Origin: Kiritimatiellota bacterium
GTDB taxonomy: Bacteria > Verrucomicrobiota > Kiritimatiellia > Kiritimatiellales > Tichowtungiaceae
Reading direction: 5' to 3'
Length of the DNA: 57,982 nt
Assembly: GCA_014381785.1 (NCBI GenBank)
Contig: JACNKZ010000064.1
Location: 1-57,982 of the forward strand
Shown here: one piece after another, positions 1 through 57,982 of the stretch
Layout: the number at the start of each line of letters is the position of its first letter
Numbering within the stretch: the first letter of the stretch is position 1
The notes under the pieces: model-generated
Seen by the model: only the letters and a program-made list of their open reading frames with translations
Told to the model about the DNA's origin: nothing
Database searches by the model: none
Position numbers and translations under genes: made by a program

Positions 1-425
1 CCCGCGCCGCCGGCTTCGGCTCCGAAGTGAAGCGCCGCATCATTCTCGGCACCTACGTGCTTTCCAGCGGCTACTATGACGCCTACTACCTGCGCGCCCA
101 GAAAGTCCGCACGCTGATCCGCAACGACTTCATCGACGCCTTTAAACAGTGCGACGCCATTCTCGCGCCGGTCACGCCGACCCCGGCCTATAAAATCGGT
201 GAAAAGAGCGACGATCCGCTCAAGATGTACCTCGATGACATCCTGACCACCCCGATCAACCTCGCGGGCATCTGCGGCATGAGTATTCCCTGCGGATTTT
301 CCTCCGCCGGCATGCCGATCGGATTGCAGATCCTCGGCGACTCCTTCAAAGAGGAAAACATCCTCAAAGTCGGCCATGCCTATGAGCAGACTACGGATTG
401 GCACAAGAAGAAACCCTCTTTTTAG
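1..425 (+). CDS. gatA: Glu-tRNA(Gln)/Asp-tRNA(Asn) amidotransferase subunit A, C-terminal part (5' cut by window edge)
   Basis: The reading frame is open from base 3 and ends at 425, so only the last ~140 residues are present. GatA is the amidase subunit of GatCAB, which releases ammonia from glutamine to convert misacylated Glu-tRNA(Gln) or Asp-tRNA(Asn). The visible part starts at the family segment [10 protein letters not shown] and continues through [15 protein letters not shown], the [12 protein letters not shown] segment and the GLQILG motif near the end, all typical of amidase-signature proteins. The catalytic Ser-Ser-Lys residues lie upstream of the window. gatB starts 11 bp downstream on the same strand, so the two are almost certainly co-transcribed. 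The first GTG (27) is internal and is not the start. Confidence 0.95.
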
Positions 426-436
426 AGATTTGAATT

Positions 437-1858
437 ATGAAATACGAAGCCTGTATTGGACTTGAAACGCATGTGATGCAAAAGACACGGACCAAAATGT
501 TCTGCGCCTGCAAACACGAATACGGCGCGGAGCCGAACACCAACGTCTGCCCCGTCTGTCTCGGCTATCCCGGCGCCATGCCGGTGATGAACGAGCACGC
601 CATTGAGCTGATCTGTAAAGCGGGGCTTCTGCTCGGTTGCGAAATCAATCCGCACGCCAAATGGGACCGCAAAAACTATTTCTACCCCGATATGTCAAAA
701 AACTATCAGATCACTCAGGCCGACCAGCCGATCTGTATCGGCGGGCAGGTTCCGGTCGAAGTGAACGGGGAAACAAAAACCTTTACGCTCGAACGCATTC
801 ATCAGGAGGAAAACGCTGCCAAAAACACCCACGTGTCCGGCGCTAGCCTGATCGACTACAACCGCGCCGGCACCGCGCTGATGGAAATTGTCTCTAACCC
901 CTGCATGCACTCGGCCGATGATGCGTTTGCCTATATTCACACCATTAAGCTCATCATGGAATACGGCGGCATCTCCGACTGCGATATGGAAAAGGGCCAA
1001 ATGCGTTCCGACGTCAACATCAGCGTCCGCCCCGTCGGACAGGAAAAACTCGGCGAAAAGGTTGAGATCAAAAACATGAACTCGCCCAGCTTCATCGTTG
1101 AAGCCATCAACTACGAAATCGACCGCCAGATTGAGCTCATCGAAAGCGGCGGCGAAGTGGTGCAGGAAACGCGCGGCTACGATCCTGACCGCGGCGAAAC
1201 CTTCACCCAGCGCACCAAAGAAAACGCCCACGACTACCGCTACTTCCCCGAGCCCGACCTGATGCCCGTCGAAATCTCCGCCGAGCAGATTGCGCAGTGG
1301 AAATCTGAACTGCCCGAGCTTCCTGTTCAGCGCCGCGAGCGCTACGTGGAAAAACTCGGCCTTCCGGAATACGACGCCAAAGTCCTCACCGCCGAAAAAT
1401 CGACATCCGACTTTTTTGATGCCGCCTGCGCTAAAACCAAGCAGTACAAGCTGCTCTCCAACTACCTGATGGGTAAAGTCGCCAGCCTTGTCACCGAAAC
1501 CGGCACCGCGGTCGGCGATTCCAAACTGACCGCCGACGCATTGGCCCAAGTCGCTGAATTGGCCGGCGGAACCATTTCGTCCACTGCCGCTAACGACCTG
1601 ATTGAAATCCTCTTTAATGAAGGCGGCGACCCTAAAGCCCTCGTTGAAGAAAAGGGCATGGCGCAGGTGTCCGACGACTCCGCGCTTGAGCAGTGGGCCG
1701 ACGAAGCCATCGCGGGCAATGACAAAGCCGTCGCCGACTACAAATCCGGTAACGCCGCCTCCATTAACGCGCTGATGGGCTGCGTGATGAAGCAGAGCAA
1801 GGGTAAAGCCAATCCGCCCGCCGTCATCGCCATGCTCAAAAAGAAGCTGGATGCGTAA
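437..1858 (+). CDS. gatB: Aspartyl/glutamyl-tRNA amidotransferase subunit B
   Basis: 473 aa, full family length (~475). GatB phosphorylates misacylated Glu-tRNA(Gln)/Asp-tRNA(Asn) and transamidates it with ammonia channelled from GatA. Visible motifs are the N-terminal GLETHV, the Cys pairs CAC and CPVC of the zinc site, YFYPDMSKNYQITQ, and RIHQEENAAK. The C-terminal ~150 residues form the helical plus YqeY-like tRNA-binding tail. The start ATG follows the gatA stop after 11 bp with only a weak purine stretch (AGAGATTTG). The gene ends an operon: a long repeat-bearing gap follows and the next genes run on the other strand. No gatC is seen, so it must lie upstream or elsewhere. Confidence 0.97.
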   Translation: MKYEACIGLETHVMQKTRTKMFCACKHEYGAEPNTNVCPVCLGYPGAMPVMNEHAIELICKAGLLLGCEINPHAKWDRKNYFYPDMSKNYQITQADQPICIGGQVPVEVNGETKTFTLERIHQEENAAKNTHVSGASLIDYNRAGTALMEIVSNPCMHSADDAFAYIHTIKLIMEYGGISDCDMEKGQMRSDVNISVRPVGQEKLGEKVEIKNMNSPSFIVEAINYEIDRQIELIESGGEVVQETRGYDPDRGETFTQRTKENAHDYRYFPEPDLMPVEISAEQIAQWKSELPELPVQRRERYVEKLGLPEYDAKVLTAEKSTSDFFDAACAKTKQYKLLSNYLMGKVASLVTETGTAVGDSKLTADALAQVAELAGGTISSTAANDLIEILFNEGGDPKALVEEKGMAQVSDDSALEQWADEAIAGNDKAVADYKSGNAASINALMGCVMKQSKGKANPPAVIAMLKKKLDA

Positions 1859-2064
1859 GAGTTGTTGAAGCGCTAATTGCCACTCCGTTGCTTTCGTAAA
1901 CTCAAGCCTCTCTCCGCGTTGCTTCGAGTCACGCGAATGAACGCTAGTAGTTCATGGCTTGATATGTCGCAATACGATATATGCCTGAATATAGACGCGG
2001 TGGGAACACCTCGGTCACGTTGCTGACAGCGGCGGCATAAATTTACACCGTTTGGATATCCGGT

Positions 2065-2096
2065 GAATAATCACACCTTCGAAGGTGTGATTATTC
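2065..2096. repeat. Perfect 32-bp palindrome
   Basis: Both halves are exact reverse complements (left half GAATAATCACACCTTC) with no spacer. It lies between the convergent ends of gatB and ribF. A spacer-free palindrome with AT-rich ends could be a dyad binding or recombination site; it lacks the U-tract of an ordinary terminator. Confidence 0.85.
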
Positions 2097-2201
2097 CAAG
2101 CATCGGTCTTCGCCAAGGCTACGCCCTGACACGTTGGAAAATTCGGCTGAAAAACTTCCAACCCCCAGTAGCAGAGCGCAGCTCGCTACGGGGCAGGCAT
2201 T

Positions 2202-2230
2202 GGAACCCCGCCGTTAGCGGGGTGAACTTT
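2202..2230 (+). terminator. GC hairpin module shared with 22208-22238 (possible terminator)
   Basis: Stem CCCCGC / GCGGGG (2206-2211 and 2217-2222) followed by TGAACTTTT. The same module, with GGAAC before the stem and TGAACTTTT after it, occurs in the opposite orientation at 22208-22253. It is a dispersed element that could terminate transcription coming from gatB, although it lies ~345 bp downstream. Confidence 0.45.
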
Positions 2231-2249
2231 TCCGTGTGTTCTATAATCC

Positions 2250-3254
2250 TCAGCGATGCCGAGAAAGTAGATCGCGGATCCGGGCGACATCTTTTTTGAT
2301 TTGCTCAATGAGCGCTTCCCTGGACGGGAAGGGGTGTATGTCGCGGGTTTTTTCGATCAAAACGACTTCCAGCGTTTTCCCGTAGAGGTCGCCGTCGAAA
2401 TCGAGCAGGTACGATTCAATCACATGCTGCTGACAACCGAAGGTTTTACGGGTTCCAATAAAAACCGCGCTGGGATACCCAGCGGTCAGGGAACAGGGAG
2501 CAGGGGACAGTTTTGATTCCTGATTCCTGATCCCTGACTCCTGATTCTTGACTTCTGACGTCTGAGGCAGCGTATACGCTGCATAGACGCCATTGCCGGG
2601 CAGTAGTTCGTTGTCGGGGTCGATATTCGCGGTGGGATAGCCCAGCTCACGGCCGATCTTCTTTCCTTCCACCACCTTGCCGAACAGGCTGAAGGGGCGG
2701 CCGAGCAGTTTCGACGCCATCGGGATATCTCCGTTTATAATCGCCTTGCGGATCGTGGTGCTGGAAATTTTATACTCTCCGTCCATCACCGGTGCGATAG
2801 CGGTGGCGGTGAAGCCGTGTGCTTTGCCAAATTTTTCCAAGGTTTGGAAATTTCCGGCGGCGCGGCATCCGAACGACCAGTCCTGCCCGCAGACGACGCC
2901 GGCCAGTGACGGGGCACGGGCGATCAGATCTTTGAGAAATGCTTCCGGCGAGAGTTTCGCGAATTCCAGTGTGAACGGGGTTTCGATGATGCCTTGGACG
3001 CCGAGCGCTTCCATCTGGCGCAGGCGGCAGGGTTCCGCACTGATCAGCCGGGGTGCCTTGTGGGGGACGAGCACTTTGGCCGGATGCGGATTGAAGGTGT
3101 AGACCCACGCTTCGCCGCCGAGCTTTTCCGCTTGGTCAACGGCGGTGGAGATGACTTTCTGATGACCGAGATGTACGCCGTCGAAACATCCCATCGCCAG
3201 CACGAGCGGGCCTCCCTGCGTGTCGACATTCTGAATATCTGTGACAATCAACAT
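2250..3254 (-). CDS. ribF: Bifunctional riboflavin kinase / FAD synthetase
   Basis: 334 aa from the ATG at 3254; an in-frame TTG at 3293 would add 13 unconvincing residues. The N-terminal FMN adenylyltransferase domain carries GCFDGVHLGHQKVI and the SSTTIRKAI loop. The C-terminal riboflavin kinase domain carries GRELGYPTANI and the ESYLLDFDGDLYG segment. It makes FMN and then FAD from riboflavin in the cytosol. Last gene of the nusA-infB-rbfA-truB-ribF order, 50 bp after truB. Odd points: between the strands of the kinase domain, just after YTLPQ, there is an insert rich in Glu, Gln, Asn and Ser encoded by a 7-bp-phased repeat (2487-2569), and the coding dyad at 2835-2849 encodes FQTLE. The insert is in a loop, so activity is probably kept. 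Confidence 0.95.
   Translation of the reverse strand: MLIVTDIQNVDTQGGPLVLAMGCFDGVHLGHQKVISTAVDQAEKLGGEAWVYTFNPHPAKVLVPHKAPRLISAEPCRLRQMEALGVQGIIETPFTLEFAKLSPEAFLKDLIARAPSLAGVVCGQDWSFGCRAAGNFQTLEKFGKAHGFTATAIAPVMDGEYKISSTTIRKAIINGDIPMASKLLGRPFSLFGKVVEGKKIGRELGYPTANIDPDNELLPGNGVYAAYTLPQTSEVKNQESGIRNQESKLSPAPCSLTAGYPSAVFIGTRKTFGCQQHVIESYLLDFDGDLYGKTLEVVLIEKTRDIHPFPSREALIEQIKKDVARIRDLLSRHR
2487..2569. repeat. Heptad-phased repeat inside ribF
   Basis: Starting at 2487 four units begin CAG every 7 bp, and from 2514 to 2569 eight consecutive 7-mers begin TGA (consensus TGATTCC, later units degenerate). The frame of ribF is preserved through it. Related tracts occur at 26583, 29603, 37910, 38143, 38858, 39153, 40539, 53766 and 55041. 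Confidence 0.9.
2835..2849. repeat. TTCCAA-N3-TTGGAA dyad inside ribF
   Basis: Exact copy (spacer GGT) of the 15-bp dyad described in the findings. Read from the ribF strand it encodes FQTLE in a loop of the adenylyltransferase domain. Confidence 0.9.
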
Positions 3255-3303
3255 GGGCTGAATTCTAAGCACTGATTTCCAAATCCGAAACAAATTCGAT
3301 TGT

Positions 3304-4020
3304 TTAAATCTGGCTGATCGGAATCAGGTGTGCGGCGAGTTGATTGCGATCCCAGGTGAGAACCTCATCGAGGCTCCAGGCGTTAGAGAGGTCGAAATCT
3401 CCGGACTGCGTACGGCGCAGCTGTGAGAGGCAGGCGCCGCAACCGAGGCGCTGTCCGAGATCGTGGGCGATGGTACGCACGTAGGTGCCTTTGGTGCATT
3501 TGACTTCGACGGTGGCGCGCGGCGGGGTGAAGTCGAGCAGGGCGAACTTGTAGACATGGATAAAGCGCGGGTCGCGTTCAATTTCCTGTCCTTTACGGGC
3601 GAGCTTGTAGAGCGGCACGCCGTCTTTTTTGATGGCGGAGACCATCGGCGGCATCTGCATCTGGTCGCCGCGGGCTTTTTTCATTTCAGCCAGAAGCTGT
3701 TCTTCGGTGATGCCGGACGGATCTTTTTCGACAGTCACGTCGCCGTCGGTATCCTGCGAGTTGGTTTCGACGCCGAAGAGGATTTCGCCTACGTAGGTTT
3801 TGTCGCCGCCCATGACTTTTGCGGAAAGTTTTGTGCCGCGACCGATCAGGATGGCAATCAGGCCAGTGGCATTGGGGTCGAGTGTGCCGCCGTGGCCGAC
3901 TTTGTTGAGTTGAAAATGGTTGCGGATTTTAGCGACCGCATCGTGGGAGGTCCACTCCTGCGGTTTGTCGATCAGCAGGATACCGTCTGGATCGGGCTGG
4001 TGCGGGTTGCGTTTACGCAT
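3304..4020 (-). CDS. truB: tRNA pseudouridine(55) synthase
   Basis: 238 aa, slightly short because the C-terminal PUA domain is reduced or absent. TruB isomerises U55 in the T-loop of tRNA. Visible motifs are GILLIDKPQEWTSHD at the N-terminus, GHGGTLDPNATG with the catalytic Asp, GDKTYVGEILFG, and GTYVRTIAHDLG. The ATG overlaps the end of rbfA by 8 bp, indicating translational coupling. The order infB-rbfA-truB-ribF is the classical bacterial translation/ribosome-maturation cluster. Confidence 0.96.
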   Translation of the reverse strand: MRKRNPHQPDPDGILLIDKPQEWTSHDAVAKIRNHFQLNKVGHGGTLDPNATGLIAILIGRGTKLSAKVMGGDKTYVGEILFGVETNSQDTDGDVTVEKDPSGITEEQLLAEMKKARGDQMQMPPMVSAIKKDGVPLYKLARKGQEIERDPRFIHVYKFALLDFTPPRATVEVKCTKGTYVRTIAHDLGQRLGCGACLSQLRRTQSGDFDLSNAWSLDEVLTWDRNQLAAHLIPISQI

Positions 4021-4387
4021 CGGCGGAATCCTCGTCGTCGGGGATATCCAGTTCGGACAGGATGCCGAGCACGCGGTCGCCGGTTTCGATGGAGGTGTCG
4101 AGTTTGAAGTGGAGAACCGGCGTGTACTTGATTTTCACGTTTTTGCTCATGCGCGCCTGAACGTCTTTGCGGTGGCGGTTGAGGAAGCGGATCATTTCGA
4201 CGCGTTCCTCTTCGTGACCGAAGATGGAGATGTGGACGATGGCATCGCGCAGATCGGGCGCGGTTGCAACGCGCGTGACGGTGATAGCGCCGGTATCGAA
4301 CGAACTGTTGGAAAACAGACGGATAATGTCATTCGCGATTTCCCGTTTCAGTAGCTCGTTAACTCGAATAATACGTCCGCTTGGCAT
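4013..4387 (-). CDS. rbfA: 30S ribosome-binding factor A
   Basis: 124 aa, normal family length. RbfA is a KH-like fold protein that helps mature the 16S rRNA 5' end in 30S subunits. The N-terminal RVNELLKREIANDI and the VTRVATAPDLRDAIVHISIFG segment fit the family. It lies between infB (105 bp upstream, with a GC hairpin just after infB) and truB (8-bp overlap). The C-terminus is acidic (DEDSADA). Confidence 0.94.
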   Translation of the reverse strand: MPSGRIIRVNELLKREIANDIIRLFSNSSFDTGAITVTRVATAPDLRDAIVHISIFGHEEERVEMIRFLNRHRKDVQARMSKNVKIKYTPVLHFKLDTSIETGDRVLGILSELDIPDDEDSADA

Positions 4388-4474
4388 GGTTATTTATCCG
4401 TTGAATTCGTTAAACACGTTCAAGTCGTTGAAGTCGTTTCCCAATACTCCAAACATCCTGTATTTTAATGTTCC

Positions 4475-4492
4475 GCGGCCCGCAAGGGCCGC
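4475..4492 (-). terminator. GC stem-loop immediately after infB
   Basis: On the minus strand the infB stop is followed directly by GCGGCCC-TTGC-GGGCCGC. A 7-bp GC stem with a tetraloop but no U-run argues for a partial terminator or an RNA-processing/stability element between infB and rbfA rather than a strong terminator. The 4390-4445 stretch beyond it has a weak 7-bp-phased look (repeated CGTT/AAGTCGT units). Confidence 0.5.
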
Positions 4493-6637
4493 TTAGAGTT
4501 CCTGAGCGACTTTCTCGACCGTGTAGGCCTCGATGACGTCGCCTTCTTCAAAGTTCATAAAGTTGTCGGGGCGAATTCCGCATTCCTGACCGTCGCGCAC
4601 TTCGGCGGCGTCGTTCTGGAAACGCTTGAGCGAGCCGAGCGAGCCTTTGTAGAGCACATCGTCGCCGCGTTTGATGCGGATGTTGGCTTTCGATGTGATT
4701 TTCCCTTCGACGACCATACAACCGGCAATCTTGTTGCGTTTGCCCATGTCAAAGACCTGGCGAATTTCGGCTCTCCCGAGATAGTTTTCTTTCAGCTCCG
4801 GTTCGAGCAGTCCGCACATGGCGGCTTCGACCTCTTCGATCAGCTCATAGATGATGCTGTAGAGGCGGATTTCGATTCCTTCGTGTTTGGCCGCGGCGGT
4901 GACGCCGTTTTCTTTGGCGACGTGGAAGCCGAGGATAATCGCGTTGGACGCACTGGCGAGCATGACATCGTTGGTGGTGATGTTGCCGACATCGTTGGTG
5001 AGGATGTTCAGCTTCACCTTGTCGCTTTTGATGCCTTCGAGTGAGTGCTGGATGGCTTCAATCGATCCCTGCACATCGCATTTCACGATGAGGGGAAGTT
5101 CTTTGATTTTACCGCTGTTTGCATCTCCGAACAGGTCGTCGAGCGATAGCTTGTTTTTCGGCATCGCGTTGGTGAGCTCCTGCTCTTTCTGTTCAGCGAT
5201 CAGTTCTACGGAGAGCTGTTTGGTCTCTTTGTCGTTCGAACAGACGGTGAATTCATCGCCGGCTTTGGGGACACCGGTCAGGCCGAGGCATTTCACGGCG
5301 TAGGAAGGGCCGGCGGTGCGGACCTTTTTGCCCTGGCAGTCGATCAGCGCCTTGATGCGGCCATACTGAGCGCCGCAGATCACGCTGTCGCCGACTTTGA
5401 GCGTGCCGTCGCGCACGAGCAGGGTGGCGGTCGGGCCCATGCCCGGTTCCATCTGCGCTTCAATCACGTAGCCGGAAGCGCTTTTATGCTTGTTGGCTTT
5501 GAGTTCGAGCATTTCGGCTTCAAGCGAGATCCGTTCGAGCAGTTCGTCGATACCCATACCGGTTTCGGCGCTGACCGGCATACAGCCGATGCTTCCGCCC
5601 CAGTCTTCCACCATGACGCCGTGCTCATTGAGCTGCTGTTTGAGGCGGTCGGGGTTGGCGGCGGCCAGATCCATTTTATTCATCGCAATGATGATGCAGA
5701 CGCCGGCGGCCTGAGCGTGCTTGATGGCTTCAATCGTCTGAGGCATCACGCCATCTTCGGCGGCGACAACCAGTACGGCGATATCGGTCAGGTTGGCTCC
5801 GCGGGCGCGCATCGCGGTGAACGCGGCATGGCCGGGCGTGTCAAGGAAGGTGATTTGACGGTCATCCATATCTACGGTGTAGGCACCGATGTGTTGGGTG
5901 ATTCCGCCGGATTCGCCATCAACCACTTTGGTTTTGCGGACGCGGTCGAGCAGGGAGGTTTTGCCGTGGTCGACATGGCCCATAAAGGTGACGATCGGCG
6001 GGCGGATTTCGAGATCCTCGGGCCGATCCTCTTCTTTGGGCGCGATCGGCGTGCGGGATTTTTTCTCCGCTGTCAGTTTGGGTTGCGGCTTCTCTTTCTT
6101 CTTATGCTCAATCGTAAAGCCGTGCTTTTCGCCGATCTGTTTGGCGACCTTGATATCGATGTCCTGATTGATGGAGGCGAAGATGTTCATTCGCATCAGC
6201 TCGGCGATGAGCTGGTTGGGTTTCATGCCCATCTGCTCGGCCAGTTCTTTGACAGCCACCTGCGGTTTCGGGAAGATGATGGTTTTATCTTCTTCCTCTT
6301 CAGGTTCTTCTTCAACAACCGGAGCGGCTTCAACGACTGGAGCGGCTTCAACGACCGGTTCTTCAGCAACCGGGGCTTCATCGCCAGCCGGAGTTTCCTC
6401 CGCTGCCGGAGCAGGGGGCTCTTCCGCAACCGGTGCCGGCGCGGCGGCTGTTGTCTCCGCTTTGGCGGCGCGGGCCTCGTCGATCGAGGCGAAGCCGAGC
6501 TCGTCGCAAACAACGGCCACTTCGGCATCGGCCAGCAGGCTTTCGCCGTCGGACGCTTCAATCTCTACATCGCCGAGAATCTCAAGGAGTTCCTCAACCG
6601 ACACTTCCAAATCTACTGCTAATTCGTGAACTTTCAT
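4493..6637 (-). CDS. infB: Translation initiation factor IF-2
   Basis: 714 aa. This GTPase loads initiator tRNA on the 30S subunit. An N-terminal IF2_N-like module is followed by an Ala/Pro/Glu-rich linker (about residues 65-115, repeated [10 protein letters not shown]), a second IF2_N module, and the G domain from about residue 215 with G1 GHVDHGKT, G2 [11 protein letters not shown]3 [10 protein letters not shown]4 NKMD and G5 SAETGMG. Domains II, III and IV follow. The start overlaps the nusA stop by 4 bp (ATGA), so the two are co-translated. It is shorter than the Escherichia coli long form, mostly in the linker. Confidence 0.97.
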
Positions 6638-7905
6638 TCTTCAATATCACCATGTTGCGCCGTGTAGGCTTTTTCTGCGGCAGTCCAAAGGGCCTGCGCC
6701 TGTTGGGGTGTGATGTCCTCGATCACATCGAGGAGGTCTGTAATTTCTGCAGCCATGAGCCCTTCAATGCTCAGGAAGCCGGCATAAACCAGCTTCTCGG
6801 CCCATTCGTCGCCAATGCCGTCGATCAGCGCCAGTTTGGCAACTGCGGCGGCAACGCGCTCTTCGAAGTCCATCGCCTCTTCATCCTTCTGGATGTCGAC
6901 GCGCCAGCCGATGAGCTTGGAGGTGAGGCGGGCGTTTTGTCCGCGCTTGCCGATCGCCAGCGAAAGCTGATCACCGTCCACGGTGACCGTAATGGTGTGA
7001 GTCGCCTCATCGATATCGACGGCTTTAAGTTTGGCCGGGGCCAGTGAGTTGGTAACGAGGGCCTTCGTGTCCTCGCTCCAGCGGACAATATCAATTTTCT
7101 CGCCGTTGAGTTCGCGGACGATGTTTTTAACGCGCATGCCACGGATCCCGACACAGGCGCCGACCGGATCGACACGCTCGTCGTGAGAAATGACCGCCAC
7201 TTTGCTGCGGTAGCCGGCCTCGCGGGCGATTCCTTTAATTTCCATCGTACCGTCGGAGATTTCCGAGACTTCCAGCTCGAACAGGCGGCGGACAAAGTCC
7301 GGATGGCTGCGGGAGAGCAGGATATCCGGCCCGGCTTCGCGCTCTTCCACGTGGACGATGTAAGCGCGGATGCGTTCGCCGACTTCGTATTCTTCGGTCG
7401 GGACGCGTTCTTTAGAGGGCATCATGCCTTCGGCGCCGTTATCGAGGTCGATGACCACGGTGCTGCGCTCAAAGCGGCGCACGGAGCCGGTGACGATTTC
7501 GCCAGCGCGATCCTTATAGATTTCGTAAATGTTGCTCTTTTCCGCCTGACGGATTTTCTGGAGAATTGTCTGCTTGGCGGTCTGGGCGGCGATACGACCG
7601 AAATTGCGGGGAGTGGACTCGATTTCGATCATTTCGTCGAGCTGAGCTTCGGGCTGGGAGCGGCGGGCTTCAGCCAGGCTGACTTCGCGATAGCGGTCAT
7701 CAACGGCCACCACGACTTTTTTCGTAGCGAACGCCTTGATGTCGAGGGTGTCACGGTCGATATTGACGCGGAGGTTTTCGGCATCGCCCGAATTTTTATC
7801 CGCCACATTCTGCAGTGCAGACTCAATGGCTTCAATAATCGTCTCGCGGTCGACCCCGCGTTCACGCTCCATATAATCTACAACGGCACTTAATTCGCTG
7901 TTCAT
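6634..7905 (-). CDS. nusA: Transcription termination/antitermination factor NusA
   Basis: 423 aa from the ATG at 7905, chosen because TTGGAGGA lies just upstream; the longer TTG start (7917) would overlap that ribosome site. NusA binds RNA polymerase and modulates pausing, termination and antitermination. Order seen: NusA N-terminal domain (res. 1-125), S1 domain with GEIVTGSVRRFERS, two KH domains (VDPVGACVGIRGMRV; LAIGKRGQNARLTSKL), and a short acidic HhH-like C-terminal region (DGIGDEWAEKLVYAG). It heads the nusA-infB-rbfA-truB-ribF transcription unit. No rimP is seen upstream in the window, which differs from the usual rimP-nusA order. Confidence 0.96.
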   Translation of the reverse strand: MNSELSAVVDYMERERGVDRETIIEAIESALQNVADKNSGDAENLRVNIDRDTLDIKAFATKKVVVAVDDRYREVSLAEARRSQPEAQLDEMIEIESTPRNFGRIAAQTAKQTILQKIRQAEKSNIYEIYKDRAGEIVTGSVRRFERSTVVIDLDNGAEGMMPSKERVPTEEYEVGERIRAYIVHVEEREAGPDILLSRSHPDFVRRLFELEVSEISDGTMEIKGIAREAGYRSKVAVISHDERVDPVGACVGIRGMRVKNIVRELNGEKIDIVRWSEDTKALVTNSLAPAKLKAVDIDEATHTITVTVDGDQLSLAIGKRGQNARLTSKLIGWRVDIQKDEEAMDFEERVAAAVAKLALIDGIGDEWAEKLVYAGFLSIEGLMAAEITDLLDVIEDITPQQAQALWTAAEKAYTAQHGDIEE

Positions 7906-8192
7906 CGTGTCCTCCAAGCTGTCAAAAATCTAAAGGCCTTTGAGTAAAAAAGAGCAGACCGTAGAAGCCCACTCTCAACCCAAGACCAACTGCAAAGCGG
8001 GGAATTTACGCCCCTTATAGGAGAGGGTCAAGGGGTTTTTGGCCCTCGATAGGGCGGGGGGGATGATCAAGCGCAGCGCCGGACGCGGGAATGAAAGCGT
8101 CCTTGAGGGGTCCGGAATGCCCATTATCCGGCCTTCCTGCGTCTGTTTTGGGTTGCTATGCGCGAACGCATGGCGTTTCATCTCTCGCTTCT
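7906..8192. promoter_or_regulatory. Divergent intergenic region between nusA and hflX
   Basis: 287 bp between divergent genes, so it should hold promoters for both. I cannot point to confident -35/-10 boxes. It contains GC-rich inverted sequence around 8030-8062 (GGGGTTTTTGGCCC... / ...GGGCGGGG). No tRNA-like cloverleaf is seen. The in-frame upstream extension of hflX (8091-8192) is not supported by HflX homology. Confidence 0.35.
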
Positions 8193-9473
<1,281 letters not shown>

Positions 9474-9670
9474 CGTTGTAGCCGCGAGTAATCGCAAAAC
9501 CGATATGATATCTGTTTTGTGAACCCCTCCGGCGGCTTCCGCAGGAGTCCCGCCTGCCGCCCCGCCTTCAAGAGGTTGGGGATGCCGATTCTTTCCTGAG
9601 GCCTGTGCTTCCAACCCTTGGAGGAATCCGGTAAAAACTTTCCAGTCTTTGGAAATTACAGGCGGTACGT
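9474..9670. repeat. Dispersed repeat patch with two phased dyads (9609-9623, 9640-9654)
   Basis: The gap upstream of the defence operon contains CCCCTCC/CCGCAGG-type repeat sequence around 9518-9570, similar to 22145-22180. Two dyads follow: TTCCAA-CCC-TTGGAG (one mismatch) and TTCCAG-TCT-TTGGAA (one mismatch), starting 31 bp apart. The second ends 17 bp before the GTG start of the first operon gene, so it could act as an operator. Confidence 0.7.
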
Positions 9671-10318
9671 GTGAACGAGGGTCAAATAAAGTCGAAAGAA
9701 CGGGTTGCCGATCACGGGGAGGTTTTCACCCCGGCGTGGATGGTGGAGGCAATGCTTGATCTGGTGAAGGGCGAGACAGAGCGCATTGACTCCCGTTTTC
9801 TGGAACCGGCGTGCGGGGACGGCAACTTTCTCGTTCAGGTGCTGCGTCGCAAGCTGGCTGCCGTGGAACTCAAGTACGGCAAATCCGACTTTGAGCGACG
9901 GCACTATGCGTTGCTCGCGATTATGTGCATTTATGGCATCGAACTGTTGCCTGATAACATCTCTGACTGCCGAGCGAATTTACTGGAGATTCTCGCGGGG
10001 CATCTGAATCTGGATGAGTCAGACGACCTCTATCGGGCGGCATTCTACGTGCTGTCGCAAAACCTTGTGCATGGCGACGCGCTCAAAATGCGCACCCATG
10101 ATGATCAGGCGATTACCTTTGCCGAGTGGGGTTATCTGGGCAAGGGAAAATTCCAGCGCCGCGACTTTCGCCTGGACTCTCTGACCCTTTCGTCATCCTT
10201 CAGCGCGGAGGACTCGCTTTTCGCCAATCTCGGCAGACATGAGATTTTCCAACCTGCCAAGACCTATCCGCCGATGACCATTAGCGAGCTGGCTGATTGC
10301 AAAGGAGGACAACGATGA
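9671..10318 (+). CDS. Small N6-adenine methylase-like protein (motif I only), first gene of defence-like operon
   Basis: 215 aa, GTG start. It begins like the catalytic domain of type I/ISP/Eco57I methylases: EVFTPAWMVEAMLDLV, then the SAM-binding motif I FLEPACGDGNFLV and an acidic strand end YGIELLPDNI. HGDAL fits motif III. The expected catalytic NPPY/F motif is absent; the matching place reads TFAEWGYLGKG, and the protein stops shortly after. It may therefore bind SAM or structure but probably cannot methylate alone. Its TGA overlaps the next gene's ATG (ATGA). The gene at 11144 starts with the same EVFTP segment and carries NPPY, so the two could form a split or heteromeric methylase. 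Function inferred. Confidence 0.7.
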   Translation: MNEGQIKSKERVADHGEVFTPAWMVEAMLDLVKGETERIDSRFLEPACGDGNFLVQVLRRKLAAVELKYGKSDFERRHYALLAIMCIYGIELLPDNISDCRANLLEILAGHLNLDESDDLYRAAFYVLSQNLVHGDALKMRTHDDQAITFAEWGYLGKGKFQRRDFRLDSLTLSSSFSAEDSLFANLGRHEIFQPAKTYPPMTISELADCKGGQR

Positions 10319-11151
10319 CAAAAAAAGAAGCCATTCAGGTATTTGAGCAACGCAGCATACGCTCGCTCTGGGACGATGAGGCAGAAACGTGGTATTTTTC
10401 CATTGTGGATGTAGTCGCTGCCTTAACAGACAGCCCCAACCCGCAAGTCTATTGGCGCGTGCTGAAAAAGCGGCTGAAGGATGAGGGAAACCAAACCGTT
10501 ACAAATTGTAACGCTTTGAAAATGCGGGCTGCTGACGGCAAAATGCGGAAAACGGATTGCGCGACGACCGAACAGCTTTTTCGTCTGATTCAATCTATCC
10601 CTTCTCCCAAAGCGGAGCCGTTTAAGCTTTGGATGGCGCAGGTCGCCAGCGAGCGCATCGACCAGATTCAGGATCCGGAGCTCTCCATTGAGCAGGCGAT
10701 GAGAGACTATAAGCGCCTCGGCTACTCGGACCAATGGATCAACCAGCGTTTGAAATCCATTGAGATCCGCAAGGAACTCACCGACGAGTGGAAAAAGCAC
10801 GGGCTGGAAGAGGGCGTGCAGTTTGCCGCGCTGACCGACATCATCTATAAAACCTGGGCGGACAAGACCGCCAAGGAATACAAACAGCACAAAGGACTCA
10901 AAAAAGAAAACCTGCGCGATAACATGACCAATAAAGAGCTGGTGCTGAACATGCTCGCCGAACTCTCCACCAAGGAAATTTCCGAAGTAACCGATCCCGA
11001 CACCTTCCATCAGCACAAGCAGGTTGCGCGGCAAGGCGGGGAAGTGGCCCGAAACGCTCGGCTGGAACTGGAAGCCAAAACCGGGAAGAAAGTAGTTTCT
11101 CCACTCAATGCCAAAGATGGAATCCTGCTGGAGGGCGGTGGAGATGATTAA
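10315..11151 (+). CDS. Bro-N / phage antirepressor-like protein (DinD-like)
   Basis: 278 aa from ATG 10315, preceded by AAAGGAGG; this start overlaps the preceding stop by 4 bp. The N-terminal ~100 residues have the Bro-N pattern: WYFSIVDVVAALTDS, YWRVLKKRLKDEG, TTEQLFRLIQSIPSPKA and FKLWMAQVASERI. The C-terminal half is helical and charged (RDYKRLGYSDQWINQRLKS, KENLRDNMTNKELVL, HKQVARQGGEVARNAR), as in DinD-type proteins that regulate or modulate DNA-repair or restriction loci. In this operon it may be a regulator or specificity accessory. It overlaps the next gene by 8 bp. Family assignment is firm, role is not. Confidence 0.8.
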   Translation: MTKKEAIQVFEQRSIRSLWDDEAETWYFSIVDVVAALTDSPNPQVYWRVLKKRLKDEGNQTVTNCNALKMRAADGKMRKTDCATTEQLFRLIQSIPSPKAEPFKLWMAQVASERIDQIQDPELSIEQAMRDYKRLGYSDQWINQRLKSIEIRKELTDEWKKHGLEEGVQFAALTDIIYKTWADKTAKEYKQHKGLKKENLRDNMTNKELVLNMLAELSTKEISEVTDPDTFHQHKQVARQGGEVARNARLELEAKTGKKVVSPLNAKDGILLEGGGDD

Positions 11152-12772
11152 TCAGGCCAGCTTTACGTTGCGCAACCGCAACCCGGATATTCTGACGTGT
11201 ATCGCTAATCTCTCCAACGACGAGGTGTTCACACCGCCGGAGTTTGCCAACCGGATGCTCGACACGCTGGCCGAAGCATGGGCCGCCGAGTTCGACGGCG
11301 CGAATATCTGGGCGGACTCGTCGGTAACGTTTCTCGACCCGTTTACAAAATCGGGTGTATTCCTGCGCGAAATCACCCGCCGTCTTGTCCAGGGATTGGA
11401 AAAAGAAATTCCGGACCTTGTAAAACGGGTTGACCACATTCTGACCAATCAGGTGTATGGCATCGCCATTACGCAGATCACCAGTCTGCTAGCGCGGCGC
11501 AGCCTCTATTGCACCAAGCACGCCAACGGCGAACACTCCATTGCCAAGAATTTTGAAAGCGATGCCGGAAACATCTGGTTCGAGCGTTTGGATCATACGT
11601 GGAAAAATGGAAAATGTGTTTATTGTGGAGCAAGCCAAAGTACCTTTGATCGTGGCGAAGGGTTGGAGACCCACGCCTATGCGTTCATCCATACCGACGA
11701 CATAAAGACTCGGGTTGCCGAGTTGTTTGGAGAAGAAAATATGCAATTCGACGTCATTATTGGAAATCCGCCTTATCAGTTAGACGATGGTGGTTTTGGG
11801 AAAAGTGCGGTGCCCATTTATCAACATTTTGTAGAGCAAGCAAAGGCTTTGGACCCCCGTTATCTATTGATGATTATTCCGGCTCGTTGGTTCGCTGGCG
11901 GCAGGGGACTTGACGAGTTTAGGGAGTCAATGCTGACTGACAATCGCTTACGTTCAATCGCTGACTATCTTACCGCTTCCGATGTCTTTCCTGGAGTTGG
12001 GCTTAAAGGCGGTGTTTGCTATTTTCTTTGGGATCGGGACAATCCCGGAGCGTGTCAGGTTTCCACACATTTCAAGGACTGGCCGGTATCAAAAGCCATA
12101 CGCCCGCTACTTGAAGAAGGCGCAGATGTATTTATTCGTTTTAATGAAGGGTTATCGATTCTCAAAAAAGTGATGGCCACAGAGACTGGGCAGGCCGCCT
12201 CTTTATTATTGCCTGAAGGCAAGCGTTTCGACCAACTAGTTAGTTCTCTTCGCCCATTTGGTCTTCGCACATATTTCCAGGGTAAGAAAACTAAACGCAC
12301 TAGCGACTTGCTGGTCTACCAGAACGGCGGCAAAGGATATATCGCTAGAGATTCGGTAACTGCAAACACCGAGCTTATCGATAAGTGGAAAATTTACATT
12401 GGTCGGGCCGCTCCAGGGACAGGCAATAAAGACACTTACCCGCACAGAATTCTAAGCACGCCATTTGTTGGGGAGCCTGGCAGCATATCTACAGAAACCT
12501 ATTTATGCATCGGCCCGTTTAACACGCATAATGAGGCGGAAAGCGCATTGTCCTATATTTCTTGTCGATTGACGCGGCTTCTGATTCTCCTGCACAAGCC
12601 ATCACAGGACACAACGCGTAAGGTTTACACCTTTGTTCCTTCGCAAGATTGGAACCGGAAATGGACGGACGAAGATCTTTATGCAAAATATGGAATTTCG
12701 GAAAGTGAGATCGAATTCATAGAAAAAATTGTCCGCCCGATGGAAATCCAGGGGAGTTTTTTAGATGACTAA
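11144..12772 (+). CDS. Eco57I-like N6-adenine DNA methyltransferase
   Basis: 542 aa from ATG 11144 after GGAGGGCGGTGGAG; the upstream in-frame ATG at 11108 lies inside the previous gene. The N-terminus reads DEVFTPPEFANRMLDTL, motif I is degenerate (FLDPFTKSGVFL instead of DPACGSG), and the catalytic motif IV is intact: FDVIIGNPPYQL. Between motif I and IV are Cys/His pairs (YCTKH; CVYCG) that may bind zinc. The C-terminal half resembles target-recognition/helical regions of Eco57I-type enzymes (VYQNGGKGYIARDS, KIYIGRAAPGTGNKDTYPHR). It is probably the modification subunit of the cassette, methylating adenine in a specific site. It overlaps the next gene by 8 bp. Confidence 0.85.
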   Translation: MINQASFTLRNRNPDILTCIANLSNDEVFTPPEFANRMLDTLAEAWAAEFDGANIWADSSVTFLDPFTKSGVFLREITRRLVQGLEKEIPDLVKRVDHILTNQVYGIAITQITSLLARRSLYCTKHANGEHSIAKNFESDAGNIWFERLDHTWKNGKCVYCGASQSTFDRGEGLETHAYAFIHTDDIKTRVAELFGEENMQFDVIIGNPPYQLDDGGFGKSAVPIYQHFVEQAKALDPRYLLMIIPARWFAGGRGLDEFRESMLTDNRLRSIADYLTASDVFPGVGLKGGVCYFLWDRDNPGACQVSTHFKDWPVSKAIRPLLEEGADVFIRFNEGLSILKKVMATETGQAASLLLPEGKRFDQLVSSLRPFGLRTYFQGKKTKRTSDLLVYQNGGKGYIARDSVTANTELIDKWKIYIGRAAPGTGNKDTYPHRILSTPFVGEPGSISTETYLCIGPFNTHNEAESALSYISCRLTRLLILLHKPSQDTTRKVYTFVPSQDWNRKWTDEDLYAKYGISESEIEFIEKIVRPMEIQGSFLDD

Positions 12773-13931
12773 GCCCGCCCAGACCAACGCACAGGAACCG
12801 CCGGAGGCGCTGTTCGGGCGGATTGTTTCGATTCTGGAGGAGGCGCGAGGCAACGTGGTCCGGGTGGTCAACTCCAATATGGTGTGGGCCTACTGGCTGA
12901 TCGGCCGCGAAATCGTCGAGGAGCTGCAGGGCGGCGCAGCGCGGGCGGAATATGGCAAGAAGGTCATCGAAGAGCTGTCGATTCGGCTGAATGAACGGTA
13001 CGGAAAGGGGTTTTCCGAGGAGAATCTTCAGTTGTTCAGAAGATTTTATATAGCTTATAGTGAACGAATTACAATTTCGTACCCAGTGGGTACAGGATCT
13101 CTTGAAGAGGGAAAAGCGTACCCGCCGGGTACGGAATTGGTTCCGGTTGGAAAAAGCTCCCCGGCGGGGAGCGAATCCCTGCAAGGCTTTTCGCCGCAGC
13201 TGTCGTGGTCGCATTACCGCGTATTGATGCGGGTTGAAAACACACAGGCGCGCGATTTTTATGAGCGGGAGGTGATAGAGGGCGGATGGAGCAAGCGGAC
13301 GCTGGAGCGTCAGGTTCATACGCAATATTACGAGCGTTCCCTGCATGCGCAGCAGCCGGAAAAGATGATTGCCGAAGGGCGGCATCTGCAAAAAACTGCG
13401 CAGGCTCCCGACGAGATCCTGAAAAACCCCTATGTTCTGGAATTTCTCGGGTATCCGAGCTTTGCCGAGCTGCATGAATCGGAGGTCGAACAGGCGATCA
13501 TTACCCACCTGCAGCATTTTCTGCTGGAGCTGGGAACCGGATTCGCGTTTGTCGCCCGCCAGAAGCATATCCGTATCGACGACGAGGATCGGTTTATCGA
13601 TCTGGTTTTCTACCACTGCAAGCTGAAGTTTTACCTGCTCATCGATCTGAAAATCGGGAAAATCACTCATGGCGATGTGGGGCAGATGGATGGGTACGTG
13701 CGCATGTTCGACGGCATCTTCACCGCCCCCGATGACAACCCCACCATCGGCCTGATCCTTTGCACCGAAAAGTGCGAAACGGTTGCTCGTTATTCCGTGC
13801 TGAACGACCGCAAACAAATCTTTGCCTCGAAATATCTGCCCAACCTGCCCAGCGAAGAACAGCTCCGGCTGGAGATCGAGAAGGAGCGCCGATTGATCGA
13901 AGCCGCTATGGAGGAGCGAGACAGTGAGTAA
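12765..13931 (+). CDS. DUF1016 (YhcG-type) PD-(D/E)XK nuclease
   Basis: 388 aa. N-terminal DUF1016_N helical domain (AYWLIGREIVEELQGG, FSEENLQLFRRFYIAY, QLSWSHYRVLMRVEN) and C-terminal PD-(D/E)XK domain with RFIDLVFYH and YLLIDLKIGK supplying the acidic and Lys residues, then DVGQMDGYVRMFD. YhcG-type proteins are often embedded in restriction-modification operons and are predicted nucleases or accessory DNA-binding proteins. Oddity: a ~40-residue insert between RFYIAYSER and SPQLSWSHY, encoded by three short palindromes (13079-13172), keeps the frame. Starts within the last 8 bp of the methylase gene; its own end overlaps the helicase by 8 bp. Confidence 0.88.
   Translation: MTKPAQTNAQEPPEALFGRIVSILEEARGNVVRVVNSNMVWAYWLIGREIVEELQGGAARAEYGKKVIEELSIRLNERYGKGFSEENLQLFRRFYIAYSERITISYPVGTGSLEEGKAYPPGTELVPVGKSSPAGSESLQGFSPQLSWSHYRVLMRVENTQARDFYEREVIEGGWSKRTLERQVHTQYYERSLHAQQPEKMIAEGRHLQKTAQAPDEILKNPYVLEFLGYPSFAELHESEVEQAIITHLQHFLLELGTGFAFVARQKHIRIDDEDRFIDLVFYHCKLKFYLLIDLKIGKITHGDVGQMDGYVRMFDGIFTAPDDNPTIGLILCTEKCETVARYSVLNDRKQIFASKYLPNLPSEEQLRLEIEKERRLIEAAMEERDSE
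13079..13172. repeat. Three palindromic hairpins inside the DUF1016 gene
   Basis: GTACCCAGTGGGTAC (13079-13093), GTACCCGCCGGGTAC (13118-13132) and GCTCCCCGGCGGGGAGC (13156-13172), each a short perfect stem. Translated they give a Pro/Gly/Ser-rich loop with YPVGT, YPPGT and SSPAGS. Other DUF1016 proteins lack such a loop at this point, so it looks like repeat DNA accommodated in frame. Confidence 0.85.
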
Positions 13932-16455
13932 ACCCATCGAGCAAATCCTGGAGCCAAAGCCGGAAGCCCGTCCGCGTGTTTATGCCTATTCGATTGACGA
14001 TCAGGCGCACAAGGAGCTTCTCAAGGTAGGGCAGACGACGCGGGATGTAAAACAGCGCGTAGCCGAGCAGCTTAAAACCGCCGCGATCCGAAATTATAAA
14101 ATCGAGCTGGATGAATCCGCCGAGCGGGATGACGGTAGCATTTTTTCCGACCACGAAGTGCGGGCAGCTCTTGTTGCAAAGGGCTTTGAAAACACCGAGC
14201 TGGAGTGGATGCGCTGCACCGTCAAAGATGTGCAGACCGCGCTTGCCGAGTTGCGCACGGGGGAACGGTTCACCGGCACGCATCACGAAACCTTCCCGAT
14301 GCGCCGCGAACAGGCCGAAGCGGTGAATAAGACGCATGACTATTTCCATTCCATATGGAAAGAGGATATGCACGCGGTTCCGCGCTTCCTCTGGAACGCA
14401 AAGATGCGTTTCGGCAAGACCTTCACTGCCTATCAGTTGGCAAAAAAGCTGGGAGCCACGCGTGTGCTGGTGGTGACGTTCAAGCCCGCTGTTGAGGATG
14501 CGTGGCGGACGGATTTGGAGTCCCATGTCGATTTTGACGGATGGCAGTACCTTTCCCGAAACACGGACGGCGACCCGCGCAAGGTCAGCCGCAAGACACC
14601 AGCTGTTTATTTCGGTTCGTTCCAGGATTTGCTGGGCCGCGATTCGGCGGGAAACATCAAGCCCAAGAACGAATGGATTCACGAGGTGAACTGGGACCTT
14701 GTGGTTTTCGACGAATATCACTTCGGCGCGTGGCGTGAAACGGCCAAAGAGCTTTTCGAGGGGGAAGAGGATGCCCTGAAGGAAACCAAACTGGAATACG
14801 CCGCCGGTCTCGAAAATGTGAATGAGGATCTCAGCGAGCTTGCGGAGAAGGAAGCCGAATTCCTGCCGATCACAACCAAGGCTTATCTCTACCTATCCGG
14901 TACGCCGTTCAAGGCGTTGGCCACGGGCGAGTTTATTGAAGAGCAGATTTTTAACTGGACGTACACCGATGAGCAGCGCGCCAAAGAAGAGTTCGCGGGC
15001 GAGAATCCAGGCAAACGAAATCCTTACGGTGCCCTGCCGCAAATGCGCCTGCTGACCTACCAGATGCCGGAGGAGCTGTTGGCCATTGCAAGTGCCGGGG
15101 AGTTCGATGAGTTTGATCTCAACGCCTTCTTTGAGGCGTCGGGTAAGGGCGTTCTTGCCCAGTTCAAGCATAAGAGTGATGTCCAAAAGTGGCTGGATAT
15201 TATTCGCGGCGGGTACGCGCCCAGATCAGTCGAACATTTAAAGACGGGAACGCGTCCGCCGTTTCCCTATTCGGATGTGCGCCTTCTTCCATACCTCCAG
15301 CATTCGTTCTGGTTTATGCCGAATGTCGTGGCCTGCCACGCCATGGCCAATCTGCTGGCCGAGAGGCAAAATACCTTTTGGCATGACTACAAAGTGCTTG
15401 TTTGCGCCGGTGCTTCGGCAGGGATCGGGCTGGATGCACTGCCGCCTGTACGGAAAAAGATCGGGAGCGGATTTGATACAAAAACGATTGTGCTGTCGTG
15501 CGGCAAGCTCGTCACCGGGGTCACGGTGCCTCAATGGTCATCCATCCTGATGCTGCGCAATCTGACGTCGCCGGAGACCTATTTTCAGGCCGCGTTCCGC
15601 GTGCAGTCGCCTTGGTCGATTAAAAATCCGAACGGCGATGATCCGAACGAGGAAGAAATCCTTAAACCGGCCTGTTTTGTTTTCGACTTCGCGCCCACAC
15701 GCGCCCTGCGGCAGCTCTCGGAGTACGGCATCGGCCTGTCACCCAACGAGCCGAACCCGGAAACCGCAGTCAGGGATCTCGTTTCCTTCCTGCCGGTGCT
15801 GGCTTATGACGGCGCAAATATGACGCAGGTTGACGCGGGCGGAATCCTCGATATTGCAATGGCGGGTACGTCGGCCACTTTATTAGCTAAAAAATGGGAT
15901 AGCCCAACACTCGTTAATGTAGACAACGGTACGCTGCGCCGCATTCTCGACAATCCCGAAGCGATGGCTGCTGTGGAGCGCATTGAAGGCTGGAGAGCGC
16001 TGGGCGACAACATCATCGAAACCATTATCAATAAGAGCGAGAAGGTCAAAGAGCTCAAGAAAAAGGCCCGAGACGGCGAGCTGACCAAGACAGAGAAAAA
16101 GGAACTCAGCGACGAGGAGAGAGAGTACAAATCCAAGCGCAAGCTCGTTCAGGAAAAGCTAAGAAAGTTTGCAACGCGCATCCCGGCGTTTATGTACCTG
16201 ACTGACTTCCGCGAGAATACCCTGCAGGACGTGATCACCAAGCTGGAGCCCGACTTGTTCCAGACCGTCACCGGCCTGACCGTTGAGGACTTCCACCTGC
16301 TTGTGAGACTGCGCGTGTTCAACACCGAACAGATGAATCAGGCCGTATTCGCCTTCCGCCGCTATGAAGACGCATCGCTCCGTTACACCGGCATCGAAAG
16401 CCATGAGGGACTGACTCATTACGGGTTGTACAACACCGTGGTAGCGGTTGAGTGA
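13924..16455 (+). CDS. GIY-YIG (T5orf172-like) domain fused to an SF2 helicase
   Basis: 843 aa, GTG start overlapping the nuclease gene by 8 bp. Residues ~18-100 look like a T5orf172/MUG113-type GIY-YIG nuclease domain (VYAYSIDDQAHKELLKVGQT with R-x-V-x-Q-R-V after it). The SF2 helicase core follows: Walker A WNAKMRFGKTFTAYQ (about res. 157-171), DExH box VVFDEYHFGAW, motif III YLYLSGTPFKA, and a motif V/VI region with CGKLVTGVTVP and YFQAAFRVQSPW. The C-terminal third is highly charged (KVKELKKKARDGELTKTEKK). It is the likely translocating, cutting subunit of the cassette. Last gene of the five-gene overlap chain. Confidence 0.85.
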   Translation: MSKPIEQILEPKPEARPRVYAYSIDDQAHKELLKVGQTTRDVKQRVAEQLKTAAIRNYKIELDESAERDDGSIFSDHEVRAALVAKGFENTELEWMRCTVKDVQTALAELRTGERFTGTHHETFPMRREQAEAVNKTHDYFHSIWKEDMHAVPRFLWNAKMRFGKTFTAYQLAKKLGATRVLVVTFKPAVEDAWRTDLESHVDFDGWQYLSRNTDGDPRKVSRKTPAVYFGSFQDLLGRDSAGNIKPKNEWIHEVNWDLVVFDEYHFGAWRETAKELFEGEEDALKETKLEYAAGLENVNEDLSELAEKEAEFLPITTKAYLYLSGTPFKALATGEFIEEQIFNWTYTDEQRAKEEFAGENPGKRNPYGALPQMRLLTYQMPEELLAIASAGEFDEFDLNAFFEASGKGVLAQFKHKSDVQKWLDIIRGGYAPRSVEHLKTGTRPPFPYSDVRLLPYLQHSFWFMPNVVACHAMANLLAERQNTFWHDYKVLVCAGASAGIGLDALPPVRKKIGSGFDTKTIVLSCGKLVTGVTVPQWSSILMLRNLTSPETYFQAAFRVQSPWSIKNPNGDDPNEEEILKPACFVFDFAPTRALRQLSEYGIGLSPNEPNPETAVRDLVSFLPVLAYDGANMTQVDAGGILDIAMAGTSATLLAKKWDSPTLVNVDNGTLRRILDNPEAMAAVERIEGWRALGDNIIETIINKSEKVKELKKKARDGELTKTEKKELSDEEREYKSKRKLVQEKLRKFATRIPAFMYLTDFRENTLQDVITKLEPDLFQTVTGLTVEDFHLLVRLRVFNTEQMNQAVFAFRRYEDASLRYTGIESHEGLTHYGLYNTVVAVE

Positions 16456-16545
16456 AAGCACAGATAATGAATGCGCCGAAACCGAAAACCTCTTCACCGC
16501 CCTCCAGCAAAAAGCCTTTTCCCATGAGAATTAATCGACCAGTAA

Positions 16546-16592
16546 AACCGTTCCACGCATTGGAAATTTTTCTTCCAATGTCTGGAAAACGG
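16546..16592. promoter_or_regulatory. Double dyad forming one long imperfect hairpin upstream of the KAP gene
   Basis: TTCCAC-GCA-TTGGAA (16551-16565) and TTCCAA-TGT-CTGGAA (16573-16587) start 22 bp apart. The outer ACCGTT / AACGGT and the inner CATTGGAA / TTCCAATG pair with each other, so the segment is also one large inverted repeat. It ends 22 bp before the KAP start ATG and could serve as an operator or as a terminator of the preceding operon. The rest of the 159-bp gap shows nothing. Confidence 0.6.
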
Positions 16593-16614
16593 TATTCCAG
16601 AAAGTGAGGCATCC

Positions 16615-19600
16615 ATGAGCAACATAAAAACACTCCGACTGTTGAAAGATTCGACGACGACCACGACAGCAGATGCGTTCAACCATGATGTCTATGCGGA
16701 CCTTCTTACAGAAATCTTCTCATCCGGCTCAAACAGCCCGGGCATATCTGTTGGATTGTTCGGAAAGTGGGGGCAAGGCAAAAGCTATGTTGCCCAAAAA
16801 CTCACTCAAAAGCTGGAAGCAACTCACGGGGATAAAATCAAAGTCGTTTATTTTAATGCATGGCAAGCCAGAGGAGACTCAATACGCCGACAGTTGCTTT
16901 TAGAAATCCTCGAAAACATAAGTCCTAAAACGGCTGAAAGGCTGAAGAAAGAAGCGGGGCTCGCCGCTCTGCCGGAAATGACCGCCACGCCGAAAGACAC
17001 CCTTAAAAACTGGTTTAAATGTTTCGTAAAAATTACGTTGAAACTCTGGTGGGTGCCTGTAACGGCTCTGGGCATCATTTTACTGCTGGGGTATCTGCTG
17101 AATCTATCGCGATGGAACGAGCAATACCAAGAAACCATAATGACCGTTTTTCAGGTCTTCATCTCTGTCCTGAGTGCTCTTTTTCTTTTCGCACGGAGCC
17201 GAGTAGAGCGAACAGTTTCTTTATATATGGGAAGCGATCAAAGCATAAAAAGCCATGCCATCCGTTATCCTGAACAATTTGCTGACTACTTCAGAGTATT
17301 TGCATCACGATTTTGTAAAAACGGACAGAGGGAGATTCTGGTCATTGTTGATGATATTGATCGCTGCGACCCCGAAACCGTAACAGAAGCTTTGGCTGCT
17401 ATACGGCAACTTGGTGCCTGTAAAAGCTGGACTGATAAAAGCAAGAGCCATCCGATATTTTGCAGATTCCTCGTGCCATGCGACGAAAAGCAGGTTGTCT
17501 TGGCGCTTGAAGCGGACGGCCATGATGCGGGGGATGAAGGCGGGCGCTACCACGACTATCAAAGCGAAGAACTGCTGCGGAAATTTTTCGATGTGATCGT
17601 CCGGATGGATCAGCTTCTGCCGCAGGATTTGACTCAATATGCCGAAGACCTGGCTAAAGAGATCGGCATTACGGATTTGCAAGCAATCCGCAATCTGATT
17701 CATGCGGTGTCACCGAAAGACCCCCGACAGGTCAAAAAGCTGATCAATGCCTTTAAAACCGCGATGCGCAGAGTCGAGTTGAGTCAGGAGAGAGGTTTGC
17801 TTGAAGACCTGAGCGACCTGACCAACACGTTGCTTGCAATCGTCGCCCTCCGGGAAACGTATCCCTGCATTTACAACGACCTTATTGCTCCGGCTCCTGG
17901 GCGCCTCGCGCTCCTCTGCGATCGAAAATACGACGAACTGTGTAATCTGGAAGAAATAAAAGAGAAAAACAGGCTGGAGCGAATGCGCTTCAAAAACACA
18001 TTAAGAAAAGCTGGCGAAATGCTTCGGGAACTTTCCGCGATTGACATGAGCACCGCAGAACTTCTGATCCACGGACAGGCCGACCCCGAACTGCGTGGCG
18101 TTCCGCGTCAGGGTGAGCTGCACAGGGCTGTTCTTGCCAATAATTCCGAGCAATTCCTAAAAGCAATCCCTGAATCGGAAGAGCATCGCAATCAGGTATT
18201 TAAATGGCTTAACGGTAAAATCGAAACAGGGAAGACCCCAAAAAAGATTCAGGCACATCTCGCATTCATTTTGGATTACGCCAAAGAAAACCCGTCCGGC
18301 CTTGATTACGTCACGAACTCGCTCCATCACCTGCTCAAAAATACGCAGTACCAAGACGAAGTGCTCAACTCGTTTAAGCGGATAGATGAATTCGCAGAAG
18401 CTGTTGTAAAACTCTCTCTTGAAGAACAGGAACAGTTCTGGAGCAACATTGAGCTGGATGCGCCTCTAGAAGAAAAGGCTAAGCTGTTTTTCAACGTAGG
18501 CAACAGGATGCCGGATTCAGCGGTAGAGTATTTAGGTCATGTTCTCCACGGCGTGCTCCGCCCGGGCTCCGATTCGAAAAATGAAGAAGCCGTGCTCGCA
18601 GAAGAAATTATCGTTCAAATCAATGACTGTTTGCCAGAGGCCCGAGAAAACAGCGTTGGCCTACTGCCACCAATCGGACAAGAGATTTTAATCGGGGGCT
18701 GGATCCCGGCAGATGAAGAGGATACCGAGCACACAACACAGACAACCGTCGGGCTTCATTTGATCGGGAACAACCCCGAAACCTGTTACGAAACTCTCCT
18801 ACAGATCATGGAAGAAGATTTGTGGGAAACAGCCTTTGAAAAACCAAACGATGGTCCGGATTTTAATACTGCATGGCATGCCGCTACCGAACTGCTTCAA
18901 CGCATGGACAAGGAGAATGTCTCTGAGTTCTTTGGCCATCTCCACGAGCAGATTCTGGCTAAACAGTCCGGCGATCTCGTCGAATACTTCTATGAGCGTC
19001 TGAAGCCTATCCTCTACGCCTTCACAGAAGAACAACTTGCCGTCCTGGGCACCTCACTCGGAACACGCCTGACACAAAATGGCAACGACTGGATATTCAA
19101 ATTTATCGGAACACCTCAGGATCAGGCAAAGTGGAACACCCTCGTGCAAAGTTGCACCAAACAATATCTGGCCCGAATCCCCGGCAACACACCCTGCACA
19201 GAACAGGTAGAAGCTACTCTGGCAAAAATTAAAAAAGCCAACTGGGATGTCACGGAGATAATGGACTCTTTCATGGTCAAAATATTTGACCACCTCCCCA
19301 ACCGAATACACCTAAAGAAATGGGCTGATGTATGCTTAGAGTTTCTAACTGGGAAAAAGACTCCGGAAACCAAAGAAAAAATCATTTTTTGCATCACAAA
19401 CAATCAGTTTCTTGATGTCTCAATACACGTTGGCGTCAACACATGCTGGCGTGCATCCATATCGAAAGAAGATGCAGAGTTAGTCGCTGATAGGCTTGTG
19501 AAAGCACCTGTTGCCGACAGAAATCTAGCGGGACTTGAATCGAGCTATGCACAAATAGCCAACAAGCGCGGTGCAGATATTTTTTTCAACACACTGGTCA

Positions 19601-19890
19601 CGAAAATTAACGGGTTTGATATTAACTGGAGAAGAACCAATCAAGACCTGCTGAAATACGTCGCTGAAAATATCTCCAAAGCGTCAGTCGAAAAACAGAG
19701 AGATTTTAACGCATCTCTTGAATCCATGCTTGCCTCGGGACACGAACCGACCATTCTCTCGGCACTGAAAGTTGCAGGGTCTATTCCAAACTTGGATAAA
19801 ACTCTAAAAAAACTAATCCGCGACCTGACCGAATCCGAAACCTCTTCTGATCCCGTCAAAACCGCCTGTTCGGAGCTTCTCAAAAAATAA
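16615..19890 (+). CDS. KAP-family P-loop NTPase with two membrane helices
   Basis: 1091 aa. Walker A VGLFGKWGQGKS (res. ~46-57) and Walker B ILVIVDDIDRCDPE (res. ~241-254). Two hydrophobic helices are inserted between them (about res. 143-163 and 175-194), the hallmark of KAP NTPases, which sit at the inner face of the membrane. A helical KAP remainder with NLIHAVSPKDPRQVKKLINAF follows. The last ~600 residues are helical-repeat-like with no domain I can name. KAP NTPases such as PifA are linked to phage exclusion, so with the preceding restriction-like operon this gene probably belongs to the same defence island, but it has its own upstream region. The local sequence is AT-richer than its neighbours, consistent with transfer. 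Confidence 0.88.
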   Translation: MSNIKTLRLLKDSTTTTTADAFNHDVYADLLTEIFSSGSNSPGISVGLFGKWGQGKSYVAQKLTQKLEATHGDKIKVVYFNAWQARGDSIRRQLLLEILENISPKTAERLKKEAGLAALPEMTATPKDTLKNWFKCFVKITLKLWWVPVTALGIILLLGYLLNLSRWNEQYQETIMTVFQVFISVLSALFLFARSRVERTVSLYMGSDQSIKSHAIRYPEQFADYFRVFASRFCKNGQREILVIVDDIDRCDPETVTEALAAIRQLGACKSWTDKSKSHPIFCRFLVPCDEKQVVLALEADGHDAGDEGGRYHDYQSEELLRKFFDVIVRMDQLLPQDLTQYAEDLAKEIGITDLQAIRNLIHAVSPKDPRQVKKLINAFKTAMRRVELSQERGLLEDLSDLTNTLLAIVALRETYPCIYNDLIAPAPGRLALLCDRKYDELCNLEEIKEKNRLERMRFKNTLRKAGEMLRELSAIDMSTAELLIHGQADPELRGVPRQGELHRAVLANNSEQFLKAIPESEEHRNQVFKWLNGKIETGKTPKKIQAHLAFILDYAKENPSGLDYVTNSLHHLLKNTQYQDEVLNSFKRIDEFAEAVVKLSLEEQEQFWSNIELDAPLEEKAKLFFNVGNRMPDSAVEYLGHVLHGVLRPGSDSKNEEAVLAEEIIVQINDCLPEARENSVGLLPPIGQEILIGGWIPADEEDTEHTTQTTVGLHLIGNNPETCYETLLQIMEEDLWETAFEKPNDGPDFNTAWHAATELLQRMDKENVSEFFGHLHEQILAKQSGDLVEYFYERLKPILYAFTEEQLAVLGTSLGTRLTQNGNDWIFKFIGTPQDQAKWNTLVQSCTKQYLARIPGNTPCTEQVEATLAKIKKANWDVTEIMDSFMVKIFDHLPNRIHLKKWADVCLEFLTGKKTPETKEKIIFCITNNQFLDVSIHVGVNTCWRASISKEDAELVADRLVKAPVADRNLAGLESSYAQIANKRGADIFFNTLVTKINGFDINWRRTNQDLLKYVAENISKASVEKQRDFNASLESMLASGHEPTILSALKVAGSIPNLDKTLKKLIRDLTESETSSDPVKTACSELLKK

Positions 19891-20150
19891 TTCGCGTGTA
19901 TTCGCGTCCATTCGCGCAATTCGCGGTTCCCATCTTCCAACCCTCGTGAAAACGGGTCAGCCTGAGATTTTTAGAATTTCACAAACCGCCAGGTTTTAAG
20001 ACCGAGCTTCTTGGCAACATATTTTGTAGCGGGTTTGTCTCCCCTCAGGGGAACCTTTCCAGCCCTACAATTGGGGTTCTGTATTTGCAGGGCGGGAACG
20101 GTTGGTAGAACTTTCCGCCGAAGAGCGGCGAAGGACCCGCCCTACAAATT
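19890..20150. repeat. Dispersed repeats between the KAP gene and the DUF3127 gene
   Basis: The 330-bp gap 19891-20220 is mostly repeat. From 19890 to 19926 there are four short units beginning ATTCGCG, about 10 bp apart. From ~20024 to ~20150 an inverted arrangement starts TTGTAGCGGGT and ends ACCCGCCCTACAA, enclosing a copy of GGGCGGGAACGG-type sequence. A TTCCAA half-dyad occurs at 19935. No gene is credible here; an open frame running through it (20011 onward) only extends the real DUF3127 gene. Confidence 0.7.
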
Positions 20151-20189
20151 AACGAGAATAGTTGAATTCCGATGCGAGTTGGCCGATAG

Positions 20190-20204
20190 TTCCAACCTTT
20201 GGAA
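20190..20204. repeat. TTCCAA-N3-TTGGAA dyad in leader of DUF3127 gene
   Basis: Exact copy, spacer CCT, ending just before the AAGGAG ribosome site and 16 bp before the ATG. A protein bound here could block translation initiation or a promoter. Confidence 0.85.
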
Positions 20205-20220
20205 TTTTAAGGAGAACAAC

Positions 20221-20589
20221 ATGGCATATGATCTAACAGGAAAAGTGAAACTGATTCAGGAACCGCAGACCTTTGCGAGCGGATTCACTAAGCGCGAAGT
20301 GGTGGTGACCGTCGAAGACGGTAAATACCCGCAGGATATCAATCTGGAATTTTTGCAGGACAAAGTGAGCCTGCTCGACAATCTGACTGAAGGACAGGAA
20401 ATCAAAGTCTCTTTCGATATCCGCGGTCGTGAATACAACGGGCGTTATTTCAACAACCTCGTCGGCTGGAAAATCGAGGGTGGCGAAGGCGCTGCCGCTC
20501 CGGCTCCCGCCGCCGCGGCTGATGACCGTCCGCCGCTGCCGTCCGATGCCGAAGCCCCCGGCGAATTTGACGACGATATCCCGTTTTAA
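20221..20589 (+). CDS. DUF3127 (OB-fold, SSB-like) protein with SSB-type C-terminal tip
   Basis: 122 aa from ATG 20221, preceded by AAGGAG. Residues 1-85 match DUF3127: [68 protein letters not shown]. Then comes an Ala/Pro-rich linker and the tail EFDDDIPF. That D-D-D-I-P-F end is the classical SSB tip that docks replication and repair enzymes (PriA, RecQ, exonuclease I and others). It may therefore act as an auxiliary single-strand-binding or recruitment protein. Longer starts upstream run through repeat DNA and are rejected. Confidence 0.85.
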
Positions 20590-20594
20590 TTAAT

Positions 20595-20654
20595 GTGGGA
20601 CAGGCTTCCAGCCTGTCTGCTGAGCAACGGTGACAGGCTGGAAGCCTGTCCCAC
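20595..20654. repeat. 23-bp inverted repeat in the argG leader
   Basis: Arms 20595-20617 and 20632-20654 are exact reverse complements (arm begins GTGGGACAGGCTTCC) with a 14-bp loop. It lies between the DUF3127 stop and argG. It belongs to the TGGGACAGGCTTCCAGCC type of dispersed repeat I recall from PVC genomes (memory, not checked). It creates a false 25-residue upstream extension of argG. Confidence 0.9.
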
Positions 20655-20667
20655 TTTAGGAGAGAGA

Positions 20668-21867
20668 ATGAAAGTTGTACTGGCTTATTCCGGCGGGTTG
20701 GACACCACGGTGCTCTTGACCTGGCTGCAGGAAAAATATGATGCCGAAGTGATCTGCTACTGCGCGAATGTCGGGCAGGAAGAGGAACTCGACGGTCTTG
20801 AAGAGAAGGCGCTCAAACACGGCGCGGTGAAATGCATTGTCGACAACATCGAAGAGGAGTTCGCCAAGGACTATATCTTCCCGATCATGCAGGCCAACGC
20901 CATCTACGAAGGTACCTATCTGCTCGGCACCTCGATTGCCCGCCCGCTGATCGCCAAGCGCATGATGGATATCGTTCTCGAAGAGGGCGCAGAGGCCATC
21001 TGCCACGGCGCGACCGGAAAAGGCAACGATCAGGTTCGTTTCGAACTGACCGCTTACGCCATCAAACCCGACATCAAAATCATCGCCCCGTGGCGCATGC
21101 CGGAAGACTTCCCCTTCAAGGGCCGTACCGACATGATCAACTATCTCGAAGAGCGCGGCATCCCGTGCGCGGTTTCCGCCAAGAAACCCTACAGCACCGA
21201 CCGCAATCTTCTGCACATCAGTTTCGAAGGCGGCGTGCTCGAAGATCCGTGGAACGAGCCGGACGAAGATATGTGGTGCATGACCAAGCCGCTATCGCAG
21301 GCCGCCGATGAAGCCGAGATTGTTGAAATCAGCTTCGAAAAAGGGAATGCGGTCGCCGTCAATGGCGAAGCGCTTTCACCGGCCGCTTTGATGCGCAAGC
21401 TCAACGCGCTGGGTTGCGAACACGCTGTCGGCCGCATCGACATTGTCGAAAACCGTTTTACCGGCATGAAAGACCGCGGCATCTACGAAACCCCCGGCGG
21501 CACCATCCTGCACCATGCGCACCGCGCGATCGAATCGATCACGATGGACCGCGAAGTGATGCACCTGCGCGACAGCCTGATTCCGAAATACGCCACACTG
21601 GTCTACAACGGCTTCTGGTTCGCGCCGGAACGTGAAATGCTCCAGGCGGCGATTGATAAGAGCCAGGAAACCGTCACCGGCGATGTGCGCGTGAAACTCT
21701 TCAAAGGCGCTGTGCATGTGATCGGACGGCAGTCCCCGAACTCCCTCTACAACCCGGAGCTCGTCAGCTTCGACGAAGCGGGCGGCTACGACCAGACCGA
21801 CGCCACCGGCTTTATCAAGCTCAACGCCCTGCGTCTGCGCGTCCGCGCCGCAATGCAAAACAAATAA
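20668..21867 (+). CDS. argG: Argininosuccinate synthase
   Basis: 399 aa, normal length. It condenses citrulline and aspartate with ATP to argininosuccinate in arginine synthesis. The start ATG at 20668 follows TTAGGAGAGAG and gives the family N-terminus [18 protein letters not shown], which is the ATP pyrophosphatase P-loop. Also visible are [30 protein letters not shown] and [16 protein letters not shown]. Transcribed alone; a terminator-like hairpin lies 38 bp downstream. Confidence 0.97.
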
Positions 21868-21905
21868 CCGATAGCATCGGGGCATAGAGCTCCACCGGAA
21901 CGAAT

Positions 21906-21938
21906 GAAGGGTTTTTCCAATGTTTGGAAAAACCCTTC
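21906..21938 (+). terminator. argG terminator built around a TTCCAA dyad
   Basis: 15-bp perfect stem (GAAGGGTTTTTCCAA and its complement) with loop TGT, followed by TTCTTTTAA. The core 21915-21929 is an exact TTCCAA-TGT-TTGGAA dyad. The stem and T-rich tail make an intrinsic terminator plausible, which shows how a dyad copy can double as a terminator. Confidence 0.7.
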
Positions 21939-22207
21939 TTCTTTTAACGCCGCTGGCATCATGAATTTCCAAATACTGGAAAAGCTAAAGGGACTCCGGC
22001 CCTGCCGTCCGCAGTGCGGATGCAGGTTTTTTTGACGAGATTAACAGGATGGACAGGATGTTGGGTAGGGCGCGACCGCCGAGCGCGCCGAGCAGTGCAA
22101 ATACAGTTTTTTACCGCGAAGGAACGCACAGAGCGCAAAGAAAATCCCCTCCACTGGAGGGGTGCCGCAGGCGGAGTGGGTTGTTTCCAATGCTTGGAAG
22201 AATCTGC
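21939..22207. repeat. Repeat patch downstream of argG with dyads 21967-21981 and 22185-22199
   Basis: Part of a 388-bp gap between convergent argG and the permease gene. Contains TTCCAA-ATA-CTGGAA (one mismatch; starts 52 bp after the dyad at 21915), GTCCGCAGTGCGGA-type inverted sequence near 22008, a CCCCTCC-ACT-GGAGGGG stem at 22147-22162 and TTCCAA-TGC-TTGGAA (exact). No coding sequence is credible. Confidence 0.7.
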
Positions 22208-22253
22208 TCAAAAAAAGTTCACCCCGCCAGCGGCGGGGTTCCAACCATTGGAA
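22208..22253 (-). terminator. Permease-gene terminator module with adjoining dyad
   Basis: On the minus strand, just after the permease stop: dyad TTCCAA-TGG-TTGGAA (22239-22253), then stem CCCCGCC-GCT-GGCGGGG (22222-22238), then TGAACTTTTTTT. This is a good intrinsic terminator. The same stem-plus-TGAACTTTT module occurs at 2202-2230. Confidence 0.7.
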
Positions 22254-22255
22254 CG

Positions 22256-23287
22256 TCAGTGATCGTGGGCGCAGCAGCTCTGTTTTTTGCGGGGCAGAGC
22301 GGCGGTGATCAGCAACGCGGTTAAAATGACCGCGCAGATTTGTTCGAGCCATGTGGCGCCGGCTTCATGATGGTGGACCTGCTCGACGATCATCTGCGAG
22401 GAGAGAATCCGGTTGAGTAGCCATCCGGCAGCCAGCGAGCAGGCCGCCAGCGTCATCAAATAAATCCCGACGACTTTTTTGCCCATGGTTTTGAGTACGG
22501 TGGCGATGGTGGCGGCGTTGGTGGCCGGGCCGGTAATCAAAAAAACGAGCGCGGCGCCGGGGGAGAGGCCCATACCGATCATGGCCAGGGCGATGGGAAT
22601 GGAGCCGGTGGAGCAGACGTAGAGCGGAATGCCCAGCCCCAGTACGGCGAGCATGGAGATCCACTCGGAGCTGAGGTGGCGGGTGAAGAAGTCGGCCGGA
22701 ACCAATGCGCCGAGCAGGCCGGAGATCAGGATGCCGATGAGCAGCGCGCGGCCGATATCGCGCGGCAGCACACCAAATCCGTAGGCAAAAACCTGTTTCC
22801 AACGCTGTGCTTTCGGGGCTGGATTGCAGGAGGGACAGTGTTCGTCGGCGCATTCGCTGCCGACGTCTTCTGTATGCGGGGTGAAGGCCTCAACAGCGGT
22901 GCCGCAAATGACTCCGGTGATGAAGGCGATCAGGGTGCGGAAGACGGCGAACAGCGGGCCGAGCAGCCCCCAGGTGGCGGCGATGCTGTCCACGCCGGTT
23001 TGTGGCGTAGAGGTGAGGAACGAGATGGTCGCGCCGCGGGTTGCCCCGTGTTTGCGCAGCGAGGCGGCGACGGGAATGACGCTGCAGGAGCAGAGTGGAA
23101 TCGGCACGCCGAGCAGGGAGGCTTTTACAATCTGCCACAGGCCGCGTTTACCGAGGTGGTTCTCAATGAAGCTGACCGGAACAAAAGCACCCAATACTCC
23201 GGCCACGAAAAATCCGAGCAGGAGATAGGGGGCCATAATTGCCATGACAGCCCACGATTTCAGGAATATGCTGACGACCGTTTCCAC
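22256..23287 (-). CDS. SO_0444-type Cu/Zn efflux permease (DUF318/YraQ-like)
   Basis: 343 aa, GTG start after AAAGGAAC. Integral membrane protein with about eight to ten hydrophobic helices in two halves. Motifs: VPIPLCSCSVIPVAASL in the first half, STPQTGVDSI, and CSTGSIPIALAMIG with ITGPATNAATIATV in the second half. A cytosolic loop between halves has a Cys/His cluster (ECADEHCPSCNP) and the end is SCCAHDH, both suited to metal binding. Related proteins are annotated as copper/zinc efflux permeases; the substrate here is not proven. It is divergent from hcp and shares its upstream region, which contains an FNR-like dyad, so both may respond to oxygen or NO. Confidence 0.82.
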   Translation of the reverse strand: METVVSIFLKSWAVMAIMAPYLLLGFFVAGVLGAFVPVSFIENHLGKRGLWQIVKASLLGVPIPLCSCSVIPVAASLRKHGATRGATISFLTSTPQTGVDSIAATWGLLGPLFAVFRTLIAFITGVICGTAVEAFTPHTEDVGSECADEHCPSCNPAPKAQRWKQVFAYGFGVLPRDIGRALLIGILISGLLGALVPADFFTRHLSSEWISMLAVLGLGIPLYVCSTGSIPIALAMIGMGLSPGAALVFLITGPATNAATIATVLKTMGKKVVGIYLMTLAACSLAAGWLLNRILSSQMIVEQVHHHEAGATWLEQICAVILTALLITAALPRKKQSCCAHDH

Positions 23288-23310
23288 GGGGGTTCCTTTT
23301 TTTGAAGTTC

Positions 23311-23324
23311 TTGACCTGAGTCAA
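23311..23324. promoter_or_regulatory. FNR/CRP-family-type dyad TTGAC-N4-GTCAA
   Basis: TTGACCTGAGTCAA lies in the 104-bp divergent region, 24 bp upstream of the permease GTG and 68 bp upstream of the hcp ATG. The half-site spacing is that of FNR/DNR/HcpR regulators (TTGAN-N4-NTCAA), which commonly control hcp. Assignment to a particular regulator is inference. Confidence 0.55.
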
Positions 23325-23391
23325 TGTCCTTAATTCAAAAGTGAGCATAATCCTCGGTATTGAATCTGGAAAACTAAAAGGGAGAAATAGT

Positions 23392-24957
23392 ATGAGTATG
23401 TTTTGTTATCAGTGTGAACAGACCGCGCAGTGCAGTGGATGCACCAGCTTCGGCGTATGCGGAAAAGATCCGGACACCGCCGCGCTTCAGGATCTGCTGG
23501 TCGATGTGTGTAAGCAGATTGCGGTGAAGGCGCAGGCCGCCGGTCGCACCCGCGAGGCCGACCTGTTTGTGATGGAAGGCCTTTTCACCACCGTCACCAA
23601 CGTAAACTTCGATCCCGAAGATATCGCCGGTGTCATCCGCCGCGGCGCGCCGCTGGCCGGCTTTGAACCGGCCGCCGATCTCGACGGCCTCATCAAGCAG
23701 GGCGAAGCGGTCGGTATTGAAAGCCGAAAAAGTACGCTGGGCGACGACATTACCGGCCTGCAGGAACTCATCCTGTACGGACTGAAAGGAATGGCGGCTT
23801 ATGCCGATCACGCCTACATTCTTGGTAAAGAAGATGACAGCGTATTCGCTTTCTTCCACGAAGCACTGGCGTATCTCAAAGAAGGCGCGCCGACCGTGGA
23901 CGCGCTTCTGCCGCTGGCCCTCAAAGTCGGCGAGGTCAACCTGACCGTGATGGGCCTGCTCGACGGAGCCAACACCGGCACCTACGGCCATCCCGTACCG
24001 ACTCCAGTCAACATCAATGCGGTTGAAGGCAAAGCCATCCTGGTTTCCGGCCACGACCTGAAAGACCTCGCGCTGTTGCTCGAGCAGACCGAAGGCAAGG
24101 GCATCAACATCTACACCCACGGTGAAATGCTTCCATGCCACGGCTATCCCGAGCTGAAAAAGCACAAGCACCTCGTCGGCAACTACGGCGGGGCCTGGCA
24201 GGATCAGCGCGCGGAATTCGAAGCCTTCCCCGGCGCGATTCTCATGACCACCAACTGCATCCAGAAGCCGAAGGATAACTATAAAGCGCGCATCTTCACC
24301 TGTGGTCTTGTTCAGTGGCCCGGTGTGCAGCACATCGACGACGGCAACTTCGCTCCCGTCATTGACGCCGCGCTCGAAGCCGACGGGTTTGCTGAAACCG
24401 AACCGGAAAAAACCATTCTGGTCGGCTTTGGTCACAACGCGGTGCTTAGCGTCGCCCCGACCGTCATCGAGGCGGTCAAAAGCGGAGCGCTCAAGCACTT
24501 CTTCCTGATCGGCGGATGCGACGGCGCCAAAAGCGGACGCAACTACTACACCGATTTCGCCGAAGCTGTGCCGGACGACTGCGTGATCCTTACGCTCGCC
24601 TGCGGTAAATTCCGTTTCAATAAAATGGAATTCGGCGACATCGGCGGTATCCCGCGTCTGCTCGACATCGGACAGTGCAACGATGCCTATAGCGCTATCC
24701 AGATTGCGGTGGCATTAGCCGGAGCCTTCAAGTGCGGCGTCAACGACCTGCCGCTTTCATTCGTCCTGTCTTGGTACGAACAGAAAGCGATCTGCATCCT
24801 GCTGACGCTACTGCACCTCGGCATCAAGGACATCAAAGTCGGCCCGACCCTGCCGGCGTTCATTACGCCCGCCGTGCTCAACGTGCTGGTTGAAAAATTC
24901 AACATCGCACCGACCACCACCGCCGAAGCCGATCTGGCGCAGTGCTTAGGGGCTTAA
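23392..24957 (+). CDS. hcp: Hybrid cluster protein (hydroxylamine reductase)
   Basis: 521 aa from ATG 23392 after AAAAGGGAG; the 17 extra residues possible from 23341 lack homology. Hcp carries an N-terminal iron-sulfur cluster and the Fe-S-O hybrid cluster, and is used by anaerobes against NO and hydroxylamine. The N-terminus [13 protein letters not shown] followed by CSGC and VCGK gives the cluster cysteines. [22 protein letters not shown] (hybrid-cluster Cys), [32 protein letters not shown] and GQCNDAYSA supply the remaining conserved ligands. It is divergent from the permease and has a strong terminator downstream. Confidence 0.96.
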
Positions 24958-24980
24958 TCTTACGTTTAATCATAATCTGC

Positions 24981-25008
24981 GCCCCGGCTTAACCGCCGGG
25001 GCGTTTTT
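24981..25008 (+). terminator. hcp intrinsic terminator
   Basis: Stem GCCCCGGC / GCCGGGGC with loop TTAACC, then GTTTTT, 23 bp after the hcp stop. Confidence 0.9.
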
Positions 25009-25020
25009 ATGTCCGAAAAT

Positions 25021-25181
25021 CCCATACTTCTACAGGTATGGGAATTAGCTTTTCCAATGTTTGGAAACTTTTTTTCCAAACATTGGAAAAAATGGGGTAG
25101 GATTTTCCAATCATTGGAAACCAACTGCGTTGGGGCGCAGATTTTTTAAACCGGTGGCGTCATAAATTACAAACATTGGAA
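25021..25181. repeat. Array of four phased dyads plus an inverted repeat upstream of nadD
   Basis: CCCATAC...GTATGGG (25021-25042) is followed by exact dyads at 25052-25066 (TGT), 25074-25088 (ACA) and 25105-25119 (TCA) and a degenerate one at 25167-25181 (TTACAA-ACA-TTGGAA). Start-to-start distances are 22, 31 and 62 bp, about 2, 3 and 6 helical turns. The first two dyads together form an 18-bp-arm perfect hairpin (25050-25067 / 25073-25090). The last ends 9 bp before the nadD ATG, so the array is well placed to control nadD. Confidence 0.85.
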
Positions 25182-25190
25182 ACCATTTGA

Positions 25191-25811
25191 ATGAACGAAG
25201 AAATCACAGAGCGGATCGGGGTGTTCGGCGGGTCATTTGATCCGGTGCATATCGGGCATTTGATCATTGCGCAGGATGCACTGGAGCAGCTGGAGCTCGA
25301 CCGGGTCATTTTTGTGCCGACGGCGGTCTCTCCGCATAAGCAGCACCGCACGCCGACCGAGGGGCGGCACCGTTTCGAAATGCTGGAACTGGCAACGGCC
25401 AATAATTTCCGCTTCGAGGTGTCGGATCTGGAGCTTTCGCGCGGCGGGGTGTCGTACACTATCGACACGCTCGAGCAGCTGAAGGCGGATCATCCCGGAG
25501 CGAATCTGTTTTTTATTGTTGGCCTCGACTCACTGAAGGAGATGCATCGCTGGCACCGTTATGAGGATGTCCTTGCGTGCTGCACGTTGGTGCCTCTCGG
25601 ACGGGGCGGGGAAGACCCTTCTGCGGTGGCTGAGCAGTGTCAGCTTCCTGATCTCTGGAAGAACCGGATATTGGACCGATTGATCCGGATTCACGAGATT
25701 GAAGTGTCGGCTTCAGAGATCCGGATGAGAATTGCGGAAGGGCTGAGCATTCAAACCCTTGTGCCGGCCGAAGTGGAAATGTATATTGCTGAGCACAATC
25801 TTTACACCTGA
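25191..25811 (+). CDS. nadD: Nicotinate-nucleotide adenylyltransferase
   Basis: 206 aa. It adenylates nicotinate mononucleotide to deamido-NAD. Motifs: GVFGGSFDPVHIGHL (nucleotidyltransferase HxGH), VPTAVSPHKQ, FFIVGLDSLKEM and the ISSxxIR-like VSASEIRMRI near the C-terminus. No clear Shine-Dalgarno; the leader is a dyad array. rsfS starts 11 bp after its stop, as in many bacteria. Confidence 0.95.
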   Translation: MNEEITERIGVFGGSFDPVHIGHLIIAQDALEQLELDRVIFVPTAVSPHKQHRTPTEGRHRFEMLELATANNFRFEVSDLELSRGGVSYTIDTLEQLKADHPGANLFFIVGLDSLKEMHRWHRYEDVLACCTLVPLGRGGEDPSAVAEQCQLPDLWKNRILDRLIRIHEIEVSASEIRMRIAEGLSIQTLVPAEVEMYIAEHNLYT

Positions 25812-25822
25812 AGGAATAATTT

Positions 25823-26164
25823 ATGGAAAACGTACCCGAATTTTTGACCAAAGCCGTTGAGTTTCTCGATGCTCGCAAAGCCGAGAACATCACGGTTCTC
25901 GATCTGCGCGAAGTGGCGAATATTGCCGACTACTTCGTGGTGGCCACCGCAGCCAACGCCCCGCATCTCAATGCGCTGGGCGACGGAATACAGCGGCTTT
26001 GCAAAGACAATCACTACCGCGAGTCGCGCCACGCCGGCACCGGCAACAGCGGCTGGGTGATCGCCGACTATGATGGCGTGATGATTCACGTCTTCAGCTT
26101 CGAAATGCGCAACCTCTACGATCTCGAAAAACTGTGGAAAGATGCCAAGCGGGTTGAGTTGTGA
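25823..26164 (+). CDS. rsfS: Ribosomal silencing factor RsfS
   Basis: 113 aa. RsfS binds uL14 on the 50S subunit and prevents subunit joining when nutrients are scarce. Family signatures: [50 protein letters not shown] precedes the ATG. The stop overlaps the next gene's GTG by 4 bp. nadD-rsfS-yjbQ form one transcription unit. Confidence 0.95.
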
Positions 26165-26577
26165 AATCCTACCGCAAAGAGCTCTGGTTCAAGGTGCAGG
26201 GTCGTCGCGCCTTAATCAACATCACCCCGCAGGTGAATGAGTGCCTGAGAGAGAGCGGCGTGAAAGAAGGGCTCTGCCTCGTCAACGCCATGCACATCAC
26301 CGCCAGCGTTTTTATCAACGATGACGAGGGCGGTCTTCTCGGTGATTTCGAAACATGGCTCGAAAAGCTGGCCCCGGAAAAACCGCACAGTCAATACGCT
26401 CACAATGGGTTCGAAGACAACGCCGATGCCCACATGAAGCGCCAGATCATGGGGCGAGAGGTCGTTTGCGCCATTACAGAGGGTAAGCTCGACTTCGGCC
26501 AGTGGGAGCAGATTTTCTACGGTGAATTCGACGGCTGGCGCGACAAGCGCGTCCTTGTGAAGATCATTGGAGAATAG
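26161..26577 (+). CDS. yjbQ: YjbQ-family protein (UPF0047)
   Basis: 138 aa, GTG start overlapping rsfS. The family is called 'secondary thiamine-phosphate synthase enzyme' because one member has weak activity in vitro; its true role is unknown. Signatures: [48 protein letters not shown], and the end [18 protein letters not shown]. Typical length. Last gene of the nadD unit, followed by a heptad tract and a terminator. Confidence 0.9.
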
Positions 26578-26582
26578 AGAGA

Positions 26583-26610
26583 ATGATGAATTATGAACGA
26601 TGAACTATGA
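26583..26610. repeat. Heptad tract (ATGATGA-like units)
   Basis: Four consecutive 7-mers ending ATGA or ATGA-like (consensus AYKATGA), immediately after yjbQ. Same 7-bp phase as the tract at 29603. Confidence 0.75.
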
Positions 26611-26627
26611 AAAAGGTTCTCTTCTGG

Positions 26628-26656
26628 GCGGCTCACTGAGCCGCTTTTCATTTTTT
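26628..26656 (+). terminator. Terminator of the nadD-rsfS-yjbQ unit
   Basis: Stem GCGGCTC-ACT-GAGCCGC (26628-26644) followed by TTTTCATTTTTT. Downstream lies TTTTCGTGTTTTTCGTGG, a short repeat of the same type as the ATTCGCG units at 19890. Confidence 0.85.
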
Positions 26657-26695
26657 GTGTCTTTTCGTGTTTTTCGTGGCTAATGTCTTTCCCCT

Positions 26696-29599
26696 ATGAA
26701 CCGCATCGCCAAAGTCGCTGTCGACCTCTCGCTGGATCGGGAGTTTGACTATCTGATTCCCGAATCGCTGCAGGCCGCCGTCGAGATCGGGTCGCGCGTG
26801 GAGGTTCCTTTCGGCAAGCGGTCGGTCACCGGCTTTGTGGTGGGTCTGGCGGAGAAGTCCGATTTTGACGAGCTCAAGCCGATCGGCAAGGTGCTGGGGG
26901 AAAAATCGCTGGTGACCGAAACGGTGATGGAGCTGGCGCGCTGGATGTCGGCCTATTACCTCGCTCCGTTTGAAACCTGTGTGCGGTCTGTTCTGCCTGC
27001 TGTGGTGCGCAATAAAGCGAGCGGCGCCAAGACGCAGTTGACGGTTTCTTTGGTTGAAAAAAACGTAGACGCGACGCCCTCGTCGCGTTTCTTAGGCTTT
27101 GATTCGGCGCATCCGGTTTCGTATCCATCGGGTGGAAATCTCCCGCACTGGCGGCAGGACGGAACGACCTATTTCATCACCTTCCGGCTGGCTGATTCTT
27201 TACCAAAAGGGAAACTCGATCGGTGGAAACGCGGACGCGATTTGTGGCTTGAGGAGAATCCTAGACCGACGGATGAAGAGAACGTAGACGCGCCGCCCTC
27301 GTCGCGTTTAACAGAGTGGCAGAAGGAGTACCGGAGTCGTTTCACAGAAAAGTTTGAACAATGGCTGGATGCCGGAGAGGGCTCCTGTTTGCTGAAACAG
27401 CCGGAGTTGCGTGAAGCACTGGTTGAGATATTCCAGAAAAAGAACGGGCAGAAGTATTGGTTGGAAGGCTATGTGGTCATGCCAAATCATATTCATGCGC
27501 TGCTGACACCTATTGGAGAGCATCGACTTTCTGCAATTGTCCAAAGCTGGAAATCGATATCCACCCGGAGAATTAATGAGCTGCGGGGAGGAAAAGGGTC
27601 GGTTTGGCAGAAGGAATCATTTGATCACATTGTTCGGAATGCAGAGAGCCTGTTAAAATTCCAACAGCACATCGAAGACAACCCTAAGTTTTTAAAGGAA
27701 GGACAGTTTGAGTTGTTTTTAACGCGACGAGGGCGTCGCGTCTACGATGAAAACCCTGGCGATGTCCCGTCTGCGTTAACGCCCAAACAGCAGGCGGTTA
27801 TTGATGTTTTGCAAACGGCTTCCCCCATGCTCCTGTCGGAGCTGACGGTTCAGGCAGAAGTATCTGCCGGAACCGTCAAAACCCTCGAGAAGAAGGGGCT
27901 GGTGGTGATTTCAAGCGAATCGATCTATCGCGATCCGCACGAAGGGATTGAGATTTTAAAAACCGAGCCGCTTAAGCTGATGCCGCAGCAGGCCGACGCG
28001 CTTGAAAAAATAATCGGGGCAATGGCCGAACCGGAGCCGCCGGTGCTTCTGCTTCACGGGGTGACCGGCTCGGGCAAAACCGAGGTTTATCTGCAGGCGA
28101 TTGCTCATGCGCTGGAGCAGGGGCGCGGCGCGATTGTGCTGGTGCCGGAAATCGCACTGACGCCGCAGACGGTTGACCGCTTCCGCGCCCGCTTTGCGGA
28201 CAAGCCGGAACGGGTGGCGGTGCTGCACAGTTCTCTTTCGGACGGCGAACGCTACGACGAGTGGCACCGCATTCGCTCGGGTGAGGCGCAGATTGTGATC
28301 GGCGCGCGCTCGGCGCTTTTCGCGCCGGTGGAAAATCTCGGTTTGATCGTGGTGGATGAGGAGCACGAGCCGACCTATAAGCAGGATGAAGCGCCGCGCT
28401 ACAGCGCGCGCGATGCGGCAGTGATGCGCGGCCGGATGGAACACTGCGCGGTGGTTCTTGGCTCGGCGACCCCCGCGCTGGAGTCGTACTGCAATGCGAA
28501 GAACGGCAAATACACCTATCTCGACCTTCCCGTCCGGGTGGATCATCGCCGGATGCCGGCGATCCGCATTGTGGATATGCGTATTGAGGCGCAGCGCACA
28601 GGACAGCACGGGCTGTTTTCCAAGGAGCTGATTGAGGCGATCTATTGCCGGCTTGACCGCGCCGAGCAGACGATGATTTTTCTGAACCGCCGCGGCTTTT
28701 CGTCGTCGTTGGTTTGCCCAGACTGCGGAACTGTGAGCGAGTGCGAACACTGCAGCGTGAGCATGACCTATCATAAGGCGCGCGCGCGGCTGGTCTGCCA
28801 TATCTGCGGCGAGGAAAAGACCGTTCCCGTGCGCTGTCCGGAGTGTGCATCTAAAGAGTTTAAGTATTCCGGGGCGGGCACAGAAAAAATTGAAGAGGTG
28901 ATGGCAAAGCTGTTCCCGAAGGCGCGGATCGCCCGGATGGATTCGGATACGATGCGCAAAAAGAACGCGCACCGCGATGTGCTGGCGCAGTTCCGGGTCG
29001 GGAAGATCGATATTCTGATCGGCACGCAGATGATCGCCAAGGGGCTCGATTTTCCGAACGTGACGCTGGTGGGCGTGGTGAATCCGGACCATGCACTGCA
29101 TATGGCTGATTTCCGTGCGGGCGAGCGGGTCTTTCAGCTGCTGACGCAGGTGGCGGGACGCGCGGGCCGCGGCGAGGTGGAGGGCGAGGTGCTGGTGCAA
29201 ACCCACACCCCGCACCATCCCGCGATTCAGTTTGCCCGCCGCATGGACTTCGAGGGCTTTTGCGATCAGGAGCTGGCGTTTCGCAAGGAACTTCGCTATC
29301 CGCCGTACGCTCATTTGACCTGCATCACGTTGCGCGGCAAGCACGAGGCGACCGTAGAGAAAACCGGAGAGCAACTTTTCCAATGGTTGGAAAAATGCGT
29401 GTCGCAGGAGGTGATGCTTTCGCCGCTGGTGCCGGCGCCGATCAGTCGTGCGCGCGGCGAATATCGCTATCAGATTTTACTCCGTGCGGAAAAGACCGGC
29501 GTGATGACGCGCGCGATCCGCCGGGCGGTTGGCGCAATTGAAAAATGGCCAAAGGGTGTAAAGTGCACGATCGACGTGGATGCAACCTCTCTTTTGTAG
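26696..29599 (+). CDS. priA: Primosomal replication-restart helicase PriA carrying an in-frame RAYT insertion
   Basis: 967 aa against ~730 for the family. PriA reloads the replisome at stalled forks. Residues 1-120 are the 3'-DNA-end-binding domain. Residues ~121-352 are foreign (see the mobile element at 27056-27753). The protein resumes with the winged helix (LTPKQQAVIDVL...), Walker A LHGVTGSGKTE (~res. 453), the DEEH box, SATPALES, eight zinc cysteines (CPDCG, CEHC, CHICG, CPEC), and TQVAGRAGRG. Removing the 231-residue insert gives 736 aa, a standard PriA. The insertion is at the domain boundary after the 3'BD, where extra sequence is likely tolerated. A dyad at 29378-29392 encodes FQWLE. 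No other priA is visible in this window. Confidence 0.93.
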   Translation: MNRIAKVAVDLSLDREFDYLIPESLQAAVEIGSRVEVPFGKRSVTGFVVGLAEKSDFDELKPIGKVLGEKSLVTETVMELARWMSAYYLAPFETCVRSVLPAVVRNKASGAKTQLTVSLVEKNVDATPSSRFLGFDSAHPVSYPSGGNLPHWRQDGTTYFITFRLADSLPKGKLDRWKRGRDLWLEENPRPTDEENVDAPPSSRLTEWQKEYRSRFTEKFEQWLDAGEGSCLLKQPELREALVEIFQKKNGQKYWLEGYVVMPNHIHALLTPIGEHRLSAIVQSWKSISTRRINELRGGKGSVWQKESFDHIVRNAESLLKFQQHIEDNPKFLKEGQFELFLTRRGRRVYDENPGDVPSALTPKQQAVIDVLQTASPMLLSELTVQAEVSAGTVKTLEKKGLVVISSESIYRDPHEGIEILKTEPLKLMPQQADALEKIIGAMAEPEPPVLLLHGVTGSGKTEVYLQAIAHALEQGRGAIVLVPEIALTPQTVDRFRARFADKPERVAVLHSSLSDGERYDEWHRIRSGEAQIVIGARSALFAPVENLGLIVVDEEHEPTYKQDEAPRYSARDAAVMRGRMEHCAVVLGSATPALESYCNAKNGKYTYLDLPVRVDHRRMPAIRIVDMRIEAQRTGQHGLFSKELIEAIYCRLDRAEQTMIFLNRRGFSSSLVCPDCGTVSECEHCSVSMTYHKARARLVCHICGEEKTVPVRCPECASKEFKYSGAGTEKIEEVMAKLFPKARIARMDSDTMRKKNAHRDVLAQFRVGKIDILIGTQMIAKGLDFPNVTLVGVVNPDHALHMADFRAGERVFQLLTQVAGRAGRGEVEGEVLVQTHTPHHPAIQFARRMDFEGFCDQELAFRKELRYPPYAHLTCITLRGKHEATVEKTGEQLFQWLEKCVSQEVMLSPLVPAPISRARGEYRYQILLRAEKTGVMTRAIRRAVGAIEKWPKGVKCTIDVDATSLL
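27061..27090 (+). repeat. REP hairpin, left end of the RAYT unit
   Basis: AACGTAG followed by stem ACGCGACG-CCCT-CGTCGCGT (27069-27088). Confidence 0.9.
27281..27310 (+). repeat. REP hairpin, internal, same orientation
   Basis: AACGTAG then ACGCGCCG-CCCT-CGTCGCGT, one mismatch in the stem. Encodes NVDAPPSSRL, the same peptide type as the first copy (NVDATPSSRF). Confidence 0.88.
27721..27746 (-). repeat. REP hairpin, right end, inverted
   Basis: Reverse complement of the left REP: stem ACGCGACG-AGGG-CGTCGCGT followed by CTACG. With the left copy it makes a head-to-head pair enclosing the transposase. Confidence 0.9.
29378..29392. repeat. TTCCAA-N3-TTGGAA dyad inside priA
   Basis: Exact copy (spacer TGG), encoding FQWLE near the PriA C-terminus. 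Confidence 0.85.
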
Positions 29600-29602
29600 A
29601 CG

Positions 29603-29637
29603 AAAGATGAAAGATGAAAGATGAACTATGAAAGATG
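29603..29637. repeat. Heptad tract AAAGATG
   Basis: Five consecutive 7-mers (AAAGATG three times, AACTATG, AAAGATG) between priA and the OsmC gene. The reverse complement CATCTTT is the unit at 39153 and 40539. Confidence 0.9.
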
Positions 29638-29665
29638 AAATTGGTTTTTTTAAAGGAGAAATTCA

Positions 29666-30100
29666 ATGGCAATGAAAACAGTAAAAGTTGAATCAACACT
29701 GGACTCAAAATTTAAAATCGAGAGCGATATTCGCGGACACAAGATTGTGGTCGATCAGCCGGCGAATGCGGGCGGCACCGATACGGGTCCGACTCCGCTT
29801 GAGTATCTGATGGTTTCGCTCGCCGGTTGCATCGGCACGATCGGGCGCATTGTCGCGATGCAGACAAAGCTCGAAATCCGCGGCATGAAGATCACGGCCG
29901 AAGGCGACCTTAATGTGGACGGATTGCTCGGCAAGCCGACGGAGGATCCGGTCGGCTTCAAGGAATTCCGGATTCTGGTCGATATCGATGCGGATATGAC
30001 GGCGGAAGAAAAGGATGCCTTCATTCATGCAGTGGATGCGCGTTGCCCGGTTTCATGGAATCTGCTCAATGTCAGCAAGGTGACGGTTTCGGCTGTCTAA
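29666..30100 (+). CDS. OsmC/Ohr-family redox protein
   Basis: 144 aa, ATG 29666 after AAAGGAG. OsmC/Ohr proteins are thiol peroxidases that reduce organic hydroperoxides with two cysteines; both are present, one in VSLAGCIGTIGRI and one in DARCPVSWNLLN. TGPTPLEYLMVSLAGC is the family signature and includes the conserved Glu. The substrate is not predictable. Likely monocistronic between priA and a dispersed repeat. Confidence 0.9.
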   Translation: MAMKTVKVESTLDSKFKIESDIRGHKIVVDQPANAGGTDTGPTPLEYLMVSLAGCIGTIGRIVAMQTKLEIRGMKITAEGDLNVDGLLGKPTEDPVGFKEFRILVDIDADMTAEEKDAFIHAVDARCPVSWNLLNVSKVTVSAV

Positions 30101-30116
30101 TCCTGGACTGATGTTT

Positions 30117-30166
30117 GGAGGGACGACTTCCACGTCGTCCGTGGTCGGGGTGGAACCCGACCCTCC
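30117..30166. repeat. Dispersed GGAGGG...CCCTCC repeat
   Basis: 50-bp unit starting GGAGGGACGAC and ending CCCGACCCTCC, with two inner stems (ACGAC/GTCGT and GGTCGGG/CCCGACC). It lies 17 bp after the OsmC gene, between convergent genes, and may double as a terminator. Confidence 0.75.
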
Positions 30167-30182
30167 AGCCCATTCAATTACA

Positions 30183-30782
30183 TCAAGACAAAATCAGGCC
30201 GAGTTGATCCATGTGCAGGTAAATTTCACGGCCGAGCCAGGCGTCGGTGGCGGCGTAGGTGATCTGGGAGTCCGTCAGCTCGCTTTTTGCCCAGTTAGAG
30301 ACCTGCTCCCGCTTGGAAATCCGGAAGCCGAGCAGCAGGGCGGCCATTCCGCGTAACCCCAGATTTTTAATGCGCGCTTTTTTCGCGCAGGTCGCTAGTT
30401 CGATAAATCCGGCAGGCTCGAAATTGGTGATTTTCCGCAATTCGCTCACATCGTCACGGATCGAGACTCCGGTTTTGATGATTTCCGGACTGGCCAGGAT
30501 ATCGCACAGACCCTTCGTGAGGCCGGTCTTCTGAATCTGAAAAAGGAAGACCTCTTTTTCAGATGCCAGTTGCAGGAGGGAGGGCCGGTAGCTTTCGCCG
30601 ACGCGGAAGGCGGGCCGGGTTTCGGTGTCGAAGCCGAGCAACGACTCAGCTTTTAGTTTTTCAGCGGCGCGATCCGCCTCTTCCGGCGTGCGGATCAGGT
30701 GAATCGGCCCTTCATACTGCTTCATCGGCAACAGATTGATTTCAGGCTTGGTGATATGCAGTGCTGTATCAGGCAGTTTCAT
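30183..30782 (-). CDS. 3'-5' exonuclease domain protein (RNase D-like)
   Basis: 199 aa from ATG 30782; a TTG at 30803 would add 7 residues. A stand-alone DEDDy exonuclease domain: Exo I LLGFDTETRPAF, Exo II GVSIRDDVSEL, Exo III with YAATDAWLG. Lacks the HRDC domains of full RNase D. Such short proteins probably trim RNA 3' ends. It sits downstream of rpoN on the same strand, separated by a nested palindrome. Confidence 0.9.
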   Translation of the reverse strand: MKLPDTALHITKPEINLLPMKQYEGPIHLIRTPEEADRAAEKLKAESLLGFDTETRPAFRVGESYRPSLLQLASEKEVFLFQIQKTGLTKGLCDILASPEIIKTGVSIRDDVSELRKITNFEPAGFIELATCAKKARIKNLGLRGMAALLLGFRISKREQVSNWAKSELTDSQITYAATDAWLGREIYLHMDQLGLILS

Positions 30783-30803
30783 AAGGTCTATTTTTAAAAC
30801 CAA

Positions 30804-30847
30804 CTATTTCATCTGTTTACCACGATCGTGGTAGTTGGATGAAATAG
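30804..30847. promoter_or_regulatory. Nested palindrome between rpoN and the exonuclease gene
   Basis: Outer arms CTATTTCATC / GATGAAATAG (30804-30813, 30838-30847) enclose a perfect 16-bp palindrome TACCACGATCGTGGTA (30818-30833). It fills nearly the whole gap between the two minus-strand genes. It may be an operator for the exonuclease gene or an RNA hairpin; no U-tract is seen. Confidence 0.6.
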
Positions 30848-30848
30848 G

Positions 30849-32261
30849 TCAGGTCTGGCGGCGGAGGCGTGCGGGTAAAATTCTGAGTTGTTCACGGTAT
30901 TTGGCGACGGTGCGGCGGGCAATGTCGACACCCTGTTTGCTGAGTTCTTCGCCGATCTTCTGGTCGGAAAGAGGTTTTTTCTTGTTCTCGTTGCGAACAA
31001 TTTCGGCGAGCGTGCTTTTGATCGAGGCGTTGGAAATGATGCTTCCGTCGGCCTGAACCACGCCGGTGGTAAAGAAATATCTAAACTCGAAGGTGCCGCG
31101 CGGCGTGGCCATGTATTTGCCGTTGCAGGCGCGGCTGATGGTGGTTTCATGAAGCTCAAGAACATCGGCCACCTGTTTCATGGTTAGCGGCTTCAGTCCG
31201 GAGATGCCGTTTTCTAGGAAACCTTCCTGTACGCGGACAATTTCGGTGGCGATGCGTAAAATAGTGTCCTGCCGCTGATCAATGCTGCGGATGAAAAATT
31301 TGCTCTTGGCGATTTTTTCGCGGATGTATTTCCTCGTTTCAACGGCGGTGGTTTTGTCTTTGAGGAGCTGGAGATATTTCTGGCTGATGAAGAGGCGCGG
31401 ATAGGGGCTTTTATTCTGGGTGACGGTCCAGACTCCGTCCCGTTTCTCTACGGTGATCTCCGGAATGACGTATTCAGTTTGGTCGGCGGTGAAGTTGCGG
31501 CCGGGTTTCGGGTCGAGATCGGCAATAGATCTGGAGAGTTCATTGATTTTTTCGAGCGGCAGGTGCATGGCGGCCGCAATCTGCTCGTACTGGTGGTTGC
31601 CCAGTTTGTCGAGATGGTTGCGCACGAGTGCGGCCTCCAGCGAGTCACCCCGGCCCTGATGGCGCAGTTGGATCAGGAGGCAGTCTTGCAGGGAGCGCGC
31701 GCCGACGCCGACGGGGTCGAATCCTTGAATGACGGTGATGATCCGGTCGAAAAGCTCCTCGGGAAATTCGGGGGTGGAGCCGATGATGCCGTCGATGTCG
31801 AGTTGCAGATAGCCGTCGTCGTCGATGGAGCCGATGAGCACCTCGGCGATGCCGCGTTCGCGGGCGTCGAGCCCGGCCATAGAGAGTTGATCGATCAGAT
31901 GTTCCTGAAGGGACTCGGCGCGGGAGATGGAGTCCATCATGAACTGATGTTTATCCTCGCTGGCCTGCGAGGGGACTTCCCGGTTGCGGCGGAAATCGGC
32001 GTCCCACTCGGCGAGCTCCGTGAGTTCACCGATTTCCCGTTCTTCGCGCAGTTCGTCGCGCGCGGCCTCCTCAAAATCGGTAATTTCCTCCACGTCGGAG
32101 GCCTCGCGCTCGAGGGTGGGGTTTTGATCCATTTCCTCGCGAACCATCAGCTGGAGATCGAGAATCGGGACTTGCAGGATTTTGAGCGATTGAAGCATTT
32201 GCGGAGTGAGCGACTGCTCCATCCGTTGCTGCTGGACTAACCCTAGAGAGTGTTCTGCCAT
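30849..32261 (-). CDS. rpoN: RNA polymerase sigma-54 factor
   Basis: 470 aa. Recognises -24/-12 promoters and needs AAA+ activators. Region I is Gln/Leu-rich (LVQQQRMEQSLTPQMLQSLKIL), region II acidic (res. 55-110), and the core-binding region carries RESLQEHLIDQL-type motifs and FDPVGVGARSLQDCL. The DNA-binding region has an HTH (LKPLTMKQVADVLELHETTIS) and the RpoN box ARRTVAKYRE near the C-terminus. All key parts are present. It is divergent from the MBL gene (84-bp gap). Confidence 0.97.
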   Translation of the reverse strand: MAEHSLGLVQQQRMEQSLTPQMLQSLKILQVPILDLQLMVREEMDQNPTLEREASDVEEITDFEEAARDELREEREIGELTELAEWDADFRRNREVPSQASEDKHQFMMDSISRAESLQEHLIDQLSMAGLDARERGIAEVLIGSIDDDGYLQLDIDGIIGSTPEFPEELFDRIITVIQGFDPVGVGARSLQDCLLIQLRHQGRGDSLEAALVRNHLDKLGNHQYEQIAAAMHLPLEKINELSRSIADLDPKPGRNFTADQTEYVIPEITVEKRDGVWTVTQNKSPYPRLFISQKYLQLLKDKTTAVETRKYIREKIAKSKFFIRSIDQRQDTILRIATEIVRVQEGFLENGISGLKPLTMKQVADVLELHETTISRACNGKYMATPRGTFEFRYFFTTGVVQADGSIISNASIKSTLAEIVRNENKKKPLSDQKIGEELSKQGVDIARRTVAKYREQLRILPARLRRQT

Positions 32262-32345
32262 TTCGATTTACAAATTCGGGTGACTATCTGACAATGTACG
32301 GCTCATCCATAACACACGGGCACCCTAACATACAATCGAACACTC

Positions 32346-33131
32346 ATGAGCGTTAAACTTTGCGTATTAGCCAGCGGCAGTTCAGGAAACTGCACTTTTG
32401 TTTCGACCGGGAAAACCCGCATTCTGATTGATGCGGGTCTTTCGGCCAAGAAAACGGTTGAGCGCCTGGAGGAGATTGGCGAGCGGGTTGAGGATCTGGA
32501 TGCGATCTGTGTGACGCACGAACACGGGGATCATATTGCGGGTCTGCGGGTTTTACAGAAAAAGCACGGAGTTAGAATCTATGCCAACGCCGGCACGCTG
32601 GACGGCATCCGCAAGGCCCGGCAGGGTGGCGAGGTGGAGTGCCATCAGTTCACCACCGGTTCAACCTTTGAGATCGGAGATATGGCACTGGAGCCTTTTT
32701 CGGTTCCGCACGATGCATACGAACCGGTCGGCTTTGTGGTGCGTACGGAGGCGCATGCCGTGGGGGTGGTCACGGATATCGGGATTGTGACCAATCTGTT
32801 GCGCGAGAAAATGCGCAACTGTCATGTGGTTGTGATTGAGGCGAACCACGACGAGGAGTTGTTGCACGCGGCGGCCCGCCCGTGGAGCCTGAAACAGCGG
32901 ATTTTGAGCAATCAGGGCCACCTTTCGAACCGGGCCTCGGCGGAGCTGGTTGCCGAGGTGGCGGGCGACGGGCTCCGCCATCTTTTTCTTGCACACCTGA
33001 GCGCGGATTGTAACAGTCCGGCCCACGCTCAAAGCATGTTTGAGAAGGTATTGGCGGCGGCGGGCCATGAGCATGTCCGCTTGTATCTGACGGGTGGCGG
33101 CCGGATCAGCGACGTATTGGAATTGGAGTAA
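32346..33131 (+). CDS. YycJ/WalJ-type metallo-beta-lactamase-fold hydrolase
   Basis: 261 aa. Starts LCVLASGSSGNCTFV, typical of the family, then the metal motif VTHEHGDHIAG (HxHxDH), PHDAYEPVGFVV, GVVTDIG and EANHDEELL. YycJ proteins are 5'-3' DNA exonucleases implicated in mismatch repair or are tied to cell-wall signalling; function here is not proven. Starts 84 bp from divergent rpoN. Confidence 0.9.
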   Translation: MSVKLCVLASGSSGNCTFVSTGKTRILIDAGLSAKKTVERLEEIGERVEDLDAICVTHEHGDHIAGLRVLQKKHGVRIYANAGTLDGIRKARQGGEVECHQFTTGSTFEIGDMALEPFSVPHDAYEPVGFVVRTEAHAVGVVTDIGIVTNLLREKMRNCHVVVIEANHDEELLHAAARPWSLKQRILSNQGHLSNRASAELVAEVAGDGLRHLFLAHLSADCNSPAHAQSMFEKVLAAAGHEHVRLYLTGGGRISDVLELE

Positions 33132-33256
33132 TGGAGTGTGGGAATAATGGAGGGATGAGAGAGGTGGGATATTGCTGGTTAAATGGCTTCTAAAATCAGC
33201 ACTCCAGTAATCCAGTTCTCCAATACCCCATTTCCCTGAAAGGAAAATAATTTAGT
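33132..33256. repeat. Heptad-like tracts before lpxK
   Basis: A purine-rich tract (33128-33170; AATGGAG-type units) and a complementary pyrimidine-rich tract (33208-33240; ACTCCAG, TAATCCA, GTTCTCC, AATACCC) with loose 7-bp phase, about 45 bp apart and of opposite polarity. AAAGGAAAATAA before 33257 is the lpxK ribosome site. Confidence 0.55.
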
Positions 33257-34405
33257 ATGCCAAACTCATCCAACGAACGGCTGGAGCAGCGGCTCTTAAA
33301 GATTATTTCGGGGGAAGTGCAGGGCCGGCGGGCCGCGCTGATCTGCGGACTGCTCGCCGCGCTGTCGTGGATTTTCTATGTTCTGGTTCAACTCCGCCTT
33401 CTGCTTTTCAAACATCGGATCCTTCGCGCAAGCACGCTGGGTTGTCAGGTGATCAGCGTCGGCAACGTAACCGTTGGCGGAACCGGTAAAACCCCGATTG
33501 TGGAAACCTTTGCGCGGTCATTAGAAAGCAAAGGGCGCAAAGTGGCGATTCTCAGCCGCGGGTACAAGAGCCGCAAAACGCCGCTTTGGGAAAAAATCCT
33601 CAAAAAAGAGGAGAGGCTTCCGCGCGTGGTGTCTGATGGCGAGAGCCTGTTGCTCAACTCCGATCTGGCCGGTGACGAACCCTACATGTTGGCGTCCAAT
33701 TTGCCTGACGTCGCCGTGCTGGTGGACAAAGACCGCGTGAAGTCCGGCAAGTACGCCATTCGCAAGCTTGGGTGCGACACCTTAGTGCTCGACGATGGAT
33801 TCCAGTACCTCGGCCTGCAGCATCGAATGGATATCGTACTGGTCGACTACACCAACCCCTTCGGCTACGGCAAGGTTCTCCCGCGCGGCCTGCTGCGCGA
33901 ACCGAAGCGCAATCTCAAACGCGCCGGTTTTATTTTCATCACCAAATGCCCGCCGGAAGGCGCGCCGGAGCTCAAAGCCAAATTGCGCGAGCTCAATCCG
34001 CATGCCGAAATTTCCGAGTGCCGCCACAGCACCAAATATCTTGAAAACCTCTACACCCGCGAGCGGGTCGAGCTTCGCTTTTTGAAGGGAAGAAAAGTTT
34101 CCGCAGTATCCGGAATTGCGGTGCCGGAAGGTTTTGAAAACGGGTTGCGCGGCTTGGGCGCCGAGATTGTTCACAGCGCGCAGTACGCTGACCATCACCG
34201 CTACACCCAGCAGGAGATTATCGAAACAATCAACCGCGCGGCTGAGGCGGGCGCGGAAATGATCATCACCACCGAAAAAGACGCCGTGCGCTTCCCGCTG
34301 GTGGAACGCTGCGACCTGCCGGTGATTTACCTGCGCGTGGAGATCGAAATGCTCTCCGGTGCCGACGCCTTCAACGACTGGATCGATCGGATCTGTTTCA
34401 AATGA
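33257..34405 (+). CDS. lpxK: Tetraacyldisaccharide 4'-kinase
   Basis: 382 aa. Phosphorylates the 4' position of the lipid A disaccharide at the inner membrane. N-terminal membrane helix at about res. 30-55 (LLAALSWIFYVLVQL), Walker A GNVTVGGTGKTPIV, SRGYKS, GDEPYMLAS, DDGFQYLGLQHRMDIVLVD, and the C-terminal TTEKDAVR. Its presence shows a lipid A-bearing outer membrane. The stop overlaps the next gene's ATG by 4 bp, coupling lipid A and core-sugar steps. Confidence 0.96.
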   Translation: MPNSSNERLEQRLLKIISGEVQGRRAALICGLLAALSWIFYVLVQLRLLLFKHRILRASTLGCQVISVGNVTVGGTGKTPIVETFARSLESKGRKVAILSRGYKSRKTPLWEKILKKEERLPRVVSDGESLLLNSDLAGDEPYMLASNLPDVAVLVDKDRVKSGKYAIRKLGCDTLVLDDGFQYLGLQHRMDIVLVDYTNPFGYGKVLPRGLLREPKRNLKRAGFIFITKCPPEGAPELKAKLRELNPHAEISECRHSTKYLENLYTRERVELRFLKGRKVSAVSGIAVPEGFENGLRGLGAEIVHSAQYADHHRYTQQEIIETINRAAEAGAEMIITTEKDAVRFPLVERCDLPVIYLRVEIEMLSGADAFNDWIDRICFK

Positions 34406-35448
34406 TTTCTGAAATTCCAGAACGGTTTTTGGTGATCGGCCCCGAACGGATCGGTGATTCGGTTTTGAGCCTGCCGGCGGTGCAGCTTCTTCGGCAGGAG
34501 CATCCGGACGTTGAGATCACGGTGGCGGCTGCGCCGAAGCTCGAAGCCTTTTGGAACACGTGTCCGTCGATCAACCGTTTCCAACCCTTGGAAACTTTTT
34601 TTCCAATGGTTGGAAAATGGAAACAAACGCACTACGACCGCGTCTACATTCTGCCCAATTCGTTCCGTTCCGCATGGGTTTCCTTTATGGCGGGCATCCC
34701 GCGGCGCATCGGCGCGCGCGGCCACTGGCGCCGTCTGCTTCTGACCGAGGTGGTTCATCTCGGAAGCGGGCACCAGCAGTTCGAGGCAATGAATATTCTC
34801 GGGGTGCAGGGCGAGCCGCCCGCGCCGGAACTGCGCGTGCCGCCCGAAAGCTTCCAAACATTGGAAAGAAAACTGATGCATTTTCCAAACCTTGGAAAAA
34901 ACCGATCGGTTTTGTTCCAGGCATTGGAAAATGGCGCCGAGCGCCCGATGGGCGCCCGGCCGGTGATCACGATTTTGCCGGGCGCGCCGCACGATCCGTC
35001 CCGGCGCTGGCCCGCCACGCACTTTCTGCTGCTGGCCCGTAATCTCTGCTCCGCGCTCAACGCGGTGGTTCTGCTGGGCGGGGGGGCGGAGGATGTCGCG
35101 GTTTGCGAAAAGATTGCCGCCGCCGAACCGGATATCATTAATCTGGCCGGCGAAACCACGTTTCCCGAGTGGGCGGCGATGCTCAAGGCGAGCCACTGCG
35201 TGGTGAGCAATGAGAGCGGCGGGATGCATCTGGCCAGCGCGCTCGGCACTCCAGTGATCGGGCTTTACGGTCTGACGGATCCAAAAAAGACCGGCCCGCT
35301 GGGTAAGCATATTGTGTTTCAAAAGAGAGGGGAGCCGCAGGGCCGGAGCGTTAGGCGCGATCCCGATGCGTCGGCCCGTGCCCTCGCGCTGATCGGAGCG
35401 GACGAGGTGTTCATGGCGGTCAAAAATCTGCTGGCTAGTCTGCGTTAG
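34402..35448 (+). CDS. Glycosyltransferase family 9 (heptosyltransferase II-like)
   Basis: 348 aa, ATGA overlap with lpxK. GT9 proteins add heptose to the LPS inner core from ADP-heptose. Motifs: GPERIGDSVLSLPAVQLL, LPNSFRSAWVSFMAGIPRRIG, ITILPGAPHDPSRRWP, and SNESGGMHLASALGTPVIG. Exceptional feature: five copies of the TTCCAA dyad lie in the coding sequence (34579, 34601, 34852, 34883, 34915), giving FQPLE, FPMVGK, FQTLE, FPNLGK and FQALE in variable segments. Total length is still normal for GT9. Sugar specificity is inferred from context with lpxK. Confidence 0.9.
   Translation: MISEIPERFLVIGPERIGDSVLSLPAVQLLRQEHPDVEITVAAAPKLEAFWNTCPSINRFQPLETFFPMVGKWKQTHYDRVYILPNSFRSAWVSFMAGIPRRIGARGHWRRLLLTEVVHLGSGHQQFEAMNILGVQGEPPAPELRVPPESFQTLERKLMHFPNLGKNRSVLFQALENGAERPMGARPVITILPGAPHDPSRRWPATHFLLLARNLCSALNAVVLLGGGAEDVAVCEKIAAAEPDIINLAGETTFPEWAAMLKASHCVVSNESGGMHLASALGTPVIGLYGLTDPKKTGPLGKHIVFQKRGEPQGRSVRRDPDASARALALIGADEVFMAVKNLLASLR
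34579..34615. repeat. Pair of dyads in the GT9 gene, 22 bp apart
   Basis: TTCCAA-CCC-TTGGAA (34579-34593) and TTCCAA-TGG-TTGGAA (34601-34615), read in two different frames (FQPLE, then FPMVG). Nearly reverse complements of each other. Confidence 0.9.
34852..34929. repeat. Triplet of dyads in the GT9 gene, 31 and 32 bp apart
   Basis: TTCCAA-ACA-TTGGAA (34852), TTCCAA-ACC-TTGGAA (34883), TTCCAG-GCA-TTGGAA (34915, one mismatch). Frames alternate: FQTLE, FPNLG, FQALE. Confidence 0.9.
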
Positions 35449-35487
35449 TTTTTATTTGTCTTGTAAAATCCCGGCTAAAAAATAGAA

Positions 35488-36162
35488 ATGGAACCCATGA
35501 TAGAGAAACAGTTTAAACGGTCACCGGGGCGGGTTCTGGCGGGTCTGGCGGTGAGGACCTTTTTATATGCGCTTTTATTGGGAGCGATTGCATACGGCCT
35601 GCTGTGGGGAGCGGTGGTTTATGACGACGCTTTTTATGCTGAAACCGGTCCCGTCGAAATCATGCAGACCGTTTTTGCTCTGCTGACCGCGCTGGTTTTC
35701 CTTTTCGCGGGGCGGGTGGATAGAAACAAAGCGCCTTGCGGCATCGTTCTGTTCACGTTTCTTTTTTGTGCGGTGATCCGCGAATCGGATTATGTTCTGG
35801 ATACGCTGGTTTGCCGTCATGCCTGGAAGACCCTTGTTGCGGTGGTTCTCGTTTTTCTGACGCTTTATGTTTGGCGCAACGCGAAATCAGTCGGGCGGGC
35901 GCTGATGAGTTTTATGAATCAGCCGAGTTTCGGCATTCTGCTGAGCGGACTGCTGGTGCTGGTGGTTTTCTCTCGTCTGTTTGGTTACGGGCCGTTCTGG
36001 AAAGCTATTATGGACGACTCCAGCTATCGAACGGTGAAAACCATCGTTGAGGAAGGCGTTGAGCTGATGGGTTACTTCCTGATACTGGTCTCCTCCTTCG
36101 AATATCTGCACGACACCGTGATTGCCCGGCGGAACGAGTCAGATGCACTTTCGCCGAGTTGA
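35488..36162 (+). CDS. Predicted six-helix inner-membrane protein of unknown function
   Basis: 224 aa. I do not recognise a family. About six hydrophobic segments are visible: FLYALLLGAIAYGLLWGAVV, IMQTVFALLTALVFLFA, GIVLFTFLFCAVI, TLVAVVLVFLTLYVW, FGILLSGLLVLVVFSRLFG and LMGYFLILVSSFEYL. An acidic motif YDDAFYAETGPVE lies after the first helix and a conserved-looking CAVIRESDYVLD after the third. It follows the GT9 gene after 39 bp and may belong to the lpxK-GT9 unit or may be independent. Ends before a region of direct repeats. Confidence 0.75.
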   Translation: MEPMIEKQFKRSPGRVLAGLAVRTFLYALLLGAIAYGLLWGAVVYDDAFYAETGPVEIMQTVFALLTALVFLFAGRVDRNKAPCGIVLFTFLFCAVIRESDYVLDTLVCRHAWKTLVAVVLVFLTLYVWRNAKSVGRALMSFMNQPSFGILLSGLLVLVVFSRLFGYGPFWKAIMDDSSYRTVKTIVEEGVELMGYFLILVSSFEYLHDTVIARRNESDALSPS

Positions 36163-36195
36163 TCCGAGAAGGCATGAACGCGAGCACCTGAGATA

Positions 36196-36228
36196 AATCT
36201 CCTAAAATTAGTAGACACATCTCCTAAA
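36196..36228. repeat. Direct repeat ATCTCCTAAAA, 22 bp apart
   Basis: Two exact 11-bp copies at 36196-36206 and 36218-36228, the second ending 6 bp before the start of the AAA ATPase gene. Two-turn spacing suggests an operator. Confidence 0.6.
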
Positions 36229-36234
36229 AGCTGT

Positions 36235-37404
36235 ATGTTTATCCCGGTTATGGAAATTGTTAGAGAGTTTACAGCGATTTTAGAGAAGCGGCTGAAGGAG
36301 GATTTAAACTTCATTCAAGTGGTTCTCGGGCCTCGGCAGGTTGGAAAGACGACTGGATTGCGGCAGATCGCAGAAAAGTGGAGCGGGCCGGTGCAAACGG
36401 TTACTGCCGATGCAGCGGCTCCGCCATCGGCTGACTGGATTGAACTCAACTGGAAAATTGCTCGATCCAAAGGGCCCGGCACATTGCTAATTGTCGATGA
36501 AGTTCAAAAAATCCCCAATTGGAGTCAGGTTGTAAAACGGCTCTTTGATGAAGAGCGAGCCTTACGCCATTTGAAAGTTGTACTTCTAGGTTCAGCCAGT
36601 CTCTCGTTGCAAAAGGGATTGGCTGACAGCTTGGCTGGTCGCTATGAAGTTCTCCATGCCGGACATTGGAACCTGGCAGAGTGTCGCCGAGCCTTTGGGT
36701 GGGACTTAATGCGGTTTTTGAAATTCGGGGGCTATCCTGCCGCTGCGGAGCTAACGGGTGATGTGGATCGCTGGCGAGACTTCATCAATCACTCCATTAT
36801 AGAGCCTGTTTTGTCGAAAGACCTTTTGTCATTTGCGGTGGTCAATAAGCCCGCACTTTTCCGGCAGACCTTTTTGTTGAGTTTGGCTTATCCGGCCATG
36901 GAAGTGTCACTTCAAAAAATACTTGGGCAGTTGCAGGAGTCTGGAAACGTCAGCACGATCAAGCACTATCTGGAGCTTTTCGAAGGGGCGTATTTAATCA
37001 AAACACTTCAAAAATACAGTGGGTCTGAAATTCGGAAACGTGGCTCAAGCCCGAAGATTGTTCCGTTGAATACCGCGTTGGTGAATGCGCAGGGAACGCC
37101 GGAAGGACTAGAACATAATCCGGAACAATTGGGTCGAATTTTTGAATGTGCCATCGGGGCAGAACTTCATCGGCAAGCGGATGAGCTGTATTATTGGCGG
37201 GACGGGAAGGAAGAAGTCGACTTTGTTGCGATCTGTGGCGATCAGGTTTTTGCAATCGAAGTAAAATCCGGACGGATTCGACGCACGGGCGGATTGATCA
37301 AGTTCACACAACGCTATCCGAAAGCGATCCCGGTTGTTATTGATTTGGAAAAAGGAACCCGTCTGCTGGAGGGCATGGCCTTAGAAAATATTTTGAGGGC
37401 CTAA
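36235..37404 (+). CDS. AAA ATPase with DUF4143 C-terminal domain (copy 1)
   Basis: 389 aa (an alternative ATG at 36250 is possible; no clear ribosome site for either). AAA_14-type N-terminal domain: Walker A LGPRQVGKTTG (res. ~32-42), Walker B LLIVDEVQKIPNWS. A winged-helix/linker segment follows, then DUF4143 with HNPEQLGRIFECAIGAEL and the nuclease-like motif YYWRDGKEEVDFVA...AIEVKSG, whose D/E-x-K residues resemble a PD-(D/E)XK core. This family is widespread, often horizontally moved; function unknown. Stands alone at the edge of the surface-sugar locus. Copies 2 and 3 lie at 39260 and 51292 but are only distantly related to it. Confidence 0.88.
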   Translation: MFIPVMEIVREFTAILEKRLKEDLNFIQVVLGPRQVGKTTGLRQIAEKWSGPVQTVTADAAAPPSADWIELNWKIARSKGPGTLLIVDEVQKIPNWSQVVKRLFDEERALRHLKVVLLGSASLSLQKGLADSLAGRYEVLHAGHWNLAECRRAFGWDLMRFLKFGGYPAAAELTGDVDRWRDFINHSIIEPVLSKDLLSFAVVNKPALFRQTFLLSLAYPAMEVSLQKILGQLQESGNVSTIKHYLELFEGAYLIKTLQKYSGSEIRKRGSSPKIVPLNTALVNAQGTPEGLEHNPEQLGRIFECAIGAELHRQADELYYWRDGKEEVDFVAICGDQVFAIEVKSGRIRRTGGLIKFTQRYPKAIPVVIDLEKGTRLLEGMALENILRA

Positions 37405-37702
37405 ACCTACGTATTGCATGAAGAAAACGAACTGAACGCCGCTGGGGGCTTCATATTTTAAGAGATCCAAAAGGCTTGGGGTGTCTTGCGGTGCCGTTTG
37501 ATTAGCTATGATCCTGTTCAAATGACTTTATCGAAGACCCCGTTGCTTCGGGGCTGTCCATGCTTGCCACTTTTTCCTTCGGACCTTCTTTTGAAAGTTG
37601 TCCGCCAGCGAATTTCGGGAATGATCCGCTTTTCATCGTGCAATCGACCGAATATGTGGTTAAGAATGTTTCTTCTTTTCGGGGTTTTTAAATTAGGAAA
37701 AT
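37405..37702. other. Intergenic region before the sugar dehydrogenase gene
   Basis: 298 bp. No gene is credible; the open frame 37486-37770 reads into the dehydrogenase gene in another frame. It contains CCCCGTTGCTTCGGGG (37541-37556, a small stem) and, at its end, a T-rich stretch and AGGAAAAT before the ATG. It probably holds the promoter of the polysaccharide locus, but I cannot place it. Confidence 0.4.
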
Positions 37703-39034
37703 ATGAATCTTTCGGATGTAAAAATTGGGATTATCGGGTTGGGTTATGTGGGCCTTCCGCTGGCGGTTGAATTCGGCAAGCAGTATCCAACGGTCGGATT
37801 CGACATCAACGGGAAACGGGTGGCTGAGTTGCAGTCCGGTCACGATGCAACGCTGGAAACCTCGCCCGAAGAGATTGCCGCCGCAAAGCGGCTGTCTTTT
37901 ACAACGGATAACTCTGAACTGAGAACTTGTAACTGTTACGTAGTAACGGTACCCACTCCCGTTGATGCGTCCAAGCGCCCTGATTTGACCCCGCTGATCA
38001 AGGCCAGCGAAACCATCGGACGGGTCATTTCAAAAGGAGACGTGGTCATTTATGAATCCACGGTCTATCCGGGTGCCACTGAAGAGGATTGCATCCCAGT
38101 CATCGAGCGCGTCTCCGACCTGAAATTCATTTCCTCCAACGTCCCACATTCTACATCCCACATCCCACAAGCAGAAACCGAAGGTTTCTACGCCGGTTAT
38201 AGTCCCGAGAGGATCAATCCGGGCGATAAACAGCGCCGGTTGACCAACATTGTAAAAATAACATCCGGTTCAACGCCGGAAATCGCTGATTTTGTGGATG
38301 CGCTTTATCGGAGTATTTTGACCGTGGAGACTCATAAAGCCTCCTCCATCAAGGTGGCCGAAGCGGCCAAAGTGATCGAAAACACCCAGCGCGATGTCAA
38401 TATTGCCTTGGTGAACGAGCTGGCCAAAATCTTTAGCCTGATGGGGATCGACACACTGGAAGTATTGGAAGCTGCCGGAACCAAGTGGAATTTCTTGCCA
38501 TTCCGTCCGGGACTGGTCGGCGGGCACTGTATTGGGGTTGACCCTTATTATCTGACCTTTAAGGCGGAGGCGGTCGGTTACCATCCCGAAATGATTCTGG
38601 CCGAACGTCGCGTCAACGACAGCATGGGCCCGTTTATTGTCGATCAGGTCGTTAAACTCATGCTTAAAAAGCGGATTCATGTGGTCGACTCGAACATTCT
38701 TGTGTTGGGAATCACCTTTAAAGAGAACTGCCCCGACATCCGCAACACCCGTGTCACCGACATTGTTAAAGGGCTGGAAGTGTACGGCGCCAACGTCACC
38801 GTCTGCGATCCATGGGCCGACCCCAAAGAAGTCCGCAAGGAATACGACATCTCCCTGGCAACTAGCATTCAGCAACTAGCAACTGGCCAATACGATGCAA
38901 TCGTATTGGCCGTGGCTCATGACGAATTTAAATCGATGACCACGGACGAACTCCGCAATCTATGCGCGGAAAACAGCGTTGTGTACGACATCAAAAGTGT
39001 TCTTCCTGTAGGAGAGATCGACGGGCGGCTTTAA
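37703..39034 (+). CDS. Nucleotide-sugar dehydrogenase (UDP-HexNAc 6-dehydrogenase type, TviB/WbpA-like)
   Basis: 443 aa. NAD-dependent four-electron oxidation of a UDP-sugar C6 to the uronate for capsule or O-antigen. N-terminal Rossmann motif [51 protein letters not shown], catalytic Cys in [16 protein letters not shown], and the third domain [14 protein letters not shown]. Oddities: three 7-bp-phased tracts lie in the gene. One (38143-38170) encodes the extra [10 protein letters not shown] loop before [10 protein letters not shown]; another (38858-38892) encodes [11 protein letters not shown] near the end. The gene starts the polysaccharide cluster. Confidence 0.92.
37910..37937. repeat. 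Heptad tract in the dehydrogenase gene (AACTNNN units)
   Basis: Four 7-mers beginning AACT, encoding NSELRTCNC. Confidence 0.7.
38143..38170. repeat. Heptad tract in the dehydrogenase gene (CCCACAT units)
   Basis: CCCACAT, TCTACAT, CCCACAT, CCCACAA in register; encodes a loop with [10 protein letters not shown]. Confidence 0.85.
38858..38892. repeat. Heptad tract in the dehydrogenase gene (GCAACTA units)
   Basis: Units GCAACTA, GCATTCA, GCAACTA, GCAACTG, GCCAATA in register; encodes [11 protein letters not shown]. Confidence 0.85.
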
Positions 39035-39152
39035 CGAGGGCGTAGCACATTTTAACGACTTCAACGTTATTCCCCCTTCATCCTTCACGGCCCGTGAAAT
39101 CAGCGAATCTGTCCCGTGGAAACGATTTCCCCGTGAGCGTATTTCACCGGGC

Positions 39153-39187
39153 TCATCTTTCCTCCCCCATCTTTTCCCTCGCCCGCA
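39153..39187. repeat. Heptad tract CATCTTT (upstream flank of ATPase copy 2)
   Basis: CATCTTT, CCTCCCC, CATCTTT, TCCCTCG in 7-bp phase. A close copy lies at 40539-40566 on the other side of the ATPase gene. Confidence 0.75.
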
Positions 39188-39259
39188 CCCGATCCCTGGG
39201 TCATTGAAATATCATATGTCGTGCTTGACATTTCACGGCTAACGGGTAGATTCACTGTA

Positions 39260-40405
39260 ATGATTGCTAGAGATAAAGATAGAAACCAGCTGTTGACGCT
39301 GATGAGCGAATTCCCCGTTACGGCTATTCTCGGGCCAAGACAGTCCGGAAAAACCACGCTAGCCAGAGAGTTTTCTTCGGATCATTTCTTTGATTTGGAG
39401 AATCCGGCTGATTTAGCTATGTTCGATGACCCTCAACTGGCTCTGAGTTCGCTCTCGGGAATGATCATTATTGATGAGGTTCAGAGAGTTCCCGAGTTGT
39501 TCCCGTTGATTCGGCATTTAGTGGATACCCGGAAGGATCAGCGGTATCTGATTTTAGGGAGCGCTTCGCGGGATTTGATTCGACAGTCATCAGAATCGCT
39601 CGCCGGGCGCATTGCCTATCATGAATTACAGGGGTTTAGGCTGGATGATATCGGCGCGGTGTCCTGGCGTCATCTTTGGTTGCGCGGCGGGTTGCCTCTT
39701 TCATTCACCGCGCGAACCGAAGAACAAAGCCAACGGTGGTTGCAACAGTATATTTCCACCTTTCTGGAGCGGGACATTCCGCAACTCGGAATTACCATTC
39801 CTGCGGCCACATTGCGTCGATTCTGGACGATGCTTTGTCATTATCACGGTCAGGTCATCAATTATTCCGAGTTCGCTAGATCGTTTGGTGTTTCCGACAT
39901 GACGGTTCGGCATTACATGGATATCTTAGAAGGAACCTTCATGGTTCGCTTATTGCGACCTTGGCATACCAATACAGGAAAGCGATTAGTGAAACGACCG
40001 AAGGTCTACGTTCGTGATTCCGGCTTATTTCATTCGTTGTTGTCTATTGAGTCTGAGCGGGATCTATTGACCCACAACAAGTTAGGGGCCTCTTGGGAGG
40101 GGTTTGCTTTAGAGGCAGTTTCCCGCTGCCTTGGAAAACGGAACGAGGAGTTATCTTTTTGGGCAACGCATTCGGGTGCTGAGGTTGATCTTTTCTGGCA
40201 GGCTCAGGGGACCAACTGGGCGGTTGAGGTGAAATATGGAAGTGCTCCCAAATTAACACCCTCTATGAAAAGTGCCGTTGCTGATTTGGATCTTGCGCAT
40301 CTTTGGGTGGTCTATCCCGGTGAAAAATCCTACCCACTGGCAGATCGCGTGAGCACGTTGCCAATTTCTTTCTTAGGGTCACCTTGGGCTTATCCCCGCG
40401 ACTGA
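39260..40405 (+). CDS. AAA ATPase with DUF4143 C-terminal domain (copy 2)
   Basis: 381 aa from ATG 39260; a longer frame from 39221 adds 13 doubtful residues. Walker A ILGPRQSGKTTLARE, FFDLENPADLAMF, Walker B GMIIIDEVQRVPELF, sensor-like LILGSASRDL, then the DUF4143 part with KVYVRDSGLFHSLL, LGASWEGFALEAV and WATHSGAEVDLFW...WAVEVKYG. Classic DUF4143 architecture, role unknown. It lies between two CATCTTT heptad tracts and after the dehydrogenase gene. Beyond it, at 41027-41128, is the tail of a second dehydrogenase, so the gene seems to have entered a rearranged region. Confidence 0.9.
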   Translation: MIARDKDRNQLLTLMSEFPVTAILGPRQSGKTTLAREFSSDHFFDLENPADLAMFDDPQLALSSLSGMIIIDEVQRVPELFPLIRHLVDTRKDQRYLILGSASRDLIRQSSESLAGRIAYHELQGFRLDDIGAVSWRHLWLRGGLPLSFTARTEEQSQRWLQQYISTFLERDIPQLGITIPAATLRRFWTMLCHYHGQVINYSEFARSFGVSDMTVRHYMDILEGTFMVRLLRPWHTNTGKRLVKRPKVYVRDSGLFHSLLSIESERDLLTHNKLGASWEGFALEAVSRCLGKRNEELSFWATHSGAEVDLFWQAQGTNWAVEVKYGSAPKLTPSMKSAVADLDLAHLWVVYPGEKSYPLADRVSTLPISFLGSPWAYPRD

Positions 40406-40700
40406 TCGACCTATCGGGGCAGGGCGGGTTCCCTGCATTTCAACAAGGCCGCAGGCCGTTCAGCGCCTTCAATAAGGGCTTTGTTTTCCGCCTTCGGCGG
40501 ATCTGCCGGAGGCAGACAACGAGGGAGTATCCCTTTTCATCTTTCACACCCCATCTTTCCCCTCGCTCTGCAGTCGAAGCCCCGCTATATTCGACCCGTC
40601 TTTTTCGAGTCGAGAAAGGGATAAGGATGAAGAGCGTGGAAAACAAAAATAACGATTTAGGCGGACTGACCCTTTTTATTCCGCTTTTTCCGGAGATTTT
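40406..40700. other. Repeat-rich intergenic region between ATPase copy 2 and the MNT gene
   Basis: 295 bp. Contains CCGCCTTCGGCGGATCTGCC-type inverted sequence at 40490-40520, a CATCTTT heptad tract at 40539-40566 (near-copy of 39153-39187), and CGGACTGACCC (40662-40672), which resembles the unit repeated at 41297-41437. An open frame spans it but reads as repeat DNA. TTTTCCGGAG precedes the MNT ATG. Confidence 0.5.
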
Positions 40701-41000
40701 ATGAGTCGGAAAGAGAGCATTTTAGAATTGTTGAGTTCTCATGCAGATGCATTGCATCGAATGGGCGTGGCCGCCATTGGTCTGTTCGGTTCGGTTGTGC
40801 GGGGTGAAGACTCTCCATCCAGCGATGTGGATATTCTTGTGGAGTTCGAGGAGCAGAAGAACACCTTCAACAATTTTAACGCGCTCTGTGATTTTCTGGA
40901 GCAGACGATCGGCGATCACTACGATCTGGTCACGCGCAACAGCCTGAGCCCCTACATGGGTCCGCACATCCTCAATGAGGTCGAATATGCCGTTTTTTAG
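40701..41000 (+). CDS. MNT-type minimal nucleotidyltransferase (possible antitoxin without its HEPN partner)
   Basis: 99 aa. The nucleotidyltransferase core is clear: GLFGSVVRGEDSPSSDVDIL gives GSxxRG and the D-x-D pair, with a third acidic residue in HYDLVTR. Such proteins usually pair with a HEPN (DUF86) toxin encoded just downstream and modify it by AMPylation. Here the next open frame begins MPFF at 40988, where a HEPN gene would start, but it breaks down after a few codons and runs into a dehydrogenase remnant. So the partner seems lost or displaced. Confidence 0.82.
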   Translation: MSRKESILELLSSHADALHRMGVAAIGLFGSVVRGEDSPSSDVDILVEFEEQKNTFNNFNALCDFLEQTIGDHYDLVTRNSLSPYMGPHILNEVEYAVF

Positions 41001-41026
41001 CCAAACGTCTTCGCGGGCTTTAGCTG

Positions 41027-41128
41027 ATGAGTTGTTCAGAAGAGCTGTTCAATCCGCGTGCAGAGAGCGGTATGGTGTACGACATCAAAAGCGTCCTGCC
41101 GATTTCAGAAATTGATGGACGGCTTTAG
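41027..41128 (+). pseudogene. Remnant 3' end of a second nucleotide-sugar dehydrogenase
   Basis: The frame ends [17 protein letters not shown] followed by TAG. The intact dehydrogenase (37703-39034) ends [17 protein letters not shown]. The DNA differs at many third positions, so this is the tail of a paralogue rather than a fresh copy. The ~14 codons upstream (MSCSEELFNPRAE...) only loosely resemble the family. The rest of the gene is absent. Confidence 0.8.
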
Positions 41129-41457
41129 TTTTTGACGGACGATTTTGAGATAGAAAGTTTTTGTTGGGCAAAAACCAAGCGCTATCGGCACTGGCGAAGA
41201 CCCCCGACGGTAAGGTACCTTGCGTTGATTAAAGGTTGCAGATTAACGAAAGAATTTTGATGGCAGCGGGTGAAGGGCAGAAAACGGAGCCGGTGTTTTT
41301 GGAAATGCCAAAGGTTAGAAAAGTCAGAATTCAAGGACTGACCCCGTTTCTAGAAAAGTCAGAATTCAAGGACTGACCCCGTTTTTTGGAAATGCCAAAG
41401 GTTGGAAAAGTCAGAATTCAAGGACTGACCCCGTTTCTACATTTTTAAAATTTATTT
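41129..41457. repeat. Direct-repeat cluster beside the IS element (units at 41316, 41351, 41403)
   Basis: 41129-41296 shows no gene. From 41297, a 35-bp unit containing GTCAGAATTCAAGGACTGAC occurs three times (41316-41350, 41351-41385, 41403-41437). The outer two are preceded by TTTTTGGAAATGCCAAAGG. A near-dyad TGCCAA-AGG-TTGGAA is at 41393-41407. The repeats lie outside the IS ends and look like a REP-type array. Confidence 0.8.
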
Positions 41458-42798
41458 GTCTGACCGGGGACATGGGTTACAAACTATCCGGGGACATGGG
41501 TAACACTTTGATTCTTACAATGCTCAGGTCTTCCTCTCTCTCCCAGATCCCCTTGAGATCGTTGAGAGAGAGGCCGCAGGCGATCAGGAGTCGCATCGTG
41601 CAACTCGCCTAGCACCCGATCCGCAAAGTATACTTCATGGATTCCGCTGTCGAGTGCGTTCAGGCCGAGACGGCTTCCTGACAACGCCTCTCCAATAAAA
41701 CAGGCGGCACCTTCCCGATAAATGAACCCTGAACTGCTCACCTGAATCGGTTTCATCGGGCGCGGATAACGCAGAGGCTTGATCTTTCCAGAGAAGCGTC
41801 TGGGGCTTTTCTGATATCTCTGAGTGGGGCGTTGCATCTCGATGCCCTCATGGGGGCGCTCCTCGTTATACTCTTTGCGCCAACGATCCAATCGTTGCTG
41901 TTGAGCGGCACGATTTGCCGACGGAGGCTTGGTGACCTCTGCCTTTAGCGTGCCGTGCATCCGCTCATGAGCACCGTTTTCCTGAGGGCTGGCGGGCTTT
42001 ATAAACTCCACTCGAATCCCCAAGTGAGTCCACCAAACACTGAGCTCAGAAAGCCGCCCAATCCCTACGGATGCAAACGGAGATCCATTATCTACCCGAA
42101 TCACTTTAGGCAGCCCATGCTGTTTAAACAGGGCCTCAAACGCTGGCTTGGTGGATCGTTGTGTCTGCCCAAGAAGAAGCTTCGCACAAAGAAGATAACG
42201 GCTATACAGATCCATAACCGTCAGCGGATCACAACGGGCGCCATCAAGGGTTCTAAACCATCCTTTGAAGTCAACCGTCCAGACATCGTTTGCGGCTATC
42301 GGAATCGTTAAATCCTGTAAAGGAAGCCGAAATACTCCGCGCTTGCGCCGCTTCCGGAGTGGCACCCCGTTGCGTTTAAGAATCTCGCCAATCGTGCTCT
42401 CGGCGGGAGGGTTAGCAATTTTATGGTCCTTGATTAATAGGTCGCGCAGCTTCTTTGGCCCCCAGGTCTTGTGCTTCCGACGCTCACGCAAAATCAACGC
42501 TTCGATTTCTAGAGGCGTCTTGTGCGGACAGTTCATGGGGCGGCGGCTAAACTCCCGCAAAGAACGCAATCCATACTTCTTGTAGCGCGCGACCCATTTA
42601 TAGCCCGTCTTCCGGCTGATCCCATACTCTTTACACAACGATGAAAAATTCTGCTGCCGCTTCTCGGCCAACAGAACAAAACTGCAACGCTCCTCCATAA
42701 CAAACACTTCTTTCCACGCCATGAATTACCTCCATGGCGTATTATAAAGTGTTACCTATGTACCCAGTCTATCTGTTACCTATGTGCCCGGTTCAGAC
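41458..42798 (-). mobile_element. IS481-type insertion sequence
   Basis: About 1.34 kb bounded by inverted ends. The left end reads GTCTGACCGGGGACATGGG, the right end (reverse strand) GTCTGAACCGGGCACATAGG. Each end holds two tandem copies of a GGGGACATGGGTAACA-like unit, likely transposase-binding sites. The single transposase gene fills the element. I could not identify a convincing target-site duplication. Confidence 0.88.
41484..42722 (-). CDS. IS481-type DDE transposase
   Basis: 412 aa. N-terminal helix-turn-helix (FSSLCKEYGISRKTGYKW) and second HTH region (TWGPKKLRDLLIKDH), then an rve integrase core with the DDE residues in WTVDFKGWF, IRVDNGSPFAS and ASPQENGAHER. WRKEYNEERPHEGI is typical of the IS481/IS3 group. 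The C-terminus extends into the inner copy of the left terminal repeat (…SVTHVPG), so the stop lies inside the IS end. The gene is intact, so the element may be active. It separates the remnant-rich region from the FkbM/GT10 genes. Confidence 0.93.
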   Translation of the reverse strand: MAWKEVFVMEERCSFVLLAEKRQQNFSSLCKEYGISRKTGYKWVARYKKYGLRSLREFSRRPMNCPHKTPLEIEALILRERRKHKTWGPKKLRDLLIKDHKIANPPAESTIGEILKRNGVPLRKRRKRGVFRLPLQDLTIPIAANDVWTVDFKGWFRTLDGARCDPLTVMDLYSRYLLCAKLLLGQTQRSTKPAFEALFKQHGLPKVIRVDNGSPFASVGIGRLSELSVWWTHLGIRVEFIKPASPQENGAHERMHGTLKAEVTKPPSANRAAQQQRLDRWRKEYNEERPHEGIEMQRPTQRYQKSPRRFSGKIKPLRYPRPMKPIQVSSSGFIYREGAACFIGEALSGSRLGLNALDSGIHEVYFADRVLGELHDATPDRLRPLSQRSQGDLGERGRPEHCKNQSVTHVPG

Positions 42799-42824
42799 CA
42801 TTGGTAATAAGACAGGAGGATGCA

Positions 42825-43643
42825 ATGGAGATAAACGATAGTTTTCGGTTTTGGATCACAGGTGGACGGCTGAGTCAGGTTTGTGAGTTCTATGATTTGA
42901 TTCGACCCCAAGCTTCGACCGGATTAAGGAAGGTGCGAGTTGGGAATGTTTCTGGTGATGGGGGGTATATCATGGCCGATGATTTTGATGATATTCGGGT
43001 CGCTCTCTCTTTGGGTATCGCGGATGAAATCTCGTGGGATGAGGAGATGACCCGACGCGGTGTTGATGTGTTTCAATTTGACCATACAGTGGATCCTCCA
43101 GCTCAAGTAGAGACAAATCCTCGCCTGCATTTCTATAAATGTGGTGTTGCGGGAAAGACCGATCTACAGAAAAACTTAAAAAATATAGAAAATATTTTAA
43201 TGGATGAAATAGGTGATCAATCCGGCGATTTGATTTTGAAAATGGATATTGAGGGATCCGAGTGGGAGTCTTTGTTAACTATTTCAGATGAGACGCTTAA
43301 ACGGTTTCGTCAGATTTGCATTGAAATACATAATCCATTAGCTCGCCCGGCACAGCGTGTTTTGCGCAATCGGAATTTAAATGTATTGCGCAAGTTGCAT
43401 CGAAATTTTGCTCCGATTCATTTTCATGCTAATAATGAAGGAATGGATCGGAATTTATTCGGCATTGTTGTTCCACGAGCAATTGAGGTTACATATATTC
43501 GTAGAGATGGTCAGGTATTTTTTAGTTCAGATGAAGTATTCCCCGGTAAATTAGATGTTCCTAACTCGCCAGATCGTTCGGACGTGATGTTGACTGAAAT
43601 TTTACGAGCCGTTGATTTTATTAAAGCAAAAAGAACGGCGTGA
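42825..43643 (+). CDS. FkbM-type methyltransferase-like protein (surface sugar locus)
   Basis: 272 aa from ATG 42825, preceded by AGGAGG; the TTG at 42801 is less likely. The fold resembles FkbM-family SAM methyltransferases: GDGGYIMADD, a SLGIADEISWDEEMT segment at the SAM-binding position, and LILKMDIEGSEWESL, which is the family's Asp-Ile-Glu-Gly motif. The usual glycine-rich motif I is changed, so activity is uncertain. Adjacent to a GT10 gene (stop TGA, 1 bp gap), so both probably decorate the same glycan. AT-rich relative to the housekeeping genes. Confidence 0.75.
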   Translation: MEINDSFRFWITGGRLSQVCEFYDLIRPQASTGLRKVRVGNVSGDGGYIMADDFDDIRVALSLGIADEISWDEEMTRRGVDVFQFDHTVDPPAQVETNPRLHFYKCGVAGKTDLQKNLKNIENILMDEIGDQSGDLILKMDIEGSEWESLLTISDETLKRFRQICIEIHNPLARPAQRVLRNRNLNVLRKLHRNFAPIHFHANNEGMDRNLFGIVVPRAIEVTYIRRDGQVFFSSDEVFPGKLDVPNSPDRSDVMLTEILRAVDFIKAKRTA

Positions 43644-43644
43644 T

Positions 43645-44646
43645 ATGTTTCGTGAAATGAAGAAACTTCGCGTAGCAATTGTTGATTTTGCCCATGATGA
43701 GGGGTATCTCACCGAACGTCTTCTTGGCTTCGTTTCGGATCAGTATGAGTTTGAGCAGACCGAAGACAATCCTGATTTTGTTCTACATTCTTGTTTTGGG
43801 AGGGATGTTCTGAAGTTTGACGGGGTGCGTATTTTCTTTTCTGCCGAAAACTGTTCTCCGGATTTCAATATAAGCGACTATGCTCTCGGAATGGAGCGGA
43901 TGACTTTTGGCGACCGTTTTTTTCGCCTGCCGCTGTATCGACTTTATTCAAATACGTATCCCGCCTTGCTTAAACCCCGCTTAACGGAAGACTCTCAACG
44001 CTCTGAATTTTGTACCTGTGTCGTGTCGAATTCGGAGAGAGAAGCCGTTTTTACGGAGTTGTTTCAAGAGCTTTCTGCGTATCGGCGTGTGGCTTCCGGA
44101 GGTGGATTGTTCAATAATGTTGGCGGGCGCGTTCCAGACAAGGTTGAGTTTATGCGTTCCGGGCGATTCGGGTTGGCGATTGAAAACACGATGGCTCCAG
44201 GATATATCACGGAAAAGATAACGGATGTGTTTGCCGCAGGAGCCATCCCGATTTATTGGGGCGCACCGGATATCTCTTTAGATTTCAACCCCAAGGCCTT
44301 TGTCAATGTGGCCGACTTTCTATCCGTTAAGGATGCCGTGAAGGAAATTAAGGCCATTGATCAGGATGAGGATCGTTATCGCGCCATGTTAACCGAGCCG
44401 GTTTTCGCAGAGGGAGCGGAGCCGGACACGTTGAAAGCGGATCACATTGCAGAGTTCCTCTGTTCAATTTTCGATGCCCCCTGTGAGGCTGCATTTCGGC
44501 GCAACCGGATGGCGAGGGGGCGTCGCTATGAAAAGGCCCTGCTTACTGCTTTCTTTAAGCCTCATGTACAAGCATCAAGATTATTCAGGAGTTGGGCCAG
44601 AGGGTTGCGTAATTCACGCACATTTGTGCCGCCGCCGCTCAGTTAG
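43645..44646 (+). CDS. GT10-family (alpha-1,3-fucosyltransferase-like) glycosyltransferase
   Basis: 333 aa from ATG 43645, one base after the FkbM stop. The C-terminal GT10 catalytic core is clear: GRFGLAIENTMAPGYITEKITDVFAAGAIPIYWGAP, of which FAIENxxxxxYxTEK is the donor-binding signature. VLHSCFGRDVL and FFSAENCSPDF belong to the N-terminal half. It probably transfers fucose or a related sugar from a GDP-sugar. It converges with the next gene, the two stops overlapping by 4 bp. A second GT10-like gene lies at 48422. Confidence 0.88.
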   Translation: MFREMKKLRVAIVDFAHDEGYLTERLLGFVSDQYEFEQTEDNPDFVLHSCFGRDVLKFDGVRIFFSAENCSPDFNISDYALGMERMTFGDRFFRLPLYRLYSNTYPALLKPRLTEDSQRSEFCTCVVSNSEREAVFTELFQELSAYRRVASGGGLFNNVGGRVPDKVEFMRSGRFGLAIENTMAPGYITEKITDVFAAGAIPIYWGAPDISLDFNPKAFVNVADFLSVKDAVKEIKAIDQDEDRYRAMLTEPVFAEGAEPDTLKADHIAEFLCSIFDAPCEAAFRRNRMARGRRYEKALLTAFFKPHVQASRLFRSWARGLRNSRTFVPPPLS

Positions 44647-45671
44647 CGGTACACTTCATTGCTCCAGATATAATCATGTGAATAGGGCTGGCCGAGGGTG
44701 GTTTCAATCATGAACTGAATGATCCGCTGTCCGGAGAAGTGTTCGTGGTAAAAGGCACGCCCGGCTCCGGCGACAGCACGACGCTGCGCATCGTCCTGCT
44801 GAAAGGCTTTGGCTTTGGAAATCAGCTCATCGAAGTTCCTGAAAAACGCCACGTGTTCATCGGTGAAGAACCGGCGCATATCCCCCTTGTCCCAGAGGAA
44901 GGTGAGCAGGCCGTTGCCCATCAGCTGGGCGATGCGGTCAGAGGAGTAAAGCGGCCATCCCTCAAATCGGTTCAGGTTGATGCCCATTTTGCTGGTGGCC
45001 AGAACCTGGTCGTAGTCGAGTCCGTAAACCGGAGGCGTGCCGTGCATGCCGAAGGAGTCAAAGCGCATCGTTGGGTCAAGGGATTCATGGAGGTTCTTCA
45101 CCAGCGGATAGCGTTCGTCATCTTCCTGGGCGACTCCGCAGAACATCAAGTCGCGTTCAAACTCGGTTTTTTCAGCATTATTCTGATCGTCCTGCGCCGG
45201 GTCGGTGGCGTTGGGAATGTAGGCTACCACATTTTTTCCGGTGCAAAACTGCCTCAGATTTTCTTCTCCGCCGGTTGTGATGAAAACCGCATCCATCACC
45301 CCCATTCTTTTCCTTATACGCTCCACATGACGGGGAATCCACAGCGCATCCAGAAAGCGAAACACAATTTTCACATTGGGAAGCAGGGCGCGGATTTCTA
45401 GCAATGTTTCGTTGGTGATCATGTCGCAGTGCCCCATAAGAATGAGATCCGGGCGGAAGTTGTCTGCGGTTTCGATCAGCTTTTTGTTGGCAATCGGAAT
45501 GCCGATGGGTCGGATTTTGAGCGGGGCTTCGAAGCGGGCAATATCGCGTTCGCTGAATTCCAGCACCTTGTGGTTGTTACGGATCATTCCGGCGAACAGT
45601 TTTCGCCCGGTACCCACTTTGACTTTTCCGTAGCGGCGAATCATTAAATTATCGACATGCAGTATTCTCAT
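44643..45671 (-). CDS. CgeB/GT4-like glycosyltransferase
   Basis: 342 aa from ATG 45671 (MRILHVDNLMI); the open frame further upstream lies inside the next gene. Contains LILMGHCDMITNETL, NVKIVFRFLDALWIPRHVE, VAYIPNATDPAQ and a C-terminal segment GINLNRFEGWPLYSSDRIAQLMGNG, with the R-I-x-Q/E-x-M-x-x-G pattern of CgeB-type spore-maturation glycosyltransferases. The donor sugar is unknown. First in a string of minus-strand polysaccharide genes, here the most 3'. Confidence 0.8.
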   Translation of the reverse strand: MRILHVDNLMIRRYGKVKVGTGRKLFAGMIRNNHKVLEFSERDIARFEAPLKIRPIGIPIANKKLIETADNFRPDLILMGHCDMITNETLLEIRALLPNVKIVFRFLDALWIPRHVERIRKRMGVMDAVFITTGGEENLRQFCTGKNVVAYIPNATDPAQDDQNNAEKTEFERDLMFCGVAQEDDERYPLVKNLHESLDPTMRFDSFGMHGTPPVYGLDYDQVLATSKMGINLNRFEGWPLYSSDRIAQLMGNGLLTFLWDKGDMRRFFTDEHVAFFRNFDELISKAKAFQQDDAQRRAVAGAGRAFYHEHFSGQRIIQFMIETTLGQPYSHDYIWSNEVYR

Positions 45672-45685
45672 CGGGTTTCTTTCGT

Positions 45686-46744
45686 TCAGAATGGTTTTTG
45701 AAGCAGTTTTTCGTAAAGGCTCAGGTATTCTCCGGTGATGGTCTCTTTGCTGAAACGGTCTTGTACGGTCTGCGCTCCGCCAGCAGCCAGCGATGCGCAA
45801 AGTCCGGGATCCCTCATCAGTTGTTCAAATGCGTCTGCCAGTGCATCCGGATCCTGGATCGGTGTGATAATTCCGTTTTGATCCGGTGCGATGAGTTCGT
45901 TTGCGCCGAAGGTTGCGGTGGCGACGAGCGGTTTGCCGCAGGCCCATGCTTCTAGAATGGTGTTGCCGAGCGGTTCGTGCCGCGACGGGCAGGTGAGCAC
46001 ATCTGCCAGATGGTAGTAGAGCTTCGGATCGCACCAACCCGGCAGAATGACGGCATCGCTGATTCCCAGCGTTTGGATCTGCGCGCGGATCTCGGCGTTC
46101 ATCGGTCCGTCACCGATGAGAATCAGTCGCGCGTTTTTATGTTTTTTCCAATGGTTGGAAAAAGCCTCCAGCAGGTCGGGCAGTCCTTTGTTTTCGTGGA
46201 AACGCGCGGCGCAGGTGATAACGAAGGCATCGTGCGGAATACCGAGCGACCCGCGCAATGCAGCCAGTTCTTCAGCGGGCGGCGGAAGAATCGGCTCCAC
46301 AAAGTTGCCAATGTAATGAACGCGTTCTTTGGGTACGCCTTCTTTGGTCAGATAATCGCAAATGCCTTGGGTGTTGCCGATCAGATGGTGCGCGTGGCGG
46401 TAGGCCTTCAGGTTGTAATAGCCGCCGAGCCGGGCGATGTGTACGAGCCCCTTGCCGCGCGGAATATGCGTCAGTCGCGTGGCGCGGCCCATGTAGGTTT
46501 GAACGATGGCTGGCTGGTTCTGGAGTGCGATGCGTCTAATCGATAAGCGGCTGTAAAGATCCAGAACGCTAGTCATCGGCGGGTGGAGCTGTTTAACGTG
46601 CGGGTCGAGCTGCGTGGACACTGCGCTGTCGGGCGGATTGATCGCCAGCACCTGACTTTGTTTATGCAGGCTGCTTACCAGCCGCACGTAAAATTTTTCC
46701 GCGCCGCCGGAGGCTTTGCTTCCGATGATGTGAAGAGAGTTCAT
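45686..46744 (-). CDS. GT4-family glycosyltransferase
   Basis: 352 aa. N-terminal GSKASGGAEKFYVRLV acceptor-binding glycine loop, and a GT4 C-terminal domain with ITCAARFHENKGLPDLLEAF, LILIGDGP, and the EX7E-type HEPLGNTILEAWACGKPLVAT. Start ATG overlaps the upstream stop as TAATG. The dyad at 46146-46160 encodes SNHWKK in a loop. It is a cytosolic or membrane-peripheral enzyme of glycan assembly; donor and acceptor unknown. Confidence 0.9.
   Translation of the reverse strand: MNSLHIIGSKASGGAEKFYVRLVSSLHKQSQVLAINPPDSAVSTQLDPHVKQLHPPMTSVLDLYSRLSIRRIALQNQPAIVQTYMGRATRLTHIPRGKGLVHIARLGGYYNLKAYRHAHHLIGNTQGICDYLTKEGVPKERVHYIGNFVEPILPPPAEELAALRGSLGIPHDAFVITCAARFHENKGLPDLLEAFSNHWKKHKNARLILIGDGPMNAEIRAQIQTLGISDAVILPGWCDPKLYYHLADVLTCPSRHEPLGNTILEAWACGKPLVATATFGANELIAPDQNGIITPIQDPDALADAFEQLMRDPGLCASLAAGGAQTVQDRFSKETITGEYLSLYEKLLQKPF
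46146..46160. repeat. TTCCAA-N3-TTGGAA dyad inside a GT4 gene
   Basis: Exact copy (spacer TGG). Read here in the third frame (SNHWK), unlike the FQxLE frame in ribF and priA. Confidence 0.85.
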
Positions 46745-47562
46745 TATATCTGTTTGCTGCCCTCTGATGGTGGAAGGTATTCATTAATCCATGGCGTGGG
46801 ACGACAGGCTTTGTAGAGCTTTTTCCACCCCTTTGCTTCTTTCCTGCAGTTGGGCTCCGACCACCGCCCAATGAGGGCGTCAGATATATTGGGACGCCCG
46901 TGAAAGGCAAGAACCTTAGTGCCCGGTTTGGGTTTGTGCGGAGTCAGTAGATGACGCAATGGCCCCCATGGAAGGCAATGGAATCGGAACGACTGAAACC
47001 ATGGTTCCGGCCAGAAATGGAGCTTCCCGAACTTTTCGATCACTTTGGAGGAAAGATATTCTTGAGATGCAGTTCCGAACCTTTTAACAATCGGAACCGG
47101 GTCGGCAGCAAAGGCCTCCTTGACGAAGCCTAGCGTTCCAACGACAAACGAGTAGCAGGTCGCCTGTCCGACATGGTCGCCGTTCGTATGCCAGTCATTG
47201 ATAATGTAAAATTGATCTCCTTGAGGGTAGGTGAACAGATCGTCAAGGTTGTTCATGATCAGCACGTCGAGGTCGAAGAAAAACACGCGACTCCCGGTCA
47301 GGCCGCCAAGCGCATTGTCACAGAGCCCGGCCTCTTTGCGGTAGGCGTAGCCTTGATATTCTGGCCGAATCGGCATGATCGGTTCGGGGTGCTGGATGAT
47401 CTCCGGGTTCAGGGAAGGAAGAGACTCGTTGCTGAACAGGTGGAAGGTGATCGGGTGCGAGGTATTTCTATCAATCATCAAGTAGAGGTTGTTAACATCC
47501 TCTACTGAGTAGGCGATGCCCCATAAGATGGTGATAATGTTGACGGTGTTTTGGTGGGTCAT
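46744..47562 (-). CDS. GT8-like putative glycosyltransferase
   Basis: 272 aa from ATG 47562, preceded by TGGAGAAAA. Contains INIITILWGIAYS-like start, FHLFSNESL, and VFFFDLDVLIMNNLDDLF, where D-x-D with the following acidic residues is the metal/nucleotide-sugar motif of GT-A enzymes (GT8-like). VLAFHGRPNISDAL near the end supplies the HG element often seen in these enzymes. Stop is fused to the next gene's start (TAATG). Confidence 0.75.
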   Translation of the reverse strand: MTHQNTVNIITILWGIAYSVEDVNNLYLMIDRNTSHPITFHLFSNESLPSLNPEIIQHPEPIMPIRPEYQGYAYRKEAGLCDNALGGLTGSRVFFFDLDVLIMNNLDDLFTYPQGDQFYIINDWHTNGDHVGQATCYSFVVGTLGFVKEAFAADPVPIVKRFGTASQEYLSSKVIEKFGKLHFWPEPWFQSFRFHCLPWGPLRHLLTPHKPKPGTKVLAFHGRPNISDALIGRWSEPNCRKEAKGWKKLYKACRPTPWINEYLPPSEGSKQI

Positions 47563-47616
47563 ATTTTTCTCCAGATCGATGAAAATCCGCACGGATTGCT
47601 TTTGGAAAGGCCCCCC

Positions 47617-48429
47617 TCATGTATTGGGGTTGAACTTGAGTATGGTGTTTGCGCGTGTTTTCCCCGTCTGTTGGTATCCATTTTTCAAAAGGTAGGAAAT
47701 AATGTCAGTTTCCCATTCTTTCTGGTGGCAATGTTCAATCACTAGACAGGATGGCCAAAGAGATGCGGGGGCCGTTTGAAAAAACGGCAAGAGGGCGCGG
47801 TCTTCCATGCCTTCTACATCGATTTTCATCCCGTCAATTTTGTCAACCCCTTGCTTCTGGATCAGGTCTAAAAGAGGACGGGTTTGAATGGTGATGGCTG
47901 TGTTCTTTAATGATGCGTCTTCAATTAAGCTGGCGCTGCCGAGATCCCCAGTCGAAAAAAACGTAGACTCTCCCTTCGGGCCGATTCCCGTGGAAACGGG
48001 TGTGATTAGATGGGCAAACTGATTGATCTGTATATGAAAAAGGAGGCGTTTAAGAGTCGGTGGGTTGGGTTCAATCGCCAGCACTCGAGCAGCTCCGGCT
48101 TGAGCCATGGCCAGCGAGTAGTAGCCAACATTGGCTCCGGCATCGACAAAGACACCATCCTTGCAGGAATCTTTCAGAGCTGAAAGCTCCTTTTGATCGT
48201 ATTCTTTAGATGAGCATAGAACTTTGGTGTCAGTGGTGTTGTCGCCTAGATTCATTCGGTATTTTATTCCACGAATTTGAATGTCGATCAGATCGCCGTG
48301 GAGACGGCGCCAGAGGGTGCTTGTTTTTTTTGCGATTCTTCCCCTTGCAACTCCCGTTGATGTTAGAAAACGAAGACAGCGGGCTTTTGATTTTGGGGCA
48401 TACGTTCCCCATATCGGAATTTCATTCAT
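47617..48429 (-). CDS. FkbM-family methyltransferase
   Basis: 270 aa from ATG 48429, with AAGGAG nine bases upstream; an ATG at 48438 is directly against that site. Motif I VFVDAGANVGYYSLAMA, acidic end LAIEPNPPTLKRL, and the family motif DGMKIDVEGMEDRALL. SAM-dependent O-methylation of a sugar or related group is the expected reaction. Overlaps the end of the upstream GT10-like gene. Complete, unlike the more divergent FkbM gene at 42825. Confidence 0.9.
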   Translation of the reverse strand: MNEIPIWGTYAPKSKARCLRFLTSTGVARGRIAKKTSTLWRRLHGDLIDIQIRGIKYRMNLGDNTTDTKVLCSSKEYDQKELSALKDSCKDGVFVDAGANVGYYSLAMAQAGAARVLAIEPNPPTLKRLLFHIQINQFAHLITPVSTGIGPKGESTFFSTGDLGSASLIEDASLKNTAITIQTRPLLDLIQKQGVDKIDGMKIDVEGMEDRALLPFFQTAPASLWPSCLVIEHCHQKEWETDIISYLLKNGYQQTGKTRANTILKFNPNT

Positions 48430-49474
48430 AACTCGCATCTCCTTTTTTAAGTTTCAGAATACTTTGAAGAGCGTTTTGGGTGCGCCAGATCGCAAAACGG
48501 AAAAATTCGGATGTGTGACGCATGCGCATTCTGCGGCGGCTGTAAATAAAATCTCCGTTAGTTCTGTTTGCGGAAGGTTCTGCATTTTCAATAATCCGGC
48601 TGAGCATGGCTGGCAGATTGTATTCTTCAATTACCCGTCGCCGAGCCTCTTTGACGGCCTCTAGGCGGCGTTCGTACTCTCCTTCAGTTGTCAGTACGCG
48701 CTGGACGGTTTTTATAGAGCCTTCAATATCGTTGATGTCGATTGGGATGACGCTGTCCTCGGGAAAGTAGTCAAAGACGTTCGGGCATCCGCAGTAGATC
48801 GGAACCGTATAGCCGAGAAAGGCGTCCGCCAGTTTTTCAGTCCACACATGCGGGGCGATGTGGTTTTCAATGGCCAGATGAAATTTGTAGGGATCAAGGG
48901 CCTCAAATTTATTTTCAATGTAGCGGACTCCATGTCCGAAAATTTCAAGTTCCGGCAGTTCGGTTTTGAGGCGTTGTGTGAAGTTGTAGCGGCGGGCGTG
49001 CATTGTATGAGCCTGTTGCTTGGATGAACAGACCGTCGAGACCAGACTCGTTTTTGCAGGTGGGGTTTCGCAGAGTACTTCGTCGTAGGATTTCCCATAG
49101 AACCAGATGTTGCCGGTTTGGGAGCGAATGGCATTTCGGTGGGGAAGCGCCTTCTCTTCCTGACTGGTCAAAACCGTTCCGAACTGTGCCGCAAACGCTT
49201 TGCCGTAGCGGGTCACAGAAGAGGGTTCGGATGTGACGAGAATGGTGTTTGAGCGAGGACAGGCCAACTCTTCTTTCCCGGGAAGGACGCGTGGGACATC
49301 ATCGGTCATTACCAGCCAATCGTACTCGCGCTCAAACGGATCGAATATGAATGTGCAGCGTCCCCACTGCGGCTGGCCGCCTGGGCAATGTCTCGCCCAG
49401 GCAGTGCCTTTGCCTGTGCCGCCGCGCACGACAAGTTTTACTCGGATGTTTTTTTTTGGATGCGTCATGACCAT
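48422..49474 (-). CDS. GT10-like glycosyltransferase (second copy)
   Basis: 350 aa. The catalytic segment KFHLAIENHIAPHVWTEKLADAFLGYTVPIYCGCPN matches the GT10 core, and VPIDINDIEGSIKTVQ follows. The N-terminus DWLVMTDDVPRVLP differs from the GT10 gene at 43645, so these are distant paralogues. Start choice between 49474 and 49468 is open; no ribosome site is evident. It lies downstream of a remnant glycosyltransferase tail and the AbiE pair. Confidence 0.85.
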   Translation of the reverse strand: MVMTHPKKNIRVKLVVRGGTGKGTAWARHCPGGQPQWGRCTFIFDPFEREYDWLVMTDDVPRVLPGKEELACPRSNTILVTSEPSSVTRYGKAFAAQFGTVLTSQEEKALPHRNAIRSQTGNIWFYGKSYDEVLCETPPAKTSLVSTVCSSKQQAHTMHARRYNFTQRLKTELPELEIFGHGVRYIENKFEALDPYKFHLAIENHIAPHVWTEKLADAFLGYTVPIYCGCPNVFDYFPEDSVIPIDINDIEGSIKTVQRVLTTEGEYERRLEAVKEARRRVIEEYNLPAMLSRIIENAEPSANRTNGDFIYSRRRMRMRHTSEFFRFAIWRTQNALQSILKLKKGDASYE

Positions 49475-49592
49475 TAAATTTTTTTAAAAAAGTGAGCTGA
49501 TTGTATACGGCAATTGTTTTTTCGACCATTTTATTCAATGTGAAGTCGTTCAGAATCTCTTCGCGCAGACCGGTATGTGAACGATGCTTCAT
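49449..49592 (-). pseudogene. Orphan C-terminal tail of a GT4 glycosyltransferase
   Basis: In frame: HTGLREEILNDFTLNKMVEK then TIAVYNQLT. This matches the last helix of GT4 enzymes (compare NFSLDRMTEDELSVYHEL at the end of the gene at 52897). No GT4 domain precedes it; the abiEii gene sits directly upstream and its stop overlaps the ATG of this frame. I read it as a remnant cut off by insertion of the AbiE pair. Confidence 0.7.
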
Positions 49593-50455
49593 AGTGCTTG
49601 TATCTTTAAGGTGATTTGTTCAAAAAATTCCGCAGACCAGACCGCTATAGCGTCCGGGTTGCGGATAAAGCGTTCCGCATCTTTTTGTGCCGAATGAATA
49701 TCAACGCATCGGATTCGTTCCATCAGCATCTCTCGGAACGCCTGTTCTGAAAGGGGGGTCGCCTCCGTCCAGTGACCGGTCTGGCGCATGCGTGCTTCCA
49801 AGTGGGGTAGATCCAGCGGGATGCCGCGCGAGATGTACCAGACCAGATCAAACCAGTCGCGGCCTTTAACGCGGTTTCCCCAGTTGCGGAAGAGCAGGGC
49901 GTGCATTTTTCCTGCGAAGAGGGAGGGCAGGGTATAGGTTCTAACCGGAAAAGGGATCGGTTGCAGTAGATAGCGGGATTCCGTCTGGAATCCGGCGGGT
50001 GGGTTGGTGTCTACTTCCAGTTTAATGCGTAGAATCTGATTGTGCTGGACGCGGGCTTGCACCTCTTCGGGTGCTTCGATGATCAGCATCTGAGTGATTG
50101 TGTCGGCTTTTAAAAAGGCGGATTCAATTGCGGAGTCGGCGGTTTTGGCTTTTACCTGCATTGCGACCGGAAAACCCCACGCATTCAGTTCATTTTCAAT
50201 GAATCGGCAGTACGGGGCCAGATTGAATTCCGGGTTGGGGCGCAGGAGCGAAAAGTCGATATCTTCGGAAAAGCGGTCGAGTCCGTGCAGGATGCGCAGG
50301 GCGGTGCCGCCATAGAATGCCGCATGTTCGAAAAATTTCCCGCGCCAGAGCCCCAGCAGCGCCAACTCCTGAAAAATTTCTCGCAGTGCATTTTCGTAGT
50401 CGCCCGTGTTTTTGCATTGGTAGGGCTCCAGCATGCTTTGAATGGCTTGATTCAT
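49589..50455 (-). CDS. abiEii: AbiEii-type nucleotidyltransferase toxin
   Basis: 288 aa. Type IV toxin of the AbiE abortive-infection system, a nucleotidyltransferase. Motif I FYGGTALRILHGLDRFSEDIDF carries G-G-T-A-L and the D-x-D metal residues; KMHALLFRNWGNRVKGRDWFDLVWY has the conserved Lys and the GRDxxDL motif. Overlaps the antitoxin gene's stop by 4 bp (ATGA), the usual AbiE arrangement. Inserted among glycan genes. Confidence 0.93.
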   Translation of the reverse strand: MNQAIQSMLEPYQCKNTGDYENALREIFQELALLGLWRGKFFEHAAFYGGTALRILHGLDRFSEDIDFSLLRPNPEFNLAPYCRFIENELNAWGFPVAMQVKAKTADSAIESAFLKADTITQMLIIEAPEEVQARVQHNQILRIKLEVDTNPPAGFQTESRYLLQPIPFPVRTYTLPSLFAGKMHALLFRNWGNRVKGRDWFDLVWYISRGIPLDLPHLEARMRQTGHWTEATPLSEQAFREMLMERIRCVDIHSAQKDAERFIRNPDAIAVWSAEFFEQITLKIQAL

Positions 50456-51087
50456 GAGCTTTTCCTTAATGCGCGGACCAGCGATGCGCAGACATGGATT
50501 TTGTGCGACTTCATTCCGGTTGCCAGTGCGTCGAACAGTTCTGCATCGAATGTGCGTATGGCATCCGGGTCCATTCGGAGGTTTTCGAAGAGGTAGGCTT
50601 CCATTTCCTTGCGGGTGCGCAATCCGCCGGCTCGGTCATCGCGGATTTTATCGGCTAGCGCCCGTTCCGGTTGTGCTAGCAGAAAGGATAGTTCTCCTTG
50701 GACGATCCGGTCGTATCCGATGGAAAAGCAGGGGGTTTGGCGATAGATGAACAGACCCAGCGGGGTTTCGAACTGGCGAGCCTTTCCGGGGGTTACGGAG
50801 GTGATCGCATCCACCCGTTCCGGAATCAGTCCGTAATATGCCAGTGCGCTATCAAGAGAAATAAATGAGGGGCCGTAGATCAAGTTGGCGAGCAGTTCCC
50901 GACAAACCGGTCCCCGCCGGGAGCCTTCCCCAAATACATACAGCCCCTTTTTAATGCGGATGATTTCCCCTGATCGCAACAGGGCTGTTACGCGCGCACG
51001 CGGAGCGGCATAGTCTGACAGGGCGTCCATCAGGATTTGATAGTCAAATTCATCTCGCCCGATCTGATCTCTTAATCCAGGGTTCAT
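50452..51087 (-). CDS. abiEi: AbiEi-type antitoxin
   Basis: 211 aa. N-terminal winged HTH (RARVTALLRSGEIIRIKKGLYVFG), then the AbiEi_4-like domain (YGPSFISLDSALAYYGLIPE, ITSVTPGKARQFETPLG). AbiEi represses its own promoter and counters AbiEii. It is the first gene of the pair. A direct operator cannot be assigned, but the AT-rich stretch 51088-51130 upstream is the expected promoter. Confidence 0.92.
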   Translation of the reverse strand: MNPGLRDQIGRDEFDYQILMDALSDYAAPRARVTALLRSGEIIRIKKGLYVFGEGSRRGPVCRELLANLIYGPSFISLDSALAYYGLIPERVDAITSVTPGKARQFETPLGLFIYRQTPCFSIGYDRIVQGELSFLLAQPERALADKIRDDRAGGLRTRKEMEAYLFENLRMDPDAIRTFDAELFDALATGMKSHKIHVCASLVRALRKSS

Positions 51088-51146
51088 GATGATATTTAAG
51101 ACGTCTATGTATATAAAATCAATACATACTATGACTAAAAAGTAGA

Positions 51147-51254
51147 TTATCTGATGGGTTTATAATTCTGTCTTTTGATGGTTTCCCGATAAACCATGAG
51201 CTCATCCTCGGTCATACGATCTAGACTGAAGTTCGATTGAATGGAATCACTCAT
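51147..51254 (-). pseudogene. Second orphan GT4 tail
   Basis: In frame: SNFSLDRMTEDELMVYRETI and a few residues to the stop. The last residues of the double GT4 gene at 52897 read KNFSLDRMTEDELSVYHELT, and the DNA is also nearly identical over CGATCTAGACTGAAGTT. It lies between the antitoxin gene and the ATPase gene, with no glycosyltransferase body. A duplicated fragment left by rearrangement. Confidence 0.8.
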
Positions 51255-51291
51255 GTTGTGGAAGTCGAAGGCTAGCGTCTGTTTCGGTTTT

Positions 51292-52617
51292 TTAGGTTCG
51301 ATGGGCCTGGTCGTGTGTCCCGATATCCAGAAGGAAGCGCCATGCAGGCGTGACGTTGATCTGTCCGCATTCCATCTGGATGGTTTCTTCTTCATTGCGG
51401 GTGACGAGGATGCCAGAGTTCAACTTCAATTCGCTCATGGCTTCGCAGAGGGCCGTGGTTTCCCTTTTGCGGGTTTCGGGGTGTGCGAGTGTTTCGCAAA
51501 CCTGAATCAGAGTGCGCGATTGATCCGCGTTTCGGATGATGAAGTCAACCTCTCGCCCTGCTTTGGTTTTGTAGTAGTAAATATCCGGCGTGGTGCGTCG
51601 CAAAGCCGAAAAAACAAGGTTTTCCAGCAGGTGGCCACTGTTGACCAGAATACCCGATCCAACCGATGTGACCAGAGCGTGATCAATACAGTATATTTTT
51701 TTAGGGTTGGTGTTGGAACGTGCCAGCGAGGCGTCAAAAATGCGGACTGTAAACAGAATATAGGCATCTTCAAACCATTCGAGGTAGCTGGAGACCGCTG
51801 ACTTCGGAGCGTTGTGTCCCAGCGATTTCAGGTAGCCGGTCAAGTTGTTGATGGAGTAGAGGGATGCTGTGTTATCGATCAGCCAGTGAGCAAGATCTGT
51901 TACAGCTTTCGGATGGGAGATGTCATGACGTTCCACCAGGTCGCGAAAAAGCATAGTGTTGAAGTATTCCTGATGGATCTTGATTCGTAGCGGTCGGTCA
52001 AGCCCTGCGACCTCGGGAAAGCCGCCCGTCGTCCAGTATTCTTCAAAGGCCTGCTGGACGAGCAACCGCTTTTTTGTCGAAAATGAACCGGCGGAGTTGA
52101 CTTGTTTGAAGTCGAGAAATTCCCGGAACGAGAAGGGGAATATTTCCCAGGACAGGGATCTTCCACGCATCTGGGTTGCGATCTCTTTTGAGAGCATCTG
52201 TGCAGAAGAGCCAGTGATATATACTTCGCAGTTTTCTGTCCGCTGCAGTCGATCAATGAAGGATTCCCATCCGGGGATGACCTGTATCTCATCAAAGAAA
52301 CAGTAGATTTTTTCCGTATTTTTCTTTTCCGGATAAAGTGAAAAATAGGCTTCGAGCACGGTATTCAGGTTTTTATGCTGGAGTCCATGCAGCCGGTCGT
52401 CAAAAAAATTGATATAAAGAATATTTTCGCGCAGAACGCCGCTTTTCAGGAGTTGTTCCATCATTTGGAATAGTAACGTGGATTTTCCGCTTCGGCGAAC
52501 CCCGATGCAGATGGTCGCTTTACCCGAGACCGATTCGATTTCAAGGCGGCGGGGCGTACCGGTTTCCTGCGTAGTTTCCTGACAGTTTAAAATGATCTCT
52601 TTAATTGTGTTGAGCAT
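51292..52617 (-). CDS. AAA ATPase with DUF4143 C-terminal domain (copy 3)
   Basis: 441 aa. Walker A ICIGVRRSGKSTLLF, Walker B IYCFFDEIQVIPGWESF, arginine/sensor segment VYITGSSAQMLSKEIA, PFSFREFLDF, then DUF4143 with KIYCIDHALVTSVG, GHLLENLVFSAL, and YYYKTKAGREVDFIIR, the nuclease-like E-V-D motif. The subfamily uses R-R-S-G-K-S instead of P-R-Q-x-G-K-T of copies 1 and 2. Function unknown. A perfect inverted repeat lies 44 bp upstream of the start. Surrounded by glycosyltransferase fragments, so probably an insertion. Confidence 0.9.
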   Translation of the reverse strand: MLNTIKEIILNCQETTQETGTPRRLEIESVSGKATICIGVRRSGKSTLLFQMMEQLLKSGVLRENILYINFFDDRLHGLQHKNLNTVLEAYFSLYPEKKNTEKIYCFFDEIQVIPGWESFIDRLQRTENCEVYITGSSAQMLSKEIATQMRGRSLSWEIFPFSFREFLDFKQVNSAGSFSTKKRLLVQQAFEEYWTTGGFPEVAGLDRPLRIKIHQEYFNTMLFRDLVERHDISHPKAVTDLAHWLIDNTASLYSINNLTGYLKSLGHNAPKSAVSSYLEWFEDAYILFTVRIFDASLARSNTNPKKIYCIDHALVTSVGSGILVNSGHLLENLVFSALRRTTPDIYYYKTKAGREVDFIIRNADQSRTLIQVCETLAHPETRKRETTALCEAMSELKLNSGILVTRNEEETIQMECGQINVTPAWRFLLDIGTHDQAHRT

Positions 52618-52660
52618 ATATCCCTCATTTCCGGAAAAGAACCCTACCGGATATTACATT

Positions 52661-52684
52661 ATCTGGAAATAAAAATTTCCAGAT
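52661..52684. promoter_or_regulatory. Inverted repeat upstream of ATPase copy 3
   Basis: ATCTGGAAAT-AAAA-ATTTCCAGAT, perfect 10-bp arms, 44 bp upstream of the ATPase ATG; candidate operator. The rest of the 279-bp gap to the GT gene (52685-52896) shows nothing definite. Confidence 0.55.
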
Positions 52685-52896
52685 TTGATTATCTATGCCC
52701 AGCTCGGTTCTTTCCTCAAGGCAGCGAAGCCGCAACAAAACCACAAGAGGATGGGATGACCCTTAGTTGCTCTTGATCAAGTGGTTGACAAAACGATAAC
52801 AACAGTTTGTGTTTTGGCAATATCTCTCTGGCGACCCGTGGGAGCGGCTTTTCCTTTGGGTTAAGCCGCCGCTACATATTCTGAAACTGATAACCT

Positions 52897-55368
52897 CTAC
52901 CGATTAACTGCTAACTGCGGCTTCGCCGTCAGCTCGTGATACACAGACAATTCATCTTCTGTCATGCGATCTAGACTGAAGTTTTTCAGGACATATTCCC
53001 GCAGGTTGGTGGGCGGTGTGTTTTTTTGCTGCCGGATTCCGTCGGCTAATTCATGCGCATTGCCGGGTGTGAAAAGAAAACCGTTTTTGCCTTCTTCAAT
53101 AATGTCGAGCGCGCCGCCGTGCCGGGTGGCGATGACCGGCGTGTTCATCGCCATCGCCTCAATCAGCGTTCGCCCGAAGCTTTCCGGCTGTTTCGAACTC
53201 GAGACCAGTACATCACTCAGCGCGTAAATTTCCGGCATCCGGCTGTGGCTTCCGGCAAAGACGATTTTCTTTTCTGCGCCAAGTTCTTTGACGAGCGTCT
53301 GTAGTCTTTCAAAATAGGCCTGTTTGTCGTGTCGAACGCCGCCGACAATCACTCCGCAGGTGTTTGGAATGGCTTTCGCACAGGTGGCAATGGCACGAAT
53401 GAAGGTCTCGTAGTCTTTGAGTTCGGTGATACGCCCGACGGCTGTGACAATATATTTCTCGTTCAGCCCATATTCTGTTTTGAAGGAGTTGATCCACTCT
53501 TGATCCAGTTTTTCTGGATCAAACTCTGCTGGATCGATCCCGCGATGGATGACGGTAATTTTTTCATCAGGCGTATCGTAGTTTTTCTGGATGTATTCTT
53601 TAACGGGGTTGCTGACACAGATAACCGCGTCGCCCTTCGTCATGATGGCGCTGTATCGGCTGACACTGTTGAAGCCGTGCACCGTGGTGACGAAGGGAAG
53701 CTTCGGTTTTCTGTTGGCGAACCAGCAGAGCCAGGCGGGCACGCGGCTGCGGGCGTGTATTAGCATTGATGATCGATGATTGATGATTTCCGATTTTTGT
53801 TCCCCGTCTTCGGTCTCCCGATCTCTGACCTCTGTCTTCCGTCTTCCGTCTTCCGTCCTCCGCCCTCCGTCCTCCGCCTTCTGTCTTCCGCCTTCCGACC
53901 CCTGCATGAGTTCCTGGAGGGTTTTCCGAAGTTTGAAAATCCGAAGCGGAACGGTGAAGGGATTCTTGGAGCAGACATCCAATGTGATGTGTCGACCGCC
54001 GTCTTTTTCAATTTGTGCGGCCTGCGTGCCGCCGGCGGAAATCACCGTGCTGTGATGTCCGCGTTTAACCAGCTCGCGATTGAGTTCAACCACGCCGCGC
54101 TCCACGCCGCCCTGATTGAGTTCCGGAAGAACCTGAACAATGTGTAGTGTATTTAGACAGTCGAGGTAAACCGCAAGGATTGCTCCAGCCACTACCTCCA
54201 CAGAAAAAGAGCGGAGTGTTTCTGTTCGCAGGTCGAGAGGGGTGGCGCCGAGCGTGGCGCGGATCTGTCTGGCCAGATCCTCCGCATTTCCGGGTTCAAA
54301 AAGACGGCCGTTTACCCCCTCCTGGATGATGTCCAGAGGTCCCCCGTGGCGGGTTGCAATCACCGGTGTGTTCATGGCCATCGACTCGATCAGGGTGAGC
54401 CCAAAGGTTTCGGGACTTCTGGAGCTGGAGACCACCAGCTCACTGAGCGAGTAGATTTCGGAAAGTTGCGTCTGGTTTCCCGCGAAAATGATTCGGTCTT
54501 CGATGTTTAGCCGGCGGGCTAAGGCGCTGAGTTGGGTGCGGTATTTTTGATGGTTGCGCCGTTCGCTACCGATAATTAGACCCCGGAGGTTCGGGTTGTC
54601 TTTTGCACAGATCGCGATGCCGCGCAGAAAGGTTTCATAATCCTTGGAGCGGCTGATCCGCCCGACGATGGTGATCACCTGTTTGTTTTCCAGTCCGAAT
54701 GTTTTCTTAAAGTCATTCAGCCAGGCATGGTCGATCCGGTCGGGATCGAACGCAACCGAATCTACGCAACCCGGAATCACAGAAATTCGGCGCTCATCGG
54801 TGGCGTAATGCTTCTGAATGTAGCTTTTTATCGAGCTGCTGACGCAGATGATTCGGTCGCCGCGGGTCATAATTCGGCTGTACCAGCTAACGTGGTTAAA
54901 TCCGTGGACGGTTGTAATTACCGGTATTCGAAGCGTTCTGTTGGCAAAATGGCAGAGCCATGCGGGGACACGGCTGTGGGCGTGTACTATAGAGATCGGA
55001 GGACAGCCATCTTCGCCAAAGGCTCCGCCGCGCCACGGGAGGTCGGAGGACTGAGGACTGAGGTCAGGGCTTTTGCTGATTTTTGATTTTTGACCTCTGA
55101 TCTCTAGTCCCCACGGAACGGGTGTAGATAAAGAACGAAGGATCCGACGGAGAGCTAGGACGCGGAAGGGGAAAGTCAGCGGGTTTTTTGAGCAGACATC
55201 AAGGGTGATATGCCGTCCGCCGTTCTTTTTAATTTCTTCGGCCAGGCCGCCGCCGGCTGAAATCACGGTGCATGAGTGTCCGAGACGGACTAGCTTGCGG
55301 CTGAGCTCGACCACGTAACGCTCCACGCCGCCCTGAGTTAGCTCCGGTAGAATCTGAACAATATGCAT
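52897..55368 (-). CDS. Tandem double GT4 glycosyltransferase (internal gene duplication/fusion)
   Basis: 823 aa, about twice a GT4 enzyme. Residues ~1-405 and ~410-815 are homologous. Each starts HIVQ(I/V)LPEL-Q-GGVER, continues GGRHITLDVCSKNP, HxHARSRVPAWL or HAHSRVPAWL, TVHGFNxVS, the phosphate-binding VGRIxxxKDYETF, and ends ESMAMNTPVIATRHGGPLDI or EAMAMNTPVIATRHGG with the GT4 glutamates. Each half carries a low-complexity insert at the same place, before the HARSRVPAWL motif, encoded by heptad tracts (first half 55041-55110, second half 53766-53905). At the junction, AVYLDCLNTLHIVQ, a TAA exists in another frame, so fusion by a frame change is plausible. Two linked similar sugars may be added. 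Confidence 0.9.
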   Translation of the reverse strand: MHIVQILPELTQGGVERYVVELSRKLVRLGHSCTVISAGGGLAEEIKKNGGRHITLDVCSKNPLTFPFRVLALRRILRSLSTPVPWGLEIRGQKSKISKSPDLSPQSSDLPWRGGAFGEDGCPPISIVHAHSRVPAWLCHFANRTLRIPVITTVHGFNHVSWYSRIMTRGDRIICVSSSIKSYIQKHYATDERRISVIPGCVDSVAFDPDRIDHAWLNDFKKTFGLENKQVITIVGRISRSKDYETFLRGIAICAKDNPNLRGLIIGSERRNHQKYRTQLSALARRLNIEDRIIFAGNQTQLSEIYSLSELVVSSSRSPETFGLTLIESMAMNTPVIATRHGGPLDIIQEGVNGRLFEPGNAEDLARQIRATLGATPLDLRTETLRSFSVEVVAGAILAVYLDCLNTLHIVQVLPELNQGGVERGVVELNRELVKRGHHSTVISAGGTQAAQIEKDGGRHITLDVCSKNPFTVPLRIFKLRKTLQELMQGSEGGRQKAEDGGRRTEDGRRKTEVRDRETEDGEQKSEIINHRSSMLIHARSRVPAWLCWFANRKPKLPFVTTVHGFNSVSRYSAIMTKGDAVICVSNPVKEYIQKNYDTPDEKITVIHRGIDPAEFDPEKLDQEWINSFKTEYGLNEKYIVTAVGRITELKDYETFIRAIATCAKAIPNTCGVIVGGVRHDKQAYFERLQTLVKELGAEKKIVFAGSHSRMPEIYALSDVLVSSSKQPESFGRTLIEAMAMNTPVIATRHGGALDIIEEGKNGFLFTPGNAHELADGIRQQKNTPPTNLREYVLKNFSLDRMTEDELSVYHELTAKPQLAVNR
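53766..53905. repeat. Long heptad tract in the second GT4 half
   Basis: Twenty uninterrupted 7-bp units, consensus CYTCCGT on the plus strand (the first units TTGATGA-like), 140 bp. Encodes a charged stretch such as KAEDGGRRTEDGRRKTE on the minus strand. Confidence 0.95.
55041..55110. repeat. Heptad tract in the first GT4 half
   Basis: Ten 7-bp units (GGACTGA-, TTGATTT- and CTGATCT-like), encoding IRGQKSKISKSPDLSPQSSD on the minus strand. Confidence 0.85.
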
Positions 55369-55554
55369 GGGGGGAAGGTATCAGCTAACCGGGATCAGTT
55401 AAAAGTTAAAGAGATGCGGTTTTTCGCATGAGCAGCCTCCTTTCAGGAAAAGCGCATTGTGTTTTTCTAATGACCATTAATTTGTAACAGATAATTCGAG
55501 GCTCGCCTCGCTTTTCTCTTCTGCACCGGCGATTTCTGACGTATTTTTCATCGC
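55369..55554. promoter_or_regulatory. Divergent region between the double GT4 gene and the O-antigen ligase gene
   Basis: 186 bp; promoters for both directions are expected. A short stem CGAGGCTCGCCTCG is at 55497-55510. No further element recognised. Confidence 0.3.
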
Positions 55555-56799
55555 ATGTCGTTTGCTGTTAAAAACAAGATATCAAAATGGATTCCATGGC
55601 TGCTGGTGGCGACGTTTGCATTGCTTCCCTTCAGTGCGAAGATTGCCAATGCGGCCGCGTTGCTGCTGCTTGTGCTTTGGCTACTTGAGGGCGGACTGAA
55701 AGAAAAATGGGTAGAGGTTCGCTCTAATTCGGTCGCTTTTCTTCCAGTAATTTATTTTCTCCTGCTCTGTTTGGGGCTTCTTTGGAGCTCTGATCTCGAC
55801 TGGGGGTTGCACATCATCAAAAAAAGCCGACGTTTTCTTTTGATCCCTGTGTTTATGAGCGTCGCCGCCCGTCACCTATGGGTTTGTCGGCGCGGGATCT
55901 ATGCCTTCATCGTTTCCATCGCGCTAACCGCCATTCTTTCTATTGGCGTATTTTTTCAGTGGCTTCCTCCATTTGGACGAGCCATCCCGTTGAACCCCAG
56001 CCCGTTTGTTTACCATACCTCGTATGGTCCAGAGCTGGCCTGGGCGGCCTACCTTTCCTTCGCAATCCTTCTGTTTGACTCGAAGCTTTCCAAGGGTTGG
56101 AAGATAGGGTTTGGAATTGCGGGTGGACTGATTGCTGTAGCGCTATTTGTGAACATCGGCGTGGCGGGATACGCCGCCTTTTTTATGTTGTTCAGTCTTT
56201 TGATTTTGCAGTGGAAGAAAAATATCCTCTGGCCCGCATTGGCGGTTATTTTATTGGCGGGCTCGGCCTATTTTCTCAGCCCATCGGTGCACCGCCGGAT
56301 TGATCAAAACATTCAGGAAGTGATGAATGTGCAGGAAGGGACTGCTTCTCAGGAAAACATTGCGGACGGGCAAGTCGAAAACACCTCGATCGGCCCGCGG
56401 CTGGTCTTCTGGGGCAACACCTGGCAGATGATCAAACAGCACCCGGTCTTCGGCGTTGGAACCGGCGATTTTCCGGTTGAGTACGAAAGGGTTCGGCGGC
56501 AGCGGACGCCGAGCCACTGGGAAGGTGTCGACAACCCGCACAACATGTACCTGATGGTCTGGGCGCAGAGCGGCCTGGTCGGGCTGATTGTTTTTCTGGG
56601 GATTTTTGCCGCGCTGTTTGCCAAGAGCTTCCGGCAGTCGGGGTTGGAGGCCAAAATGACCGTTGGCCTCACCTGCTTCATGCTGCTCATCATGATGAGC
56701 GACGCCTACATGCAACTCAACAACGCCAGCCTGCTGTTCGCGCTGTTTGCATCGGCTTCCGCGGTCCGGCAAGACGCCGAAAAGAAACCTGTTAGCTGA
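55555..56799 (+). CDS. O-antigen ligase family (Wzy_C) membrane protein
   Basis: 414 aa, about ten to twelve membrane helices (first: WIPWLLVATFALLPFSAKI). The Wzy_C domain is seen at LVFWGNTWQMIKQHPVFGVG, GVDNPHNMYLMVWAQSGLVG (periplasmic loop with the conserved H-N) and the helices after it. The enzyme family joins O-polysaccharide to lipid A-core (WaaL) or polymerises repeats (Wzy); which one cannot be told from sequence alone. The dyad at 56088-56102 encodes SKGWK at a cytosolic loop. No ribosome site is obvious. Confidence 0.9.
   Translation: MSFAVKNKISKWIPWLLVATFALLPFSAKIANAAALLLLVLWLLEGGLKEKWVEVRSNSVAFLPVIYFLLLCLGLLWSSDLDWGLHIIKKSRRFLLIPVFMSVAARHLWVCRRGIYAFIVSIALTAILSIGVFFQWLPPFGRAIPLNPSPFVYHTSYGPELAWAAYLSFAILLFDSKLSKGWKIGFGIAGGLIAVALFVNIGVAGYAAFFMLFSLLILQWKKNILWPALAVILLAGSAYFLSPSVHRRIDQNIQEVMNVQEGTASQENIADGQVENTSIGPRLVFWGNTWQMIKQHPVFGVGTGDFPVEYERVRRQRTPSHWEGVDNPHNMYLMVWAQSGLVGLIVFLGIFAALFAKSFRQSGLEAKMTVGLTCFMLLIMMSDAYMQLNNASLLFALFASASAVRQDAEKKPVS
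56088..56102. repeat. TTCCAA-N3-TTGGAA dyad inside the O-antigen ligase gene
   Basis: Exact copy (spacer GGG), encoding SKGWK; third reading frame. Confidence 0.85.
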
Positions 56800-56845
56800 T
56801 GACTGATTTTAAAATGATATATTTTACAAACAAGGGGTCCGGAGC

Positions 56846-57982
56846 ATGCGACACATTGTTTTATTCATAATGGTCTGCCTGTTCACCGGCGAAGTGCGGG
56901 GGACTTCTGTTGAGGATTATTATCCCTTGAAGCACGGCGATTACCATAATTTTCAGGAAGAAGGCGGGTCCGCGACGGTTACGGAACAAGTCTCGACTTC
57001 ATCCAAGTATGGAGGGCAGTTTAAGATATCAATCTCTATGTCAGACGAACCAGCTCTAGACATGGACTTGTTTGTCGGGTTTTCCGATGATGATCTCTAT
57101 TATTACGGAATAGATCAGATTTATACATATAATGATTACGAGGATTTCGATGATTACGGTCCTGTCTATGTCTACAACATGGAGGTGCAAGTTGACTTCA
57201 GTAGTCCGGTCAAAATCCTTGAAGGTGACCTTTTGTCCGGAGCCGGAGGATCGTTTAATTCTTCATTCTCGGGGACTGCCACGATGACAATGAGTACCCG
57301 GGAGCTTGGATCAATGAGTTTTCCTTCCGATGTTTCGGGGACGATCTCCGGTTCAATTGAGCCGATTCATGTAGTTGAAGCAATGTCCGGTGTATTTTTG
57401 AATTGCCGGAAAGTTTCCTATGATATGCCGGTGACCATTCATGAGCTGGGGGAAACTCAGGATTTTGGGGAAACCATTTATCTAGCCCCGGGGGTCGGGA
57501 CGGTGTGCGGTGAAGACGATGATGAAGATCAGTTTGAAACCTTCCGTTACCCATTAACATCCGGTATAGCCGGAGGGAAAACGATTAGTCCTATCGACGT
57601 CTATACTCTGACGGTAATCAGTGGAGACGGTGATGGAACGCTGTATACAAATGGTCAGCAGGTTGTCATTACGGCAGATGCCCCGTCGGCCGGGCGGGTT
57701 TTTGATTGCTGGACCGGCGCAACACAGTATGTGGCGAGTGTGAGCAATTTTTCAACGGTGGTAACGATGCTGGGAGAGAATGTTGCTGTAACGGCAACAT
57801 ACAAGGATCTTCCGCAGGTTACAGTAACTGCAGGGGAGGGCGGCTCGATTACTCCGGATTCAAAGCAAATTGTTGATTTCGGTGGTTCGCTGGAGCTGAC
57901 CGCAACTCCAAATGTCGGCTGCAAATTTAAACACTGGTTGGTAAATGGTGAGATTATGGCGGTTGGTCAGGAAGAACTGACG
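56846..57982 (+). CDS. Secreted repeat protein, 5' part only (open at window end)
   Basis: The frame from ATG 56846 is open for 379 codons to the edge. GGGGTCCGGAG precedes the ATG. An N-terminal signal peptide (MRHIVLFIMVCLFTGEVRGT) is followed by an acidic Tyr/Asp-rich region (DDDLYYYGIDQIYTYNDYEDF). From about residue 250 come divergent InlB B-repeat-like units (YTLTVISGDGDGTLYTNGQ with CWTG later, then VTVTAGEGGSITPDSK with FKHWLVNG). These are typical of surface or exported proteins in PVC and related bacteria. Function unknown; anchoring and total length are beyond the window. Confidence 0.8.
   Translation, partial: MRHIVLFIMVCLFTGEVRGTSVEDYYPLKHGDYHNFQEEGGSATVTEQVSTSSKYGGQFKISISMSDEPALDMDLFVGFSDDDLYYYGIDQIYTYNDYEDFDDYGPVYVYNMEVQVDFSSPVKILEGDLLSGAGGSFNSSFSGTATMTMSTRELGSMSFPSDVSGTISGSIEPIHVVEAMSGVFLNCRKVSYDMPVTIHELGETQDFGETIYLAPGVGTVCGEDDDEDQFETFRYPLTSGIAGGKTISPIDVYTLTVISGDGDGTLYTNGQQVVITADAPSAGRVFDCWTGATQYVASVSNFSTVVTMLGENVAVTATYKDLPQVTVTAGEGGSITPDSKQIVDFGGSLELTATPNVGCKFKHWLVNGEIMAVGQEELT

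Follow-up and report, generated by a model that had tools for sequence, protein, structure and literature searches.

The RAYT (TnpA-REP) proteins of subclass 2.4, also known as Bertels group 4, are the closest described relatives of the element reported here. They carry NH[IV]H, W and YIxxNP motifs and show the 4er8 fold, and in the REPtron they are bordered by inverted flanking GT[AG]G REPs; REPs are also found in frame inside the RAYT gene (PMC6006769, PMC3733652). Our element resembles them in these features. Described RAYTs are stand-alone genes of 150–325 aa between host genes, whereas the RAYT studied here is part of a host open reading frame and has neither a start nor a stop codon of its own. 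We call such copies embedded, and stand-alone copies free.

Palindromic repeats are also known in frame and unspliced inside functional proteins, both as intragenic REPs and as Rickettsia palindromic elements (RPE), and in this our insert is similar to them (PMC3733652). The proteins that hold them are often DNA-repair or tRNA-modifying enzymes, and intragenic GTAG repeats are most numerous in Opitutus terrae (Verrucomicrobia) (PMC3733652). Those inserts are 20–80 aa long and derived from non-coding DNA, whereas here an autonomous element is inserted together with its enzyme. Prior work already describes REPs lying in frame within genes, REPtrons, and RAYT genes of subclass 2.4 that contain REPs (PMC3733652, PMC6006769). 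The main survey of RAYTs left out "unexpectedly long" members.

Two further systems are comparable. Inteins with homing endonucleases are likewise in-frame selfish nuclease modules at fixed sites in essential proteins, scattered among relatives. They combine a homing endonuclease with splicing, whereas the embedded RAYT is an HUH nickase whose domain should remain part of the mature protein. IStrons and group I introns with IS200/IS605 transposases also render a Y1 transposase element harmless to the host gene (PMC4227781). They differ in having a self-splicing RNA; an Rfam search detected no group I/II intron or IStron RNA around the RAYT here. The literature we searched holds no account of a RAYT as an in-frame domain of a host protein, in agreement with an earlier note on this DNA, which is no proof of absence. 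A likely reading of the insert is a REPtron of the TnpA-REP subclass 2.4 type (REP–RAYT–inverted REP) with no start or stop of its own, which is translated as an extra, unspliced domain of the host protein and undergoes homing-like turnover.

Results and Discussion

The window, i.e. the whole stretch of 57,982 nucleotides that was analysed, contains a single uninterrupted frame of 967 codons at 26696–29599 (+), which is priA with an in-frame RAYT insert. The product was identified as primosomal protein N′ (NF004066, 903 bits against a cut-off of 813). Pfam assigned five domains to it: PriA_3primeBD (residues 6–101), Y1_Tnp (238–327), DEAD (432–594), Zn_ribbon_PriA (683–708) and PriA_C (870–962). 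The RAYT/Y1 domain is placed between the PriA 3′-DNA-binding domain (26711–26998, +), which aligns to the solved PriA structure 4NL4, and the winged-helix region, helicase core, Zn ribbon and C-terminal domain (27758–29596, +; Pfam and alignment). The earlier note had read the locus as a RAYT with its REPs in frame within priA, and the 967-codon frame, the Pfam matches and the inverted REPs bear this out. A second intact priA, which would have spoken against that reading, was searched for; the genome, which is 98.4% complete, gave one priA match. A frameshift or assembly error at this gene is unlikely because 17 independent priA genes in the order have a RAYT at the same linker.

We infer from the sequence that the full-length fusion is translated and that the host enzyme is active. 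A structure model of the fusion had a pLDDT of 54 overall, with most of the RAYT part above 90 and the linkers (residues 104–130 and 347–398) below 50. The PriA part of this model is uninformative because the alignment had no PriA rows (a search of viral contigs gave no PriA relatives).

The conserved outer ends of the insert are GTAG (at 27065) and CTAC (ending at 27745). The element between them (27065–27745, +) measures 681 nt, or 227 codons, and is in frame. The left REP (27064–27089, +) consists of GTAG and a ACGCGACG/CGTCGCGT hairpin and is read as NVDATPSSRF. The right REP (27721–27746, −) is its inverted copy and ends in CTAC(G); the two are 26 nt long with 100% complementarity. A third copy (27283–27311, +) lies in frame inside the RAYT and is also present in the homologues of genomes G003 and G004. 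It precedes the HUH motif, in contrast to the usual place between HUH and Y (PMC6006769). The REP core occurs five times in the window at ≤3 mismatches against 0.03 expected from shuffles, a count that includes both strands of self-similar hairpins.

GAAAA words at 27056 and 27749 had been taken as the borders of a unit of exactly 231 codons. Their spacing is indeed 693 nt, or 231 codons; the conserved unit, from GTAG to CTAC, is the one of 227 codons. GAAAA was rejected as a target duplication, and is not supported as a border, because it occurs five times in an 810-nt stretch of this locus and the homologous borders in G003 and G004 lack it.

The RAYT catalytic domain (Y1, HUH) spans 27137–27691 (+) and was recognised by our profile A1 (see below), by Y1_Tnp above its Pfam cut-off, by NF047646 (REP_Tyr_transpos) with a score of 59–65, which is under its cut-off of 80, and by AlphaFold. 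The isolated module was predicted with a pLDDT of 88, and its best fold match in the PDB is 4er8, a REP-bound RAYT. The NH[IFV]H, WQ and YIxNNP motifs and the in-frame REP inside the gene place it, by motifs, in subclass 2.4, and cognate dispersed REPs with a GTAG/GTGG foot flank it. The frame is open through both REPs into the host, in contrast to the REPtron proper with its stand-alone RAYT gene. Many near-identical copies per genome, as for IS200/IS605 elements, were not found; the genome has two copies of the subfamily, which are 39% identical.

The HUH motif MPNHIHA (residues 262–268; 27479–27499, +) is intact. At the position of the catalytic tyrosine (residue 325; 27668–27670, +), assigned from the Y115 motif "YIYINP" of E. 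coli TnpA-REP, the window copy has a histidine (CAC) in the context "QQHIEDNP". RAYT proteins have a Y1 core related to TnpA of IS200/IS605 and typically cut single-stranded REPs at CT-type dinucleotides. TnpA-REP cleaves REP, cleavage requires the tyrosine, and a Y115F mutant of the E. coli enzyme has been described (PMC8266576). The window copy is thus probably dead as a nuclease through Y→H. The sister genome G004, whose PriA C-terminal part is 94% identical, retains the tyrosine in its priA RAYT, as do G003 and G023, and the window copy looks like a recently inactivated resident. A REP-processing role is unlikely for PriA of this genome because the catalytic tyrosine is lost.

A second, related REP–RAYT–REP unit with intact HUH and tyrosine lies in frame in hypF of the same genome (G000:C74:31504–32244; L025 2184–5270). 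In this genome the hypF-type REP matches 43 times, at intergenic sites as well as in frame inside genes. Many of the matches form inverted pairs with a spacing of 27 bp; it is an amplified REPIN family. None of the other Y1 loci of this genome is flanked by it. Four tandem 81-bp units with the hypF-type REP core were seen in a 726-aa frame (L230 1480–1739; G000 C83:28179–28438). In genome G008 the RAYT embedded in hypF (L027/L046) has an in-frame TAG near the contig end, i.e. HypF is broken.

The search for RAYT domains in other housekeeping frames, proposed in the earlier note, was positive far beyond expectation. After removal of duplicates we found 118 embedded RAYTs of the subfamily, 95 of them flanked on each side by 110 residues or more, in six phyla. 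Of the 118, 17 lie within 110 aa of the C-terminal end of the frame; several of these are contig ends or plain terminal fusions. With profile A1, built from 16 RAYTs of the genus, all 49 matches in the order that score at least 230 bits lie in open frames of 368–1198 aa, and the hypF of G008 is the only one with a stop codon. Across the phylum, roughly 150 matches were listed, of which about 56 (counted by hand) fall in frames of at least 430 aa. Named genomes add Bacteroidota (including the isolate Flavobacterium branchiophilum; coverage of this phylum rests partly on the ten named genomes searched), Planctomycetota (Brocadia), Pseudomonadota and Chloroflexota. Pontiellaceae bacterium B12227, a cultured carrier, has inserts in priA and in a radical-SAM gene. 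Within the genus (14 genomes), the RAYT is found in priA in seven genomes, in cca in four, in xseA in three and in hypF in two, as well as in a B12-radical SAM gene.

Besides priA, roughly 30 host families across several bacterial phyla carry a RAYT in frame, with identities assigned by Pfam/NCBIfam. The hosts include PriA, the CCA-adding enzyme, the exonuclease VII large subunit (xseA), HypF, MetH, CarB, LeuS, ValS, IspG, mevalonate diphosphate decarboxylase, CmoB, adenosine deaminase, MgsA, LysA-like proteins and glycosyltransferases, and also HsdR, type IIG and MmeI-like enzymes and DUF1156/HmaB methylases. L051 and L183 are not counted as LeuS: NCBIfam identifies L183 as ValS, and L051 can be aligned with L183. 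A test restricted to these host families showed no out-of-frame interruption of them by any of the 54 free loci. The functional link with PriA at forks suggested in the earlier note is not supported, since the same RAYTs occur in HypF, MetH, CarB, IspG, LeuS/ValS, mevalonate decarboxylase and glycosyltransferases; a PriA-specific fork role is not needed.

Other arrangements were noted in passing. The B12-radical SAM (DUF4080) gene has two RAYT positions depending on the species (L047/L127/L141/L143/L155 versus L018/L145/L146). In G003 and G009, a RAYT-bearing priA and a RAYT-bearing xseA are about 10 kb from each other (L014 and L015). A RAYT in a similar position within Eco57I/type IIG-like methylase-restriction proteins was seen in several phyla (L063, L050, L053, L068, L076, L110, L166, L167, L188), and embedded RAYTs may be carried from one phylum to another by defence genes. 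The RAYT is a C-terminal extension of the host gene in L160/L161 (TatD), L145 (Fic) and L173 (fumarase). Such extensions perhaps arose through loss of the host stop codon and are a possible intermediate.

We compared priA among close relatives, as the earlier note had proposed, and found the same site empty or occupied by a REP, a REPIN or a RAYT of either of two lineages (A and B). Within the genus, REP and RAYT are both absent in G001 and G008, G012 has a lone in-frame REP, G007 has a REPIN without a RAYT, and seven genomes have REP–RAYT–REP. In the PriA tree, genes with A, with B and without a RAYT are intermixed, and type A as one clade was rejected (p-AU 2e-66). Synonymous divergence at 4-fold sites is higher in the RAYT than in the flanks for many priA and xseA pairs (0.51 versus 0.29 and 0.17 for G000/G004; 0.80 versus 0.33 and 0.39 for G013/G003), and a difference in rate may account for part of this excess. 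For cca, the divergence of the RAYT matches that of the host, and this RAYT looks, from the sequences, vertically inherited without turnover. The priA site has what is expected, by analogy, of a homing element: a fixed position, presence and absence among relatives, and an allele history independent of the host gene. On the RAYT tree, the host labels need 50 changes compared with 113 when shuffled, i.e. host genes cluster, and the free/embedded state alternates at least 21 times.

Genomes with a type-A priA RAYT are rich in the type-A REP. The six carriers have 66, 71, 19, 21, 18 and 10 copies (20-mer matches with ≤2 mismatches). The median is 20 in carriers versus 1 in 37 other genomes (p=1e-4; p<0.01 within each of two genera); the genomes are related and not independent points, and shared ancestry may explain part of the association. 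The window's genome, in which the RAYT has no tyrosine, is the lowest carrier, and three of its ten matches are inside priA. Embedded RAYTs probably work on REPs. Inverted REPs flank 115 of 130 embedded rows, in which some loci are counted more than once, and 41 of 53 free rows, against a control level of 5%; embedded copies thus have them no less often than free copies do.

The active site is maintained in embedded copies. HxH was found in 118 of 118 and the tyrosine in 116 of 118, although motif-based retrieval biases HxH conservation upward for loci L046–L125; 89 embedded rows stem from profile or family searches. Both motifs are preserved in 116 of the 118 embedded RAYTs and in 53 of the 54 free ones, the exceptions being the Y→H of the window copy, which retains HxH only, and truncated ends. 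The dN/dS of the RAYT part is 0.03–0.19 in close pairs, similar to that of the host part. The RAYT part of the fusions is under purifying selection.

Such constraint would also be expected of a domesticated fusion domain, captured once per gene and serving the host (for example by binding single-stranded DNA for PriA), with no ongoing mobility. The vertical pattern in cca fits this explanation, many of the host proteins work on nucleic acids (priA, xseA, cca, restriction enzymes), and RAYTs have previously been termed domesticated transposases (PMC8266576). However, the priA site is polymorphic in close relatives, the hosts include HypF, MetH, CarB, IspG and LysA, and the REPs flank the RAYTs and are amplified genome-wide. 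We regard domestication as unlikely.

Less probable still is that RAYTs insert anywhere and that only in-frame copies in tolerant linkers of selected genes survive, as neutral and slowly decaying cargo. In-frame REPs and RPEs are tolerated in proteins (PMC3733652), and the lost tyrosine of the window copy and the stop in the hypF RAYT of G008 resemble decay. The low dN/dS and the intact HxH and tyrosine nevertheless speak against neutrality for most copies, because cargo held only to its frame would drift at nonsynonymous sites.

Removal of the insert after transcription or translation, through an unrecognised intein, an intron or ribosomal bypass, would leave a normal host protein. The position in essential genes resembles that of inteins and introns, and the terminal inverted repeats could pair in the mRNA and hold the borders together. 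The earlier note had described the insert as intein-like in position but without splicing, and we agree: Pfam gave no match to a Hint or other splicing domain with conserved junction residues, and the borders are REP-encoded and variable. Rfam gave no intron and only sub-threshold snoRNA chance matches, the insert is almost entirely coding, and the frame is open and free of stops through the REP borders, which neither splicing nor bypass requires. We consider removal very improbable. An artefact of assembly or annotation (MAG chimerism, frameshift errors) is essentially refuted, since, even though most genomes are metagenome bins, there are 17 priA examples with repeated same-site insertions, the genomes of 2.2–8.7 Mb are in few contigs, and cultured isolates carry embedded RAYTs (Flavobacterium branchiophilum, L063; Ca. 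Viridilinea, L120).

For a REPtron that resides in its host as an unspliced domain, the following course can be proposed. The host promoter and ribosome-binding site would express the embedded RAYT, which would fold on its own, held by flexible linkers at a domain boundary or in a loop, and would leave the host enzyme functional. The RAYT would nick single-stranded REPs and spread REPs and REPINs, some of them in frame within further genes. Helped by REP-mediated recombination or strand transfer, the complete unit could be gained, lost or exchanged at host sites where a REP is already present. Residence in a needed gene would guard the unit from deletion because only in-frame, precise loss is tolerated.

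Conclusion

Our analysis suggests a mobile element that survives as an unspliced domain of host proteins. There is about an even chance, in our judgement, that embedded REPtrons form a widespread selfish class that homes into REP-bearing host sites, is expressed and protected by the host, and seeds REPINs, of which the in-frame ones are possible next landing sites. RAYTs persist as mostly single-copy genes over long times, and REPtrons may move as units; embedded RAYTs give a testable answer to how this may come about, namely that RAYTs hide in genes that cannot be lost, with repeated replacement evident from the histories of their sites. They also account for the unusual length of proteins annotated as PriA, XseA, the CCA-adding enzyme, LeuS, MetH and type IIG enzymes in the PVC group and elsewhere among bacteria, and are natural examples of tolerance to domain insertion. 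Embedded RAYTs would be a second solution, beside inteins, to insertion into an essential gene, in which the element is tolerated as a domain and not spliced out.
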